64,000 nt of DNA. Source: Roseicyclus sp. (GTDB taxonomy: Bacteria; Pseudomonadota; Alphaproteobacteria; Rhodobacterales; Rhodobacteraceae). The stretch lies in contig JAGYLB010000071.1 in NCBI GenBank assembly GCA_018401055.1, positions 94,126 through 158,125 on the forward strand, read 5' to 3'. The notes beneath the pieces were generated by a model, which searched no databases, had not been told where the DNA came from, and saw only the letters and a program-made list of their open reading frames with translations. The translations under genes were made by a program, and so were the position numbers. This document shows, piece after piece, positions 1-64,000 of the stretch. Numbering within the stretch: position 1 is the first letter of the stretch; each line of letters begins with the position of its first letter.

Positions 1-290
1 TTGGCGATCAGGCCCGCCGCCACCGCTTGCCGCGCCTGCCCCTGACCGTGGTTGCCGCGGGTGGCGGTGCAGATGCCGCGCGCATCGGAATATGTCCGCG
101 TCACCCAGTCGATGAAGGTGATGGCGCCCCGCAGCTTGAAGGCGCCCGTGGCTGAGTGGTTCTCGTGCTTGACCCAGACCTCGCAGCCGGTGCGCACGGC
201 CAGTTGCGGCCAGGCATATTGGGGCGTTGGCGCCATGTGGCGGGTGACCAGCGCATGGGCGGCGGTGAGCTCGTCGAGGGTGAAGCGCAT
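1..290 (-). CDS. PLP-dependent threonine dehydratase-like enzyme, 3' part outside the window
   Basis: Reading the minus strand from an ATG at 288-290 gives an open frame that runs off the left edge, so about 96 N-terminal residues are visible. The stretch HSATGAFKLRG carries the family lysine (K52) that forms the Schiff base with pyridoxal phosphate in fold-type II threonine/serine dehydratases, and ATRGNHGQG matches the cofactor phosphate-binding region. A strong ribosome site, AAGGAGA, lies about six bases before the start. Members deaminate threonine or serine to 2-oxoacids. Some relatives act in ectoine breakdown (EutB-like), and the missing C-terminus prevents a choice. The gene is divergent from the SDR gene that follows. 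Confidence 0.8.
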   Translation of the reverse strand, partial: MRFTLDELTAAHALVTRHMAPTPQYAWPQLAVRTGCEVWVKHENHSATGAFKLRGAITFIDWVTRTYSDARGICTATRGNHGQGQARQAVAAGLIA

Positions 291-387
291 CAAGATCTCC
301 TTTTGCTCATGAGCCTCGCGCGGCCCGGGCCGGGTTGCAATCCCCCGCCCACCCGTTACCCCTGTCGGGAACCAAAGGAGGCGGGGC

Positions 388-1032
388 ATGCATGTACTGA
401 TCACGGGCGCCAACCGCGGCATCGGCGCGGGGCTGGCCACAGCCTATCGGGCAAAGGGCGCGGAGGTGACGGCGACCGCGCGCGAGGCGCCGGGGCTGGT
501 GCCGCTCGACGTGACCGACCCGATGTCAGTGCGGGTTCTGGCCGACAAGCTGGGCGACCGGGCACTCGATCTGCTGATCTGCAACGCGGGCGTCTATCTC
601 GACAAGGGCCAAAGCCTCGACGACGGCTTCGCCCCCGACCTCTGGGCCGACACCTTCGCGGTGAATGTCACGGGCGTGTTCCTGACGGTGCAGGCGCTGT
701 TGCCCAACCTCGCCCGTGCCACCGCGCCCAAGGTGGCGATCATCGCCAGCCAGATGGGCTCCTCGACCCGCAACACCGGGGGCAGCTACATCTACCGCGC
801 CACCAAGGCGGCGGCGATCAATCTGGGCCGTAATCTTGCCACCGACCTGAAACCGCGCGGAATTGCGGTGGGCATCTACCACCCCGGCTGGGTCCGGACC
901 GACATGGGCGGCGACAGCGCCGAGATCGGGACGGAGGAGGCTGTGTCCGGCCTGATGGCACGCTTTGCCGCGCTGGGGGCCGAGACCACCGGCTGTTTCG
1001 AGACATGGGACGGGCGGCCGCACGCCTTTTGA
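388..1032 (+). CDS. SDR family NAD(P)-dependent oxidoreductase
   Basis: A 214-residue short-chain dehydrogenase/reductase, of the length usual for the classical single-domain type. The Rossmann nucleotide motif TGANRGIG is at residues 6-13, the NAG structural motif at 66-68, the catalytic serine near 121, and the YRATK active-site tyrosine/lysine pair at 136-140. The start has a good AAAGGAGG site just upstream. Family members interconvert alcohols and ketones with NAD(H) or NADP(H), and nothing here fixes the substrate. The protein resembles the CsgA-like or C-factor-like cytosolic branch. It is followed after about 80 bases by lysC on the same strand, with no obvious functional link. Confidence 0.88.
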   Translation: MHVLITGANRGIGAGLATAYRAKGAEVTATAREAPGLVPLDVTDPMSVRVLADKLGDRALDLLICNAGVYLDKGQSLDDGFAPDLWADTFAVNVTGVFLTVQALLPNLARATAPKVAIIASQMGSSTRNTGGSYIYRATKAAAINLGRNLATDLKPRGIAVGIYHPGWVRTDMGGDSAEIGTEEAVSGLMARFAALGAETTGCFETWDGRPHAF

Positions 1033-1113
1033 GGCGTTTCGCGGCCTATGCCCGGTCTTGCAGGCGGGCACGCGCCGCCGTATGAGGCGCGGCGTCTGGG
1101 AGAGGGACGGGAC

Positions 1114-2353
1114 ATGTCCATTCTGGTGATGAAATTCGGCGGAACATCCGTCGCCACGCTCGACCGCATCCGCCGTGCCGCCAAGCGCGTCGGCCGTGAG
1201 GTCGCAAATGGCCATGACGTGATCGTCATCGTCTCGGCCATGGCAGGCGAGACCAACAAGCTGGTGGGCTTCGTCGAGGAGACCTCGCCTCTGTATGACG
1301 CGCGGGAGTACGATGCCGTGGTGTCGGCTGGCGAGAACGTGACGGCAGGGCTGATGGCGCTGACGCTGCAGGAGATGGAGATCCCCGCCCGCAGCTGGCA
1401 GGGCTGGCAGGTGCCGTTGATCACCACCTCGGCCCATGCCGCCGCCCGGATCGAGGAGATCCCGACCGCCAATATCCTCAAGAAATTCGACGAAGGCATG
1501 AAGGTCGCCGTGATCGCGGGCTTTCAGGGCATCAGCCCCGAGGGGCGGATCACCACGCTGGGCCGGGGCGGGTCTGACACCAGTGCCGTGGCCTTTGCGG
1601 CTGCGTTCGAGGCCGTGCGCTGCGACATCTATACCGATGTGGACGGGGTCTACACCACCGACCCGCGGATCACGTCCAAGGCCCGCAAGCTCGACCGGAT
1701 CGCCTTCGAGGAGATGCTGGAACTGGCCTCGCTGGGCGCCAAGGTGCTTGCAGACCAGATCCGTGGAACTGGCGATGCGCTACAATGTGAAGCTGCGTGT
1801 GTTGAGCAGTTTCGAGGAAATGTCGGATGACGCGGGCACGCTGGTATGCGCCGAGGAGGATATCGTGGAAAGCAATGTGGTGGCCGGTGTGGCCTTTTCC
1901 CGCGACGAGGCCAAGATGACCCTGCAAGGCGTGGAAGACCGCCCCGGCATCGCGGCGGCGATCTTTGGCCCCTTGGCCGAGGCGGGCGTGAACGTCGACA
2001 TGATCGTGCAGAACATCTCGGATGGCGGCACCACGGACATGACATTCTCCTGCCCGATCAACGAGGTGAAGCGCGCCGAAAAGGCGATGGCCGATGCCAA
2101 GGCCGCGGGCGCGATCGATTTCGCGGGTCTCGTGGCCGACACGAATGTCTGCAAAGTGTCCATCGTCGGCATCGGGATGCGCAGCCATGCGGGTGTCGCG
2201 GCCAAGATGTTCCAGACGCTGCGCGACGAGGGCATCAACATCAAGGTCATCACAACCTCCGAGATCAAAGTCTCGGTGCTGATCGACCGCAAGTATCTGG
2301 AACTGGCGGTGCAGGCGCTGCATGACGCCTTTGGCCTCGACCGGGCGGCCTGA
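1114..2353 (+). CDS. lysC: Aspartate kinase (one apparent frameshift)
   Basis: Catalyses ATP-dependent phosphorylation of L-aspartate to 4-aspartyl phosphate, the entry step to lysine, threonine, methionine and diaminopimelate. The N-terminus [12 protein letters not shown] is the hallmark kinase motif, [16 protein letters not shown] is typical of the nucleotide-binding region, and the last ~160 residues form two ACT domains ([12 protein letters not shown] and [17 protein letters not shown]) that normally give feedback control. The reading frame changes near 1748: GTGCTTGCAG needs one base less to give the family reading [11 protein letters not shown]. Both sides are otherwise intact and total length is near the usual 410 residues, so a sequencing indel is more likely than loss of an essential gene. 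Start chosen at the ATG directly before MKFGG. Confidence 0.93.
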
Positions 2354-2379
2354 ACGCCGCCCTTGCGTCAGGCGCAATG

Positions 2380-2390
2380 CTGCATTGCAG
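2380..2390. promoter_or_regulatory. CTGC-N3-GCAG palindrome, possible PhaR-type site
   Basis: Within a 15-base near-perfect palindrome (2378-2392) lies CTGC-ATT-GCAG, matching the CTGCN3-4GCAG pattern recalled for the polyhydroxyalkanoate regulator PhaR of Paracoccus. It lies about 80 bases before the DUF1127-like gene. An eight-base pattern with variable spacing is expected roughly once or twice in 64 kb by chance, so this is only suggestive. Confidence 0.25.
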
Positions 2391-2469
2391 CAACGGCCCT
2401 AACCGGCGCGGCCCGCAAGGCCTATTCTGTGTCGTGACACATGTTTACCCGTCACCCACAGAGGTTCCC

Positions 2470-2697
2470 ATGACGACGCAAACCCTGAACAGCCCCGCCT
2501 TTCCGCCGCGGATCGTCTCGCAGGTCATCGCCTTTTTCGCCGCCCTCGCCCGCGCCTTCGCGCAGGCCAGCGACGCGCAGGCCCGGTTCGACGAAATCCA
2601 GATGCTTCAATCGTTGAGCGATGCGGAGCTTGCCAAGCGCGGCCTGACCCGCGACACGGTCGTGCGCCACGTCTACGCCGACCTTCTGGCCGACTGA
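2470..2697 (+). CDS. DUF1127-like small protein
   Basis: A 75-residue protein with a hydrophobic central helix (VSQVIAFFAALARAFAQA) followed by the short domain EIQMLQSLSDAELAKRGL, which resembles DUF1127 (aromatic/acidic residues, then L-S-D-x-E-L-x-x-x-G-L). DUF1127 proteins are small RNA- or stress-linked factors in alphaproteobacteria, with roles reported in phosphate and carbon regulation. The exact function here is unknown. The start is placed at the ATG at 2470, because the upstream in-frame codons contain a palindrome and look non-coding. It lies between lysC and ptsP on the same strand and could have its own promoter. Confidence 0.7.
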   Translation: MTTQTLNSPAFPPRIVSQVIAFFAALARAFAQASDAQARFDEIQMLQSLSDAELAKRGLTRDTVVRHVYADLLAD

Positions 2698-2814
2698 TCC
2701 GACCACCCGGGCAATAGGGCGCGCCATTCCCGTTGCGCGCCCCCTGCCCGCCGCGCTATCCCTGATCCCCGGAACAGGGGCCGCTTCCGTCAAGCGCCTC
2801 ATGGGGCGAAAGTG

Positions 2815-5063
2815 ATGGCACAAGGCACCGAAACAGAGAGCCGCAAGCTGCTCAGCCGCTTGCAGGCCGTCACTGGCGGGATGCCAGCGCGGGCCAGGAA
2901 CGGCTGGACCGCATCACCCATCTGATCGCCGATTCGATGGGCACAGAGGTCTGTTCCATCTATCTGATGCGCGATGTCGACACGTTGGAGCTGTGCGCCA
3001 CCCAAGGTCTGGCGCCCGAGGCGGTCCATGTCACGCGGATGCGCATCGGCGAGGGCCTTGTCGGTCGGGTCGCCCGCACCGCCCAACCGGTCAACACCGC
3101 GAACGCGCCCGCCGAACGCGGGTTCCGCTATATGCCCGAGACCGGTGAGGAACGCTTCACGTCGTTTCTCGGCGTGCCGATCCAGCGGCTGGGCGAGCGG
3201 CTGGGCGTGCTGGTCGTCCAGTCCAAGGACGCGCGCGACTATTCCGACGACGAGATCTACGCCCTCGAGGTCGTGGCCATGGTGCTGGCCGAGATGACCG
3301 AACTGGGCGCCTTCATCGGCGAAGGCGCGGCGCTGGCCGAGCGGCACAAGCAACAGGTGATGATCCGCGGCACCTGCGTGCAGGAAGGCACGGCCATGGG
3401 CCATGTCTGGCTGCACGAGCCGCGCGTGGTCGTCACCAATCTGGTGGCCGAGGACCCCGAGGCGGAACTGACGCGCCTGAACGCGGCGGTGGACCGGCTG
3501 CGCGTCGATCGTCGACGACATGCTCGACCCAGGCCGCCGGCGGCGACAAGCGAACAGCGCGAGGTGCTGGAAGCCTACCGCATGTTCGCCCATTCCCGCG
3601 GCTGGATGCGCCGGATGGAAGAGGATATCGCCCGCGGCCTGTCGGCCGAGGCCGCGGTGGAAAAGGAACAGTCGAGCGCGCGGGCGCGGATGGAAACCGT
3701 GCCCGACGCCTATCTGCGCGAGCGGTTGCACGATCTCGACGACCTGTCGAACCGCCTGCTGCGCCGCCTGACCGGACAGGGGCGCGACACCGGGGCGGAA
3801 CTGCCGGCCGATCCGGTGCTGGTGGCGCGCAACATCGGCCCGGCCGAATTGCTCGATTACGGCCGCCGCCTGCGTGGCGTGGTGCTGGAGGAGGGCTCGG
3901 TCGGCAGCCATGCCGCCATCGTGGCGCGCGCGCTGGCGATCCCGCTGGTGGTCCATGCCAAGGCGGTGCTGACCGAGGCGCTGAACGGCGACGCGATCTT
4001 GCTCGACGGTGATCAGGGCATCGTGCATCTGCGGCCCGAGGAGGCCGTCGCCTCAGCCTTCCGCGACAAGATGGCGATGCAGGCCGAGGCGCAGGAGCGC
4101 TATGTCTCGATCCGCGACAAGCCAGCCGAGGCGCTGTGCGGCACATCGGTGTCCTTGCAGATGAACGCAGGGCTTATGGCCGACCTGCCCTCGCTGCCCA
4201 GTTCGGGCGCCGAAGGCGTGGGGCTGTTCCGCACCGAATTGCAGTTCCTGACCCGCAACAAGGTGCCGCGCCGCGGCGAGCTGGCCGCCCTTTACGCGCG
4301 CGTCATGGATGCGGCGGGCGGCAAGCGCGTGGTCTTCCGCACGCTCGACATCGGATCGGACAAGGTGCTGCCCTACATGAAGAAGACGGAGGAGCCGAAC
4401 CCCGCGCTCGGCTGGCGGGCGATCCGCGTCGGGCTGGACAAGCCGGGCGTGATGCGGATGCAGCTGCAGGCGCTGATCCGCGCGGCCAACGGGCGGCCGC
4501 TGACGGTGATGTTCCCCTTCGTCGCCCAGTTCGAGGAATTCACCCAAGCCCGCGATCATCTGTTGCGCGAAATGGACCGCGAGGCGGCGCTGGGCCACAC
4601 CTTGCCCGAACGGCTGGAAATCGGCGCGATGCTGGAAACGCCCAGCCTTGCCTTTGCACCGCGACAGTTCTTTGAATCCTGCGATTTCATCTCCATCGGC
4701 GGCAATGACCTCAAGCAGTTCTTCTTCGCCGCCGACCGCGAGAACGAGCGGGTGCGCCGCCGCTACGACACGCTCAACGTCAGCTACCTGACCTTCCTCG
4801 AACAGATCGTGCACCGCTGCGGTGACATCGGCACGCCGCTCAGTTTCTGCGGCGAGGATGCGGGCCGCCCGGTCGAGGCGCGTGCTTCGCCGCCATCGGG
4901 CTTGCGCGTCCTGTCGATGCGCCCCGCCTCGATCGGGCCGGTCAAGTCGCTGATCCGCCGGATCGACCTTCGCGAGGCGCGCGCGGTGATCAACGAGGCG
5001 CGGGCAAGCGGCGCGCAATCGGTTCGGCCGGCGGTCATGGAATGGCTCAGGCGGCAGGGCTGA
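2815..5063 (+). CDS. ptsP: PTS-Ntr phosphoenolpyruvate-protein phosphotransferase, enzyme I-Ntr (several local frameshifts)
   Basis: Enzyme I of the nitrogen-type PTS takes phosphate from phosphoenolpyruvate and passes it to NPr and EIIA-Ntr. This is a regulatory relay, not sugar import. Domains in order: N-terminal GAF (CSIYLMRD ... LGVPIQRLGERLGVLVVQS), the EI helical domain, the mobile domain with the phosphorylated histidine in GSHAAIVARALAIP, then the PEP-binding barrel (FRTELQFL, RTLDIGSDK, GNDLKQFF, FCGEDAG). About 750 residues are expected. Indels are evident near 2879 (a GGG run should be GGGG), between 3505 and 3552, and near 4870, each quickly compensated. The start is the ATG at 2815, which reads MAQGTETESRKLLSRLQ, a normal EI-Ntr N-terminus. 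Location after lysC is common in alphaproteobacteria. Confidence 0.92.
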
Positions 5064-5155
5064 GCCCCCTGCACCCGCCACGACCACGGCGCAAGGATGC
5101 GACCGGCCGAAGATGACGGGGGACGGCCCCGGCGGTGCGGCCGCAAACGTGCCCG

Positions 5156-6427
5156 ATGCTGACACCCAAGCTGCTGACCACCTTGCCGCAAAGCACGCCC
5201 AAAAGTGTGCTTGCGGATTTCATCGCGGGCGTGACCGTTGCCATGGTCGCGCTGCCGCTCAGCCTTGCCATCGCCATAGCCTCGGGGGCGGCGCCTGAAA
5301 CGGGTCTGGTGACGGCCATCGTGGCGGGCTTCTTGATCTCGCTTTTTGGCGGCAGCCGGGTGCAGATCGGCGGGCCCACGGGCGCCTTCATCGTCGTGGT
5401 CCATGGCGTCATCGCCGCGCATGGCTTTGACGGGCTGGTGCTGGCCACGCTGATGGCGGGCGTGATCTTTGGTCATCGGCGGCTTTCTCAAGGCGGGCAA
5501 CCTGATCGCGCTGGTGCCCGAGCCGGTCATCAACGGCTTTCACCATCGGCATCGCCGCGATCATCGCGCTCAGCCAATTGCCCGATGCCATGGGCATGGT
5601 CTTGCCCGAGGGCACCCCGCCGAGGCGCTGGAGCGTATCCCCGCGATGTGGGCGGCGCGCGGCACGATCAGCCTTGCCAGCCTCGCCATCGGGCTGGGCG
5701 CCATCGTGCTGATCGTGGCGCTGCGACGCCTCTTTCCACGGTTTCCGGGCCTGATCGTGGCAGTCGGCATCGTCTCGGCGGCAGTGGCGGTCTTTTCCTG
5801 CCGGTCGACACGCTGTTCGGTCGCTTCGGCGCGCTGCCCGACCGGCTGCCCCTGCCCCGCCTGCCCGAGATCACGGTGGCGCGGCTGATCGAACTGCTGC
5901 CTTCGGCGCTGATCATCGCCTTTCTGGCGGGGATCGAATCGCTGTTGTCGGCCATGGTGGCAGACCGGATGGTGGCAGGGCGTCACCGTCCGAACGCCGA
6001 GATCCTGGCCCAAGGCTTGGCCAATATCGGCTCTTCCCTCATGGGCGGTCTGCCTGCCACCGGGGCCATTGCGCGCACGGCGACGAATGTACGGGCGGGC
6101 GGGCGGACGCCGCTTGCCGGCATCTTCCATGCGGCGGTGATCCTTGGCGTGATGATGCTGGCCGCGCCTCTGGCGGGATACCTCGCCATGCCTGCGCTGG
6201 CGGGGCTGTTGCTGGTGACCGCCTGGAACATGTCGGAACCGCAGCATTGGCGCGGCTACCTGACCACGGGGCGGGTGTCGGACCGGGTGCTTCTGGTGCT
6301 GACCATGGTGCTGACGGTCTTTGCTGATCTGACGGTCGCCATCGGTGTCGGCGTGGCGCTGGGGTTGGCGCTACGATTGAGCCGCCGGGGCGTGCCGCCC
6401 GCGGACTGGACGCCGCCCGACCGGTAA
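5156..6427 (+). CDS. SulP family anion permease without STAS domain (four apparent indels)
   Basis: An inner-membrane SLC26/SulP transporter, a family that moves sulfate, bicarbonate or other anions. The N-terminus DFIAGVTVAMVALPLSLAIAIASG, the GSRVQIGGPTGAFIVVV motif and the later LIIAFLAGIESLLSAMVAD and GGLPATGAIARTATNVRAG segments are diagnostic. The frame is broken near 5468 (extra T), 5538 (extra T), 5613 (missing base) and 5796 (missing T). With these repaired a continuous ~424-residue product results. It ends just after the last membrane helix with a short RRGVPPADWTPPDR tail, so the usual cytosolic STAS domain is missing. The start could be 5156 or the in-frame ATG at 5135, and neither has a strong ribosome site. 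Confidence 0.85.
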   Translation: MLTPKLLTTLPQSTPKSVLADFIAGVTVAMVALPLSLAIAIASGAAPETGLVTAIVAGFLISLFGGSRVQIGGPTGAFIVVVHGVIAAHGFDGLVLATLMAGVIFGHRRLSQGGQPDRAGARAGHQRLSPSASPRSSRSANCPMPWAWSCPRAPRRGAGAYPRDVGGARHDQPCQPRHRAGRHRADRGAATPLSTVSGPDRGSRHRLGGSGGLFLPVDTLFGRFGALPDRLPLPRLPEITVARLIELLPSALIIAFLAGIESLLSAMVADRMVAGRHRPNAEILAQGLANIGSSLMGGLPATGAIARTATNVRAGGRTPLAGIFHAAVILGVMMLAAPLAGYLAMPALAGLLLVTAWNMSEPQHWRGYLTTGRVSDRVLLVLTMVLTVFADLTVAIGVGVALGLALRLSRRGVPPADWTPPDR

Positions 6428-6460
6428 GGGTAGACCGGGCCGAAGGGGACGGAGGCCGCC

Positions 6461-8070
6461 ATGCTGACACAGGATTTCAGCGACTGGGATGTTGTAATCG
6501 TCGGCGCTGGCTCGGCAGGCTGTGTGCTGGCCAACCGCTCTCGGCCGATCCCAAGTGCCGGGTCCTGCTCTTGGAGGCGGGCGGCAGCGACAACCGGCTC
6601 TGGGTGCATGTGCCGGTGGGATATCTCTATGCGATGGGCGACCCCTCGCTCGACTGGTGCCTCAAGACCGAGGCCGAGCCGGGCCTGAACGGGCGCGCGC
6701 TGAACTATCCCCGCGGCAAGGTTCTGGGCGGCTGTTCGTCCATCAACGGCATGATCTACATGCGCGGCCAAGCCCGCGACTATGACCTGTGGGCCCAGAT
6801 GGGCAACACCGGCTGGGGTTGGGACGATGTGCTGCCCTATTTCAAGCGCTCCGAAGGCTATCACGGCGGCGCGGACGACGCCCATGGGGAAAGCGGCGAA
6901 TTGCGCGTCGAACGCCAGCGCCTGACCTGGCCGATCCTTGACGCCGTGGCCGAAGCGGCGGGCGAGTTGGGCATCCCCGCAGCGCCGATTTCAACCGCGG
7001 CGACAATGAGGGTGCCGGGTATTTCGAGGTCAACCAAAGGCGCGGGCTGCGCTGGAATGCGCGCAAGGCCTTTCTTGACCCGGTGCGCCGCCGCCCCAAT
7101 CTGCGGATCGTGACGGGGGCCGAGGTGCTGCGGCTCGCTGGAGGGCAAGCGTGCGACGGGCGTGGTGTTCCGGCAGGACGGCGCGGCCTACCATGCGCGG
7201 GCGGGTGGCGAGGTGGTGCTGGCCGCCGGTGCCATCGGAACGCCCGCGATCCTCGAGCGGTCGGGGATCGGGCGGGCCAACATGCTGCGTGATCTGGGGA
7301 TCGACGTCGCCCAGGACAGCCCAGGCGTCGGTGAAAACCTTGCCGATCACCTTCAGATCCGCACAATTTTCCGCATCACCGGCGCGCGCACGCTGAACGA
7401 CTGGTATGCGAGCCTCTGGGGCAAGATGCGGATCGGGCTGGATTACGCGTTGAAGCGCTCAGGGCCTTTGGCCATGGCCCCCTCGCAACTGGGCATCTTC
7501 ACGCGCTCAAGCCCCGAGCATGAGACGCCCAACATCGAATACCACGTCCAGCCCCTGTCGCTCGACGCCTTCGGCCAGCCGTTGCACCCTTTCCCGGCGC
7601 TGACCGTGTCGGTCTGCAACCTGCGGCCCGAAAGCCGCGGGTCGGTGCATGTGACCAGCCCCGATCCGAGCGCGCGCCCTGCGATCCGGCCCAATTACCT
7701 TTCCGCGCCCGCCGACCGGCGCGTGGCGGTCGAGTCGATCCGCCATGCCCGCGCGCTGATGGCGACGCAGCGCATGGCTGAGTTCCGGCCGACCGAGATC
7801 AAGCCTGGGCCAGAGGTCGACGGCGAAGACGCGCTGCTCAAGGCCGCGGGTGATATCGCCACCACGATCTTCCACCCGGTGTCCACCGCGCGGATGGGCG
7901 TGGATGCGGGCGCGGTCGTCAGCCCGGCGCTGACGGTGAACGGGATTGCCGGCCTGTCCATCGCCGATGCCTCGGTCATGCCCGCCATCCCAAGCGGCAA
8001 CACGCATGCGCCGGTGACGATGATCGCGGAAAAGGCGGCCGAGATGATCGCAGGGCGGTTGCACGCCTGA
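6461..8070 (+). CDS. GMC family FAD-dependent oxidoreductase, choline/alcohol dehydrogenase-like (three apparent indels)
   Basis: A ~535-residue glucose-methanol-choline oxidoreductase. The FAD-binding motif VVIVGAGSAGCVLANR is at residues 11-26, the first GMC signature surrounds PRGKVLGGCSSINGMIYMRG, the second is AAGAIGTPAILERSGIG, and the C-terminal catalytic region has FHPVSTARMG and SGNTHAPV with the active-site histidine. Relatives oxidise choline, long-chain or polyethylene alcohols, and the substrate cannot be read from sequence. The frame is lost near 6538 (AACCGC-TCTCGG lacks a C), 6984 (lacks a G) and 7134. Domain order is complete once these are bridged. It starts 33 bases after the SulP gene and ends in the palindrome block that separates it from the convergent acetyltransferase gene. 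Confidence 0.88.
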
Positions 8071-8071
8071 C

Positions 8072-8140
8072 GCGGCAAAACTCGAGTTTTGCCGCCCGAA
8101 AAACCCGGGTTTTTCGGGCAGGAAAACGCGCGTTTTCCTG
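8072..8140. repeat. Three adjoining perfect palindromes between convergent genes (probable bidirectional terminator)
   Basis: Three inverted repeats follow each other almost without spacer: 8072-8095 centred on CTCGAG, 8094-8119 centred on CCCGGG, and 8119-8140 centred on GCGCGC. In each, a run of four or five A is mirrored by the same number of T around the GC core, and the outer arms are GC-rich. They sit exactly between the stop of the GMC gene and the stop of the convergent acetyltransferase gene, so termination on both strands is the simplest role. Confidence 0.75.
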
Positions 8141-8144
8141 ACCC

Positions 8145-8621
8145 TCACCGCGCCCAGCGCTTGACCTTGCCGGTTTTGCCCGCCCAGTCGCCAATGCCCA
8201 AGACACGCGCCGGGTTCGTTGGCGGCGGCATCTCCACCCCCTCAAGCCGGGTAAAGCCGAAGCGGCGGTAATAGGGCTCATCGCCCACCAGCATGATGCG
8301 CGGCCAGCGGTCTTCGGTGGCGCGCGCCATCCCTTCGCGCATCAGCAGACCACCCAAGCCTTCGCCCTGCCGGGTCGGGTGGACGGCGACGGGGCCCAAA
8401 AGCAGCGCCTCGGCCCGGCCCACGCGCACCGGCCAGAACCGGATCGCCCCCGCCAGGATGCCATCGGGATCACGCGCGACCAGACACAGGCGCGCCACCG
8501 GCGGCACTCCGTCACGCAGCCGGTAAGACGACAGCGCCTCGCGCCCCGGCGCAAAGCAGGTGTCGTAGAGCGCCTCCACCTCCCAGCGGTCCGCTGATGT
8601 TTCCTGCTCCAGCCGATACAT
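8145..8621 (-). CDS. GNAT family N-acetyltransferase
   Basis: A 158-residue acetyltransferase transferring an acetyl group from acetyl-CoA to an amine. The core reads LLLGPVAVHPTRQGEGLGGLLMREGM, in which R/Q-x-x-G-x-G/A is the coenzyme A pyrophosphate-binding loop, and it is followed by LVGDEPYYRRFGFTRL, the usual end of the fold. This branch (YhbS-like) has unknown or broad substrates. The gene is alone, convergent with the GMC gene and divergent from the flavin reductase gene. The start is the ATG at 8619-8621, giving MYRLEQET. No unusual composition is seen. Confidence 0.85.
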   Translation of the reverse strand: MYRLEQETSADRWEVEALYDTCFAPGREALSSYRLRDGVPPVARLCLVARDPDGILAGAIRFWPVRVGRAEALLLGPVAVHPTRQGEGLGGLLMREGMARATEDRWPRIMLVGDEPYYRRFGFTRLEGVEMPPPTNPARVLGIGDWAGKTGKVKRWAR

Positions 8622-8714
8622 AGCCCGCCGTGCCTTGCCTCTGGCCCATCGCGTAACACGCCGCTAGGTCTTGCACAAACCCGAGCAAGGCTCCCACAAA
8701 AAGGAATGCCCGCG

Positions 8715-9320
8715 ATGTTCTACCGCCCCGCCGATGGCCACGGCCTGCCGCACAACCCGTTCAACGCCATCGTCACGCCGCGCCCCATCGGCTGGATTTC
8801 CACCCGCAGCGCCGACGGCTCGGAAAACCTGGCCCCCTATTCCTTCTTCAACGCGGTGGCTTATGTGCCGCCGCAGGTGATGTTCGCCTCCACCTCCGCC
8901 AAGGAGGATCGGGGCGACACCAAGGACAGCGTCGCCAACATCCGCGAGACGGGTGTGTTTTGCGTGAACGTGGTGGAATACGCGATGCGCGATGCGATGA
9001 ACCAGACCTCCGGGCCATGGCCGCGCGAAACCGATGAATTCGCGCTGGCGGACATCGCGCGGGCGGAGTGCGAGACCATCGCCTGTTCCCGCGTGGCGGG
9101 CGCGCCCGCGTCGCTGGAATGCAAGATGACACAGATCGTGAAACTGGAAGGTGCAAACAATTTCGCCGTTTTCGGCGAGGTCACCGGCGTGCACATGCGC
9201 GACGATTGCCTCCGCGACGGCACATTCGACGTGCTGGCCTTCAACCCGCTGACGCGGCTGGGCTACCGCGACTATTCAGTGATCCGCGAGACCTTCGGCC
9301 TGAAACGGCCCGGAGAGTGA
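8715..9320 (+). CDS. Flavin reductase-like FMN-binding split-barrel protein
   Basis: A ~200-residue protein of the flavin reductase/DIM6-NTAB type that binds FMN. The N-terminus carries NAIVTPRPIGWISTRS and NLAPYSFFNAVAYVPP, typical of the FMN phosphate and isoalloxazine contacts, and NIRETGVFCVNVV is a further family block. Members reduce flavin or act as flavoprotein oxidoreductases of unknown substrate. The start at 8715 is preferred over the ATG at 8706, because AAAAAGGA lies about nine bases before 8715 but almost touches 8706. It is divergent from the acetyltransferase gene and about 120 bases before mtnP. Confidence 0.85.
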   Translation: MFYRPADGHGLPHNPFNAIVTPRPIGWISTRSADGSENLAPYSFFNAVAYVPPQVMFASTSAKEDRGDTKDSVANIRETGVFCVNVVEYAMRDAMNQTSGPWPRETDEFALADIARAECETIACSRVAGAPASLECKMTQIVKLEGANNFAVFGEVTGVHMRDDCLRDGTFDVLAFNPLTRLGYRDYSVIRETFGLKRPGE

Positions 9321-9443
9321 GGGCGCGCCGGGTGCCAGCGTGGCGCCGTCCGTATTTGGAGGAAGATGAAGGGGCGGGGCTTGCAGCAAGGCGGCAGCGG
9401 TGTTTGGCTGGCGCCCGGTAACGGATCGAAGGAGCATGAGGCG

Positions 9444-10328
9444 ATGCAGACCATGATCGGAGTGATCGGCGGGTCGGGCGTCTATCAGATCGACGGGCTG
9501 GAGGGCGCGGACTGGGTCGAGGTGCAAAGCCCCTTTGGCGCACCTTCGGATGCGGTGCTGACCGGGCGGCTTGGGGGAGTGCCCATGGCTTTTCTGCCAC
9601 GGCATGGGCGGGGGCATGTGCATAGCCCGACCTCCGTGCCCTACCGTGCGAACATCGACGCACTGAAGCGTCTGGGCGTGACCGATGTCATCTCCGTCTC
9701 GGCCTGCGGGTCGTTCCGCGAGGAGATGGCACCCGGCGATTTCGTCATCGTCGATCAGTTCATCGACCGCACCTTCGCGCGGGAAAAGACCTTCTTCGGT
9801 CCGGGCCTTGTCGCCCATGTGTCGGTGGCGCATCCCACCTGCCCCCGGCTGGGTGCGGCCTGCGCCGAGGCCGGGCGGGCGGAGGGGATCACGGTTCACG
9901 AGGGCGGGAGCTATCTGGCGATGGAAGGGCCGCAGTTTTCCACCCTCGCCGAATCGCGGCTTTACCGCGAGGTCTGGGGCTGCGACGTGATCGGGATGAC
10001 CAACATGCCCGAGGCGAAACTCGCCCGCGAGGCAGAGCTATGCTACGCCTCCGTCGCCATGATCACGGATTACGACAGCTGGCACCCCGATCATGGCAGC
10101 GTCGACATCAGCGACATCATCCGCGTGCTGAGCGGCAATGCCGAGAAGGCGCGCGCGCTGGTGGCGTGTCTGCCGGGGCTTTTGGGGGCTGACCGCGCAC
10201 CCTGCCCGCATGGCTGCGACCGGGCGCTCGAGCATGCGATCTTGACGGCGCCGGGCGCACGCGATGCCGCCATGGTGGAAAAGCTTTCGGCCGTGGCGGG
10301 GCGCGTGCTGGGGGCAGCAACGCCCTGA
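9444..10328 (+). CDS. mtnP: S-methyl-5'-thioadenosine phosphorylase
   Basis: Cleaves 5'-methylthioadenosine, a by-product of polyamine and homoserine-lactone synthesis, with phosphate to adenine and 5-methylthioribose 1-phosphate. The 294-residue product begins MIGVIGGSGVY and contains PRHGRGHVHSPTSVPYRANI, YLAMEGPQFSTLAESRLYR and VIGMTNMPEAKLAREAELCYA, all diagnostic of MTA/PNP family II enzymes. The ATG at 9444 has an AAGGAG site nine bases upstream. The adenine it releases can be salvaged by Apt, encoded 2.4 kb downstream on the same strand, which supports a shared methylthioadenosine/adenine salvage role. Confidence 0.93.
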   Translation: MQTMIGVIGGSGVYQIDGLEGADWVEVQSPFGAPSDAVLTGRLGGVPMAFLPRHGRGHVHSPTSVPYRANIDALKRLGVTDVISVSACGSFREEMAPGDFVIVDQFIDRTFAREKTFFGPGLVAHVSVAHPTCPRLGAACAEAGRAEGITVHEGGSYLAMEGPQFSTLAESRLYREVWGCDVIGMTNMPEAKLAREAELCYASVAMITDYDSWHPDHGSVDISDIIRVLSGNAEKARALVACLPGLLGADRAPCPHGCDRALEHAILTAPGARDAAMVEKLSAVAGRVLGAATP

Positions 10329-10450
10329 TTTTGGGCAAGCCTGCAGATGTCTGCTCGCGGCCGCCCTGCCGCCTTGCGGTTGCGCGTGACAAAGCCCGAG
10401 CTTTGCGGATTGAGTGGCGCGCAACCCTCATGCGGGAGCCCGCGCCCATC

Positions 10451-11083
10451 ATGCCCCTCGACAGCTGGCTCGCCTTTGTCGCAGCCTCCGTTGCGATCCT
10501 GGTGCTGCCGGGGCCCACGGTCATGCTGGTCATCTCGCTGGCGCTGACGCAGGGGCGGCGTGTGGCGTTGGCCACGGCGGCGGGCGCGGCGTTGGGCGGG
10601 TCGGTCGCGCTGAGCCTGTCGCTGGCAGGCGTCGGCGCGCTTGTGATGGGGTCGCCCGCGCTGTTCACGGTGCTGAAATGGGTGGGGGTGGGCTACCTGA
10701 TGTGGCTGGGCATAGGGCTCTGGCGCAGCGCGCCGCAGGCGGGCCTGACGCTTGCCGCCACCGGCCATCTGGCTGCGCGCGACAGTTTCGCCCGGGCCGC
10801 GACCGTGACGGTGCTCAACCCCAAGGGCATCGCCTTTTTCATGGCCTTCGCGCCGCAATTCATCGACCCGGGCCGCGCCTATGCCGCGCAGGCCGGGGTG
10901 ATGGTGCCGACCTACATGACGCTCGCCGCGATGAATGCGCTGGGCTATGCGCTGACGGCGGATCTGGCGCGAGCGCGCTTGCTGCAGCCTGCCGTGCTGC
11001 CTTGGGTCGCGCGGATGGGGGCTTTGGGCATCATCGCCATGGCGCTGCTGATGGCATTTGTGGAACGCGAGGGCGGGGCGTGA
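10451..11083 (+). CDS. LysE/RhtB family amino-acid exporter
   Basis: A 210-residue inner-membrane exporter with about six hydrophobic segments. The early motif ILVLPGPTVMLVISLALTQG includes the conserved PGP signature of LysE translocators, and TVTVLNPKGIAFFMAFAPQFI is the second family block. Such proteins export amino acids (lysine, threonine, homoserine lactones) or related metabolites, and the substrate is unknown here. The start MPLDSWLAF at 10451 is taken because the hydrophobic domain begins there. An alternative in-frame ATG lies at 10430. The stop overlaps the GTG start of the following hydrolase gene by four bases, suggesting translational coupling. Confidence 0.88.
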   Translation: MPLDSWLAFVAASVAILVLPGPTVMLVISLALTQGRRVALATAAGAALGGSVALSLSLAGVGALVMGSPALFTVLKWVGVGYLMWLGIGLWRSAPQAGLTLAATGHLAARDSFARAATVTVLNPKGIAFFMAFAPQFIDPGRAYAAQAGVMVPTYMTLAAMNALGYALTADLARARLLQPAVLPWVARMGALGIIAMALLMAFVEREGGA

Positions 11084-11973
11084 GCACGCGGATCGACGCG
11101 GAGCGGCTGCGGGCCCTGCTGGGGCTGTCGGGCGCAGAACAGGGCCCGCGGCAGCCGATCCGGGGCCGGTTGAGGCGCTGGGGCCGCACCGTCTGCAGCG
11201 CGTGACCTTCCGCGGCGCGGGGCCGATCCAGGGTCTCTACCTGCGTCCCGAGGGGCCGGGGGCCGCACCCCGCCGTCCTTTACTGCCATGCCCATGGCAA
11301 TCGCTACGAAACCGGCGCAGAGGAGCTGATCCAGGGCCGCCCCGCGCTGCAGGGTCCCTATGGCCCGGAGCTGGCCGATCTGGGCATCGCCAGCCTTGCC
11401 ATCGACCTTGCCCCCTTCGGCGCGCGGCAGGGCGAAGGACCGGAAGGCGCGCTGGCCAAGGCCGCGCTATGGCGAGGCCGTCCGCTCATGGGGCGGATGC
11501 TGGCGGAGTTGCTGGCCGCCCATCGCTGGCTGGCCGCCCGACCCGAAATCGCGGCCACCCGCATCGCTACGCTGGGTCTGTCGATGGGCGGCACGCATGC
11601 CTATTGGCTTGCCGCCCTTGAGCCGCGCATCAGGGCCTGCGCGCATCTGTGCGTCTTTGCCGATATCGCGCCGCTGATCACCACAGGCGCGCACGACCTC
11701 CATGGTCTTTACATGACCGTCCCCGGCTTGCTGGCCACGGGCGACATGGGCGATGTCACGGCCCTGATCGCACCGCGGCCGCAATTCGTGGGTCTTGGTG
11801 GCACCGACCCCCTGACGCCCGAGGTGGCGCGCACGCCCGCGCTGGCGCGTCTGGCGGCGGCCTATGGCACAGGCCCTTTGGTGGTGCACCTTTCGCCCGA
11901 CACCGGGCATGTCGAGACACCGGCGATGCGGGCGGCCGTGCTGGCCTTTCTGCGCCAGCATCTGCTGGGTTGA
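11080..11973 (+). CDS. Alpha/beta hydrolase, dienelactone hydrolase-like (frameshifts in the first half)
   Basis: Starts with GTG inside the stop of the LysE gene (GTGA overlap). The readable product has TLGLSMGGTHAYW with the nucleophile serine, GLGGTDPLTPE with the probable acid residue, and LSPDTGHVET with the catalytic histidine, giving a full alpha/beta-hydrolase triad over about 295 residues. The upstream block YCHAHGNRYETGAEEL holds the oxyanion-hole region. The frame is disturbed between about 11150 and 11190, near 11265 and near 11470, while the remainder is clean, so assembly indels are suspected. The closest description is a dienelactone hydrolase or cephalosporin/acetyl esterase-type enzyme. 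The substrate is unknown. Confidence 0.75.
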
Positions 11974-12060
11974 GCCGTGCCGCGGTCTGCGCGCAACAGG
12001 GGAGCGGGATCGTGGTGCCACCGTCTTGCACGGCGCGCACGCTTGCCGTCACTTGATCAC

Positions 12061-12729
12061 ATGCGATCTTGCCTGTGCCTTGCCCTGTGTGTTGCGCTTG
12101 CGGCCCCAAAGGTCGCGGCGCAGGAATATATTTCCGTGCCCGGCCTGATCTCGGACGAGGATTTCTACCGGCTTGTGGCCTGCGCCGCACCGCCCGGCGG
12201 CGATTGCGCCAAGCCCCTGATCCGTTGGCCCGAAGCGCGCCGCCTGAACCTGAGGATCGGGATCGCGGCAGTGGCCGACAGCTTTCCCTCCTACAAATTC
12301 GACCTGATAGATGAAGCCATCGACATCGCCATCGCCGAGATCAACACCAGCGGTGCAGGCCTGTTTCTCAGCCGCGCCTACGAGGGCGAGCTCGATGTGC
12401 CGGTCTATCTGGTGAACACGCCGCAGGGCGGCACCATCTCGGGGACCAGCCTGCCCGATCTGGATGGCGCCGACATGGCCATCGCGCGCGTGGCGCTCCG
12501 CTCGCGCGGCGAGGATATCGTGTCGGCCGCCATCGCCATCAGCCAAGACATCAACCGCCGCGAGATCGCTTCGGTCGTGCTCGAGGAACTGGTGCAGGCG
12601 ATGGGCCTGCCCACCGACATCGACGGACCGGCCTATCAGCGGTCGATCTTCGCCGAATACAGCAATTCGACCGTCTGGCTGCGCGGTCAGGATGCTGCGG
12701 CGCTGCGCCGACATTACCCACGCCCCTGA
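12061..12729 (+). CDS. Secreted DUF2927 domain protein
   Basis: A 222-residue protein beginning with a signal peptide ([20 protein letters not shown], probable cleavage before QEY), so it is likely periplasmic or exported. The body matches DUF2927, with [27 protein letters not shown], and near the end [20 protein letters not shown], the pattern of a zincin-like metalloprotease fold in which the usual HExxH is replaced by VLEEL. The biochemical role is unknown. The start at 12061 is chosen because it gives a clean signal sequence. It stands alone between the hydrolase gene and apt, 35 bases before apt. Confidence 0.78.
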
Positions 12730-12764
12730 TCGTGCTTGCCTGCCTCACAAGGACCCATACCCCG

Positions 12765-13304
12765 ATGCCCGACCCCAAAACCGTTCAGGATTACATCCGC
12801 ACCATCCCCGATTTTCCGCATGCGGGCATCTTGTTCCGCGATGTGACCACGCTGTTTCAGGATGCGCGCGGGTTCCGGTTGGCGGTGGATCAACTGCTGT
12901 CCCCCTATGTGGGCGCGCGCATCGACATGGTCGCAGGGCTTGAGGCGCGCGGCTTCATTCTGGGCGGCGCGGTGGCACATCAGCTGTCCAAGGGGTTCGT
13001 GCCGATCCGCAAGAAGGGCAAGCTACCTGCCAAGACGATCGAGCAGGAGTATGCGCTGGAATATGGCCGCGCCACGGTCGAGATCCATGACGACGCGGTC
13101 GAGCCGGGGCAGAAGGTGCTGATCGTCGACGACCTGCTGGCCACAGGCGGCACCGCCGAGGCGGGCATCCGCCTGATCGAACGGCTGGGGGCCGAGGTGG
13201 TGGGCTGCGCCTTCGTCATCGACCTGCCCGATCTGGGCGGGCGTGCCCGTCTGGAGGCCATGGGCGTGCCGGTGCACGCGATCTGCAGCTACGAGGGTCT
13301 CTGA
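12765..13304 (+). CDS. apt: Adenine phosphoribosyltransferase
   Basis: Converts adenine and phosphoribosyl pyrophosphate to AMP in the cytosol. The 179-residue length is standard. The sequence shows [36 protein letters not shown], the [16 protein letters not shown] loop and the PRPP-binding motif [14 protein letters not shown]. It probably recovers adenine released by MtnP encoded upstream on the same strand. Its last 16 bases overlap the 3' end of the convergent gene that follows, so the two transcripts share complementary tails. Confidence 0.95.
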
Positions 13305-14077
13305 CCGACTGGCGGCCCGCCGCAGAGCGCGAGGATCGTGTCGACCGACAGCTCCGGTCCACCCAGCAGGGCGCCATCCGCCACCACCGAACACACGGCA
13401 CCCGGCTGCGCGGCGCGGGCACGCAGCATGTCGGGATCGGTCAGGCGGTCCCGGCGCGCCGCGATCCCGCGCGCCGAGACGGCGGCGACGATGGCCCCGG
13501 CGCGGGCCTCGAGGCTGGCGTATTCGCCGGTGGTCTGCACCACCAGCCCCGGGCCCAATGCAGCGGCGCGCTGGTGCCAATCGCGCGGCAGGCGCGGCAG
13601 GGACAATGGCCCTTGCAGGATGCGGCCGACAAGCCGGGTGTCGGCAGGCCCCTCGTCCAGCGTCAGCCAGCCCCGCCCGGGCGCATGATCGCGCGAGATC
13701 AGACCGGCCCCGCGGCCGATCAACGCCAGCACAGCGGCAAACCCGTAGTATCGCGCGAATCCTTCGGCGACCGACCAGAGCCGCGCCGCGCCTTCTTGCG
13801 CCAATGGCCCCGGTGCTACCCGCAGATCATGGACGATGAGCGCGCGCCCTGCCCCGTTGATCGGACGCCAGGTCAGCTTGCCGGGCTGGAACAAGATCAG
13901 CCCCTCATGCGGCGGCTTGAGCAGGCGGATCTGCAACCCTTCTGCAAAACGCGCCATCAGCCAGTCGCGGTCATGCGGCCCATGGGGGGCCGACAGGGCG
14001 GTATCGATCCGGGCGAAGTCGGTCCGCTCGAAGCTCGGTGGCGAAACCACCACCGTATCCCGGCCATGATGAGACAT
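13289..14077 (-). CDS. Uncharacterised protein, possibly acetyltransferase/YoaP-like
   Basis: A 262-residue protein without a confident family. Its first two thirds contain a mixed alpha/beta region ([25 protein letters not shown], then [12 protein letters not shown] and [20 protein letters not shown]) reminiscent of a GNAT-like acyltransferase fold. The C-terminus has alternating strands ending [18 protein letters not shown], similar to the thioredoxin-like YoaP domain. The gene starts at an ATG with AAGGAGAGG seven bases upstream, and its stop overlaps apt by 16 bases. No signal peptide or membrane segment is visible. The enzyme assignment is a guess. Confidence 0.6.
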
Positions 14078-14232
14078 GGACCCTCTCCTTGCCGTCACAG
14101 ACTGCGCGTCCGGGGTCAGGATGCCGCAGGGCAGCCCGCGCCGCCTTGATCTGACGCAAGGTCATGTCATGGGCACGCAAGGGGCGCCCGCGATTGCAAA
14201 GCCGGGGCCGAACGGCTAGCGATGCAGGCCAT

Positions 14233-14318
14233 GCGGGCGTGATGGAATGGTAGACATATCGGACTTAAAATCCGTGGGCCTTTGTGCCGTGGGGGTTCAA
14301 GTCCCCCCGCCCGCACCA
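14233..14318 (+). tRNA. tRNA-Leu (anticodon TAA)
   Basis: Acceptor arms GCGGGCG (14233-14239) and CGCCCGC (14308-14314) pair fully, followed by the discriminator A and an encoded CCA. The anticodon loop CTTAAAA contains TAA, reading UUA codons. A long variable arm and a GGGGG-TTCAAGT-CCCCC T arm identify a class II leucine tRNA. Confidence 0.96.
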
Positions 14319-14410
14319 TCTTTGATTGCCGACCGCCTGCGGCTGCGTGAGGCGAGGTGCGCGCCGACCGCCCTCGGCTGCCTGAGGCGGGGTGGCGTCT
14401 CTCAAAACGA

Positions 14411-14436
14411 AAAACGCGCCCTGCAGGCGGGCGCGT
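14411..14436 (-). terminator. Intrinsic terminator of the DUF6280-like gene
   Basis: An eight-base-pair stem (ACGCGCCC with GGGCGCGT, seven-base loop) is followed on the minus strand by TTTTCGTTTT. It lies about 35 bases past the stop of the leftward small gene, the expected place for a rho-independent terminator. Confidence 0.7.
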
Positions 14437-14470
14437 CTCTCAAGATCGGCCAGCGGATCGGTGGATCGGC

Positions 14471-14788
14471 TCAGGCCGCTTCGGCCTCAGCCTGGTGGCG
14501 GCGTTCACTTTCCTCGCGGCTCAGCGCGACCGAGGTGCGCACGCCCTGCGTGACAAAAGCCATCAGACCCTTCACGACCCGCTCGTTGGGGTCGATCCCG
14601 GCGCAGCTCAGCACCTCGCGGCCATCGCGCGAGCGGGCCCAGCGGGCGATCTGCTCGGGGCCGTTGCCATATTTCTTGTCGTCTGCGATCGCGTCATCGA
14701 GCGCAGCGAGAACAACGGCGGCGAACAACTTGCGTGCGCGCTGACCCTGTTCGAAGTTGAAGGCGGTGCCATCAACGAAATCTCGCAT
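14471..14788 (-). CDS. DUF6280-like conserved small protein
   Basis: A 105-residue cytosolic protein starting MRDFVDGTAFNFEQGQRARK. It contains FAAVVLAALDDAIADDKKYG, then IARWARSRDGREVLSCAGID and VVKGLMAFVTQGVRTSVALS. I recall closely similar proteins as the DUF6280 family, restricted to Rhodobacterales. The function is unknown. The start at 14788 is fixed by an AAAAAAGGA site about seven bases upstream and by the hydrophilic, non-conserved look of the upstream in-frame sequence. High sequence conservation in the group suggests a housekeeping role. It is a single-gene unit ending at an intrinsic terminator and neighbours tRNA-Leu. Confidence 0.8.
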   Translation of the reverse strand: MRDFVDGTAFNFEQGQRARKLFAAVVLAALDDAIADDKKYGNGPEQIARWARSRDGREVLSCAGIDPNERVVKGLMAFVTQGVRTSVALSREESERRHQAEAEAA

Positions 14789-15042
14789 TTCGTCGTCCTT
14801 TTTTGCTCTTGCATTTCCGGCGTGAGAACCCTTCTGCCTGAAATCCGTGCGATTCTGTGATGCGATTATCACATGTGTGGTATTCCTCAAACGCATAGCT
14901 TAAGGATAACAAACGCAGATTCCGGTAGGGTGCAGGGCGCTTGAAGCCTAGATATAGGTAATGTCATCGACCCATCAAGTTTTTGACAAGATTTCGCCAT
15001 ATCTTTCGAGATTGACTTTGGCGGGAATCCCGCAGCCGCCGT

Positions 15043-15900
15043 TCAGTTGCTGCGCCCGCCCGACCATGGCCCGCGCGGCCCCCGGCGCGTGCCGCTGCGC
15101 GGAATCCGCGCCAGATCGGCCAAGGGCCGCGTTGCGGCGCGATCTGTGCGCACACGCCGGATTCGCGGGATCGGGCTGCGGCGGCCCCGCTCCACCACGT
15201 ACTCGACCTCGTCATGGGGGGCTTGCCGTGCCAGTGCGCCCAATAGGCCGGACCACCACGGCGCAGCCACAGCGGCAGCACCAAAACGACGCCCGCCACA
15301 AATCCCCCGGCATGCGCCCAATAGGCCACGCCACCGCCCGCCACATCCATGGACAACCCGTTGACCAGTTGCAGGCCGAACCACAGGCCCAGCATCAACC
15401 ATGCGGGGATGGTGAAGATGCGCACCAAAACCACGATGATCACCAACACATCGATCCGCGCGCGCGGAAAGAACAGCAGATACCCCCATCACCCCGGCAA
15501 TTGCCCCCGAGGCACCCACCATCGGAATCGTCGACTCCGGCCCGGCGAGGATCTGGCCACCTGCCGCGGCGAGACCCGCGATGACGTAGAAGGCCAAAAA
15601 CCCCATGTGGCCCAGCAAGTCCTCCATGTTGTCGCCGAAGATGTAGAGAAACAGCATGTTGCCGATCAGGTGCATCCAGCCCCCGTGCAAGAACATCGAG
15701 GTAAAGACCGTATGCCTGTCCGTGCCGTTCAAAACCTCGGCCGGAACCAGCGCCCAGTCGGCGTAGAACCCTAACAACTGACGCTCGGAGCCCGACAGGG
15801 CCGGGTAATAGCTGAGGAAGACCAGAACATTGACGACGATCAGCGCCCAGGTGACGGCGGGCACGCGGTTCGACGGGTTGTGGTCGCGGATCGGGAACAT
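15043..15900 (-). CDS. Rhomboid family intramembrane serine protease (two compensating indels)
   Basis: A polytopic membrane protease that cleaves transmembrane substrates within the bilayer. It begins MFPIRDHNPSNRVPAVTWAL, a common alphaproteobacterial rhomboid N-terminus. The catalytic serine is in GASGAIAGVMG and the catalytic histidine in YWAHAGGFVAG, with the WMHLIGNMLFLYIFGDN block in the first lumenal half. The frame is lost near 15482 (G run one base short) and restored near 15216 (C run one base short), and the C-terminal tail DEVEYVVERGR then reads as in relatives. Total length is about 285 residues. It lies 77 bases after the DUF2497-like gene in the same direction and may be cotranscribed. 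Confidence 0.85.
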   Translation of the reverse strand: MFPIRDHNPSNRVPAVTWALIVVNVLVFLSYYPALSGSERQLLGFYADWALVPAEVLNGTDRHTVFTSMFLHGGWMHLIGNMLFLYIFGDNMEDLLGHMGFLAFYVIAGLAAAGGQILAGPESTIPMVGASGAIAGVMGVSAVLSARADRCVGDHRGFGAHLHHPRMVDAGPVVRPATGQRVVHGCGGRWRGLLGACRGICGGRRFGAAAVAAPWWSGLLGALARQAPHDEVEYVVERGRRSPIPRIRRVRTDRAATRPLADLARIPRSGTRRGPRGPWSGGRSN

Positions 15901-15977
15901 GCGCCTAACCTCGGGTGCGGTCTGCCCCCGGTCAAGGGCGCCATTGCCAGCGGGCGCAGACGCGCCCGCCACGCCGG

Positions 15978-17021
15978 TTACTCGAATTCCTCGGCGGCCA
16001 ACGCAAGGCGGATCTCGCGCCGCACCATCTTGCGCACATTGCGCGTGATCCGCTGGCCAAGCGCGCCTTGCAATTCCTCACGCACAACCTCGGCGATGAT
16101 GTCGCGCAGCGTCTCCTCGTCCAGCAAACCATCCTCGGTTTCGGGGAAGGTGAAGGGCTGGCGTGCCTCGCCCAGATCCTCGACATGGCCGTCTTCGGCG
16201 CTGTTTTCGGAATGGCGCTCGTCCTCGTCCTCGTCCTTGTCCTCGATCTCCGCGTCGACCGCCTCGTCGACGGAGGGGCGACGGACGTCGATCCGGCGCG
16301 AAAAGACCGGCGCGAAGCCCTGTCGCGGTGCGGCGTCTGCCGCCTGCGCGGTCTGATCTTCGGTCATGCTGGTCAGTGCCTCGCTGTCGGTCGTGTCGTC
16401 GACCTCTTCCGCGCCGCTCATGAATTCTGTCGCGGTGTCCGCGACCGGCTGGGCCGTGTCGGCTTGCGTGGCGTCATCTGGGGCGGGCATGTCCGCCGCC
16501 GCTTCGCCGCCCTGCCCGCGCACGAGAACCAGATCGTGCAGCGCACGTCCGGCGCTACGGTCGGGCCAATCGACATCGCCCGTCTCGGGCTCGAACTCTG
16601 CCGCGACCTGCGGCGGCACCGCGAAACCGGCCGACAGATCACCATCAGCCCCTTGATCCAGCTCAGCCAGCATGTCGGGCCGCGGCGGCGCCTCGGGGCT
16701 GGCGGATTGTTCGGCAATGGCATCGGCCACGGCCTCCTCCGCGCTATCCTCGATCTCGCCCCAGTCAGACAGCCGATCCTCGAGACCCCAACTCGGGTCT
16801 TCATCCTCGGACATGGCGGTGTCGGCGGATGCATCGGAGCCCGGCGCGGGGATCGGTGCCCAAGGATCATCCGGATCAGCCACGCGCAGGGCAGGCGTCA
16901 GCACCAGCCGCGGCGCGGCCTGCGCATCCACCACAGGTGCGACGTGGCTTTCTGAGACAAGGCGCCGGATCGAGGCAAGCACATCCTCGATCTCACGGGC
17001 GGATTTCGCTGGGTCTGACAT
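15978..17021 (-). CDS. Acidic DUF2497/PopZ-like protein
   Basis: A 347-residue, very acidic protein. The N-terminal helix AREIEDVLASIRRLVSES and the C-terminal helical block LDEETLRDIIAEVVREELQG followed by RITRNVRKMVRREI frame a long low-complexity region rich in D, E, A and P. Helical ends around an acidic proline-rich middle are the layout of the polar organising protein PopZ and of the DUF2497 family, and the tolC/DUF2497 neighbourhood is recurrent in alphaproteobacteria. PopZ self-assembles at cell poles and tethers the chromosome centromere. Whether this protein does so is inference. The start is the ATG at 17021, nine bases after GAGGAG. Confidence 0.6.
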   Translation of the reverse strand: MSDPAKSAREIEDVLASIRRLVSESHVAPVVDAQAAPRLVLTPALRVADPDDPWAPIPAPGSDASADTAMSEDEDPSWGLEDRLSDWGEIEDSAEEAVADAIAEQSASPEAPPRPDMLAELDQGADGDLSAGFAVPPQVAAEFEPETGDVDWPDRSAGRALHDLVLVRGQGGEAAADMPAPDDATQADTAQPVADTATEFMSGAEEVDDTTDSEALTSMTEDQTAQAADAAPRQGFAPVFSRRIDVRRPSVDEAVDAEIEDKDEDEDERHSENSAEDGHVEDLGEARQPFTFPETEDGLLDEETLRDIIAEVVREELQGALGQRITRNVRKMVRREIRLALAAEEFE

Positions 17022-17193
17022 CACCGCTCACTCCTCGAACGACCTATCAGGCTTCATGCCCCGGAGCGCACAGACTGCCAAGCCGATCAGCCCCTCGGAC
17101 GGGGGCCTTTCAGCACAAGATAGCGGCAAGCACCGCATCGCACAACGGATAGCTAAATTTCGCATCACAGCACGCGGCGGTGCGGCGCGGTGG

Positions 17194-18580
17194 TCACTCT
17201 CGCCCGATCGCCTGCAACAGCGTGTCGAGCCGGTCGCCCTGCGGGGATGCCACGCGCACCCGCCCGCCCGGGAAGGCCGCACCATAGGCCGCGACATCGT
17301 ATTCCGGCACCGGCAATTCCAGATGGCGTACCGTCATGAGGCCCGAGGCCGCCAGAATGCCGTAGGAGGCCGCGTAAAGATCGCCCTGCGCCTCGATCCG
17401 GCTGATCCGCGCCTCGAGCAGGTCCTGTTCGGCATCGAGCACATCCAGCGTGGTGCGCGCGCCCAGAGCGGCCTCTTCCCGCACCCCCTCGAAGGCCAGC
17501 TGGGCCGCACGGATGCGCTGGTCGGACGCCTGGATCTGCGCGCTGGCTATGCGCAGGCGGGCATAGGCGTTGCCGACGGCCTGCAGGTTCAGCAGAACCT
17601 GTTGGTTGAGGCCGAACCGCACCGCCTCAACCTGTGCCAGCGCCTGCCGCTCCAGCGAGGGAAGCTGACCAGCCCGGTAGATCCGGTTGCGTCAGGGTCA
17701 GCGACAGGGTGGCACTGTCGCCCTCCAGCCGGGCCTCGGGTGCCTGAACGGTCTGCCCGACGGACAGATCCAGCGAGATGTTGGGCCGGGATGCGCCGCG
17801 CGCTTCCTCGGCACCGAATTCGGCCGCCTCGACCTCGAACATCCGGGCCTGAACGGCAGGGTGAACCTGCCGGGCAAGGCGCTGCGCCTCATCCTCGGAG
17901 GACGGCAGGTGTGGCACACCACCGGGGTCAGCCAGACCGTTGGGGTAGCGCCCCACGGCAAGATTGTACAACTCACGCGCGATTTCCAAAGTGCCCTCGG
18001 CCGCGGCCAGCGCAGATCGCGCGGTCGCCAGTTGCGATTCGGCCTGCGCGACATCGGTGCGGGTGTCCTCGCCCACCTCGAACCTGTCGCGCGCCGCGCG
18101 CAGCTGCTCAGACAGGACGCGCACGTTGCGTTGGCGCACCTCGACGATCTGGATCGCCTCCCAAACCTCCAGATAAGCGGTGACGGCATCGAGCAGCACC
18201 TGCTGCTCCAGTCCGATCAGCTGCTGGCGCGCAGCATTCACCGCTGCGCGGGCACCGAGCCTTGCGTTAACCCGCGCCCCGCCCTCGTAGATCGCCAACT
18301 CGCCCAGCAGCCGGAAGGTGGTCGTGCTGGTGTCATTGACCAGATCGCGCGAGGTGGAGGCCACGAAACTGAGCGTCGGCATCAATGCCGAGAAGGTCTG
18401 GTTCAGCGTCTCGTCCTCGATCCGCAGAAGGTAGCGACTCTGCTCCAGAAGTTGCGAGTTGCGATAGGCATGCGCCATCGCGTCCCTGAGGGTGTCGGCG
18501 GCGGCCATGCCCGGCGCCACCGACACCAGCGCACCGGCAAGTGCCAGCCTGCGCCCGAACCCCATGATCGTGGTCTTCAT
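17194..18580 (-). CDS. tolC: TolC family outer-membrane channel protein (one frameshift)
   Basis: The outer-membrane/periplasmic tunnel used by type I secretion and RND efflux systems. A signal peptide (MKTTIMGFGRRLALAGALVSVAPGMAAA) is followed by two outer-membrane-efflux repeats, visible as DAMAHAYRNSQLLEQSR, VLLDAVTAYLEVWEAIQIVE and, in the second half, VLLNLQAVGNAYARLRIASAQ with TTLDVLDAEQDLLEARI. The frame shifts near 17683: one extra base lies between LTLTQP and IYRAGQLPSLERQAL. Length with the repair is about 460 residues, normal for TolC. It follows the isoaspartyl methyltransferase gene by 67 bases in the same direction. It could serve the RTX-type sulfatase encoded at 36.8 kb, which would need such a channel. 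Confidence 0.9.
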
Positions 18581-18647
18581 AGCCTCAATCCCCTTACCTG
18601 TCGGCTGCGCCGGCCACCCCCACCTGTAGAGCCGGAATGACGTGGTG

Positions 18648-19301
18648 TCAGAACACGAAACCCGGTGTGCGGGCAAAGTCCGGCAGAACCGGGGCGGTCG
18701 CGTTGAATTCCATGTGCCACGATACGATCCCATGGGTCTTGACGCCCTTGCGCACCTCGCCCAGCGGGCCCTGCATGAACAGGGCAACGATCCGGCCGCC
18801 TTCCTTGAGCTGATCGACGATGGCTTGCGGCACATGCTCGACCCCGCCGAAGAGGATGATGGCGTCATAAGGGCCATTGCGCGCGGAGCCTTCGACCAGT
18901 GGACCGGTCAGGATCGCTGCATTGTCGACCTCTTGCGCCGACAGCGCCGCCTCGGCGTCGCGCGCAAGGCTGGCGTCTTCTTCGACGGCGACGACCGCCT
19001 CGGCCATGCGCGCCAGAAGGGCGGTGGTGTAGCCCATCCCCGGCGCGATCTCGAGCACGAGGTCGGCAGGCGTGACATCCAGCGCCTCGAGCATCTTGGC
19101 GATGGTGCGCGGTTCCATCAACTGGCGTGTCGCGGTCAAGGGCACGGGACCGCCGACATAGGCCAGATCACGGGCGTCATCGGGCACAAACGCCTCGCGA
19201 GGGGTCGACAGCATGGCGTCGATCACGGTGAAGCTGGTCACATCCGACGGCCGGATCTGTGTGTCGACCATCGTGCGGCGGCGTTGCGCAAAATCTGCCA
19301 T
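18648..19301 (-). CDS. Protein-L-isoaspartate O-methyltransferase family protein
   Basis: A 217-residue SAM-dependent methyltransferase of the Pcm family, which repairs isoaspartyl residues in aged proteins. The N-terminus MADFAQRRRTMVDTQIRPSDV, the AYVGGP strand, and the SAM-binding stretch VLEIAPGMGYTTALLARMA followed by VVAVEED are typical of the alphaproteobacterial subgroup usually found just before tolC. This subgroup often lacks conserved substrate residues of true Pcm, so the repair activity is uncertain. The start at 19301 is chosen because conservation begins there, although no strong ribosome site is seen. It heads a leftward unit with tolC and the DUF2497-like gene. Confidence 0.82.
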   Translation of the reverse strand: MADFAQRRRTMVDTQIRPSDVTSFTVIDAMLSTPREAFVPDDARDLAYVGGPVPLTATRQLMEPRTIAKMLEALDVTPADLVLEIAPGMGYTTALLARMAEAVVAVEEDASLARDAEAALSAQEVDNAAILTGPLVEGSARNGPYDAIILFGGVEHVPQAIVDQLKEGGRIVALFMQGPLGEVRKGVKTHGIVSWHMEFNATAPVLPDFARTPGFVF

Positions 19302-19485
19302 TGGAACTGAACCATTCCGTCTAGTTGCCCTGGAAAAGTCTTGGCACAAGCCGCCGGGGCACGCAACGCCCGCTTGCCGCAATGCGACGACGAACCCCGT
19401 CCTGATGCAGCTACGCGAGGGCCGACCCCGATCGCGACTTGCACCATGCTGAGGCTTGCGGTAGGTCGGTTGCCACCACCCCGGC

Positions 19486-19559
19486 GGCGAGTTGGCGGAG
19501 AGGTTACGCAGCGGATTGCAAATCCGTGTAGACCGGTTCGATTCCGGTACTCGCCTCCA
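19486..19559 (+). tRNA. tRNA-Cys (anticodon GCA)
   Basis: The acceptor strands GGCGAGT (19486-19492) and ACTCGCC (19549-19555) pair perfectly, followed by discriminator T and an encoded CCA. The loop TTGCAAA holds anticodon GCA between a GCGGA/TCCGT stem, and the T loop is TTCGATT. It is a standard 74-base tRNA, located between the isoaspartyl methyltransferase gene and bhcR. Confidence 0.97.
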
Positions 19560-19582
19560 ACTTCCCCAAGCGATGCCGGATT

Positions 19583-20431
19583 TCAGCCCCTCGCCTCGGC
19601 CCCAAGCGCCGCCGACAGATCCGCCGCCGCCCGCGCCACCGCCTCGGCCAGCCGCGGTGTTTCGCGCACCGACACCCGGCTGACCGGCCCCGATACCGAC
19701 AAGCCCGCCACCGCCTCACCGTGATGGTCAAAGACGGGGGCCGCGATGCAGCGCATCCCCTCGTTCTTTTCCTCGTCGTCGATGGAATAGCCGCGCGCGC
19801 GGGTCTCCTGCAGGTCGGCGCGTAGGTTAACGGGATCGGTCAAGGTGCGCTGCGTGAACCGGTCCAGGGGTGCGGTGGCGATGTAGCGCGACAGCCGGTC
19901 GTCGGTCATCTGCGCCAGCAGCGCCTTGCCGATCCCCGAGGCATGCATGGGCGAGAGCGATCCGGGTGGAAAGAAGGCCCGGATCGAGGCGTGGCTTTCC
20001 ACCTGACTGACGAACAGCACATGGGTATCGCGCGCAATCCCCAGATTGGCGGTCTCCCCCGTCGCCTCCATCAGCCGACGCAAAATGGGCCGCGCGCGGT
20101 CCACCACGGACGTGCGGCGCAGATAGCGCGCCCCGATCAGGAACGCGCGCGGCCCGATGTGCCACAGCTGCGCGCCCGCGTCGAATTCCACCAGCCCCCT
20201 CGATTCCAACGTGGTCAGGATGCGGTAGGTCGTGGCGGGCGACTGATCGGTGTCGGCGGCCAGTTCGGACAGGGTCGCGCCCGGCATGGTCGAAAGATGC
20301 TCGAAAACAGCCATGGCGCGGTCGAGCGACTTGATCGTATTCTGGTCTGTCTTGTCATCCCATGCCTTGGGACGACCCCGAGGGCGCGACGCGCCGGGGC
20401 GGGGGGATTCGACCTCTGGATCGTCACGCAT
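19583..20431 (-). CDS. bhcR: IclR-type regulator of the beta-hydroxyaspartate cycle
   Basis: A 282-residue IclR-family transcription factor. The winged helix-turn-helix is at about residues 32-95 (SLDRAMAVFEHLSTMPGATL, then SPATTYRILTTLESRGLVEF), and the effector-binding domain follows (TANLGIARDTHVLFVSQVES ... MHASGIGKALLAQM ... IAAPVFDHHGEAVAGLSVSG). It is divergent from bhcABCD with a 171-base shared promoter region, the arrangement known for BhcR of Paracoccus denitrificans, which controls the pathway in response to glyoxylate. The identification rests on this synteny and on the family. The N-terminus is rich in basic and proline residues before the HTH. Confidence 0.88.
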   Translation of the reverse strand: MRDDPEVESPRPGASRPRGRPKAWDDKTDQNTIKSLDRAMAVFEHLSTMPGATLSELAADTDQSPATTYRILTTLESRGLVEFDAGAQLWHIGPRAFLIGARYLRRTSVVDRARPILRRLMEATGETANLGIARDTHVLFVSQVESHASIRAFFPPGSLSPMHASGIGKALLAQMTDDRLSRYIATAPLDRFTQRTLTDPVNLRADLQETRARGYSIDDEEKNEGMRCIAAPVFDHHGEAVAGLSVSGPVSRVSVRETPRLAEAVARAAADLSAALGAEARG

Positions 20432-20451
20432 CTTGGCCTCGCTGCAGTGCA

Positions 20452-20468
20452 GTGAAAAACACTTTCAC
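20452..20468. promoter_or_regulatory. Inverted repeat GTGAAA-N5-TTTCAC, candidate BhcR operator 1
   Basis: A perfect six-base inverted repeat with five-base spacer lies 21 bases before the bhcR start. A further half-site GTGAAA follows at 20472-20477. Spacing of about one helical turn between arm centres suits an IclR dimer. Assignment to BhcR is inferred from position. Confidence 0.5.
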
Positions 20469-20525
20469 CCTGTGAAAAAATACAAGCCATTGATAGATAA
20501 TGACTTCACCCCACACTAGCATTTC

Positions 20526-20540
20526 TGAAAAACCTTTTCA
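20526..20540. promoter_or_regulatory. Inverted repeat TGAAAA-N3-TTTTCA, candidate BhcR operator 2
   Basis: A second related palindrome, sharing the TGAAA core with the first one, lies 62 bases before the bhcA start in an AT-rich stretch (20515-20550) that probably contains the bhcA promoter. The paired sites 60 bases apart would fit a tetrameric IclR regulator. Confidence 0.45.
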
Positions 20541-20602
20541 AAAAAATTGTGCGCGGCAGGGGCAAAGGTTAAAGTGAGGACAAGAGATGAGGAGAGACCC
20601 CG

Positions 20603-21791
20603 ATGAGCCTGCAGAACCCGGTTTTCATTCCCGGCCCGACCAACATGCCCGAAAGCCTGCGCCGGGCCTGCGACATGCCGACGATCGACCACCGATCCGA
20701 CCTGTTCAAGGATATCCTTCACCCCGCCCGTGACGGCGTGAAGCGCGTGCTGAAATCGGCCAATGCCGAGGTGTTTCTCTTCCCCTCCACCGGCACTGGT
20801 GGCTGGGAAACGGCGATCACCAACACACTCACGCCCGGCGACACGGTTCTGGCGGCGCGCAACGGCATGTTCTCCCAGAAATGGATCGACATGTGCCAGC
20901 GCCACGGCCTGCATGTCGAGATCGTGGAAACCCCGTGGGGCGAGGGCATCCCCGCTGCACGGTTCGAGGACATCCTGACCGCCGACACCGCCCACAAGAT
21001 CAAGGCGGTTCTCGCCACGCACAACGAGACCGCGACCGGCGTGCGCTCCGACATCGCCGCCGTCCGCCGCGCAATGGATGCCGCCAAGCACCCCGCGCTT
21101 CTGTTTGTCGACGGCGTCAGCTCCATCGGCTCCATGCCGTTCGAATTCGACGGCTGGAAGATCGACGTGGCCGTCACCGGGTCGCAAAAGGGCTTCATGC
21201 TGCCCGCAGGCCTCGGCATCGCGGCCTTCTCGCCCAAGGCGATGGCGGCGGTGGAAACCGGCGGCCTGCCCCGCACCTATTTCGACATCCGCGACATGGT
21301 GAAGGGCTATGCCATCAACGGCTATCCCTACACCCCCGCCGTGGGCCTGCTGAACGGGCTCAAGACCGCATCCGAGATGCTGATGGAGGAGGGGCTCGAC
21401 AATGCTTCGCCCGCCACACCCGCATCGCCACCGGCGTGCGCGCCGCCGTCGACGCCTGGGGATGGATCTGTGCGCCGCGCGCCCCGACCTCTATTCCGAC
21501 ACGGTCAGCGCCATCCGCACGCCCGAGGGTTTTGACGCGGGCCGCATCGTCACCCATGCCAGCAAGCGCTACGGCATGGCCTTCGGCGCGGGTCTGGGTC
21601 AGGTCGCGGGCAAGGTGTTCCGCATCGGCCATCTGGGCAGCCTGACGGATGCCATGATGCTCTCGGGGCTGGCGACCATGGAAATGGTCATGGCCGATCT
21701 GGGCCTGAACATCCGCCTCGGCTCCGGCGTTGCCGCCGCGCAAGATGTGTATCGCAAGACCGCCGCGCCCGTAGCACTTGCAGCCGAATAA
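20603..21791 (+). CDS. bhcA: L-aspartate:glyoxylate aminotransferase of the beta-hydroxyaspartate cycle (two indels)
   Basis: A PLP class V aminotransferase converting glyoxylate plus aspartate to glycine plus oxaloacetate, the exit and amino-donor step of the cycle. It starts MSLQNPVFIPGPTNMPESLR, with GTGGWETAITNTL in the cofactor region, and the internal-aldimine lysine is in VTGSQKGFMLPAGL. The reading frame breaks near 21402 (one base missing between GLDN and FARHTR) and near 21462 (one base missing after AWG), then reads cleanly to DVYRKTAAPVALAAE. Length is ~396 residues, as expected. A GGAGAG site precedes the ATG. It is the first gene of bhcABCD and ends 10 bases before bhcB. Confidence 0.93.
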
Positions 21792-21801
21792 GGGGATCAT
21801 C

Positions 21802-22769
21802 ATGAAAGACGCCATCGAGACCCATATCCCGACCTACGACGACGTTCTGGCCGCCCACGAACGGATCGCGCCCTATATCCACCGGACGCCGGTCCTGACC
21901 TCGCAATTCATGAACGAGTTGACCGGGGCAGACCTGTTCTTCAAATGCGAGAACTTCCAGAAGGCCGGCGCCTTCAAGGTGCGCGGCGCGTGCAACGCGG
22001 TCTTCGGCCTGTCCGACGATGTGGCGGCCAAGGGCGTGGCGACTCACTCCTCGGGTAACCATGCGCTGTCGCTGTCCTATGCGGCGGGCCGTCGCGGCAT
22101 CCCCTGCCACGTCGTGATGCCCCGCACGGCACCCGAGGCGAAAAAGGCCGCCGTGCGTGGCTATGGTGGCATCATCACCGAATGCGAACCCTCGACCACC
22201 TCGCGCGAAGCGGTCTTTGCCGAGGTCCATGCCCGCACCGGCGCCGATTTCGTCCATCCCTACAACGACCCCCGCGTGATCGCGGGCCAGTTACAGCCTG
22301 CTCGCGCGAGCTGATGGAACAGGTCGAGGGGCTCGACGCCGTGATCGCCCCCATCGGCGGCGGCGGCATGGTGTCGGGCTGCTGCCTGACGCTCAGCAAC
22401 ATCGCCCCGCACGTCAAGATCTACGCCGCCGAGCCCGAACAGGCCGATGACGCCTACCGCAGCTTCAAGGCGGGCCACATCATCGCCGATGACGCGCCGG
22501 TGACCATCGCCGATGGCCTCAAGGTGCCGCTCAAGGAAACCACCTGGCATTTCGTGTCGCACCACGTGACCGACATCCTGACAGCATCCGAGCAGGAAAT
22601 CATCGACGCGATGAAGCTGACCTGGGAACGGATGAAGATCGTGATGGAACCGTCCTGCGCGGTGCCGCTGGCGACGATCATCAAGAACCCCGATGTCTTC
22701 CGCGGCAAGCGTGTCGGCGTCATCGTGACGGGCGGCAACGTCGACCTCGACAAGCTGCCCTGGATGTAA
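21802..22769 (+). CDS. bhcB: Beta-hydroxyaspartate dehydratase (one indel)
   Basis: A PLP fold-type II dehydratase removing water from (2R,3S)-beta-hydroxyaspartate to give iminosuccinate. The ~322-residue product has the Schiff-base lysine in KAGAFKVRGACNAV, the cofactor-phosphate loop in THSSGNHALSLSYAA and the glycine-rich GGGGMVSGCCL. It resembles serine/threonine racemase-type and threonine dehydratase enzymes. Position between bhcA and bhcC fixes the role. One indel near 22293 (GQ | CSRELMEQ) disrupts the frame. The N-terminus MKDAIETHIPTYDDVLAAHERI with an AAGGGG site supports the start. A strong hairpin follows the stop before bhcC. Confidence 0.92.
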
Positions 22770-22788
22770 GGGCAAGACCATCATCGGT

Positions 22789-22833
22789 GGCGGATCGCCC
22801 ACCCTACACCGCCCGTAGGGTGGGCGATCCGCC
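22789..22833. repeat. 19-bp perfect hairpin between bhcB and bhcC
   Basis: The arms at 22789-22807 and 22815-22833 are fully complementary with a seven-base loop, and pairing extends another three bases past one bulged base. The arm reads GGCGGATCGCCCACCCTAC. No T-run follows, so it is less likely a terminator than an RNA-stability or processing element, or a mobile REP-like repeat inserted in the operon. Confidence 0.75.
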
Positions 22834-22873
22834 CACCTTGACCGGGCCGGAAACGCAAACCGGGAGAGACCCC

Positions 22874-24037
22874 ATGAAAGACGTCATCGACATCGAAACC
22901 CTGGAAGTCGGCTACGATATCCCTGCCCTGCCCGGCATGGACGAGGCCGATATCCAGACGCCCTGCCTGATCCTCGACCTCGACGCGCTGGAGCGCAACA
23001 TCAAGAAGATGGGCGATTACGCGGCCTCGCACGGCATGCGCCACCGCGTGCATGGCAAGATGCACAAGTCGGTCGATGTGGCCAAGTTGCAAGAAAGCCT
23101 TGGCGGTGCGGTCGGCGTCTGCTGCCAGAAAGTGTCGGAGGCCGAGGTCTTCGCCCGCGGCGGCATCAAGGACGTGCTGGTCTCCAACCAGGTGCGCGAC
23201 CCGGCCAAGATCGACCGCCTTGCCCGCCTGCCCAAACTCGGCGCGCGCGCCATCTGCTGCGTCGATGATCTGGCCAATGTGGCTGACCTGTCGGCGGCGG
23301 CCGTGAAGCATGGCACCACCATCGAATGCCTGGTGGAAATCGACTGTGGCGCGGGCCGTTGCGGCGTGACCACCACGCCCGCGGTGATCGAGATCGCCAA
23401 GGCGATCGACGCGGCGCCGGGCCTCAAATTCGCTGGCATCCAGGCCTATCAGGGCGCGATGCAGCACCTCGACAGCTATGACGAGCGCATGGCCAAGACC
23501 ACCATCGCCATCAACATGGTGCGCGACGCGGTCGACGGCCTGAAGGCCGAGGGCCTTGAGTGCGACATCGTCGGCGGCGGCGGCACCGGATCGTATTATT
23601 TCGAGAGCAATTCCGGCGTCTACAACGAGCTTCAGTGCGGCTCCTACGCCTTCATGGATGCCGATTACGGCCGCATCCTCGACAAGGACGGCAACCGCAT
23701 CGACCGTGGCGAATGGGAAAACGCGCTGTTCATCCTGACCAGCGTCATGTCCCACGCCAAGGCCGACAAGGCCATCGTCGATGCGGGCCTCAAGGCCCAG
23801 TCGGTCGATAGCGGCCTGCCGGTGATCTTCGGGCGGGATGACGTGAAATACGTCAAATGCTCGGACGAACACGGCGTTGTTGCCGACCCCGAGGGCGTGC
23901 TAAAAGTGAACGACAAGCTGCGCCTTGTGCCCGGCCATTGCGACCCGACCTGCAACGTGCACGACTGGTATGTCGGTGTGCGCAACGGCAAGGTCGAGGT
24001 GGTCTGGCCCGTGTCCGCCCGCGGCAAGGCCTACTGA
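22874..24037 (+). CDS. bhcC: Beta-hydroxyaspartate aldolase
   Basis: Condenses glycine with glyoxylate to (2R,3S)-beta-hydroxyaspartate. The 387-residue protein belongs to the D-threonine aldolase/alanine racemase-N (fold-type III) PLP family. LILDLDALERNIKKMGDYA begins the barrel, HRVHGKMHKSVDVAKLQ holds the cofactor lysine region, and LVEIDCGAGRCG follows. The C-terminal GHCDPTCNVHDW motif supplies the histidine and cysteine/aspartate that bind the divalent metal. The ATG at 22874 follows GGGAGAG. It is intact, unlike bhcA and bhcB. It lies two bases before the bhcD start, suggesting tight coupling. Confidence 0.94.
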   Translation: MKDVIDIETLEVGYDIPALPGMDEADIQTPCLILDLDALERNIKKMGDYAASHGMRHRVHGKMHKSVDVAKLQESLGGAVGVCCQKVSEAEVFARGGIKDVLVSNQVRDPAKIDRLARLPKLGARAICCVDDLANVADLSAAAVKHGTTIECLVEIDCGAGRCGVTTTPAVIEIAKAIDAAPGLKFAGIQAYQGAMQHLDSYDERMAKTTIAINMVRDAVDGLKAEGLECDIVGGGGTGSYYFESNSGVYNELQCGSYAFMDADYGRILDKDGNRIDRGEWENALFILTSVMSHAKADKAIVDAGLKAQSVDSGLPVIFGRDDVKYVKCSDEHGVVADPEGVLKVNDKLRLVPGHCDPTCNVHDWYVGVRNGKVEVVWPVSARGKAY

Positions 24038-24039
24038 GG

Positions 24040-25035
24040 ATGGACGGCGGAAAATCCCCCGCCCACGAACTGGCAATCGTCCCGGAAGGGATGATTGCCG
24101 ACCTCCTGACCCGCAAGGCGTCTTTCGATGCGGTGGAAAAGGTCTTCGCCGCAATGGCTTCGGGCGATGCGGTGAACTTTCCTGTCGTCCGCGAAGCCTT
24201 GGGGCATGAGGATGCGCTTTACGGCTTCAAAGGCGGCTTCGATGCCGCGGGTGGCGTTCTGGGCCTGAAGGCGGGGGGCTACTGGCCAAACAATCTCGAG
24301 CGGCGCGGTCTGATCAACCACCAGTCGACCGTATTCCTGTTCGATCCGGACTCGGGCCGGGTCAAGGCCATGGTTGGCGGCAACCTGCTGACCGCGCTGC
24401 GCACCGCCGCAGCCTCCTCCGTTTCGATCAAGCATCTGGCACGGAAAGACGCCAAGGTTCTGGGCATGGTCGGCGCTGGCCATCAGGCGAAATTCCAGCT
24501 GCGCGCGGCGTTGGAGACGCACAGCTTCGACAAGGTCATCGGCTGGAACTACCACCCCGACATGCTGCCGGGCCTTGGCGCCGTGGCCGAGGAGATGGGC
24601 CTGCCCTTCGAGGCTGTCGATCTGCCGGGCCTGCGCGCGGCCGATGTGATCATCACCATCACCTCGAGCTTCGCGCCCTCGCTGATGGCCGAGCATGTGT
24701 CACCCGGCACGCATCTGGCCTGCATGGGCACGGACACCAAGGGCAAGCAGGAGGTCGAAGCCGCCCTTCTGGCCCGCGCGACCGTCTTTTGCGACGAGGT
24801 GGCGCAATCCGTCACCATCGGCGAGGCGCAGCATGCCATCGCCGCAGGCCTGATCGCGGCCGAGGCCGTGACGCCCATCGGCGCGGTCATCAACGGCGCG
24901 CATGCGGGGCGGACGTCGGACGACGAGATCACGCTGTTCGACGGCACTGGCGTGGGCTTGCAGGATCTGGCAGTGGCCGATGCCATCGTGACCGAAGCCG
25001 TGGCGCGCGGCATGGCGACGCTCGTCCCGCTATGA
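24040..25035 (+). CDS. bhcD: Iminosuccinate reductase
   Basis: Reduces iminosuccinate with NAD(P)H to L-aspartate, regenerating the amino donor used by BhcA and closing the cycle. The 331-residue protein is of the ornithine cyclodeaminase/mu-crystallin family, with the substrate region KGGFDAAGGVLGLKAGGYWP, the block LTALRTAAASSVSIKHLARK, and the nucleotide-binding VLGMVGAGHQAKFQLRAALE. An alternative reading as ornithine cyclodeaminase is rejected by position in bhcABCD. The start ATG at 24040 lies just after the bhcC stop (TGA at 24035-24037). The operon appears to end here, with the convergent allA gene 183 bases downstream. Confidence 0.93.
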   Translation: MDGGKSPAHELAIVPEGMIADLLTRKASFDAVEKVFAAMASGDAVNFPVVREALGHEDALYGFKGGFDAAGGVLGLKAGGYWPNNLERRGLINHQSTVFLFDPDSGRVKAMVGGNLLTALRTAAASSVSIKHLARKDAKVLGMVGAGHQAKFQLRAALETHSFDKVIGWNYHPDMLPGLGAVAEEMGLPFEAVDLPGLRAADVIITITSSFAPSLMAEHVSPGTHLACMGTDTKGKQEVEAALLARATVFCDEVAQSVTIGEAQHAIAAGLIAAEAVTPIGAVINGAHAGRTSDDEITLFDGTGVGLQDLAVADAIVTEAVARGMATLVPL

Positions 25036-25218
25036 TCCGAAAAGGGGGCGCTCCCGCGGGTTTGGCCATCGCTGCGCGATGAGCCTCACCGCTTGGGCCC
25101 GGCACCCGCGGCGCGGGTGCGGTCGCGCGCCACGTCTGACGCTTGCGCGGGGCATCGACTGCGGGAGCCTCCGGCGGGGATATTTTTGAAACAGAGAAGG
25201 CAGGGCGCGCGCGGAAGC

Positions 25219-25707
25219 TCAGGCGTCGCGCACGGTATGGGGTGTTTCGAACCAGTATTCCTCGAGGTTCGCGCCCTCGCCGATGCGGTCGATCACGGCG
25301 AAAAGTCCCGGCGCATGAAGCGGCGTCAGCACCCCATGCCAGGTGTTGCGCGCGATGTTGATCCCCTGTCCCGGCGCGGTCCGAAAGGCGCGGGGGTTGT
25401 CCGGCGTGCCGCCCGCGTCGGAGGCGACGATCACGAGGAAAGGGTCGTGCGACATGGGCAAGAAGGCCTGACTGCCCAAGGGGTGACGCTCCACCATCTC
25501 GAGCCGGTAAGGCAGAGCGCGAGTTTCCGAGCGAAACAGGCTCAGGCCGGGCCGCCCGTCGAGGATGTCCAGGGTCGCCCGGTCGTGCCAGCGGCCGCAA
25601 AGGCCCGCGTTGATGATCTTGTCGGGCGCGCCTGCGGTTTCGAGCACCTCGCCGAAGGGCGCGAAGGCCCGGGCGGTGAGGGGTTCGATGACGATATCGG
25701 TGCTCAT
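25219..25707 (-). CDS. allA: Ureidoglycolate lyase
   Basis: Splits (S)-ureidoglycolate to glyoxylate and urea, the last step of purine-ring breakdown. The 162-residue length and the motifs IEPLTARAFAPFGEVLE, VERHPLGSQAFLPMS, ARNTWHGVLTPL and LEEYWF match the AllA family (cupin-like fold). The start overlaps the stop of the puuE-uraD gene by four bases, so the two are cotranslated. The glyoxylate released can enter the beta-hydroxyaspartate cycle encoded by the convergent bhc operon, which supports a physiological link. Confidence 0.92.
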   Translation of the reverse strand: MSTDIVIEPLTARAFAPFGEVLETAGAPDKIINAGLCGRWHDRATLDILDGRPGLSLFRSETRALPYRLEMVERHPLGSQAFLPMSHDPFLVIVASDAGGTPDNPRAFRTAPGQGINIARNTWHGVLTPLHAPGLFAVIDRIGEGANLEEYWFETPHTVRDA

Positions 25708-27113
25708 CCCAGCTTCTCCTTCAGGCGCAGTTCCGCGATGCGTTCGACCTGTCGGCAGGCCTCAGTGAATTCCGTGTCGCGGTCCTGAAGGGTGCGGCGG
25801 CGAAAGGCGGCAAGGATCGTGGCCTTGGTGTTGTCGCGCACCGCGATGATGAAGGGAAAGCCGAATTTCTCCGTGTAGCCCTCGTTGAGCGCGGTGAACT
25901 CGGCCCGTTCTGCATCGGTCAGCGCATCGAGGCCCGCGCTCGCCTGTTCTGCCGTGCTGTCCGCTGTCAGGCGCTTGGCCGCCGCCAGCTTGCCCGCAAG
26001 ATCGGGATGGGCGCGCAAGACCCCCAGCCGTTCCTCGGCGGAGGCGCTGCGGAAGACGCGGGCGAGCGCCGAATGGACGCCCTGCGCCCTGTCATGGGTG
26101 GGGCCAAGCTCCAGCGCATGGGCGCGTTCGGCGATCCAAGGGGAATGCTCGTAGATGCCGCCGAATTCGGCAACGAAGGTCGCGCGGTCCATTTCGGACG
26201 GACACGCGCGGGCGATGGGGGGATGGACGCGCGCCCAATGCTCGGCGATCTGGAGCCGCGTGGCGAACCACACGCCCTCATGGCTTGCCATATGGTCGAT
26301 GGCGCGTTTCAGCCCCTGCGCGCGGCCGGGACGCCCGGCCAGGCGGCAATGCAGGCCGATCGACATCATGGCGGGGCGGCCCGCCGCACCTTCGGCATAG
26401 AGGCAATCGAAACTGTCGGTGATGTAGCGCTCGAACTGCGCGCCCTCGGCATAGCCCGCCTGAATGGCGAAGCGCATGTCGTTCACATCCAGCGTATAGG
26501 GCACCATCAGCTGGTCGCGGTCGCCAAAGCGTCGCCAATAGGGCAGGTCATCGGCGTAATCGTCGGCGATATAGGCGAAAAGCCCGGTTTCAGCCGCCAA
26601 AGGCACGGAATTCATCGAAGAGCGCCCGGTATACCAGCCGCGCGGAGGCTCGCCCGTCACCTCGGTATGGAGCAAGATCGCCTCATGCATCAAGGCGCGT
26701 TCCTGGTCCTCGGGCATATCCTTGTGTTCGACCCATTTCAGGCCGTGGCTGGCGATTTCCCAGCCCGCCGCCTGCATCGCGGCCACCTGTTCGGGGGCAC
26801 GCGCCAACGCGCTGGTCACACCATAGACCGTCAGGGGCAAGTGCGAGAGCATGCGGTGCAGACGCCAGAACCCCGCCCGCGCGCCGTATTCATAGATCGA
26901 TTCCATGTTCCAGTGCCGCATCCCCGGCCAAGGCTGCGCGCCGGTGATCTCGGACAGGAACCCTTCGGAGGCGGCATCGCCATGCAAGATGTTGTTCTCG
27001 CCGCCTTCCTCGTAATTCATCACGATCTGGACCGCGATCTTGGCCCCCCCGGGCCACTGCGGATCGGGGGGCGTGGCCCCATAGCCGGTCAGGTCGCGGG
27101 GGTATCGCTGCAT
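25704..27113 (-). CDS. Fused allantoinase (PuuE type) and OHCU decarboxylase (UraD), copy 1
   Basis: A 469-residue bifunctional protein. Residues ~1-305 form a polysaccharide-deacetylase-like, metal-independent allantoinase (PuuE): VMNYEEGGENNILHGD, NMESIYEYGARAGFWR, EIASHGLKWVEHKDM and GWYTGRSSMN. Residues ~310-469 form 2-oxo-4-hydroxy-4-carboxy-5-ureidoimidazoline decarboxylase: RAHPDLAGKLA, STAEQASAGLD and YTEKFGFPFIIAVRDN, with the catalytic histidine and glutamate in the first two. It thus produces allantoin from OHCU and opens it to allantoate. The start MQRYPRDLTGYG at 27113 is conserved. It is divergent from hiuH copy 1, and a second fusion lies at 47.4 kb. Confidence 0.93.
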   Translation of the reverse strand: MQRYPRDLTGYGATPPDPQWPGGAKIAVQIVMNYEEGGENNILHGDAASEGFLSEITGAQPWPGMRHWNMESIYEYGARAGFWRLHRMLSHLPLTVYGVTSALARAPEQVAAMQAAGWEIASHGLKWVEHKDMPEDQERALMHEAILLHTEVTGEPPRGWYTGRSSMNSVPLAAETGLFAYIADDYADDLPYWRRFGDRDQLMVPYTLDVNDMRFAIQAGYAEGAQFERYITDSFDCLYAEGAAGRPAMMSIGLHCRLAGRPGRAQGLKRAIDHMASHEGVWFATRLQIAEHWARVHPPIARACPSEMDRATFVAEFGGIYEHSPWIAERAHALELGPTHDRAQGVHSALARVFRSASAEERLGVLRAHPDLAGKLAAAKRLTADSTAEQASAGLDALTDAERAEFTALNEGYTEKFGFPFIIAVRDNTKATILAAFRRRTLQDRDTEFTEACRQVERIAELRLKEKLG

Positions 27114-27217
27114 GGATCGTGTCTCCGGTGTTGGCGGCTCAGCTTTGGCCAAGCGCCGGGGGGGTTGCAAGGGGCACGGCCTTGCGGAACTGTCGAGCGC
27201 AGCACAGGAGGTGTGAA

Positions 27218-27571
27218 ATGCCCGGATTTTTGACGACCCATGTTCTCGACACGGCGCGCGGTTGCCCGGCCGAGGGGGTGCGCATCGTGCTGTACCGTGT
27301 TGCGGGCACATCGCACCGCAAGATCGTCGACATGGTGACCAATGGCGACGGGCGCACCGACACGCCGATCCTGCCACATGACCAGTTCCGGACGGGCCAG
27401 TACGAGCTGGTGTTTTTCGCAGGCGACTATCTGCGCGCCAGCGGTCAGTCGGGGGTGGAGCCGCTGTTTGTGGACGAGGTGCCGATCCGCTTCGGCATGG
27501 CGCTGGAGGATCACTATCATGTGCCGCTGCTGCTCTCGCCCTACGGCTATTCGACCTATCGCGGCAGCTGA
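27218..27571 (+). CDS. hiuH: 5-hydroxyisourate hydrolase, copy 1
   Basis: Hydrolyses 5-hydroxyisourate to OHCU, the step between urate oxidation and UraD. The 117-residue protein belongs to the transthyretin-like family: it starts MPGFLTTHVLDTARG, has the catalytic histidine there, the arginine in ITNGDGRTD-type VTNGDGRTDTPIL, and the C-terminal signature YRGS. An AGGAGGTG site precedes the ATG at 27218. It is divergent from the puuE-uraD fusion with 104 bases between starts. The second copy at 48.9 kb has the same layout. Confidence 0.94.
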   Translation: MPGFLTTHVLDTARGCPAEGVRIVLYRVAGTSHRKIVDMVTNGDGRTDTPILPHDQFRTGQYELVFFAGDYLRASGQSGVEPLFVDEVPIRFGMALEDHYHVPLLLSPYGYSTYRGS

Positions 27572-27687
27572 CGCGCGCCCGGCCTTGCGTGGCATCCCCT
27601 GACGTGACGTCCGGTCGGAATTCGTTTCCCGGTGGCAGGAACATGCGCTAGCGTCCCCGGTCAGGGACGAGGTGAGAGGGGAGGCTC

Positions 27688-29412
27688 ATGCAACATCCGG
27701 ACAGGCCGTGGACGGCCTTCTACCCGGCCTGCGCGCGCGCCGAGATCGCGGCCACCGCCTATCGCAACCTCGCCGACATGATCCGGAGCGTGGCCGAGAC
27801 CTATGGCCCTGCGCCAGCATTCACCTGCTGCCTGCCCAACGGCATGAACGGCACGCTCAGTTTCGCGCAGGTCGACGAGATGTCGGATGCGCTGGCCGTC
27901 TACCTGCGCGAGGTCGCGGGCCTGAAACAGGGCGACCGGGTGGCGGTGCAATTGCCCAACGGGCTGTCCTTTCCCGTCGTCGCCTTTGGCGTGCTCAAGG
28001 CGGGCTGCGTGCTGGTCAACGTGAACCCGCTTTATACTGCCGATGAAATGGCCAAGCAATTCGCCGATGCCGAACCCCATGCGCTGATCATCGTCGACAT
28101 GTTCGCCGACAAGATCCCGGCGGCCACGGCCGGTCACCCGATCCCCAACATCATCGTGACCCGCGTTGCGGAATTCCTGCCCGTCCTGCCGCGCGGCATC
28201 GTGGGGCTCGTGCAGAAATATTGGGACCAGTCCGTCAAACCCATCGATGTCGCCCACACCCGCTTGCCCGACGCGCTGGCCGCTGGGCGCGCGAAGGCGC
28301 TACAGGCTCGGATCGAGGTCGACGCCTACCACCAGAGTGTCACCGGCGATGACGTGGCCGTGCTGCAATATACCGGCGGCACCACGGGCGTCTCCAAGGG
28401 CGCGATGCTGACCCATGCCAACCTGCTCGTGAACATGGAGCAGGTGATGGAACTGCTTGTGGGCGATCTGGACAAGGGGCGCGAGGTCGCGCTCACCGCG
28501 CTGCCGATGTATCACATCTTCGCCTTCAACGTGAACCTCTTGGGCTTCTGGTGGCTTGGCGCGCGCAACATCGTGATCCCGAACCCGCGCCCCTTGGTGA
28601 GCCTCAAGCGCGCTTTCGAGAACTACAAGATCACCTGGATGAGCGGCGTCAACACGCTGTTCAACGGGCTCACGAACGAGGTCTGGTTCACCGATAGCCC
28701 GCCCCGGCACCTGAAATTCGCCAGTGCAGGGGGGATGGCGCTGCAATCCTCGGTGGCCGAGAAATGGGAAAAGATCACCGGATCGCCCGTGATCCAGGGC
28801 TACGGGCTGACCGAGACCTCTCCCGTGCTGACCTTCGAGCCCTTGGGCAAGGCGCGCCCGGGCTCCATCGGGGTGCCGGTGCCGGGGACGGAAATCGCCT
28901 GTCTCGATGATGCGGGCAACCCGGTGGCGCAGGGCGCACCGGGCGAGATCGCAGCGCGCGGGCCGCAGATCATGAAGGGCTACTGGAAGAAGCCCGAGGA
29001 AACCGCGAAAACCATGCGTGGCGACTGGTTCCTGACCGGCGACATCGGGGTGATCGACCCCGATGGCTATATCCGGATCGTCGACCGGAAAAAGGACATG
29101 GTCGTGGTGTCCGGCTTCAATGTCTATCCCAACGAGGTGGAGGATGTGCTGGCCGCCCATCCCGGCGTGCTCGAGGTCGCCGTGATCGGCGTGCCCGATG
29201 CAGGCACCGGCGAGGCTGTCGCGGCCTATGTGGTGAAATCCGATCCCGGCGTGACGGCGGAAACGCTCCGCGCCTACGCCAAGGACCATCTGACCGCCTA
29301 TAAGGTGCCCAAGCGCGTCGAATTCCGCGACGAGCTGCCGAAATCCAACGTCGGCAAGATCCTGAGAAAAGACCTGCGCGCCGAGGTGATGGCGCAAGTG
29401 GCGGCGGAGTGA
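27688..29412 (+). CDS. Long-chain fatty-acid--CoA ligase (AMP-binding)
   Basis: A 574-residue adenylate-forming enzyme activating a carboxylic acid to its acyl-CoA through an acyl-AMP. The P-loop-like motif YTGGTTGVSKGAML is at about residue 228, GYGLTETSPV near 371, and the C-terminal GDIGVIDPDGYIRIVDRKKD with FNVYPNEVEDVL is the fatty-acid ligase signature. FadD is the best match, with medium- to long-chain fatty acids as likely substrates. The frame is intact. It is six bases before the BASS transporter gene, and the two may form an operon. Confidence 0.88.
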   Translation: MQHPDRPWTAFYPACARAEIAATAYRNLADMIRSVAETYGPAPAFTCCLPNGMNGTLSFAQVDEMSDALAVYLREVAGLKQGDRVAVQLPNGLSFPVVAFGVLKAGCVLVNVNPLYTADEMAKQFADAEPHALIIVDMFADKIPAATAGHPIPNIIVTRVAEFLPVLPRGIVGLVQKYWDQSVKPIDVAHTRLPDALAAGRAKALQARIEVDAYHQSVTGDDVAVLQYTGGTTGVSKGAMLTHANLLVNMEQVMELLVGDLDKGREVALTALPMYHIFAFNVNLLGFWWLGARNIVIPNPRPLVSLKRAFENYKITWMSGVNTLFNGLTNEVWFTDSPPRHLKFASAGGMALQSSVAEKWEKITGSPVIQGYGLTETSPVLTFEPLGKARPGSIGVPVPGTEIACLDDAGNPVAQGAPGEIAARGPQIMKGYWKKPEETAKTMRGDWFLTGDIGVIDPDGYIRIVDRKKDMVVVSGFNVYPNEVEDVLAAHPGVLEVAVIGVPDAGTGEAVAAYVVKSDPGVTAETLRAYAKDHLTAYKVPKRVEFRDELPKSNVGKILRKDLRAEVMAQVAAE

Positions 29413-29417
29413 CGTAG

Positions 29418-30299
29418 ATGGTCGGAGCCTTCGAACAGGCGCTGCTGGCGCTCATGATCTTCGTCATCATGCTGGGCATGGGCGCATCCCTCACGCCGCG
29501 CGATTTCTGGCTGGCGCTCAAACGCCCTTACGGCCTGATGATCGGCGTGGTCTCGCAATACGGCATCATGCCCTTCCTTGGCTTCCTGCTCATCACGCTT
29601 TTGCCGCTTCCGCAGGCCATCTCCGTGGGTGTGCTGATCATGGCCTGCATGCCGGGCGGCACCACGTCGAACATCTTCACCTATTTCTCCAAGGGCAATC
29701 TGGCGCTCTCGGTGCTGATGACCGTCACCTCCACCGTCACGGGCGTCATCCTCATCCCCATCATCTTGCTGATCTACGCCACTGCGCTCGAGCTCGAGAT
29801 CCCCCGCGAGAACATCATCATCACGCTGGTTCTGCTTCTGGTGCCCGTCGCCATCGGCATGGTGCTGCGCAAGCTCAACGCCAATATCGGCGCGGTGACC
29901 GAATTCATGGGATCGCTTCTGGCGCTGGTCTTCATCGCCTTCATCGCCATCTCGTGGATCCCGCGCAACTGGCAATTCCTGCTGACCACCACCCCCGCGA
30001 CCTATGTGGCGGCCGTTGGTCTGGGGCTCTTTGGCATCACCATTGGCTACGGCTTCGCCCGCGCCCTGAAACTGCACCCCCGCAACGCGCGCACCGTGGC
30101 GCTGGAAACCGGCATCCAGAACGGCCCGCTTGCCATCGCCATCATCGCCTTCACCTTTTCCGGCGACGAGGCGCAAAGCTACATGGCGGTGCCCGCGCTC
30201 TATTCGCTGTTCATCGTCATCGTCTCGACACTGGTCACGCTGGTCTTCCGCAGGGCCAACACCGCCGCCGAGCAAAAGATGCCCGACGGGCTGCTCTAG
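29418..30299 (+). CDS. Bile acid:sodium symporter (BASS) family transporter
   Basis: A 293-residue membrane protein with about nine hydrophobic helices. The segments VGVLIMACMPGGTTSNIFTYFSKGNLALS and ALETGIQNGPLAIAI contain the two sodium/substrate crossover motifs (PGGTTSN and E-T-G-x-Q-N) of BASS transporters. Members carry bile acids, pyruvate, pantoate or other organic anions with sodium. Being immediately downstream of an acyl-CoA ligase, it may import the acid that the ligase activates, but this is inference. Confidence 0.88.
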   Translation: MVGAFEQALLALMIFVIMLGMGASLTPRDFWLALKRPYGLMIGVVSQYGIMPFLGFLLITLLPLPQAISVGVLIMACMPGGTTSNIFTYFSKGNLALSVLMTVTSTVTGVILIPIILLIYATALELEIPRENIIITLVLLLVPVAIGMVLRKLNANIGAVTEFMGSLLALVFIAFIAISWIPRNWQFLLTTTPATYVAAVGLGLFGITIGYGFARALKLHPRNARTVALETGIQNGPLAIAIIAFTFSGDEAQSYMAVPALYSLFIVIVSTLVTLVFRRANTAAEQKMPDGLL

Positions 30300-30403
30300 G
30301 GGGCATGCGTAGGGCGCCACTACTTAATTGACGCCGGTAACAAAGTCACCGACAGCGCCCGCCCCTTGGCGTAACCCTGTCTCCAATCAAGGAGACTCAT
30401 GCC

Positions 30404-31612
30404 ATGTCCAACGTTCTCACACGTCCCGCAGACCAATGGTCGCCGCTCTACTTCCTCGCCTCTGTCGGCGCAGGCGGCCTGTCCGTCACCTTCTACATGT
30501 ATCTCATGCATTGGGTGCCCCACCCCGGCCGCACCGTGGCCGTGTTCGAAGACATCACAGCCGCGCTGGCCTCGGGCAACCCGGCCCTGACCGTCGCCAT
30601 CATCGTGGCGCTCACGGGCATCGCCATCTTCGGCGCGCTGAACCTGTCGCTGCTGATCTGGAACCTGCGCAAGATGCGCGGCTTCTGGGCCTCCGAGAAA
30701 GGCCAGACGCTGGCCAATTCCAACGCCCAGACCCAGATGATGGCCCTGCCCTTGGCACTCGCCATGTCGATCAACGGCGGCTTCATCCTTGGCATGGTCT
30801 TCGTGCCCGGCCTCTGGTCGGTCGTAGAATACCTGTTCCCGCTGGCCATGCTGGCCTTCCTCGCCGTGGGCTACCTTGCCTTCAAGCAACTCGGCCAGTT
30901 CATCGCCCGCGTCACCGCCTCGGGCGGCTTTGACTGCGCGAAAAACAACTCCTTCGCGCAGATGCTGCCCGCCTTCGCGCTCGCCATGACCGGCGTCGGC
31001 CTGTCAGCCCCCGCCGCCATGAGCACGAATGTCACCGTGGCAGGCATCGCGCTGATCTTGTCGAGCTTCTTTCTTGTCGCCGCCGTCCTGATCACCCTCG
31101 TCGGCCTGATCCTCGGGTTGCGCTCGATCATGGAAAACGGCGTCGCCGCCGAGCAGGCCCCGACGCTGATGATGGTCGTGCCGATCACCACGATCCTCGG
31201 CATCTTGATGCTGCGGCAAGCCCATGGCCTAGGCGTCAGCTTCGAGGCCGAAATGGCCGCCGCCGACCGCATGATGCTGCTCACGCGCCTGTTGTCGGTC
31301 GAGGTTCTCTTCGCCGCCTTCGGCCTGACCGTGCTGGCCGCCACCGGCTACGTCCGCCGCTTCCTGACGAGCGAGGCGATCAGCCCCGGAAATTACGCGC
31401 TGGTCTGCCCGCCCGTCGCGCTCTCGGTCCTGACGCAGTTCTGGGTCAACAACGGCCTCGTCGCCGCTGGCCTGATCGAGAAATTCGGGGTGGCCTATTG
31501 GGTGCTGACCGCCCTGGCGCTGGCCCTGCAAGCCGTTGCCGTGGCGCTGGTGATCTTCCTGCACCGCCGCCACTTCCGGGCCACTCAAGGCGGCGCGCTG
31601 CGCACCGCCTGA
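30404..31612 (+). CDS. Multi-pass membrane protein of unknown function
   Basis: A 402-residue protein with about ten predicted hydrophobic helices and short polar loops, starting MSNVLTRPADQWSPLYFLAS. Its general layout, with paired helices and an aromatic-rich N-terminus, is reminiscent of TDT (TehA/Mae1) exporters or of the protein I remember as TsoY, but I cannot confirm either. A conserved-looking block is NNSFAQMLPAFALAMTGVGLSAPAAMS. The start is preceded by CAAGGAGA. It follows the BASS gene by about 105 bases and ends at an intrinsic terminator. No known substrate-binding motif is seen. Confidence 0.65.
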   Translation: MSNVLTRPADQWSPLYFLASVGAGGLSVTFYMYLMHWVPHPGRTVAVFEDITAALASGNPALTVAIIVALTGIAIFGALNLSLLIWNLRKMRGFWASEKGQTLANSNAQTQMMALPLALAMSINGGFILGMVFVPGLWSVVEYLFPLAMLAFLAVGYLAFKQLGQFIARVTASGGFDCAKNNSFAQMLPAFALAMTGVGLSAPAAMSTNVTVAGIALILSSFFLVAAVLITLVGLILGLRSIMENGVAAEQAPTLMMVVPITTILGILMLRQAHGLGVSFEAEMAAADRMMLLTRLLSVEVLFAAFGLTVLAATGYVRRFLTSEAISPGNYALVCPPVALSVLTQFWVNNGLVAAGLIEKFGVAYWVLTALALALQAVAVALVIFLHRRHFRATQGGALRTA

Positions 31613-31634
31613 CCCGCCCGATCCCGGCGAAACG

Positions 31635-31663
31635 CCGCGCGGCCCCTCAGGCCGCGCGGTTTT
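31635..31663 (+). terminator. Intrinsic terminator after the membrane-protein gene
   Basis: A ten-base-pair stem CCGCGCGGCC / GGCCGCGCGG with a five-base loop is followed by TTTT at 31660-31663, 23 bases past the membrane-protein stop. It overlaps the last codons of the convergent Hint-domain gene. Confidence 0.8.
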
Positions 31664-32602
31664 CCGTTTGCACCACGGAGCCAGACAACCGCGCACGCAA
31701 GGCAGGCGGCAGCATCCGGGCGGCCGCGATCCGCGGCAGGCGCATCTCGGGTATCAAACGTTCGGCCCCGAACAGCGCCAGATAGCCGTCGAAATTGTCA
31801 TATCCGGCCCGGCCCGCGTAGCACACGAAGCTTTCGGTCGGCGCGCCCTCGGCCAGCAAAACCTCATGCGCCTCGGTCTCGATGTGCCAGACGCGGTAGC
31901 GCGGCGGCAGGGCCTCGCGCGCAACGGGGCGGATCGTGTCGCCATTGACCAGCGCGCCCGCCGTCACGATGACGCCGTCCAAAATCATCCCGTGATCGGC
32001 CGTCACCACCAGATCGCGCAGCGGCAGCCCCCGCCCAGCGCACCGGCCGCGATCTGGATCGGGCTGCGGTCCTGATGGGCAAAGCCGCGCCGCAGCGTCT
32101 GGATACCCACCCAAAGGATGGGCACCGCGCGGCCATCGGCCGTCAGCACCAGATCCCCGGGGGCAAGCGTCTCGACCGCAACCTCGCCCGAGGGCGTGGC
32201 GATCCGTGTGCCTTCGGCGAAACACATGGCGAAGCTGAAGTCTTCATTCTCGTTGATCGTGGTCACATCCAGCGCCTGCGGCAGCGCGGCGGCGGTTTGC
32301 GAGAACAGGTAAAGGTCCCCGAAGAAGATGCTTTCGAAGACCGGCATGAACTCACCGTTCACCACGATCGTGCCGACATAGGTCAACTCGACCGAGATGC
32401 TGGGGTCTTCGGGGTCGGGAAACAGCGTGAAGCTCTCGGTGACCTGGAATGTATCGTCATCGGCCATCTCGGGCCGAAGCGCGCTGCCGTTGATCGGGTC
32501 GCGGATCACCCCGCCTGCGCCATTGTATTGAAACCGCATGAATCCGCCAAAGAACGGATCTTCGCGGTAGGAGGTGTAGGATGCGTAGGTAAAGTTGCTC
32601 AT
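31647..32602 (-). CDS. Hint domain-containing protein (one frameshift)
   Basis: A ~317-residue protein whose second half is a Hint (hedgehog/intein-type) domain: CFAEGTRIATPSGEVAVETL starts with the nucleophile-type cysteine, followed by APGDLVLTADGRAVPILWVG and, after the indel, VTADHGMILDGVIVTAGALVNG. The first ~150 residues are an unknown beta-rich region starting MSNFTYASYTSYREDPFFGG. Rhodobacterales carry many such proteins, often near RTX or secretion genes, and the Hint domain is thought to self-process. The frame is lost near 32035. The family's true substrate is unknown. Confidence 0.82.
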
Positions 32603-32778
32603 CGCTGGGTCCGTGCCTCGGGTCGGTCTTGTCGCCGTCGCGCTTGGATCTGCGCGACAATTGCGGCCCTCGCACGGCAGCGTTTCGGTCATTTCTGGGA
32701 AAGCGGCCCTGTAGACCGCGCGACCACCCCCGTGATAGATCGTGCGAGAGCGCCCATGAGAAGGCCCGGAGAGCAGGC

Positions 32779-34054
32779 ATGAAACATCTCAAGCCCGCGT
32801 CGAAACACGGCACTGTCATGGCCGTCTCGATGATGAAGGACGAAGCACCCTTCCTGATGGAATGGTTCGCCCATCACCTTGCCGTGGGCTTCACCGACAT
32901 CCTCGTCTACACCAACGACTGTGCCGACGGCACCGACGAGATGCTGATGCGGCTCGAGGAACTGGGGCTCGGCTACCACCGCCCCAATGTCATCCCCGAA
33001 GGGATCAAACCGCAACCCTCGGCGCTCAATCACGCGCAGAACGAACCGCTGGTGGGCGCTGCCGATTGGGTGCTGGTCTTCGACGCCGACGAATTCCTGT
33101 CGGTCAACCACCCCTCCGGCAATCTCGAGGGGATGCTGGACGACACGGTGGCCCGCGGCGGCACAGGTGTGGTCATCACCTGGCGCATCTTCGGCTCGGG
33201 CGGCGTGGTCGACTGGTCGCGCGCTCCCGTGACCGAGCAATATACCCGCGCCGCACCCCCGCTGTGGAACAAGGGCTGGGGCGTCAAGACGCTGTTCAAG
33301 TTCGACCCCGAATACTGGAAACTCGGCATCCACCGCCCCACGATCAAGAACAAGCATCTGGAGGACGGTTTCCCTGACACCGTCCATTGGCTCAACGGCT
33401 CAGGGCTGCCGATGGAGGATTACTTTCCAGTTCCGCGGCTGGCGCTCGATCCGGCGCACCATCGGCTACACTTGGGCGCAGATGAACCATTACGCGGTGA
33501 AATCCGTCGACAGCTACGCCGTGCGCAAATTCCGCGGCAATGTGAACAACAAGAAAGACAAGTACAACGCGGACTACTGGTCGCTGCAGGACCGCAACGA
33601 GGTCGAGGATCGCGCCATCCTGCGCCATGCCCCGGAACGCGCCCGCATCATGGCCGAACTGCTCAAGGACCCGGTCCTGAACAAGCTGCACTTTGCCGCT
33701 CTCGAACGGGTCGAGGCACGGCTTGACGACTACCGCCAGACGCCCGCCTATCTCGAACTCAGGAACAGCCTGATCGCCGCCTCCAACGTGCCCATCACCA
33801 ATGTCGAGGCCAAACCGCCCATGGCCCGCGACCCCGCCAAGATCGCGGCGCTCATGAGCGAGGTGGAACAGAAATCCCAGTCCCGCCCGAAAGAGGAACG
33901 GCGCACGGAAACCATCGCAGGCTGGGCCGTCGAAGGCGGCGATCCCTACATGCCCGCCCCCATCGACCTGAGCCAGGACATCCCCACCGACTGGATCCCC
34001 AACCACGAGATCCCGCTGCCTGCGGATTCCGCGTCTTCCGCCCCGAAGCCTTGA
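32779..34054 (+). CDS. Glycosyltransferase family 2 protein (one frameshift)
   Basis: A ~424-residue transferase of the GT2/GT92-like type. The N-terminus VMAVSMMKDEAPFLMEWFAHHLAVGF is the nucleotide-sugar-binding start, and WVLVFDADEFLSVN carries the DxD-like metal/UDP motif. The C-terminal part (AVRKFRGNVNNKKDKYNADYW) is typical of this Rhodobacterales group. One indel lies near 33425 (MEDY | FRGWRS). The C-terminal ~70 residues are acidic and proline-rich. It probably builds a surface polysaccharide or glycosylates a secreted protein. Its stop overlaps the start of the next gene (ATGA). Confidence 0.85.
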
Positions 34055-34595
34055 CCGCCATCGTCGCGGGCCGGTTCGAACGCCGCCACGCCCGCAATAT
34101 CCCCGCCCTATCTCCGAAGGCTGCGCCCGCGTGCTGGAGATCGGGACCGGCGTGGGCTTCCTGCCCATCCGCGTGGTGCAAGTCTCCCAAGGCGTCACAA
34201 TCATGGCGCAAGACCTGCGCCCCGGAACTGGTGGCACTCGGCCAGAGATCGAGCGCGCCGCGCGGGCGTGGGAAAACTCCGCCCGCCTGAAATGGACCGA
34301 CGGGCCGTTGCGCTTTGCCACCGACGAGGGCGCGCAGGCGAGCGGCCTTGCCGCCTACCTGCGCGATTTCCGCCCCATCGCGCTGCGCCTCAACCGCCCC
34401 GCCGATGTCGCGCCCGAGACCCTCGCCGCGCAGGACCTCGGCACAATCACCCGCGTCCTCGTCCCCTTCGTCTCGGAGGAGGAGGCGGCCAAGCTCCGCG
34501 CAGGCTACGGCCCAGTCCTCGAAGCCATGGGCTTCATCGAGAACGTGGAACGCGCGGGCGGCGGCAGCCTGCAATTCGACGGCAACAGGGCGTGA
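34051..34595 (+). CDS. Small SAM-dependent methyltransferase-like protein (one or two frameshifts)
   Basis: Begins in the ATGA overlap of the glycosyltransferase gene. Bridging an indel near 34115 gives RVLEIGTGVGFLPIRVVQ, the glycine-rich SAM-binding motif of class I methyltransferases, and after a second shift near 34225 an ordinary C-terminal half (ERAARAWENSARLKWTDGPL ... EEAAKLRAGYGPVLEAMGF). About 180 residues in all, FkbM-like in size and C-terminal layout. The partner glycosyltransferase suggests modification of a glycan. Family membership is only moderately supported, because each fragment is short. Confidence 0.6.
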
Positions 34596-34646
34596 CGCGG
34601 GCCGCCCGCTCCCCTAACCTTACCCGATAGCGCCAAAGGGGGCCAC

Positions 34647-36845
34647 GTGAGCACAGAGGACCAAGACGAACAGCCGATCGCGGGCCATGGCGTCATCGTG
34701 CGCGCGGCCAATGGCGACGTGATCCGCTACGACCCCACCGGCCTCGTGATGCGCCTGTCCGACAAGGTCATCGCCGACATCGCGCTCCGCCTTGGCCACA
34801 GGGGCGAGACGGACCCGGCACCGCGCCAGACCTCCCCAAACCCGCCACCGCCCCGATGACCTGCTCGACGGCATCGACGCCTGGGCCATCACCCAAGACG
34901 GCGACTGGCTGCGCTTCACCGCCCGCCTGCCCGGCGCGCAGGGCGTGCGCGGCTTCCGCCGCCACATCGACGGCGGCGCCACGCTTGGCGACGGGCCGGG
35001 CGCCGTCCTCGGCATCCTCGGCCTTGGCGGCCCCGCGCGGCCCCTTGCCACCCCCGGCGCGCCCGCCTTTCCCCACCACATCACCGCCCCCGCCGATGAT
35101 ATCGGTGCCGTCGGCATGGCCGGGATTGAGGCCGCCCCGATCACCGACCGGCTGGAACCCCTGCGCGAGGCGACCCATGAGGCGTTGGTGGCCGAGACCA
35201 TCCTCCATTGGCAGATCGAGAAATTCGCCCCCCTGCCCCTGATCGTCACCCGCGTGGAAACCGACGCTTCCCCCAGCGCCGCCGATCTGGCGCGCGGGCA
35301 CGCGGTCCAGAACCTCCTGATCGCCGCCGGCAACCTGAAAGCCGCCGCCACCCGGATGGGCAAGCGCGCCAAACTCCTCGGTATCTGCCTTGATTACGCG
35401 CTGGAACATGTCACCGGCGACGCGACGGCCTACCGCGACGGGATGCTGGCCACGATGCGCGCGCTGGAAAAGGGCCTTGGCGCACTTGGCTTCGACCGCC
35501 CGCTGTTCGTTGCCCGCTTCGAGGCCGGGCTCGGCCCCGCCACCGCGGGCGCCGTCCTGCAAGGCCAATGGGAACTGGTGTGGAACCACGGCGATCACCG
35601 CCTGATCTTCTCTTCCCCCTCCTACCCTTTCGCCCGCGACGCATACGACCGACCGACCGACGACGCCCGCCGACAAATGGCCGAGATGACGGCCGCGGCT
35701 CTCTCCGAAGGCGAAAGCTGGCGCTGCCCCACCCTGATGCTTGCCGAATGGGAACCGGGCGCGCCGATCATCCGCGTGACAGCACAATCCGAGGGCCCGC
35801 TGGTGATCGACGGCGGCGGCACGGCGGGCTTTGCCGTGATCGGGGCCGAGGGCATCACGGTCGAAACCGTCACCCTCGCCCCGACGACCCGCAGGCGCTG
35901 CTCGTCCGCGTCAGCAAACGCGCCGACGGCCTGCACCTCAGCTACGCCGCGGGCACCCCGGCGCGCTCCGCGATACATGGTCCCTCGACAGCCGCACCGG
36001 CACCCCGCTTCACCGGTGGGCGCTGCCTGCGATCTTGCCTGTCCATGAGGGCAGAGACTGGGGGCGCCATGCGAGCTTCCCGATCGCCTGCCCTCCGGCG
36101 CGGCTGCGCGATGCAAACGCCGATCTTCTGGCCGAGATGCTTACAGAAACCCAAGCGCTGTGGTGGACCGGCGCGGATCTCACCGCCGACCGCACCGGCG
36201 CGGTCACCGCATGGCCCGACCGCCTCACTGCCCGGGTGGCGCGCCCGACCACCCCAAACACCGGCAACGGGTTGATCTCCGAGGCGGGCGACCTTGCCGG
36301 TCTGCAGTGCCGCGACGGCCTCCATTGCGGCTTGGTGGCCGAGGATGTGGCGCAGGACGCCGCGACCGTCACGCTCGCCGCCCGCTACCTGCCGCCCTAC
36401 GGCGAGGATGCCAAAACCATCCTCACCTTCAACACCGGCGGCGGAGCCAAGAAATCCGCGTCCGAAAACTACCTGTTTTTGTCCGAAACCGACGGCTCGC
36501 TGACCGTCAAGGATGACAAGGGCCTGATCGACCTGACCCTGCCCGCGCCGCCCCCGACCTGACGCGCCTGATCCTCGTCACGCTCGACCGCACCGGCTGG
36601 CGGTCGAGGTGATGGGCGGTGCCGCCGCAACGCGCCGAGGCCCGCGCCCCGTCCTTACCGGCCCCGCCAGCCTGTTCATCGGCTGCCGCAACCAGCGCCC
36701 CGGCCTGACGAAAACCCTTGGCGGCGCGCTGATCGCCGATGTCTGGCTCTGGCCCGGCCGCGCGCTCTTGGTGTCAGATGATCCCGCAGACCGGACGGCG
36801 CTGACGGCGCTCCGCCGCTTCGTGCTCTGGTCGGACGAAGCCTGA
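34647..36845 (+). CDS. Unrecognised ~730-residue protein of the surface/secretion cluster (several frameshifts)
   Basis: Starts with GTG at 34647, preceded by AAAGGGGG, and runs with indels near 34830, 35885, 35990, 36560 and 36600 to a stop that overlaps the next ATG by one base (TGATG). The first half (~1-420) is a mixed alpha/beta region including DAWAITQDGDWLRFTARLPG, IEKFAPLPLIVTRVE and TMRALEKGLGALGFDRPL. The second half looks like a beta-sandwich, with ALWWTGADLTADRTGAVTAWP, ITLAARYLPPYG-type strands and ASLFIGCRN, as in concanavalin-A/LamG lectins. No family is recognised. Context with a glycosyltransferase and an RTX sulfatase suggests glycan recognition or processing. Confidence 0.6.
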
Positions 36846-39158
36846 TGCCATTTGACCGCGACAGCCTGACCGGCGGCCATATCGTGGTGATCTGGGTCGA
36901 CGACCTGATCGACGTCTACACTTGGCGCGATGCCTTTGGCCTGCGGATCCAGACCCCCAACCTCGACCGCTTCATGGGCCGCGCCGCCCGCTTCACCAAT
37001 GCCTATGCCACCGTCCCCCTTTGCGCGCCCTGCCGCGCCGAGGTGGCGACCGGCATCTCGCCCTTCCGCTCAGGCCTTGTCGACCTCAACCGCTTCTGGC
37101 GCGACGTCTACCGCCCGGAAAAGGCGTGGCAATACGACCTGCGCCGGGCAGGCTGGCACACCTTCACCACCGGCAAGGTCGACAGCAACTACAAGCCCAT
37201 GCCCGAGGATTACCGCCGCATCCTCTTCCACGCGGAGCCCGAGGCGGATGACGTCGCCAAACGCTCCCGCGTCAAGACCTACCTCGACCGCGGCCCCGGC
37301 ATCAAAGGCGTGAACCACCCGAACGATGATGGCGCGCAGGACGACCGCTTCTACGACTACCACGTCGCGCAAAACGCCATCGACCATGTCACCCGCGCTG
37401 ATCCGAACCGCCGCCACCTGATCCAGCTTGGCTTCAAGCACCCCCATTACAACCTGATCACGCCCGACCGCTTCTACGCCCAATACGACCCGGCCGAGAT
37501 CCGCTGGCCCTCAATCGCGCATGCCGACGATTACCACGGCCCCCAACCCGGTTTCGCCGTCTACGAGGCCGCCTATATCGCCAACGGCCAATGGACCCCC
37601 GAAAAGGCGGGCGACGAGGCATGGCGACAGGTCGTGCGCGCCTATTTCGCCGCGATCTCCCACATGGACTTTGAGCTTGGCCGCTTCCTCGACGCGCTGG
37701 CCGCCTCGCCGCTAGGCGCCAACACCACCACCGTCTTCTTCTCCGACAACGGCTTCAACCTCGGCACCCACGACAGCTTTCACAAGATGTCGCAGTGGGA
37801 CAGCGCCGCCCATATCCCGCTCGGCATCCACCACCCAGCGATGACCGAGGGGCAGAAGATCGACCTCCCCGTCTCGCTCCACAACATCCCGAAAACCGTG
37901 ATGGACCTCGCAGGCCTGCCGCCGCGCCCCGACTGGACCTCGGGCCAATCGCTCCTGCCGCTGATCGACGCGAGCTTCGGCACACTACGACCGCCAATGG
38001 TCGCCCGTCACCTGCGTCTTCGGCACGCTCTCCGTCCGCCCCTCGACCGACGGGCTCACCCACTACCGCTACTTCCGCTACCCCAATGGCGAGGAACATG
38101 TCTACGACCTCGCCACCGACCCCGGTGAGACGACGAACATCGCCGCCACCGCCCCCCTGGCCGAGCTCCGCGCCGAACTCGTCAAGGGCGCGCTCAACCT
38201 CGGCCTTGACCTGCGCGGGCCTGCAAAACCCCGCCCAAGGCGTCAACGCGATGATGGCGGTCGACGGCTCCGTCATCCTGGCAGGCGGGCGCGGCGACAA
38301 CGACTACTGGGCCTATGGCGCCGACGCCGAAAAGATACGTGGAGGAGAAGGACGGCGGCACCGACACGCTGTGGTACATGGCCGGCCCCGACGATTACAT
38401 CCTCCACCTGCCCGCCAATGTCGAAAAGATCCGCATCGCCACCGTCGTCTCCCGCCACGAGGAAGGCCCGCTGGGCGAGGGCCAGCAACGAGCCGGAAAA
38501 CCCATCCGCATCGTCGCCCACCCCGACAGCCCGATCGAATTCGAGACCTCCGAACGGGTCGAGATCGACCTGAGGGGCTCCGACGGCGACGACATCATGA
38601 TCGGCCCCAAACACGGCGCGGCCACGTTCTACGGCGGCGCCGGAAACGGACCTCCTGATCGCCAAGGCCAAACAGGCCAACCGCCGCCACGCCTTCTACG
38701 GCGAAGCGGGCAACGACACGCTGCACGGCGGGCCGGGGCGCGACACGCTCGACGGCGGCACCGGCGATGACGTGATCTTGGGCTTTGAGGGCCGCAACCA
38801 CATCTTCGGCGGCCACGGCAACGACGTGATCGAGGATGGGGAGGGCGCATCGACCATCGACCCCGGCCCGGGGCGCAACATCGTGCGGCTGGCCGAGGCG
38901 CGCACGAGGTCCATGTCGGCACCGGCGTGACCGAGATAACTGCCGCCCCCGGCTCCAAACGCTTCCGTCATCCGCTGGGGCGGCGTCTGCATCATCCGCG
39001 GCTGGGACGGGGCCCAAGTCTACGACCTTTCGGGCTGGCCCTTGCCGCCAGAGGTGCAGGACATGGGCAAAGGCGTCTGGCGGTTGCAGCTGGGCCTCGG
39101 GATCGTGGAGGTGACAGGCGTGGCCGAGGGCGTGGATTTGGCGAGGCAGGTGGTCTGA
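36845..39158 (+). CDS. Sulfatase fused to C-terminal RTX calcium-binding repeats (several frameshifts)
   Basis: A ~770-residue protein. The first ~400 residues are a type I sulfatase/alkaline-phosphatase fold: VVIWVDDLIDVYTW, the PLCAPCRAEVATGISP motif holding the cysteine that becomes formylglycine (C-x-P-x-R read as C-A-P-C-R-A), LGFKHPHYN and FFSDNGFNLGTHDSFHK. The C-terminal ~250 residues hold glycine- and aspartate-rich RTX nonapeptides (GEAGNDTLHGGPGRDTLDGG, GDDVILGFEGRNHIFGGHGNDV) used for calcium-dependent folding after type I secretion. Indels lie near 37975, 38215, 38335, 38640 and 38905. A one-base overlap with the preceding gene indicates an operon. No signal peptide is present, as expected for type I export. 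Confidence 0.85.
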
Positions 39159-39331
39159 GGGGTCATTCGGCCTTTAGCCGTCGGTCGGGTTTCTGCGAGC
39201 GTCGCTCTGCGGCTTTCAGAGTGCCGCCACCCATTGACTTCCCGATTATCCAAGCCCGGTCCCTCGTGCGGACTGGACGCCTCTGAACCACGCTTACAAC
39301 GTCGGCGAATGGGCCTGATACAAAAAGATGC

Positions 39332-42300
39332 TCAGCGTGGGGCTCCGGTGCCGGTTGCCGCCCGCTCGATCGCCGACATCAGGTCTTCGACCCGCAAGGG
39401 CTTGCTCACGTAATCGTCCATTCCGGCGGCCAAGTAGCGCTCCCGGTCACCCGCCATCGCGTTGGCCGTCAGGGCTACGATCCACGGTCGTCCCGATTGC
39501 AGGTCGGCCCGGATGCGCTGCGTGGCGGCAATGCCGTCGAGTTCAGGCATCTCGATATCCATCAAGACAAGGTCATATGGCTTGGCGGCACAGGCGGCCA
39601 CGGCCTCGCGCCCGTTCTCCCGCAGATCGATGTCATAGCCGAGCCGCGCAAGAACCCTGTTGCCGACCTTGCGGTTCATGGCGTTGTCGTCGACCAGCAA
39701 GATGGACAGCGGGAAACGCAGGGCGAAGCTGGCTTCCAGAGGAGCCTGAGCGGGCGCTCGGGGGAGGGCCTTTGCCGCGCCGCCCTCGATCAGCCGCACC
39801 AATGCCGCCAGAAGCTGACGCGGCTTGATCGGCTTGACGAGGAGTTCCGCCCGATCCAGACGCTCCAGCCGCAACCGTTCCTCGGGCGACAGGAGTGCTG
39901 CCGAACTGTAGAGCAGGATCGGCATGTCGCGCCCGGCCGGCATGGCGCGTAGCGCGTCGGCCAGTTCGAGCCCGGTCATTCCCGGCATCCGCATGTCGAG
40001 AATGGCGGCCGTCGGCGCGGGGCCGTCGGCGAGCAGGGCGATCGCCTCGGACGGGGTCGCTGCGTCCAGCGCCGTAGCGCCCCAGGATTGGGCATTGCGG
40101 TGCAGGATCAGGCGGTTGGTGGCGGAATCGTCGACGATTAGGAGCCGCGCTCCGGCGGGGAGGCTGCCGGTCGGAGCCGTCGCCGCGGGGGCCGCGACCT
40201 CGGCGCGCGCGCAGGGTGAAGGCAAAGATCGAGCCTTTGCCGGATTCGCTTTCGACGCGGATCGCCCCGCCCATCAGTTCCACGCAGGCGGCGGCTGATC
40301 GCAAGGCCAAGGCCGGTGCCGCCGTAGCGCCGGGTGGTTGAGGCGTCGACCTGGCTGAAGGATTTGAAGAGCCGATCCATGCGGTCGGCGGGGATGCCGG
40401 GGCCAGTATCGCGGACCGAGATCTGCAAGTCCCAGAGGGGCGCGGCAACGTGGCTGCCCGCCACCCTCGCGCCTTCAACAGTCAGCACCACCTCGCCCGC
40501 GTCGGTGAACTTGACCGCATTGTTCAGCAGGTTCAGCAAGATCTGGCTTAGCCGCGTGGAATCGACAAGGATGGCCACGGGCAGGGCCGGATCGATGACA
40601 TAGGCAAGGTCGAGCCCCTTTTCGGCCGAGCGCGACGCGATGAGGTCGAGCGAGCCCTCGATGCACTGGCGCAGGTCCGTGGGCGTCGGGTCGAGTTCCA
40701 GCTTGCCGGCCTCGACCTTGGAGAAATCGAGGATGTCGTTGATGATCCGCAACAGCGTCTCGGCGGCCTCGTCGATGGTGCCGCAAAAGTCGCGCTGTTC
40801 GGGGGTCAACTCGGTTTCCAGCATCAGCCGCGACATGCCGATGATGCCGTTCAGCGGTGTGCGGATCTCGTGGCTCATGGTGGCGAGGAAGGTGCTCTTG
40901 GCCTCGTTGGCGCTTTCGGCGGCATCCTTGGCGACGACCAGAGAGCTTTCCAATTCGCGCATGCGGGCAAGGTCGGAGGCGGTGACGGCCAGCAGCCGCT
41001 CCGTTTCCTCGACCAGGCGGGTGCGCTCCAGCGCCACGCTCATCGCGGCGGCGATGGAGGACAAAAGCCGGACGTCGTCCTCGTCGAAGGCATTCTCGCG
41101 GTCGAGGTTCTGGATCGAGATCACCCCGCGCGTCTGCCCGTCGCGGGTCAGGGGCACGAAGACGAGCGATTTCGCAGGCTCACCCTGCCGGACCGGCGGA
41201 TTGCCGTAGGCGACGCTGGCTGCCTCGACATCGCTGCCGATCAGCAGCGGCGTCCCGGTCGCAAGCACATGGGCGCGGAACCCGACGCGGGGGTAGGGTT
41301 CGTCCGGGTAGCGGATGCCGCGCTCGATCGTGTAGGGAAAGCGGAAGGCATCGGTGGCCTCGTCGTACAGGCCGATGTCCAGCACATGAGCATCGAAAAT
41401 CTCGTTGATCTTGTCGCCGACCACTTCGGAGATCTGCGCGAGGCTGAGGCCAGAGGCCAATGCCGTCTGGATGTCGGCCATGTAGGCCAGTTCGGCGTTG
41501 CGGCTTTCGGTCAGGTGCAGCAGGCGCTGCGTCTCGTCGAACAGCCGCGCGCTGCGGATCATCACGCCAAGACTGCCGCACAGCGCCTGCAACAGGCGCA
41601 CATCCACATCCGAGATCGCATAGGGGCGATAGGACTGCACGCTGACGACCCCGATGGCCACGCCATCGACCAGGATGGGGACACCAAGGTAGCTTTCGGT
41701 GACGTCTTCCTCGAACAGGAGGTAGGAGATACCGGCCTGTTCCTCCTTGGTGTGCAGAAGCACCGGCAGGCCCGTCGTCAGGACCTGCGAGGTCATCCCG
41801 AGGCCGAGGGGGAAGGGGTCTACGGTCATGTACCGGGTTTTGAAAAACGAGTAATGGACGTGGATCATCCGGGTTTCGGGATCCAGCATCAGGATTTCGG
41901 TGGCATCTGCCCTCAGGGTGTTGCGAACGCGGTCGCCCATGGCGCGGTAGACGCCGTCAAGGTCGAGACCGGCGGTCAGAACCCCTTGGATCTCGGACAG
42001 GAACTCGATCTCGCTGCGCTGGGCGCGGACGGTCTCGGCCAGCCGGGCGGTGCGGATGCCCTCGGCGGCCAGCGCAGCGACAAGGCGCCGCCGCATCGGT
42101 TTCGGCAGGGTCCAAGGGCGCTGCGGCGCGGCGGGCGACCGTCAGCACGCCGAGGTGTTCGTCCCCGGTGCCGATGGGAAGGCAGATGCCGGCAACGTCC
42201 GGCGCGTCGGCCGGACCGAAGGCCAGTTCGGTTCCGGCCTCGTTGGCCCGTTCGGCAAGCGGCGCTGTCGCGGCACGCGCGTCCTCGGCCCCCTCCGGTC

Positions 42301-42457
42301 CGCCAAGGGGCGGCAGCGGGCGCAGGCGTCCGCCTTCCACGAGATCAAGCAACAGCCAGCAGCCGGGCAGGAGACGTTTGGCCATCTCGGTCACAGGGCC
42401 GAACCGCGCGGGGATCTCGGCGGTCCGCTCATCATGCTGCGGTGTCGCCGTGTTCAT
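39332..42457 (-). CDS. Hybrid sensor histidine kinase with GAF sensors and two receivers (indels)
   Basis: A ~1040-residue kinase without membrane segments. Order: N-terminal divergent GAF region (~1-130), two GAF domains (~150-310 and ~330-490), a coiled linker, the dimerisation/phosphoacceptor box TFLATMSHEIRTPLNGIIGM, the ATPase domain (LLNLLNNAVKFTDAG, DTGPGIPADRMDRLFKSFSQVD, GGTGLGLAIS), then two receivers with acceptor aspartates in AILDMRMPGMTG and LVLMDIEMPELDG. Indels near 42090, 40295 and 40210 split the frame. Its start overlaps the stop of the EamA gene (ATGA), so it is translated with the receiver/transporter gene. Cytosolic signal sensing through the GAF domains is likely. Confidence 0.9.
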
Positions 42458-43444
42458 GGCGTGCGCTCCCTTGTAGAAGATGGGTCTGCAGGCGTCGGCT
42501 CAATTGCCATGCCTCGCGCCGCCCGTCTGCGCCTTGGTACAAAGCGCACCTCGACATCCTCGGCCTCGCGCTTGGGCCCGACCATGGCAAGCCCCACAAA
42601 GATCAGGGCCAGAGCCGTCATCGTGACGAGGCTGAGCGTCTCGTCCAAAAGCAGGATGCTCCAGCCTATGCCCGCCGCGGTCGAGACATAGCTGCCTGGC
42701 TGCCAAAGACGGCACCCGCGACCGCGATCAGGTAGACGTAGCTGACGAAGACGACCGCCGTGCGAAGACCCTGCATCACGATCAGGGCCGCGCCCTCGCC
42801 AAGGGCAGGTGACAACATAAAGACCTGTCCCGCCAAGGCCGCCACCGGCAGCGTCAGGATCGCGGAAACAAGCAGCATAATGCCCACGCCGGCAGTCGGG
42901 TCGAGCGTCGCGGGGTGCCGTTGGTCGACCAGCACATCCATCAATCCGTAAATGATGGGAATGGTGAGCGCGACCAGGATCCAGAGCCAGTCGTTCACCC
43001 CCTCCAGGCTTTCGCGGGCGACCAGCAAGACCAGCACCCCCGCCAATCCCGCCACAAGCCCCATGAAGCGCCGCGTGGACGTTTCCTCGATCCGCAAGAT
43101 GGCGGCGATCAGGAACACGGTGAACGCCTCCAGCGCCAGGATGATGGACAGCATGATGCCGGTCACCCGGCCTGCCGCCTCGAACATGATCACGGTGCTC
43201 AGACCATGCAGCACGGCCCATGCAATCAGGAAAGCCATCAGCGCGGGCGTGAACCTGCCAACCTTGCCGCGCGCGAGTGCCACCCCAAGGCACGCAAGAC
43301 CGGCCACGAAGTTGACCCAGAACGCAAGGCCCAAAGGCTGCTCGATCCGGTCATAGAGCATGATCGAGAGCGGGGCCTCCAATCCTCCCATGATCCCCAT
43401 GAACAGCAAAAGCGCAGTGCCCTTGGCGGTGCGGATGTTGCGTG
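42454..43444 (-). CDS. EamA/DMT superfamily transporter (apparently the C-terminal part of a REC-EamA fusion; one more indel)
   Basis: About ten hydrophobic helices: FMGIMGGLEAPLSIMLYDRI, LGLAFWVNFVAGLACLGVAL, VTGIMLSIILALEAFTVFL and others, with GWSILLLDETLSLVTMTALALIFVGL near the end. This is the drug/metabolite transporter fold, mediating export or uptake of small metabolites. One indel near 42700 splits the C-terminal part. The sequence before the first helix reads RNIRTAKGTALLLF without a convincing start codon or ribosome site, and it continues in frame from the receiver gene if one base is added near 43443. I therefore think the two are one ~520-residue protein. Confidence 0.8.
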
Positions 43445-44014
43445 CAGCTGGCGCTCGCGGTCGTAGACCTGTTCGGCCATGTCGCGGAACACCCGCCCCA
43501 GCCGCCCGACCGCGTCGGAGCGCGCCGCCACTTCGGTCAGACCCAGCCGGTCGGGGTGAAAGGTCGAGGATTCCATCCGCTCCGCCGCCGTGATCAGCCG
43601 GTCGACCTGCCGCAGATGGTCAAGCTCGGCCCGGCGAAGCCGCGCCTTTTCGATGCACGATTGCACCCGCGCGCGAAACACCGCGGGCTCGAACTGCTTG
43701 GGCAGGAAATCCGACGCGCCAAGCTCGATCGCCTGCGCCACGCTGTCCGCGTCGCCATCAAGCCCCGAGATGACCAGCACCGGGATCTCGGCCAGCACCG
43801 GATCGGCCTGCATGTGGCGCAACACCCCGAAGCCGTCCATCCCCGGCATCAAGATGTCGAGCAGCACGAGGTCAAGCTCGGCCCCCGCCATCTGCGCCAG
43901 AGCCGCCTCGCCAGATGCGGCCTCGGTGGCCTCAAGGCCCAGAGTGCGCAGCGCCAGCACCAGCTTTCGGCGGCTGGACGCGCTGTCATCGACGACAAGA
44001 ACCCGTGCGCCCAT
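43445..44014 (-). CDS. Response-regulator receiver domain (apparent N-terminal part of a REC-EamA fusion)
   Basis: Starts MGARVLVVDDSASSRRKLVLALRT; the phosphoacceptor aspartate is in LVLLDILMPGMDGFGVL, the conserved serine in VLVISGL, and the lysine in FLPKQFEP. The remaining ~65 residues (SCIEKARLRRAELDHLRQVD ... DMAEQVYDRERQL) form a long charged helix. There is no DNA-binding output domain. After QVYDRERQL the frame is shifted by one missing base and continues into the EamA transporter helices. It follows the HPt gene by nine bases, so HPt, receiver/transporter and hybrid kinase make one leftward operon. Confidence 0.85.
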
Positions 44015-44023
44015 GTCGGTGGC

Positions 44024-44371
44024 CTACAGGTCGAGTTCGGCGTCGAGCGCCGCGCACAGATCGGGCCAGAGCGCCAGCAGCGCCGCGACCCTTCCTGTCA
44101 TCCCGTCGGCCGGTTGCCCGGCTATCAGGTCGGCCTCGATCGCAGCGCACAGATCGGCGAAGGCGATTGCGCCGAGGTCGCGGGCATTGGACTTAAGGCT
44201 GTGTGCTGCCCGCTTGAGCGCGGTGCCGTCCCCTGACGCAGCCGCGACCTGCGCGTCGTCGAGTATCGTCTGACCTTCCTCGAAGAACCCGCGCACAAGG
44301 TCCTTGAGGTCCTCGGGGCCGCCGCCGATAAGCTTCTGAAGGGTGTCGAGAGCCTCGCGCCGGATCATCAT
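44024..44371 (-). CDS. Histidine phosphotransfer (HPt) domain protein
   Basis: A 115-residue four-helix HPt protein that carries phosphate between a hybrid kinase receiver and a final receiver. The phosphorylated histidine is in LKRAAHSLKSNARDLGA, followed by the typical FADLCAAIEADL helix. N-terminal MMIRREALDTLQKLIGG and DLVRGFFEEGQTILDDAQ are normal for the family. It is the first gene of the leftward operon with the receiver/EamA gene nine bases downstream, so the likely route is hybrid kinase to HPt to the receiver joined to the transporter. Confidence 0.9.
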   Translation of the reverse strand: MMIRREALDTLQKLIGGGPEDLKDLVRGFFEEGQTILDDAQVAAASGDGTALKRAAHSLKSNARDLGAIAFADLCAAIEADLIAGQPADGMTGRVAALLALWPDLCAALDAELDL

Positions 44372-44994
44372 TTCAGTGGCTGCCGCATCGGTGCAGGCCT
44401 CACTGCCCGGCCGACTTTGGGCCAGCCACGCAGCAAGCTGGACCGAAATCCGGGCGAAGCCGCCGTAAGCGGAAAGGCCCGATCACAAAACGTAGAGCGC
44501 GGCGTCTGTGGCGGCTTTGGTCAGGTCCATGACGGAGAAACCGGAGCGGGTTGTGCCACCGTTCAATTCCCCGCGGTCGTCCAATGATCCTTGGTACTCC
44601 ATCACCCGGTTCATTCATGGCCGATCTCAAGAGCCCGCAAAGTTCCATGACCACCGAACCATCGATTCCTGAAAGACAAATTTGGAAAGAGCATTTGTGT
44701 GCGCTGACCGCCTGTCAACTGTCCATGCCGTCGGCATTTCAGAAACTGGCCGCTCCCGGGCCCATGCGGCAGTTGAGATGCTGCACCCGCAAATAGCCTC
44801 CGCCCGAAGCTGCCGCTCGACACGGCATTGCTGCGACACTGCGGCGTGCTCGTAGCGGGCGACGAGATTTGCAACCTCGGATCGCGCCGCTCTGCGGGCC
44901 CTGTCGATTTCCCCGCAGCTTGCCCATTTCGGACGGGTCGGCAGTCACGGCGAAAACCCCGGCGCGTAGGCGCCGGGGTCCGGATCGTCAATGC
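44372..44994. other. Intergenic region without recognisable gene
   Basis: This 620-base stretch lies between the HPt gene start and the stop of the NCS2 permease. The short open frames (up to ~80 codons, e.g. 44551-44796 +) lack family motifs and codon bias like the neighbours. Its left part should hold the promoter of the HPt operon, and its right end holds the permease terminator. Confidence 0.6.
44956..44979 (-). terminator. Intrinsic terminator of the NCS2 permease gene
   Basis: A ten-base-pair stem ACCCCGGCGC / GCGCCGGGGT with a four-base loop is followed on the minus strand by TTTTCG, 16 bases past the permease stop. Confidence 0.8.
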
Positions 44995-46425
44995 TCAGGT
45001 CAGGGTTCGCCTACTCCCCGGCATGCTGCCGCCGCCATGGCCGGACAGCCCGCCCGAGACTTCCTCGGTCGCCTCGGCCGCAAGGTCCTTGGGCAGCAGG
45101 AGGTTCAGCACGATGGCGATCAGCGCCGCGGGCAGGATGCCCGACGTGGCCAGGACCTTGACCGTCTCCGGCAGGTACTGCAGCGCCTGCGGCTCAAGCT
45201 GCAGACCCAGACCCAGCGACAGGGAAATTGCGAAGATCACCATGTTGCGCCGGTTCCAATGCACATCCGACAGCATCGAGATACCGGCCGCGACGACCAT
45301 GCCGAACATCACGATCACGCCGCCGCCCAGCACCTCGATCGGCACCGTGGAGATGATCGCCCCCACCTTGGGCACAAGGCCGCACAAGATCAGGAAAACC
45401 GCGCCGATGGTCACGACATGGCGGCTCATCACGCCGGTCATGGCGATCAGGCCGACGTTCTGGCTGAAGGAGGTGTTGGGCAATGCGCCGAAAACGCCCG
45501 AGATGGCGGTGCCAAAGCCGTCGGCATAGGTCGCGCCCTCGATCTCGCGGTCGGTCGCTTCGCGGCCCGCGCCGCCCTTGGCGATCCCCGACACATCGCC
45601 GACGGTTTCCACCGCCGAAACGAAGGACATCAGGCAAAACCCGATGATCGCCGCGACCGAGAATTCAAGCCCGAAATGGAAGGGATCGGGCAAGGCCACG
45701 ACCGCCGCGCGCCCGACCGCTGCGAAACTGACCATGCCGAAAGCCCATGCCACCGCATAGCCCGCCAGCAGGCCGATCAGAACCGCAGAGACCGAAAGCA
45801 TCCCGCGCGCGAAGAACTTGAGGCCCAGCGTCGCCACGATCACGGTGCCCGCGACGGTCCAGTTCTGCAGGCTGCCATATTCGGGGGTGCCGATGGCGGG
45901 GACGCCGCCCGCGGCATACTGGATGCCGACCTTGACCAGCGCCAGCCCGATCATCATCACCACCAGCCCGGTCACCAGCGGTGGCAGCGCAAAGCGGATC
46001 TTGCCGATAAACAGCCCGAGCACGGCATGAAACAGGCCGCCCACCAGCACGCCGCCCATCAGGACCGACATCGCCTCCACGCCCTGGCCCGCGACCAGCG
46101 GGATCATGATCGGGATAAAGGCGAAGGATGTGCCCTGCACGATCGGCAGGCGCGCGCCCACCGGGCCGATGCCGACGGTCTGGAACAGGGTGGCAATGCC
46201 CGCAAAGAACATCGACATCTGGATCATGTAGATCATCTCGGGGAAATCGGGCGAGTTCGACCCGAAGCCGAAGCCTGCCGCCCCGCAAACGATGATCGCG
46301 GGCGTCACGTTCGAGACGAACATCGCCAGCACGTGCTGAATGCCCAGCGGCACGGCCTTGACCAGCGGTGGGGTGTAGTTGGGATCGCGGAGCTGCTCCG
46401 GCGTCCCGATGGACCTGTCTGCCAT
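44995..46425 (-). CDS. NCS2 family nucleobase:cation symporter (xanthine/uracil permease)
   Basis: A 476-residue membrane protein with about fourteen helices importing purine bases or urate with a cation. The N-terminus has PLVKAVPLGIQHVLAMFVSN (the QH motif), the middle holds FGLEFSVAAIIGFCLMSFVSAVETVGD and the signature GVFGALPNTSFSQNVGLIAMTGV. These residues and the neighbouring puuD, hiuH, puuE-uraD and allE genes point to urate, xanthine or a related purine as substrate. The start is the ATG at 46425 after GGAGG. A hairpin lies between it and allE, the upstream gene in the same direction. Confidence 0.92.
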   Translation of the reverse strand: MADRSIGTPEQLRDPNYTPPLVKAVPLGIQHVLAMFVSNVTPAIIVCGAAGFGFGSNSPDFPEMIYMIQMSMFFAGIATLFQTVGIGPVGARLPIVQGTSFAFIPIMIPLVAGQGVEAMSVLMGGVLVGGLFHAVLGLFIGKIRFALPPLVTGLVVMMIGLALVKVGIQYAAGGVPAIGTPEYGSLQNWTVAGTVIVATLGLKFFARGMLSVSAVLIGLLAGYAVAWAFGMVSFAAVGRAAVVALPDPFHFGLEFSVAAIIGFCLMSFVSAVETVGDVSGIAKGGAGREATDREIEGATYADGFGTAISGVFGALPNTSFSQNVGLIAMTGVMSRHVVTIGAVFLILCGLVPKVGAIISTVPIEVLGGGVIVMFGMVVAAGISMLSDVHWNRRNMVIFAISLSLGLGLQLEPQALQYLPETVKVLATSGILPAALIAIVLNLLLPKDLAAEATEEVSGGLSGHGGGSMPGSRRTLT

Positions 46426-46472
46426 GGTGTTTCCTCCCTTGTGTGGCGCCCCGGCACGCGGGGCCGTCGTGT

Positions 46473-46505
46473 GACGGGGTCCGGCTCCTCCTTCCGGGCC
46501 CCGTC
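46473..46505 (-). promoter_or_regulatory. 12-bp hairpin between allE and the NCS2 permease gene
   Basis: The arms GACGGGG..CCGG and CCGG..CCCCGTC pair with one G-U and leave the loop CTCCTCCTT. No T-run follows on the minus strand. It may partly stop or protect the transcript leaving allE, adjusting expression of the permease. Confidence 0.5.
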
Positions 46506-46517
46506 GCGGGTATCGTC

Positions 46518-47355
<838 letters not shown>

Positions 47356-47359
<4 letters not shown>

Positions 47360-48777
47360 GCGGGCAACAGGTCCATAATGCGGTGGCGAGCGATGCGTTC
47401 GACCTGGCGGCAGGCCTCGGCGAATTCGGTGTCGCGGGAGTTCTCCAGCCGCGCCTCGAAGGCCTGCAGGATACCCGCCTTGTCGTGGTCGCGGACCGCG
47501 ATGATGAAGGGGAAGCCGAAGCGCGCGACATAGCGGGCGTTCAGGTCGGTGAAGGTCGCGCGCTCTGCGTCGGTCAGGGCGTCAAGGCCCGCGCTGGCCT
47601 GTTCGGTGGTTGACTCGGGCGTCAGGCGTCGCGCCGCCGCCAGCTTGCCCGCAAGGTCCGGATGCGCCGTCAACACGCCCAGCCGATCACGATCCTCGGC
47701 CATCCGGAACACGCGCGTCAACGCCGCATGAAGCCCGCGCGCAGTGTCGTTCGCCGCGCCGATCCCCTCGTCCCAGGCCTGCTCCGCGATCCAGGCCGAA
47801 TGCTCGAAGATGCCGCCGAAACGCTCCACGAAACCCGCGCGGGGCAGCTCGGACGGGATCAGCGCCGGGCGCCGCGGCGGATGGGTGCGGGCCCAGTGCT
47901 CCGCGATGTCGATGCGACGCGCGATCCAGACCCCTTCGAACCCCTCGATATAGTCGAGAAAGCGGCGCAGCGCCGCGATGCGTCCCGGCCGCCCGATCAG
48001 GCGACAATGCAGACCGATCGACAGCATCTTGGGCGCGCCGCGAAAGCCTTCGTCGTAAAGCGTGTCGAAACTGTCGCGCAGGTAGGTCTCGAACTGGTCG
48101 CCCGCGTTGAACCCTTGCGCCGTTGCAAAGCGCATGTCGTTGGCGTCGAGCGTATAGGGAATGACCAACTGGTCACGCTCGCCTACGCGCAGCCAATAGG
48201 GCAGATCATCGGCATAGCTGTCCGAGACATAATCAAAGCCGCCATGTTCGCCGATCAGCCGCACGGTGTTCATCGAACAGCGCCCGGTATACCAGCCGCG
48301 CGGGGCCTGCCCGGTGACGGCTGTGTGCAGGCGTACAGCTTGGGCGATGCTCGCGCGTTCCTCGGCCTCGGTCATGTCCTTGTGCTCGACCCATTTCAGA
48401 CCGTGGCTGGCGATTTCCCACCCGGCGTCCTGCATCGCGGCCACCTGATCGGGGCTGCGGGCCAGCGCGGTGGCCACGCCAAAGACCGTCACGGGCAGAT
48501 TGCGCTCGGTGAAAAGCGCATGCAGCCGCCAGAACCCCGCCCGCGCGCCATATTCGTAGATCGATTCCATGTTCCAATGGCGCTGTCCGGGCCAGGCCTG
48601 CGCCCCCACGATCTCGCTCAGGAAGGCCTCGGAGGCCGGATCGCCGTGGAGCGTGCAATTCTCGCCGCCCTCCTCGTAATTCAGGACGAACTGCACCGCG
48701 ATGCGGGCCCCGCCGGGCCAGTTGGCCATGGGCGGTTGCCCTGCATATCCCCTGAGGTCGCGTGGATAGACTGCCAA
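47356..48777 (-). CDS. Fused allantoinase (PuuE type) and OHCU decarboxylase (UraD), copy 2
   Basis: A ~473-residue bifunctional enzyme laid out as copy 1: VLNYEEGGENCTLHGD, NMESIYEYGARAGFWRL, IASHGLKWVEHKDM and GWYTGRCSMN for allantoinase; AHPDLAGKLAAARRL, STTEQASAGLDALTDAE and ARFGFPFIIAVRD for the decarboxylase. The two copies are similar but clearly diverged. The start is probably a TTG at 48777, seven bases after GGGGAGG, where the conserved AVYPRDLRGYAG follows. A GTG at 48798 is the alternative. It is divergent from hiuH copy 2 with ~145 bases between. Confidence 0.92.
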
Positions 48778-48828
48778 GGTGATCCTCCCCGAAATCACCT
48801 TATGGATAAACCAAGGTGAAAAACCGGT

Positions 48829-48849
48829 CTTTCAAACGAATCTTGAAAG
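48829..48849. promoter_or_regulatory. Inverted repeat CTTTCAA-N7-TTGAAAG in the puuE-uraD/hiuH divergent promoter
   Basis: Seven-base perfect arms with a seven-base spacer lie between the divergent starts. A second pair, CACCTT/AAGGTG with an 11-base spacer, is at 48796-48818. Either could bind the LysR regulator encoded nearby or another purine regulator. Copy 1 has no similar repeat. Confidence 0.4.
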
Positions 48850-48921
48850 TGTTTCGCGATGTCCGCGCTTCTGGCCAGCGCGGGGCTGCGGCACACGGAG
48901 GACAGAGATGGAGAGCGCGCG

Positions 48922-49266
48922 ATGACCGGATACCTGACCACCCATGTCCTCGACACCGCCCGCGGGATGCCAGCCAGCGGGATGCGGGTCCGGCTCTATA
49001 GGCTGGACGGCGACCACCGCGAAGGGCTGGCCGACATGATCACAAATGCCGATGGCCGGACGGACACGCCCATCCTGCCCGCCGATGCCTTCGCGCCGGG
49101 CGAGTATGAGCTGATCTTCGCGGCCGGTGACTATCTGCGTTCGTTGCAAGCGCCCGACGGCTTTCTCGACCTGATCCCGCTGCGGTTCCGAATGGACGAG
49201 GCCGCGCATTACCACGTGCCGCTGCTGCTTTCGCCCTTCGGCTATTCCACCTACAGGGGCAGCTGA
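48922..49266 (+). CDS. hiuH: 5-hydroxyisourate hydrolase, copy 2
   Basis: A 114-residue transthyretin-like enzyme, starting MTGYLTTHVLDTARGMPASG, with ITNADGRTDTPILP in the arginine region, HYHVPLLLSPFGYSTYRGS at the end and the conserved final YRGS. It supplies OHCU to the UraD domain encoded divergently. The start at 48922 follows GGAGAG. Its last 16 bases overlap the 3' end of the convergent lysR gene, a layout mirrored at apt. Copy 1 at 27.2 kb differs in the middle loop, so this is an old duplication or separate acquisition. Confidence 0.93.
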   Translation: MTGYLTTHVLDTARGMPASGMRVRLYRLDGDHREGLADMITNADGRTDTPILPADAFAPGEYELIFAAGDYLRSLQAPDGFLDLIPLRFRMDEAAHYHVPLLLSPFGYSTYRGS

Positions 49267-50183
49267 CCGCCCGCCGCATCGCCGCGCAGCGATGCCTTGA
49301 TCCGGGCCACCATGAAGTCGATGAAAAGCCGCGCCTTTGGGTCCTGATTGCGCTTGTGCGGATAAAGCACAGCCAATTGTGCGCGGGGGGGCGGCGTCTG
49401 CGGGCAGACCGGCACTAGGCGCCCCGCCGCCAGATGATCGGCCACGTCAAAGACCGGCTTGTTGATGATGCCACGCCCGTCGAGCGCCCATTGCGTCAAC
49501 ACATCGCCGTCATCGCAACTGACCGGCCCCGACACCGCGAAGGATTGCGGCCCATCCGTCGTATCCAGCATCCAACGGAATTCGGTCGATCCGGGGAAGC
49601 GCAGCAGCAGGCAATCGTGCCGGTCGTTCAACAGGTCAAAGCCCCGCTGCGGCGCTCCGCGCCGGGCGATGTAATCGGGTGAGGCGCAGAGCACTCGCGG
49701 GCATTCGTCGATCACCCGGATGCGATGCGCGGAATCGGGCGGGTTGCCCAGCACAAAGGCAAGGTCCAACCCTTCGGCCATCAGGTCGATCTTGCGGTCC
49801 GACAGGCGAAGACGGACGTGGATGTCGGGATATTCGGCCTGAAACTCGGCGATATGGGGCGCGACCAGCCGCCGCCCCACGCCCAGCGTCGCCGCGACAA
49901 ACAGCGACCCGCGCGGCTTGCGCGTGATCTCATGCACCGCCGCCTCGGCCTCGTCGACGGCGTCAAGGATCGCCACCGCCTTGTCGTAGAAGATGCGCCC
50001 CTGTTCGGTGGGCTGGATCGACCGCGTGGTGCGCGTGAACAGGCGCACACCCAGATGTTTCTCCAGCTCTCCGATCCTGCTGGAGGCGACGGCCGCCGAA
50101 ACGCGCAGGTCGCGGGCGGCGGCCGACATGTTCTCAAGCTCGAAGACACGCACGAACATGCGGACGTTGTTGATGTTGTTCAT
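49251..50183 (-). CDS. LysR family transcriptional regulator of the purine block
   Basis: A 310-residue LysR regulator. It begins MNNINNVRMFVRVFELENMS, followed by the helix-turn-helix AAARDLRVSAAVASSRIGELEKHLGVRLFTRTTRSI, and a ligand-binding domain (GSLFVAATLGVGRRLVAPHI ... GLDLAFVLGNPPDS ... GVGIIN-type RGIINKPVFDVADHL). The start is set at 50183 because the upstream in-frame codons are not LysR-like. It is divergent from puuD, and a palindrome typical of LysR sites lies between them. It probably controls puuD and perhaps the leftward allE/puuE-uraD/permease unit, with urate or a related purine as effector (inferred). Confidence 0.88.
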   Translation of the reverse strand: MNNINNVRMFVRVFELENMSAAARDLRVSAAVASSRIGELEKHLGVRLFTRTTRSIQPTEQGRIFYDKAVAILDAVDEAEAAVHEITRKPRGSLFVAATLGVGRRLVAPHIAEFQAEYPDIHVRLRLSDRKIDLMAEGLDLAFVLGNPPDSAHRIRVIDECPRVLCASPDYIARRGAPQRGFDLLNDRHDCLLLRFPGSTEFRWMLDTTDGPQSFAVSGPVSCDDGDVLTQWALDGRGIINKPVFDVADHLAAGRLVPVCPQTPPPRAQLAVLYPHKRNQDPKARLFIDFMVARIKASLRGDAAGGQLPL

Positions 50184-50218
50184 GCCGCCATTCTTCTGGA
50201 TTTCTTGAAGGTGCTGCA

Positions 50219-50235
50219 GATAATCAGGAATTATC
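50219..50235. promoter_or_regulatory. GATAAT-N5-ATTATC palindrome, candidate LysR operator
   Basis: A perfect six-base inverted repeat with a five-base spacer in the 111-base lysR-puuD gap. It contains the T-N11-A pattern expected of LysR sites and lies 60 bases before the puuD start. Both promoters could be controlled from it. Confidence 0.5.
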
Positions 50236-50294
50236 ACGGAATTGCGCTTCGGCCTAGTGTGCTGCCGGAACCAGACCGGGGATGGAGCCCAGCG

Positions 50295-51554
50295 ATGTAC
50301 GATCTTGCCATCATGACCGACTGGATCGCCTTCGCGGTCCGCTGGCTGCACGTGATCACGGCGATGGCCTGGATCGGGTCAAGCTTCTATTTCATCGCGC
50401 TCGACCTTGGGCTGCGCAAGGCAGACGACCTGCCTGCAGGTGCACATGGTGAGGAATGGCAGGTCCATGGCGGCGGGTTTTACCACATCCGCAAATACCT
50501 CGTGGCGCCCGCCGCGATGCCCGAGCATCTGACCTGGTTCAAATGGGAAAGCTACAGCACATGGCTGTCGGGCGCGGCGCTGTTGATGCTGGTCTACTGG
50601 TCCGGGGCCGAGATGTTCCTGATCGACTATGACAAGGTCGAGCTTGCGGTCTGGCAGGCGATCGGCATCTCGGCGGGCTCGCTTGCGCTGGGCTGGCTGG
50701 TCTACGACCAACTGTGCAAAAGCCCGCTGGGCGCGCGCCCCACGCTGCTGATGCTGATCTTGTTCGTCATCCTCGTCGCCATGGCCTGGGGCTATGACCA
50801 GGTCTTCACCGGGCGGGCCGCGATGCTGCATCTGGGCGCCTTCACCGCGACGATCATGACGGCGAATGTGTTCCTAATCATCATGCCCAACCAGCGCATC
50901 GTTGTGGCCGACCTGCAGGCCGGCCGCAGACCTGACCCCAAATACGGCAAGATCGCGAAACTCCGATCGACCCACAACAATTACCTGACCCTCCCGGTCG
51001 TGTTCTTGATGTTGTCAAACCATTACCCGATGGCTTTCGGCACCGAATACGCATGGCTGATCGCCAGCCTTGTCTTTCTGATGGGCGTTCTGATCCGGCA
51101 TTATTTCAACACCCGCCATGCGCGGGGGGGCAACCCGCACTGGACATGGGGCGTCACGGCCCTGCTGTTCATCGCGATCATGTGGCTGTCATCGGCACCA
51201 ATGCACCGCGGGATCGACTGGGAGGCGGAGGCCGTGGTACCCGAGCACCTCGTGCCCGTGGTCGAGACGGCAGGCTTCGACGAGGTCGCCAGCATCGTGA
51301 TGGGGCGCTGTTCCATGTGTCACAATGCCGAACCGGTCTGGCCCGGCATCCACTGGGCACCGCGCGGCGTGCGGCTGGACACCGAGGCCGAGATCGCCCG
51401 CTATGCCACCACGATCTATCTGCAGGCCGCCACCAGCCACGCGATGCCCCCCGGAAACGTGACCCAGATGACGCCGGAAGAACGCAGGGTCATCGCCGAA
51501 TGGTACAGAACCGAGTTGGGCGTGCAGCGGCTTGCGGCTTTCGCTGGCCAATGA
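50295..51554 (+). CDS. puuD: Membrane-bound urate hydroxylase/oxidase with cytochrome c domain
   Basis: Oxidises urate to 5-hydroxyisourate and passes electrons to the respiratory chain rather than to oxygen. The 419-residue protein has an N-terminal DUF989/PuuD membrane region with about eight helices (FAVRWLHVITAMAWIGSSFYFIA, SYSTWLSGAALLMLVYWSGA and others, with several conserved histidines) and a C-terminal cytochrome c domain, SIVMGRCSMCHNAEPVW, whose CSMCH binds haem. The last methionine ligand is probably in SHAMPPGN. Its neighbours hiuH, uraD, puuE and allE carry the next steps. The start at 50295 lies 60 bases after the operator palindrome. Confidence 0.94.
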   Translation: MYDLAIMTDWIAFAVRWLHVITAMAWIGSSFYFIALDLGLRKADDLPAGAHGEEWQVHGGGFYHIRKYLVAPAAMPEHLTWFKWESYSTWLSGAALLMLVYWSGAEMFLIDYDKVELAVWQAIGISAGSLALGWLVYDQLCKSPLGARPTLLMLILFVILVAMAWGYDQVFTGRAAMLHLGAFTATIMTANVFLIIMPNQRIVVADLQAGRRPDPKYGKIAKLRSTHNNYLTLPVVFLMLSNHYPMAFGTEYAWLIASLVFLMGVLIRHYFNTRHARGGNPHWTWGVTALLFIAIMWLSSAPMHRGIDWEAEAVVPEHLVPVVETAGFDEVASIVMGRCSMCHNAEPVWPGIHWAPRGVRLDTEAEIARYATTIYLQAATSHAMPPGNVTQMTPEERRVIAEWYRTELGVQRLAAFAGQ

Positions 51555-51594
51555 GGCGGCCCGTGATGTGCGCCGCTCGGCTCTTTCCGGACGC

Positions 51595-53091
51595 TCACCT
51601 GTAGCCGACCCAGCCGCGATCGTCGGTAAAGGCACGCGCGGCCGAAATCTGTGCCGGCGCGTAGCCCTCCGGCAGGAAATCCAGATCGGCCAGCGGCATG
51701 GGCGAGGCGGCAAGCATCACGTTGCCCCGCCCGTTCGGCCCCAAAGGTCCGCGCACGGCGACGACATGCGGATAGATCTCGCGCAAGATGGCGTGGGTGC
51801 CACGGGCCAGCGGGCCGTCCGGCGCGTCGATCAGGTTGACGTAGATCGGCCCGTCCACGATCGCCCGCAGCCGGGCGAAGGTCTCGCGCGTGACAAGGTG
51901 GGCGGGAACCGAGGCCGACGAGAAGGCATCCATCACCGCCGCGTCATAGCGGCGCGTGGTCTCGTTGAGATAGATGCGCCCGTCCGCGTGCACGATCCCG
52001 AGCCGTCCGGGCGGTGCCGCGCCCGGCGGCGCCTCGATCGAGGCGTCATAGCCCGCACGGGTGATCATCTCGGCCGCCTGTGGCAGGTTCTGGCGCACGA
52101 CATCGGTGATCAACGGGTCGATCTCGACGGCCACGGCATGCGCCTGAGGCCGAGACGACAGCAGGCGTGTCGGCAGCGTGTAGCCCCCGCCCCCGATGAA
52201 CAGGACCGAGGGCGCGGATCCAAGATCGGCGTCCATGCGCGCCCAGATCCACTGCGTATACGGGATCACGAGGCCCATCGGGGCGTCGGGCGCATCGCCC
52301 GCGCGCACGATCAGCTCGGCCGCCTGATGCGTGCGGTCGGAATAGAGACTGATGGCCCCGCCGGTTCGGGTGATGTCGATGCAAGACAGCCCGGACTCGT
52401 AACGGCAGACCGGCCCGAGGGCCGCGCTGCCCACCACAAGGGCCGCGATCGGCAGAAGCGGGGCGAGCGACGGGGCCTGCGGTTCCTTTGCTCCGGGACC
52501 CTGGCCACCGCCCTGCCCGGTCTCCCGCAGGAACGGCACACACAAAAGCGCCGCCGCCCCACAGGCTGCGAATGTCGCCACCGACCCGGCAAAGGGCAAG
52601 GCGACGAAGCCCGCAAGAACCGCGCCAAGGATCGCCCCCAGCGACCCGGCCGCCAGCACCATGCCGAGCGATGACCCCTCGCGGCCGGGCCGGGCCTCGA
52701 CCGCGAGCCGCGCAAGCAGCGGCGAGGGCGCGCTGATTAGGACGGATGCCGGGAAAAACGCCAGCACGACGCTGATCAGCATGCCGGATGTTCCGCGTGC
52801 GCCGAAGCTGTAGAGAAGCGCAAGAATGGTCGGAGACAGGGCCGCCAGAACCGCCGTCGCCACCAGCACGCCGCGCATGCTGCGCAGCGCGACCCGCCGA
52901 TCCCGCTCGGCCAGGAGGCCCCCAAGCGCGTTGCCCAGCGAAAAGCCCGCCAGCACCGTCGCGATCACCGCCGTCCATGTCACCAGCGAGGTGCCGAAAT
53001 ACGGCGCCAGCACCCGACCCGCCGCGATCTCGTAGGTGAGACCCACCGCCGACAGGACCAGTATCAGGGCGATGGCCATCCAGAAGTGCAT
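51595..53091 (-). CDS. Spermidine synthase-like membrane protein
   Basis: A 498-residue fusion. The first ~200 residues hold six hydrophobic helices (MHFWMAIALILVLSAVGLTYE, VIATVLAGFSLGNALGGLLA and others), as in MFS-like transporters. The last ~290 are a spermidine synthase-like Rossmann domain with SVLFIGGGGYTLPTRLLSSR binding SAM-type cofactor and HAVAVEIDPLITDVV. The catalytic D-x-F/Y segment reads YDAAVMDAFSS. Such fused proteins are widespread and have no established activity. The gene is convergent with puuD, 40 bases apart, and divergent from a gene-free stretch. Confidence 0.85.
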   Translation of the reverse strand: MHFWMAIALILVLSAVGLTYEIAAGRVLAPYFGTSLVTWTAVIATVLAGFSLGNALGGLLAERDRRVALRSMRGVLVATAVLAALSPTILALLYSFGARGTSGMLISVVLAFFPASVLISAPSPLLARLAVEARPGREGSSLGMVLAAGSLGAILGAVLAGFVALPFAGSVATFAACGAAALLCVPFLRETGQGGGQGPGAKEPQAPSLAPLLPIAALVVGSAALGPVCRYESGLSCIDITRTGGAISLYSDRTHQAAELIVRAGDAPDAPMGLVIPYTQWIWARMDADLGSAPSVLFIGGGGYTLPTRLLSSRPQAHAVAVEIDPLITDVVRQNLPQAAEMITRAGYDASIEAPPGAAPPGRLGIVHADGRIYLNETTRRYDAAVMDAFSSASVPAHLVTRETFARLRAIVDGPIYVNLIDAPDGPLARGTHAILREIYPHVVAVRGPLGPNGRGNVMLAASPMPLADLDFLPEGYAPAQISAARAFTDDRGWVGYR

Positions 53092-53638
53092 TCGTAGCTT
53101 CCCGCTTTAAGGTCCGGCACCCGCGCATCCGTACGGCCACCGCTCTAGGCGACATAGCTGCGGATGTCATGCAGACGAGCATCGAACACCGTGCTTTGTC
53201 TGGCGCTTCCTTGGTCCGACATGCAGACGACGGGCGTGTCACATGCAGCGCCACGAGGGGCTTTGCGCGTACGCGGGCTGTTCGTGACGCGACAGATCGA
53301 TGATGGCCACGGTCTGGTCAACGTCCGCTCCCCGTCCCCTGCGTCGGTGTGCTCTACGTCGACGCGCTCGGCCTTTTGCAGATGCTCAGCCCATCATCTG
53401 CGCGGCAGTGCAGCGTCCAGAACCAGTGGCCGCGCATCGCCATGGCAACGAAGAAAAGTGCCAATCCTCCGGCTTGTTTCTCGCTCCATCAAGAGCTTGG
53501 CTATTCTTGGCTCGCCGTAATCGTGCTGGGGAGATTGCCTAGCGATTCTGCCAGCTTTGCCATGCGGGAACCTGCGGGGGCCTGCAACATCTCCAGCCTC
53601 ACGCTCTGTACGAGATGGTTGGCCTGACGCAGGGTGCC
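53092..53638. other. Gene-free stretch of ~550 bases
   Basis: No convincing coding region, RNA or repeat is seen. Open frames are short, in conflicting frames, and lack family motifs. The base composition is a little less GC-rich than the flanks in 53430-53560. It could hold remnants of a decayed gene. It separates the spermidine synthase-like gene from the IMPase gene. Confidence 0.5.
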
Positions 53639-54457
53639 TCACAGAAAGTCGGACACCCAACCGGGATCGACGGGAGCCCTGCCTTTTACGATAAGTGTGG
53701 TTGCGCTGTCGGTCAGGACGTAGCCCGGCTTTCCCGACCAGACGCTGCCGCCCATTTCCTCGGCAATCAAGACACCGGCTGCGTGATCCCAGGGTTTGGG
53801 TCTGGGCGCCACGATCAGGTCCGCGTGGCCCAAAGCCAGCGTCCTGTATTCATGGCACGAACATCGCAGGCTGGTCACACGCCCCCAATCGGGCAACCTT
53901 GCGGCGATCCGGGCTCGGTCGGAGGGCGGGTAGAGAAAGAGCGGGACAAAGGCATGGGCCTCGGATTTGGGGCGCGACGGCGGGCCGTGTAATCCAACGG
54001 CTGCCTCGGCGGGGCGGCAGAACCAAGCACCCCGGCCGCGCTCCGCCATGACCCAGTCGTCCATGACAGGATCATAGAGCAATCCGAAACCTGTCTGCCC
54101 ATCCTCGACCACGGCAAGAATTACACCGAAGAGCGCAAGGCCCGAGGCGTAGTTCCATGTCCCGTCGATCGGGTCGATCAACACCGTGCGCCCGCCGTGC
54201 TTTAGGCGCTCTAGGATGCTCGGGTCTTCCGACACCGCTTCCTCGCCCACGATGGCCGCGTCGGGCATGAGCGCGCGCACCGCGTCGTACAGCACGCGCT
54301 CGGCGGCGCGGTCGGCCACGGTGACGAGATCACTCGGTGATGTCTTGGTGTCGATATCCCCGGGCGCAAGCCGCCGGAACCGCGGCAGGATCTCGGTCCG
54401 GGCCGCGGCGCGGACTGCGGCGATCAGGCCGTCGCGTTCTGTCTCCGACAGGGCCAT
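53639..54457 (-). CDS. Inositol monophosphatase family protein
   Basis: A 272-residue phosphatase of the IMPase/FBPase-like fold, hydrolysing phosphate monoesters such as inositol 1-phosphate with magnesium. The metal ligands are in AIVGEEAVSEDP, VLIDPIDGTWNYASG and, near the C-terminus, KPWDHAAGVLIAEE; the three together make the catalytic set complete. The substrate may also be another phosphorylated polyol. It is the last gene of the leftward ugp-type operon, three bases after the 2H phosphoesterase-like gene, which suggests that both process the imported compound. Confidence 0.88.
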   Translation of the reverse strand: MALSETERDGLIAAVRAAARTEILPRFRRLAPGDIDTKTSPSDLVTVADRAAERVLYDAVRALMPDAAIVGEEAVSEDPSILERLKHGGRTVLIDPIDGTWNYASGLALFGVILAVVEDGQTGFGLLYDPVMDDWVMAERGRGAWFCRPAEAAVGLHGPPSRPKSEAHAFVPLFLYPPSDRARIAARLPDWGRVTSLRCSCHEYRTLALGHADLIVAPRPKPWDHAAGVLIAEEMGGSVWSGKPGYVLTDSATTLIVKGRAPVDPGWVSDFL

Positions 54458-54460
54458 GGC

Positions 54461-55177
54461 TCAGACCAGCGCCTTGAGGGGTTCGAAATGGTGCATCGTC
54501 TCGAAGTTGCAGAATTCCACCGGGCCTAGCGGAATATCCGACAGGGGCGCGCGGTAGCGTTCGGTCAGCTCTGCACTGAAGGCCACCAGCGCCTCGGCCG
54601 TTGGAAGGGTCAGCCAGTCGATCAGATAGGCCAGCGTGATGTGAAAGACGTGGTCATCGTAATCTGCCGGGTTGATCCCGGTGGCCGCGCGCAGCCTGTC
54701 GCGGTCGGCCCGGAACGGCGCATCGCCATCCGGCCCCGTGCCCGTCATGGTCAGGCTGTGCCCGCAATAGAGATCCGCCACGCGCGCCTGCCGGTTGGCG
54801 GGCAAGGTCAGCCCCTCGACACTTTTGAGCAATTCGGCGCTGACCGTGTCGCGGCGCGGGCCGCGCGGCTCGAACCCGGGGGACATGCCGCCAAGGATCG
54901 TCATGTGAAAGGAACTGGGCGGCAGAAAGGTGAAGAAGCGCGCGAAGCGGCTCATCTTAACCTCTTCTTGCAGGCCGCGGATGGCGTCATGCGCGGCGCT
55001 GTCGGGCAGGACATGGCACACGAAAGTGTTGCCCGCCCAAGTCTGCACATGGCCATCCGTCGCGAACTTGCCGCCTTCGCCCGGAAGCGAAATACCCGGC
55101 GGGCGGAGGGTGCCGTCGAGCCTGCCCGTGAGATAGGCGATGGGATCGGGGCGGGATGGGTCGGTCCTGTCTTTCAT
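54461..55177 (-). CDS. DUF1868 protein, probable 2H phosphoesterase
   Basis: A 238-residue protein matching DUF1868. Two H-x-T motifs, PSSFHMTILGG and DHVFHITLAYL, are the paired active-site signatures of 2H phosphoesterases (LigT/cyclic phosphodiesterase superfamily), which open 2',3'- or related cyclic phosphates. The N-terminus MKDRTDPSRPDPIAYLTGRL and the TWAGNTFVCHV strand are typical of the family. Its start overlaps the ATPase gene stop by four bases. Together with a glycerol-3-phosphate-type ABC transporter and an IMPase-like enzyme, it suggests catabolism of a phosphodiester or cyclic-phosphate polyol. Confidence 0.85.
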   Translation of the reverse strand: MKDRTDPSRPDPIAYLTGRLDGTLRPPGISLPGEGGKFATDGHVQTWAGNTFVCHVLPDSAAHDAIRGLQEEVKMSRFARFFTFLPPSSFHMTILGGMSPGFEPRGPRRDTVSAELLKSVEGLTLPANRQARVADLYCGHSLTMTGTGPDGDAPFRADRDRLRAATGINPADYDDHVFHITLAYLIDWLTLPTAEALVAFSAELTERYRAPLSDIPLGPVEFCNFETMHHFEPLKALV

Positions 55178-56235
55178 GGGGTCTCCAGTCGTAGCCCTGT
55201 TGCGGGATCGAACAGGTGCAGGTGGTCTTGCGGGAAATCGACGGTGATGGTGTCGGCGGGGGCCAGATGCATCCCGATCGGCGTGGCGACCTGAACCTCC
55301 TGCCCGCCCGACAGTCGGGCGACGATGGCGGTGTGCGAGCCCAGATCCTCGCGATACACCACCCGGGCCGCGAAGCCCTTGTCGCCGATCGAGATCTTTT
55401 CGGGCCGGATGCCCAGCAGGACCGGACCCTCGTGGCGATGGCGGGCCAGTTCGGCGCCGTCGTCCAGTCGCAGCACACCGTCGCCGCCCGTCACCGGCAA
55501 AAGGTTCATCGGTGGCGCCCCGATGAAGCCCGCCACGAAACTGGTGGCTGGCCGGTGGTAAATGGCCTGGGGCGTGTCGAACTGCTCGATCCGGCCCTTG
55601 TTCAGGATCAAAACCTTGTCGGCCAAGGTCATCGCCTCGACCTGGTCATGGGTGACGAAGACGGTGGTGGCCCCGATGGTCCGGTGCAACTGGCTCAATT
55701 CCATCCGCATGCCGTGCCGCAGCTTGGCATCGAGATTGCTGAGCGGTTCGTCGAACAAGAGCACTCGGGGCTCGCGCACGATGGCGCGCGCGATGGCAAC
55801 GCGCTGGCGCTGCCCACCCGACAGTTCGGAGGGGCGGCGGTCGAGCAGGCCGCCCAGTTCCACCACCCGCGCGGCCTCGGCCACGCGGCGGGCGCGTTCG
55901 GGTCCACGCACGCCCGCGACCTTCAAGGCATAGCCGATGTTGTCGCCCACCGTCATATGCGGATAAAGCGCGTAATTCTGGAACACCATCGCGCAGCCAC
56001 GATCCTTGGGCGGCAGGTCCTGCACCTCGCGCGCGCCGATGCGGATCTTGCCGCTGTTTAGCCTTTCCAGCCCCGCGATCATGTTCAGAAGCGTGGACTT
56101 GCCGCAGCCCGACGGCCCGAGGATCACGGTAAACTCCCCGCCCCCCAGCGTGGCCGTGATGGCGTCGATCACGGGCGTGGCGCCGAAGGATTTCGTGACG
56201 GCGTCGAGATGGATGGGGTCATCGGCCACGCTCAT
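55174..56235 (-). CDS. ugpC: ABC transporter ATP-binding protein, UgpC/MalK type
   Basis: A 353-residue ATPase energising a carbohydrate- or glycerophosphate-type importer. Walker A is GPSGCGKST, the ABC signature LSGGQRQRVAIARA, Walker B RVLLFDEPLSNLD, and the switch histidine is in FVTHDQ. The C-terminal ~110 residues form the MalK-type OB regulatory domain (FIGAPPMNLLPV ... LLGIRPEKISIGD). The start overlaps the upstream permease stop by four bases. Component of the same operon as the two permeases and the binding protein. Confidence 0.92.
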   Translation of the reverse strand: MSVADDPIHLDAVTKSFGATPVIDAITATLGGGEFTVILGPSGCGKSTLLNMIAGLERLNSGKIRIGAREVQDLPPKDRGCAMVFQNYALYPHMTVGDNIGYALKVAGVRGPERARRVAEAARVVELGGLLDRRPSELSGGQRQRVAIARAIVREPRVLLFDEPLSNLDAKLRHGMRMELSQLHRTIGATTVFVTHDQVEAMTLADKVLILNKGRIEQFDTPQAIYHRPATSFVAGFIGAPPMNLLPVTGGDGVLRLDDGAELARHRHEGPVLLGIRPEKISIGDKGFAARVVYREDLGSHTAIVARLSGGQEVQVATPIGMHLAPADTITVDFPQDHLHLFDPATGLRLETP

Positions 56236-57156
56236 TTCTCCGACAGGTTGAGGCCGCGCACGATCTGCCGCTGCATCAGGGCGATCAGCACGACGGGAAT
56301 GAAGGACACGAAGAGCGCGCCGGTCATCAGCATCGGCACTTCGGGAATGCGATCCGGCTCGGAGGTGGCCAGCCGCGCCAGCCCCACGACCGCCGGTTGC
56401 GCATCGGGCGTGGAGGCCGCAACCAGCGGCCAGAGGTATTGCGTCCAGCCGCCGATGAACCAGAACATGAAGGTCGCCACCAGCGGGGTCCAGGACAGCG
56501 GCAGCAAGATGTCCCACATGAAGCGCCACGGCCCTCGCCCCGTCCATCGCGGCCGCCTTGGGCAGGTCGCGCGGCAGCGACAGAAAGAACTGCCGGTAGA
56601 TGAAGACGCTGGTCGATCCGCAGGCGATGGGGGCGGCCACGCCGATATAGGTGTCAAGCAGGCTGAGCCGCAGACTGCTCCCCAGCCCCGTGATTTCGCC
56701 GAGACCCGTCAGCGACAGGACCCAGTTCAGCGGCATCGCGATATTGGCCACGATCTGGTAGGTGGTGATGACGACCAATTCCAGCGGCAGCATCACCGTC
56801 ACGAGGGTCAGCGCAAAGACGAGGCGGTTCAGCCGGTTGTCGAAGAACACGAGCGCAAAGGTCGCGGTGAAGGCGAAGGCGCATTTGATCGCCGCCACCA
56901 GCGTCGAGATCACGATGGAGTTCCATAGCTGTGCAGGCAACGCCGTCTCGGTCCAGATATGGGCGAGATTGTCGAGGAAATGCCCGCCGACCTGCAGCGT
57001 GATGCCGCCGTTGCGCACGAATTGCTCGTAGGACAGCGTGGCGGTCAGAAAGGCGATCACCAGCGGCGCGAGAATGAAGGCGACGCCGACGATCAAGACG
57101 ATCCGGGCGACGATGTCGATGCTGCGGCTGCGTTCGATCATCGGCTCATCTTTCAT
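56232..57156 (-). CDS. ugpE: ABC transporter permease, UgpE type (one frameshift)
   Basis: A ~307-residue inner-membrane permease with six helices, of the MalG/UgpE type. The region RNGGITLQVGGHFLDNLAHIW, LALVFFDNRLNRLVFALTLVTVMLPLEL-type strands and the coupling segment LPKAAAMDGA...FMWDILLPLSW contain the EAA loop that contacts the ATPase. The frame shifts near 56527, inside that loop. The start at 57156 overlaps the upstream permease gene by 11 bases; an alternative ATG is at 57141. It pairs with UgpA to form the channel. Confidence 0.88.
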
Positions 57157-58027
57157 ACTTCACATGCTTTTCAAGGCGGAACTGCAAGGCGACCATGATC
57201 AGCACGAACAGCATCAAGATCACCGTCTGCGTCGCGGCCCCCGACAGGTCATAGGCTTTGAACCCGTCGACATAGATCTTGTAGATCAACAGCGTCGTGG
57301 CCCCGCCCGGTCCGCCCTCGGTCATGGTGTCGATCAGGCCGAATGCCTCGACCACGGTGCCGACGAATTCCAGCACGAAGGTCAGGAACAGCTGTGGCGT
57401 CAGCAGCGGGATCTGGATGTCCCGGACCCGTCGCCACGGGCTTGCGCCATCCATCACCGCCGCCTTGGTCACGGTGTCGGGGATGGTCTGCAGACCGGAC
57501 AGCAGGATGATGAAGTTGAACGGGATGCCGTTCCAGACCTGCGCCACGACGATGGTGATGAAGGCATCGGTGCCGTCGATGCGCGGATTCCAAAAGCCCG
57601 GCCAGATCTCGTTGATCGGCGCGAAGATGCCCAGAAACGGGTTGAAGACAAAGACGAACACCACCCCGATGGAGGCCCCGGCGACCGCCTTGGGCCAGAT
57701 GAGGATGTTGCGCGCGGCAGCCGACCCGCGCAGGCCCCTATCCGCGGCCAGCGCCAGCATCAACGAGATCCCGATGGCAAGGCTGGGGGCCACGATCATG
57801 AAAATGGCGGTGCGCTTCAGCGCGTCCCAGAATTCCGGGTCCGACAGCACCCGCGCGAAATTGTCGAACCCCACGAACTGCGAACCACCGCCGAAGGGAC
57901 GCTCCAGAAACAGCGACCAGAAGAAGGCCAGCCCAACCGGCACGTAGAAAAACAGGAAGATCAGGATCAGGATCGGCGCAACAAGGGCCGCATAGGTCCA
58001 CTTGCCCGAGTAAAAGCCCTTTTGCAT
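57146..58027 (-). CDS. ugpA: ABC transporter permease, UgpA type
   Basis: A 293-residue inner-membrane permease with about six helices, beginning MQKGFYSGKWTYAALVAPIL. LMLALAADRGLRGSAAARNI and the EAA-like loop ITKAAVMDGASPWRRVRDIQ-type sequence VTKAAVMDGASPWRRVRDIQ mark the ATPase-contact region. It forms a heterodimer with UgpE. It is separated from ugpB by 64 bases containing a hairpin. The frame is intact. Confidence 0.92.
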   Translation of the reverse strand: MQKGFYSGKWTYAALVAPILILIFLFFYVPVGLAFFWSLFLERPFGGGSQFVGFDNFARVLSDPEFWDALKRTAIFMIVAPSLAIGISLMLALAADRGLRGSAAARNILIWPKAVAGASIGVVFVFVFNPFLGIFAPINEIWPGFWNPRIDGTDAFITIVVAQVWNGIPFNFIILLSGLQTIPDTVTKAAVMDGASPWRRVRDIQIPLLTPQLFLTFVLEFVGTVVEAFGLIDTMTEGGPGGATTLLIYKIYVDGFKAYDLSGAATQTVILMLFVLIMVALQFRLEKHVKYER

Positions 58028-58048
58028 CGTCCCGCTCCGAATGAGGGA

Positions 58049-58071
58049 CACCGGCGCAACGCGCGCCGGTG
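58049..58071 (-). promoter_or_regulatory. Hairpin between ugpB and ugpA
   Basis: A nine-base-pair stem CACCGGCGC / GCGCCGGTG with a five-base loop and no T-run. Hairpins at this position after a binding-protein gene commonly protect the upstream message and reduce downstream expression, giving more binding protein than permease. Confidence 0.6.
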
Positions 58072-58091
58072 CCAGAGTTCTTGTGCCGGGC

Positions 58092-59397
58092 TCAGGGCAG
58101 GGTGACGCCCTGGTAGGTCTGCTCGAAGCGACGCAGAAGCTGGTTTCCCCGCATCACGGCGCTGTCGAGCGCGGCCTGCATCGTCTGCTCGCCGTTGAAG
58201 GCGCGCTGCGTCTCCTCGATGAAGACATCGCGGAACTGCACGTAGAAGCCGAGGCGGATGCCGCGCGAGTTCTCATTGCCCGGCTGATTGAGCGAGGCAA
58301 CGCCCATTTCGGCGGTGGCGAATTCCGGTTCCGCGGCACGACCGCTGGCCACAGCGCGTTCAGGGCCGCCATGGTCACCGGCAGGTTGCCGGTCATCCGG
58401 GTCATCTCGATCTGCTGTTCGGTCTCGCGCACGAAGTTGAGGAAGGCCACCGCCGCCGCGTAATCGGCCTCGTCATGGCCCTTCATGACCCAGATGGAGG
58501 CGCCACCGATGAAGGTGTTGCGGCGCTCGACGCCCTCGTACATCGGCGCCATGCCAAGCGCTGCGGCATCGCCCAAGGCGGCCCGGATCGCGCCGAAGGA
58601 CCCGGCTGGAGGCCTCCATCATCGCGCATCTCGCCCGCGTTGAAGGCCGCGACGTAGTTGCCCGCCGCCGTATCGGCGTTCAGGCGCACCAGACCCTCCT
58701 CGCGCCAAGCGGCGAGATTGGCGAGGTGGTCGGCCACCGGCCCGGTGTTGAAATTGTATTCGGCGTCCAGACCGGCGTACCCGTTGTTGTTTGTCGCAAT
58801 CGCCGCGCCGTGGCGGGCCGAGAACTGCTCCAGCACGCGCCAGGGATGGCCGTCGGTGACGAAGGGGCAGGCATGGCCATCGGCCTGAAGCAGGCGCGAC
58901 ACCTCGATCACGCGTTCCCAGGTCTGCGGCACCTCGCTCACGCCGACCTCGCCCAGCATGTCCATATTGGCATAGAACACGAGAGTGGACCCGTTGTAGG
59001 GCTGCGAGAACATCGCTCCGGTCGAGGTCTCGTAATAGCCGCGCGCGCCGGTGTTGTAGTCGGACCAGTCCACATCGGGCATGATGTCGGACACGGGCAG
59101 CACCGCGTCCGACAGCATCAGGTCGAGCGTGCCGGCATCGAAGAACTGGATCAGGACGGGATGCTCGCCCGAGCGGTAGGCGGCGATGGCGGTCTGCATG
59201 CCTGCCTCGTAGCTGCCCTGACCGACGCAGGTGATCGTATGGGCGTCCTGCGCGGCGTTGAATGCCTCGCAATGGCCCTGAATGGCCTCTTCGGTGACGC
59301 CGGTATTGCCGTACCAGAACTCGATATCTGCGGCCTGCGCGGCAGGCGCGAAGGCGCTGAACGCCAGAACGGGCAGGATGAAGGACTTGATGGTCAT
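58092..59397 (-). CDS. ugpB: ABC transporter substrate-binding protein, UgpB type (two frameshifts)
   Basis: Periplasmic binding protein of an sn-glycerol-3-phosphate-like importer, ~435 residues. The signal peptide MTIKSFILPVLAFSAFAPAAQA is cleaved before ADIEFWYG. Typical UgpB stretches are EEAIQGHCEAFNAAQ, GSTLVFYANMDMLGE, VPQTWERVIEVSRLLQADGH and TFIGGASIWVMKGHDEAD. The frame is lost near 58615 (MRDD | GLQAGSFGAIRAALGDA) and near 58345 (LNALW | RAAEPEFATAEMG). It is the first gene of the leftward operon and faces a divergent ROK regulator. The bound ligand is probably a phosphorylated or glycerol-containing compound, by family resemblance only. Confidence 0.9.
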
Positions 59398-59449
59398 GGG
59401 GAACCTCCCAGGGGTTGCGGAATCGCCGGAGACGAGATGTCAGAAACAT

Positions 59450-59472
59450 TTGTTACACTTTGTGTGTGACAA
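59450..59472. promoter_or_regulatory. Imperfect palindrome TTGTTACAC-N5-GTGTGACAA, candidate ROK operator
   Basis: Nine-base arms with one mismatch and a five-base spacer lie in the 131-base gap between ugpB and the divergent ROK gene. Position and dyad symmetry suit a dimeric regulator acting on both promoters. Confidence 0.5.
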
Positions 59473-59528
59473 TGGAATGACGAAATACTGCCGCTGGAAA
59501 TCCCGCCGGACGCCGGTATGCTTCCGCG

Positions 59529-60697
59529 ATGATCCGCGCGACCGACTATGACCCATGGACCTACACGCCCGCCCGTTTCCGACGCGCGCCCGACCTCGCC
59601 GAAGCGGTATCCGGAAACGAGCGTCTCGTCCTGTCGCATGTCTGGCGCAGCGCGGGGCTGGCACGCTCGGCGCTTGGCGCCCGGCTGGACCTGACGCAGC
59701 AATCCATCCACCGGATCATCGCGCAGCTTGCCGATCGCGGTCTGCTGATCCTCGGCGATCTCGAGCCGCCCGCCTACAAGGGCAAGCCCAGCCCGCGCCT
59801 GTCGATCAACCCGCGCTTCGCCTGCGTGGCCGGCATCTCGATCAATACCGACAGCGCGGGCATCGCCGTTATGGACTTCGCAGGCGGCGTGCGGACGCGG
59901 TCCGTTCCGATCAGTGACCTGACGCTGCAAGAGGGACTGGCGCGGGTCGGCGCCGTGATCGCTGAGTTGCGCACCGAGGCGGGTTTCACCGCCGAGGACC
60001 TGTTCGGCATCGGCTTCGCCATCTCGGGCTTCGTGATCGAAGGGTCACGCTACAACCCGCCCGAGCCGTTGTTGCACTGGTCGGATGTCCAGCTTGGCCC
60101 GCTCCTGTCAGAGCATTTCGGCCTGCCGGTCTGGACAGAAAACGGCGCCAACACCGGCGCGATCTGCGAGCAGATGTTGGGCGTCGGCCGCGAGGTCGAC
60201 AATTTCGTCTACCTGTCGTTCAACTACGGGTTCGGCGGCGGGATTATCCTGGACGGAGAGCTTGCCCGTGGGGCCTTTGGCAACGCCGGCGAGTTGTCGG
60301 GGATGTTCACCCCCGCCGAGATGCCCGACAGGCCGGCACTGCGGAGCCTGCTGGAAACATTGCAGGCCAACGGGGTGGACGTGACGACGATTTACGACCT
60401 GTCCCGGCGGTTCGAGATCACATGGCCTAGCGTCGCGGACTGGCTGGACCGGGTCGAGCCCTCTCACAACCGCATCGTGAACGTCCTGAGCGCGGTGGTC
60501 GATCCCGAGGTCATCGTCTTCGGGGGCCAGATCCCGCGCGCCTTGGCCGAGGCGCTCATCGCGCGCACCGCATTCTGGGATCAGCCGCGCCACGGGATCC
60601 GCCGTCGCATGCCGCGCCTGCAGGTCTCCGAGATCGGCGGCGAGACTGCGGCCATTGGTGCCAAGCCGCGATGGCTCTCAAGAAAGGCTTCTTCTGA
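59529..60697 (+). CDS. ROK family transcriptional regulator (frameshift near the C-terminus)
   Basis: A ~390-residue repressor of the ROK (NagC/XylR-type) family. An N-terminal helix-turn-helix (VWRSAGLARSALGARLDLTQQSIHRIIAQLADRGLL is the region) is followed by an actin-like sugar-kinase domain with the block FACVAGISINTDSAGIAVMD, TENGANTGAICEQML and GFGGGIILDGEL. The zinc-binding cysteine cluster of true ROK kinases is not obvious, as in pure regulators. An indel near 60663 hides the natural end AAMALKKGFF with TGA at 60695-60697; reading straight on gives an artificial longer tail. It probably controls the ugp-type operon. Confidence 0.88.
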
Positions 60698-60938
60698 GGG
60701 CCCCATCGACAGCCCGCGTTCACGGATTCGGCACGTGCCGACCAACTCATTGAGGTGCGGCTCTGCTCCGCTCTACCAGCAACTGTCCGGTTGCCGCCCC
60801 CTGTGGTGGTGACGGCGGCACCGGGCTGCCGCCCGGCCCTCTTCCGCCCCTTGATGGGCCCCGGTCGGGATGTCGGTGCTGGACGCATGCTCCGGCCCGC
60901 CGCCACTGCAGGCGACGGGAGCTTTTCGGTGCGGTTCT

Positions 60939-61676
60939 TCAGGCCTTGCGCGGCGGCGAAGCGCGGTCATCGCGCCAAGTCCCGCGATCATCATCCAGCC
61001 CGCGGCGGGCAGCGGGATCGGTGCGCATTGCGGCGGTTGCGGTCACGCCCGCAGGCGTCACCGAATACCTGATGTTGTCGATGCCCCAGCCGAATGACGA
61101 CGCATCCGGCCCCAACCGGATTTCGATACCGACGGCCGAAGACAGGTTCAAGAAGCTGAAGGCATTGCGGGCATCCCGGACAGTCGTCGAGGCCACTGTG
61201 TCCGAAACGGAGGCGAAACCGTTCACCGGATCGAGATCGTTGATGGTGAAACCCGAATCGTTGTTCCCAAGGGCTGTTGACAGCCAGTTGGACGCGACAA
61301 GCTCGAAGCCCTGCAGCCCCACCGTTGCGCCATCCAGGGCGCGCAGAATGATCGAGGCACTTAGAATGTTGCTGCGGGCATTGGCGAAATTATCGGCATA
61401 GAACGTATTGCCGGTCGAAATCGCGGTGATCAGACGCTGCTCGCCGAGGTCCGCGTTTGCCCGCCACTCGACATCCACCCCCGGCTGGTCCCCATAGGTC
61501 AGACCGATATTCGTCGTGAGGAAGGCGCAGTCGGTCAGTGTCCCGTCGGGTGTGGAGGTCACGAAGGAACTCGTGCAGACGCCACCGGTGTCAAAGTCCA
61601 TAACGTAATTTACGGTGGTCGCCTGAGCCGGCACCGCCGCGCAGCCCAGAACGGCCGCAATCATCAAATGTCTCAT
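60939..61676 (-). CDS. VPLPA-CTERM sorting domain protein (frameshifts near the C-terminus)
   Basis: A ~245-residue secreted protein. The signal peptide MRHLMIAAVLGCAAVPAQA is followed by a beta-rich domain (TTVNYVMDFDTGGVCTSSF ... FGWGIDNIRYSVTPAG). After an indel near 61010 the tail reads PLPAAGWMMIAGLGAMTALRRR, and a further one-base slip gives the usual ending RKA. This is a PEP-CTERM-like tripartite signal (short motif, helix, basic tail), of the VPLPA subclass processed by exosortase-type enzymes and linked to exopolysaccharide matrix. No sortase gene is in this window. Confidence 0.85.
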   Translation of the reverse strand: MRHLMIAAVLGCAAVPAQATTVNYVMDFDTGGVCTSSFVTSTPDGTLTDCAFLTTNIGLTYGDQPGVDVEWRANADLGEQRLITAISTGNTFYADNFANARSNILSASIILRALDGATVGLQGFELVASNWLSTALGNNDSGFTINDLDPVNGFASVSDTVASTTVRDARNAFSFLNLSSAVGIEIRLGPDASSFGWGIDNIRYSVTPAGVTATAAMRTDPAARRGLDDDRGTWRDDRASPPRKA

Positions 61677-61913
61677 GTGCGTTTCCCTGTTATTGCTCGC
61701 GTCGCCGCTAGGCGCGCTGGAAAGGCTGCGCACCGCCGGCGACCTGTCAACGAAGCTCTTCAGCGCGCCAGTTTTCGTCAGGCAGTACACGGTGTGGTTT
61801 ACGCAGAGGCAACAATCGCGCCGCGGCAGCGGCGCCAGCCGGGCGGATTGGCACAACTCAGGACTGCGCCAAAACCCCGGGTTCGCCGCCGGACTCTTTT
61901 TCGCAATGAAAAA

Positions 61914-62543
61914 TCAGTCCTGCTGCGTCCAGGGGCGCGGCCAGTCCTTCGGGCGGCTGCCTTCTTGCGCATAGAGCGTGATGATTCGGTCCACCGCGCG
62001 GCGCGTGATGTGCTTGTGATCCTCGGTCAGGCCGAGGCTCGCGACCATCTTCCAGTGGCCGTACATCAGGCAGGTGAACAGATAGGAGATCTCGGCGCAA
62101 TGGTCGAGTGTCAGCTGCGGATGCACGATCTTGATCTCCAGTGCCAGCACCTGCCCCAGCAGGGTGTACTGGTCGCGCAGCGCCGCGCGCACCTTGGCAG
62201 ATCCGGCGGCATAGGCCATCATCGCGTCATAGGCCTGATCGTCACGCGGTTTCGGAACTTCGTCGACAAGGTCGAAGTAGAAATCGAGGATGAAGTCCAG
62301 CCGCGCCTTCCCCTCCAGCCCGTTCACCCCGTTGACCAGCGCCATGCGATAGGCCTCTGCCAGACAATCGCAGACGGCCAACAGCATGTCCGTCGGCTCG
62401 TCGAAGTAATAGCGGATCAACTGTCGCGTCGCAGATGTTCCCGCCGACAGCTGCCCCAACGACGGCAGCGTCGCGCCGTGATGCGCCAGATGTGCGGCAA
62501 CCTCGGCCGCGATCTTTTTCTTTGGCTCGGTCGCCCTGTGCAT
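61914..62543 (-). CDS. TetR family transcriptional regulator
   Basis: A 209-residue regulator. The N-terminal helix-turn-helix includes KKKIAAEVAAHLAHHGATL and ATRQLIRYYFDEPTDMLLAV, and the C-terminal ~150 residues form the variable helical ligand domain. The start MHRATEPKKK at 62543 follows a GAAAGGGGGGAAG site. No adjacent target gene is clear: the downstream neighbour is the VPLPA-CTERM gene on the same strand. Effector unknown. Confidence 0.82.
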   Translation of the reverse strand: MHRATEPKKKIAAEVAAHLAHHGATLPSLGQLSAGTSATRQLIRYYFDEPTDMLLAVCDCLAEAYRMALVNGVNGLEGKARLDFILDFYFDLVDEVPKPRDDQAYDAMMAYAAGSAKVRAALRDQYTLLGQVLALEIKIVHPQLTLDHCAEISYLFTCLMYGHWKMVASLGLTEDHKHITRRAVDRIITLYAQEGSRPKDWPRPWTQQD

Positions 62544-63080
62544 TTCTTCCCCCCTTTCGTGGCTGATGGTCCGAGAATGCCGACCATTGCCAAGACACAA
62601 CGATACCGCACAGCAACGCGAAACTTGGCGCGGCAACGGGTCCGAGTACAGGGTCCACTGCAATTCTAACAACGATAGGACGGTGAGTGCCCTCTTTTGC
62701 TATATTCTGAGGCTTTTGGTGCTGCAGCGAACGGCGGATCCGCCTGTACGGTCTGTGCGCTCGAAGCGCTCCAGCCCCAGTCCCGCCCCATCAAGATAGG
62801 GGCAGAGGCGTCTGGCGAGGCGGCTTGGCCTCGGCATCGTGGAGGTGAAGGGCGTGGCCGAGGGGGTGGATTTCGGGGGCAGGTGGTGTGAGGGGGGCCT
62901 TGAATGGTTGGCCGCTGTGGCCCCCTACGCCCAGTGTACGCCCGGTGACCCCCGGCGCAGCGCGCGCCCCGCGCCGCCCCCGCACCCGTCCGCCCCCAAA
63001 AATTTCTTCGGCCCGATGTCGAAATCTGCGACCCTCCGGCGTCACCGGGGTATCGAAACCTCGAACGGTAAGGAGTGCAC
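62544..63080. other. Gene-poor stretch holding the TetR promoter and a decayed RTX-sulfatase tail
   Basis: About 540 bases without an intact gene. The left third is AT-richer (62640-62710), and probably contains the tetR promoter. The segment 62814-62893 matches the 3' end of the RTX sulfatase gene (separate entry). The rest is GC- and purine-rich without motifs. The AAGGAG just before the MAPEG gene is a clear ribosome site. Confidence 0.6.
62814..62893 (+). pseudogene. Remnant of the C-terminal end of an RTX-sulfatase-like gene
   Basis: The DNA GGCGTCTGGCG...CTCGGCATCGTGGAGGTG and the following bases align with the last ~90 bases of the RTX-sulfatase gene (39070-39158), giving LGLGIVEVKGVAEGVDF here against LGLGIVEVTGVAEGVDL there, then a QVV-stop in a slipped frame. 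Indels are present and nothing upstream continues the RTX repeats. It looks like the leftover of a second copy. Confidence 0.65.
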
Positions 63081-63473
63081 ATGGTTTTCGAAGTAACACC
63101 CCTCTACGCGCTGCCGGTGGCGGCGATCTATCTGATCTTGTGGTTCAGGGTCTCATCCGTCCGCTCGGCGGCGGGTGTGTCCTTTGGCGACGGCGGTGAC
63201 GCCGTCTTGCTGCAGCGCATCCGCCAGCATGGCAATTGCGCCGAATGGGCGGGCTTCGTCTTGATCTTGATGATGCTGGCCGAAGGCATGGGCGCGCCCG
63301 CGCTCTGGCTGCATGTGTCGGGCGGGCTGCTGGTTGTGGGGCGCATCGCGCATCCCTTCGGTCTGGTCGCGGGCAATGCGGGCCATCCGCTGCGCTATGT
63401 CGGCAATGGCACCAACCTGGTGGCGGCCCTGGTCGCGATGGTTGCCATCGTCTTGCAGATCCTTGGACAATAA
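63081..63473 (+). CDS. MAPEG family membrane protein
   Basis: A 130-residue four-helix membrane protein of the MAPEG family (microsomal glutathione transferase/eicosanoid-type). MVFEVTPLYALPVAAIYLIL is the first helix, RIRQHGNCAEWAGFVLILMMLAE contains the conserved QR-type cytosolic motif and a histidine, and GRIAHPFGLVAGNAGHPLRYVG is the loop common in bacterial members. The start is the ATG at 63081, eight bases after AAGGAG; a GTG lies two codons upstream. Bacterial function is uncertain. It is 10 bases before the DGPF gene. Confidence 0.85.
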   Translation: MVFEVTPLYALPVAAIYLILWFRVSSVRSAAGVSFGDGGDAVLLQRIRQHGNCAEWAGFVLILMMLAEGMGAPALWLHVSGGLLVVGRIAHPFGLVAGNAGHPLRYVGNGTNLVAALVAMVAIVLQILGQ

Positions 63474-63483
63474 GGGGAAAACC

Positions 63484-63843
63484 ATGCAATACATGCTCTT
63501 GATCTACAACGACCCCGCACTGGAACCCGCCTATGGCACCCCTGCCTTCACCGAGATGATGAGTGGCTATTTCGCCGCGAACGCGCGCATGAAGGCCGAC
63601 GGCGTCCTGCGCGGCGGCGAAGGCTTGCAAGGCGTCGAGACCGCGACCTCGCTCCGCATCAAGGGCGGCAAGGTCGAGACGATGGACGGCCCCTTTGCCG
63701 AAACGCGGGAACATCTGGGCGGCTACTACATCGTCGATGTGCCCGATCTGGATGCGGCCCTGACCTATGCGGCGCTGATCCCTTCAGCCCATTTCGGCAC
63801 GATCGAGATCAGGCCGCTGATGGACTACAACCCGGCCAGTTGA
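63484..63843 (+). CDS. YCII-related DGPF domain protein
   Basis: A 119-residue protein of the YCII/DGPFAETKE family: it begins MQYMLLIYNDPALEPAYG and contains GGKVETMDGPFAETREHLGGYYIVDV, the signature DGPFAE. Family members have a ferredoxin-like fold with a suggested active-site histidine/aspartate and no established reaction. It is immediately upstream of an ECF sigma factor gene, the arrangement of the ECF42 group, in which DGPF proteins accompany the sigma factor. Confidence 0.9.
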   Translation: MQYMLLIYNDPALEPAYGTPAFTEMMSGYFAANARMKADGVLRGGEGLQGVETATSLRIKGGKVETMDGPFAETREHLGGYYIVDVPDLDAALTYAALIPSAHFGTIEIRPLMDYNPAS

Positions 63844-63847
63844 CGCC

Positions 63848-64000
63848 ATGACCGCCCCCGGACCGTCCAGTGCCATCGCGGTCTCAAGAGAGCTTGACCG
63901 CGTGATGCGGGCCGACCGGGGGCGGTTGCTTGCCATCCTCGCGGCGGGGTTGCGCGACCTCGGACTGGCCGAAGAGGTGTTGCAGGAGGCTGCCGTCTCC
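63848..64000 (+). CDS. ECF sigma factor of ECF42 type, cut by the right edge
   Basis: The ATG at 63848 lies four bases after the DGPF gene stop. The visible ~51 residues (AVSRELDRVMRADRGRLLAIL ... DLGLAEEVLQEAAV) match the start of ECF sigma factors with a large C-terminal TPR extension (ECF42, the SigJ-like RpoE-related group): the first helices of region 2 with A-E-E-x-L-Q-E-A. The rest is outside the window. It is probably cotranscribed with the DGPF gene. Confidence 0.85.
   Translation, partial: MTAPGPSSAIAVSRELDRVMRADRGRLLAILAAGLRDLGLAEEVLQEAAVS

Follow-up and report, generated by a model that had tools for sequence, protein, structure and literature searches.

The operon in the window

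The window analysed here, a stretch of 64,000 nucleotides from Roseicyclus sp., harbors a leftward operon encoding an HPt protein, a receiver followed by a linker, an EamA transporter and a hybrid kinase. A locus of Roseicyclus mahoneyensis DSM 16097 (L001) served as reference for this operon. Its features are:

44024..44371, minus strand: HPt phosphotransfer protein of 115 aa, containing HSLKSNARDLGA (Pfam Hpt, 3.7e-12)
43440..44014, minus strand: receiver domain (residues 1-122) of the fusion protein, with linker (Pfam Response_reg, 1.1e-23)
43440..43620, minus strand: HAMP-like linker from the receiver to the first membrane helix, limits approximate (hhalign)
43443..43443, minus strand: single-base frameshift between receiver frame and transporter frame, place approximate, not in L001 (DNA alignment to L001)
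42454..43433, minus strand: EamA (DMT) transporter domain of the fusion protein, with a second single-base frameshift at ~42692 (Pfam EamA, 8.8e-8)
39332..42457, minus strand: hybrid histidine kinase GAF-GAF-HisKA-HATPase-REC-REC, with three frameshifts (Pfam and alignment to L001)

Gene order and junctions are those given in the initial annotation: nine bases separate the HPt stop (44024) from the receiver ATG (44014), and the transporter stop (42454) and the kinase ATG (42457) form a 4-base overlap. Pfam identifies GAF, HisKA, HATPase_c and two Response_reg stretches in the kinase. The annotation had also held that no credible start lies between receiver and transporter. This proved right, because the EamA frame, followed from its upstream stop at 43622 to position 43409, contains a single ATG, GTG, TTG or CTG codon, the TTG at 43409, which falls within the first membrane helix of EamA.

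Intact receiver-EamA fusions in other genomes and on plasmids

At the R. mahoneyensis locus, one frame of 520 residues spans receiver and EamA and is located between the HPt gene and a kinase gene of 1040 aa. A Rhodobacteraceae MAG harbors a second intact fusion of ~500 aa with 68% identity. Proteins joining REC and EamA in one chain of ~500-530 residues, whose presence in databases the initial annotation had left to a search, do exist: they are found intact in genomes, in the MAG and on sequenced plasmids, each with a hybrid kinase sequence in the locus. In total, the fusion was detected in 12 genomes (G001, G002, G033, G237, G246, G252, G271, G282, G333, G420, G529 and G1507) and on three Mesorhizobium plasmids. 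Two of the genomic copies are damaged, the receiver end being cut in G271 and the EamA frame shifting in G1507.

These occurrences come from sampled genomes, a single contig scan and the records of plasmids. Since only the best 3-5 candidates per genome were scored in the large samples, the sample counts are lower bounds. The fusion was present in 8 of 394 genomes of the family sample (E <= 1e-60) and 9 of 292 of the order sample (E <= 1e-45), seven of them common to both, as well as in 1/13 of the genus sample. The class sample yielded one fusion in 385 genomes, namely in G001, the other 37 genomes with a match being hit through the receiver alone or EamA alone. All three fusions among 398 genomes of the phylum sample were among those already found, and sampling the order of Bradyrhizobium BTAi1 gave 1/337. 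For the best 80 of 545 relatives in the contig scan, two cover both domains and the listed query ranges of the other 78 lie inside residues 1-182. Among 72,556 plasmid records three carry the fusion, all from Mesorhizobium, with 42% identity over 95% of the query. Both Mesorhizobium plasmids that were opened show the order GAF kinase (1280 aa), HPt, receiver-EamA (530 aa), with domains assigned by Pfam on one of them. As the three Mesorhizobium fusion proteins are annotated as "response regulator" and nothing more, the architecture is easily overlooked. No relative of the fusion was found in the phage records and viral contigs searched.

Several loci deviate from a single fusion gene. Three receiver-EamA genes, the third one broken, lie in G246 (locus L094, 8498-17181), perhaps reflecting several transporters per relay, and G282 harbors two in convergent orientation. 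The receiver-truncated fusion of G271 is flanked by two 388-aa ORFs in opposite orientation that share their first 50 residues (L093, 6759-7925 and 13514-14680), suggestive of insertion-sequence copies. On Mesorhizobium plasmids (L147 and L148, 11667-12692; Pfam for L148), a D-2-hydroxyacid dehydrogenase gene follows the fusion, which is a possible hint at a substrate.

Frameshifts in the window operon

Window operon and R. mahoneyensis locus share 88.4% DNA identity (4453 of 5037 aligned bases), and the DNA alignment reveals five single-base frameshifts in the window. Two are in the receiver-transporter gene (~43443 and ~42692) and three in the kinase gene (~42089, ~40285 and ~40205). The first confirms the missing base near 43443 that had been proposed from the window itself; the remaining four had escaped the initial annotation. 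The adjoining ureidoglycine aminohydrolase gene (46518-47359), which together with the operon received close scrutiny in this comparison, is likewise divided between two frames. With five frameshifts across the operon and a neighboring enzyme gene broken in the same way, sequence (indel) noise is the likeliest cause, rather than biology.

Between window and L001, dN/dS amounts to 0.17 for HPt, 0.08 for the receiver, 0.02 for the linker, 0.16 for most of EamA, 0.29 for the last part of EamA and 0.05 for the GAF-GAF-kinase part of the kinase. These low ratios speak against a decaying cassette in this strain, as do the broken enzyme gene next to the operon and the fact that the pieces read contain stop codons only after a frame change. 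Decay is rather improbable, even though five frameshifts fall within 5 kb, occurrence is patchy with 1/13 genomes in the genus of R. mahoneyensis, and damaged copies exist in G246, G271 and G1507. It is scarcely credible that receiver and transporter form two separate genes in the window organism and that the fusion was over-read. The window letters do shift frame at this point, but relatives contain intact single-frame fusions, the first membrane helix has no start codon ahead of it, and frameshifts are scattered through the operon and the adjoining enzyme gene; for the family, separate genes are already refuted.

Synonymous divergence across 39332-44371 is uneven between window and L001, with dS of ~0.25-0.28 in receiver, linker and kinase, 0.61 in HPt and 0.82 in most of EamA, as if parts had been exchanged through recombination. 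At 5135-6427 of the window, SulP/DauA-like transporter matches occur in pieces and below curated cut-offs, perhaps marking another frameshifted gene.

Receiver and linker

An alignment of 12 fusions from ten genomes, compared end to end, and a thirteenth from Mesorhizobium was used to assess the receiver; the window, the cut G271 copy, the interrupted G1507 copy and the broken third G246 copy stand outside it. Residues D9, D10, D53, P57, S83 and K106 are identical in all 13 aligned intact fusions, and the window reading contains equivalents of D9, D10, D53, S83 and K106. These residues include the marks of a CheY-like receiver, namely the acidic pair, the phospho-acceptor Asp and the Ser/Thr and Lys switch residues. 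L002 is 68% identical to L001, and the other ten fusions of the end-to-end alignment are 34-40% identical to it. PleD is the best PDB match of the receiver. Fourteen loci with receiver-only relatives in the class sample were examined, and in the five with a clear frame the output behind the receiver is a cyclase (4/5) or PAS-GGDEF-EAL (1/5). Judged by its place in the predicted chain, the EamA domain is in the output-domain position behind the receiver.

When the linker was searched in 149 genomes of the family, 11 had a match at E <= 1e-3, comprising two known fusions and nine weak hits. Six of the weak loci were translated, yielding a sensor kinase around the match in L137, L138, L139 and L142, which we take to be ChvG-like, and other frames in L136 and L140. 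Pfam places a HAMP domain at the linker-matching position of L139, and below cut-off in L138. Compared by hhalign, the 12 linkers reach a probability of 97.1 (E 6e-11) with the four ChvG-like HAMP segments, themselves found by the linker, and one of 2.9 with six HAMP segments taken from the kinases of the modules themselves. As Pfam, run at E up to 10, recognises no HAMP domain in the linkers of L001 and L002, we term the linker HAMP-like only; its sequence seems to resemble one HAMP subtype.

EamA domain

Pfam EamA scores (cut-off 28.2 bits) are 33.0 for the window, 36.8 for L001, 52.0 for the second copy of L095, 72.9 for L097 and 68.2 for the Mesorhizobium fusion. Pfam reports only Response_reg and EamA on the fusions scanned, and thus no SLC5-STAC-kinase chain of the CbrA type. 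Simple hydropathy analysis yields 10 hydrophobic segments in 4 of 12 fusions, and 9 with one long loop left over in the other eight. In 12/12 fusions, the odd-numbered helices among the first six are preceded by more positive charges in total than the even-numbered ones. The N-terminus is therefore predicted to be inside and the receiver to be in the cytoplasm, where HPt is expected.

Fused EamA domains share 20 invariant columns over 12 sequences (31-38%, one 65%, identical to the first). A midpoint-rooted tree, in which one stand-alone row sits on a long branch, places 13 fused EamA domains in one clade with 100/100 support; the 20 stand-alone domains outside it represent the usable matches in L083 and L103-L131. 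This separation fits a single origin of the fused domains. L001, L002 and the Mesorhizobium fusion form a group (88/85); the kinases of Mesorhizobium and L001 in this group are of the GAF type, while the L002 kinase is cut off. A profile of fused EamA domains retrieved no PDB chain up to E = 1, and an AlphaFold2 model of the fusion from two sequences was too poor (mean pLDDT 46.3).

The constraint on this domain bears on the possibility that EamA serves chiefly to anchor the protein in the membrane, or that the receiver is a phosphate sink, with transport being constitutive. Stand-alone receivers can indeed act as phosphate sinks. The 20 invariant columns and a dN/dS of 0.16-0.29 against L001, however, suggest constraint beyond what an anchor would seem to need, and we regard this possibility as quite improbable.

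Conserved kinase and HPt genes

A hybrid kinase sequence is present in the fusion locus of all 12 genomes, identified by Pfam in 10 and by tblastn in G002, where the C-terminal receiver lies convergent at the contig end (58% to the L001 kinase), and in G1507 (46%). A hybrid kinase is also part of the fusion locus on the Mesorhizobium plasmids. HPt was found in 11/12 genomes, as a separate gene in 10 and within the kinase in G420; no HPt match was obtained in G271. Window and L001 share the order HPt, fusion, kinase, and most other loci are arranged as kinase, HPt, fusion.

Eight genomes encode a kinase whose HAMP domain follows an apparent transmembrane sensor, and six of these eight loci have a solute-binding protein gene nearby according to Pfam, of the DctP family in G033, G237 and G529 and of the SBP_bac_3 type in G252, G420 and G333 (in the latter convergent and beyond the fusion). 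In G246 and G282, a secreted-looking protein adjoins the kinase. Neither of the two has a Pfam match at E up to 10, that of G282 has no PDB match up to E = 1, and hhalign comparison with SBP_bac_3 proteins gives a probability of 11, so that no test placed them. Five kinases have a TorS_sensor_domain match, which exceeds the cut-off in four of them, and two have a CHASE5 match, which is at the cut-off in one and below it in the other. Among the neighbors seen at the GAF-type loci (window, L001 and Mesorhizobium) there is no such binding protein, and no TRAP or ABC permease gene was noticed directly beside the binding proteins among the selected neighbors scanned.

In G420, the HPt-bearing kinase and the convergent receiver-EamA gene have a stand-alone receiver between them (L133, 6446-6808). 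Apart from this, no further response regulator gene was noted in fusion loci among the selected neighbors scanned. DNA-binding proteins devoid of a receiver occur as GerE adjoining the fusion in G252 and as Trans_reg_C near the fusion in G282.

Mobility and flanking regions

Similarity between window and L001 ends at the operon edges, 39332 and 44385. Upstream, the window contains purine-breakdown genes and L001 a DeoR-type regulator. The purine-breakdown cluster (44995-49266) includes a xanthine/NCS2 permease and the following genes:

46518-47359: ureidoglycine aminohydrolase, split between two frames
47356-48798: PuuE allantoinase with C-terminal OHCU decarboxylase domain
48859-49266: hydroxyisourate hydrolase

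A tie between the operon and these adjoining genes was considered and dropped, since the similarity to L001 stops at the operon edges and a DeoR-type regulator is found upstream there. Genes for a relaxase and TraG are located within 10 kb of the fusion in Mesorhizobium loti NZP2037; plasmid typing classifies all three Mesorhizobium plasmids as non-mobilizable. A moving cassette would be the simplest account of the module.

Proposed relay and its rivals

We propose, with a probability of roughly 0.6, that the products of the operon form a multistep phosphorelay ending in a response regulator in which a HAMP-like linker connects the receiver to an EamA/DMT transporter, and that transport is switched by receiver phosphorylation. 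Sequence support for the phosphorelay comes from the single chain in relatives, the complete set of phosphorylation residues, the predicted cytoplasmic position of the receiver and the conserved linkage to hybrid kinase and HPt. The structural side of what the initial annotation proposed therefore has good support, and its functional side, that phosphorylation would gate the transporter directly, is the best inference.

Beyond gene content and residues, we infer the following steps. A signal would trigger autophosphorylation of the hybrid kinase, which is of the GAF type in the window; in most relatives, sensing would be carried out by a HAMP-bearing kinase whose sensor is TorS-like or CHASE5-like and whose locus often includes a solute-binding protein gene. 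Phosphate would then pass from the kinase's own receivers via HPt to D53 of the receiver-EamA protein, where the state of the receiver would move the linker and the first membrane helix. Small-metabolite transport could in this way be switched without new gene expression. A more extended proposal, to which we give somewhat less than an even chance, is that the relay ends directly in the membrane transporter: an outside solute or a cytoplasmic signal would be sensed by the hybrid kinase, probably together with a binding protein in many relatives, EamA would open or close within the time of phosphotransfer via a HAMP-like element working from cytoplasm to membrane, and the cassette would move among Rhodobacterales and Hyphomicrobiales.

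The main rival assigns EamA to the input side, as a membrane sensor or transceptor whose ligand state sets the acceptance or drainage of phosphate by the receiver, the true output being elsewhere. The extra stand-alone receiver of G420 could be such an endpoint there, and G252 and G282 have possible DNA-binding partners near the fusion. But the relay already has sensors of its own, either GAF or a periplasmic-type sensor domain with a nearby solute-binding protein, a receiver usually serves as input to the output protein that carries it, and G420 is the only locus for which the scan of selected neighbors noted a further response regulator gene. We consider a sensory EamA unlikely. A precedent in its favor is CbrA, a transporter-kinase fusion whose autokinase activity appears to be modulated by the SLC5 domain (PMC7096432).

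Relation to known systems

CbrA, CrbS and RpuS are SLC5-STAC transporter-histidine kinase fusions (PMC7096432, PMC13022988, PMC5715377, PMC9100948). Histidine transport by CbrA is not significantly affected by the kinase domain (PMC7096432), and CbrA has been called a rare transceptor (PMC13022988). Like the protein described here, these fusions combine a transporter fold and a two-component module in one polypeptide, but there the kinase carries the transporter, via STAC and at the head of the pathway, whereas here the receiver carries a transporter of another family, EamA, via the HAMP-like linker and at the presumed bottom. By analogy, CbrA is the mirror arrangement of the receiver-EamA fusion.

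With PleD, REC-cyclase and REC-GGDEF-EAL proteins the fusion shares an N-terminal receiver with canonical residues, but its output is a multi-helix membrane transporter instead of an enzyme or a DNA-binding domain. TorT/TorS-type systems consist of a solute-binding protein (TorT) and a hybrid kinase, with TorR as regulator. A similar sensor, the TorS_sensor_domain, is found in the kinases of L096, L097, L132 and L133 (above Pfam cut-off) and of L099 (just below), each beside a solute-binding protein gene; in contrast to TorT/TorS, HPt is a separate gene in four of these five loci and the final receiver is located on a transporter, not on a DNA-binding regulator. EamA/DMT transporters include YddG and RhtA, which the fusion resembles in its Pfam EamA match and 9-10 hydrophobic segments and from which it differs by the N-terminal receiver and linker.

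The known targets of response regulators are DNA, second messengers, RNA or proteins. In the open-licence PMC literature, covered mostly at listing level, neither a receiver-EamA protein nor a response regulator with transporter output was found described. One paper names the two families separately, and PMC12918730 concerns a different system. We place the fusion among the response regulators, its output being of a new sort.

Small in size, the gene set is found in plant symbionts as well as in a type strain, and it makes clear predictions for D53 mutants. If the proposed relay holds true, a receiver acting on the transporter to which it is fused would switch small-molecule flux post-translationally, directly under a sensor kinase, and would offer a natural handle on how a cytoplasmic signal drives a transporter.
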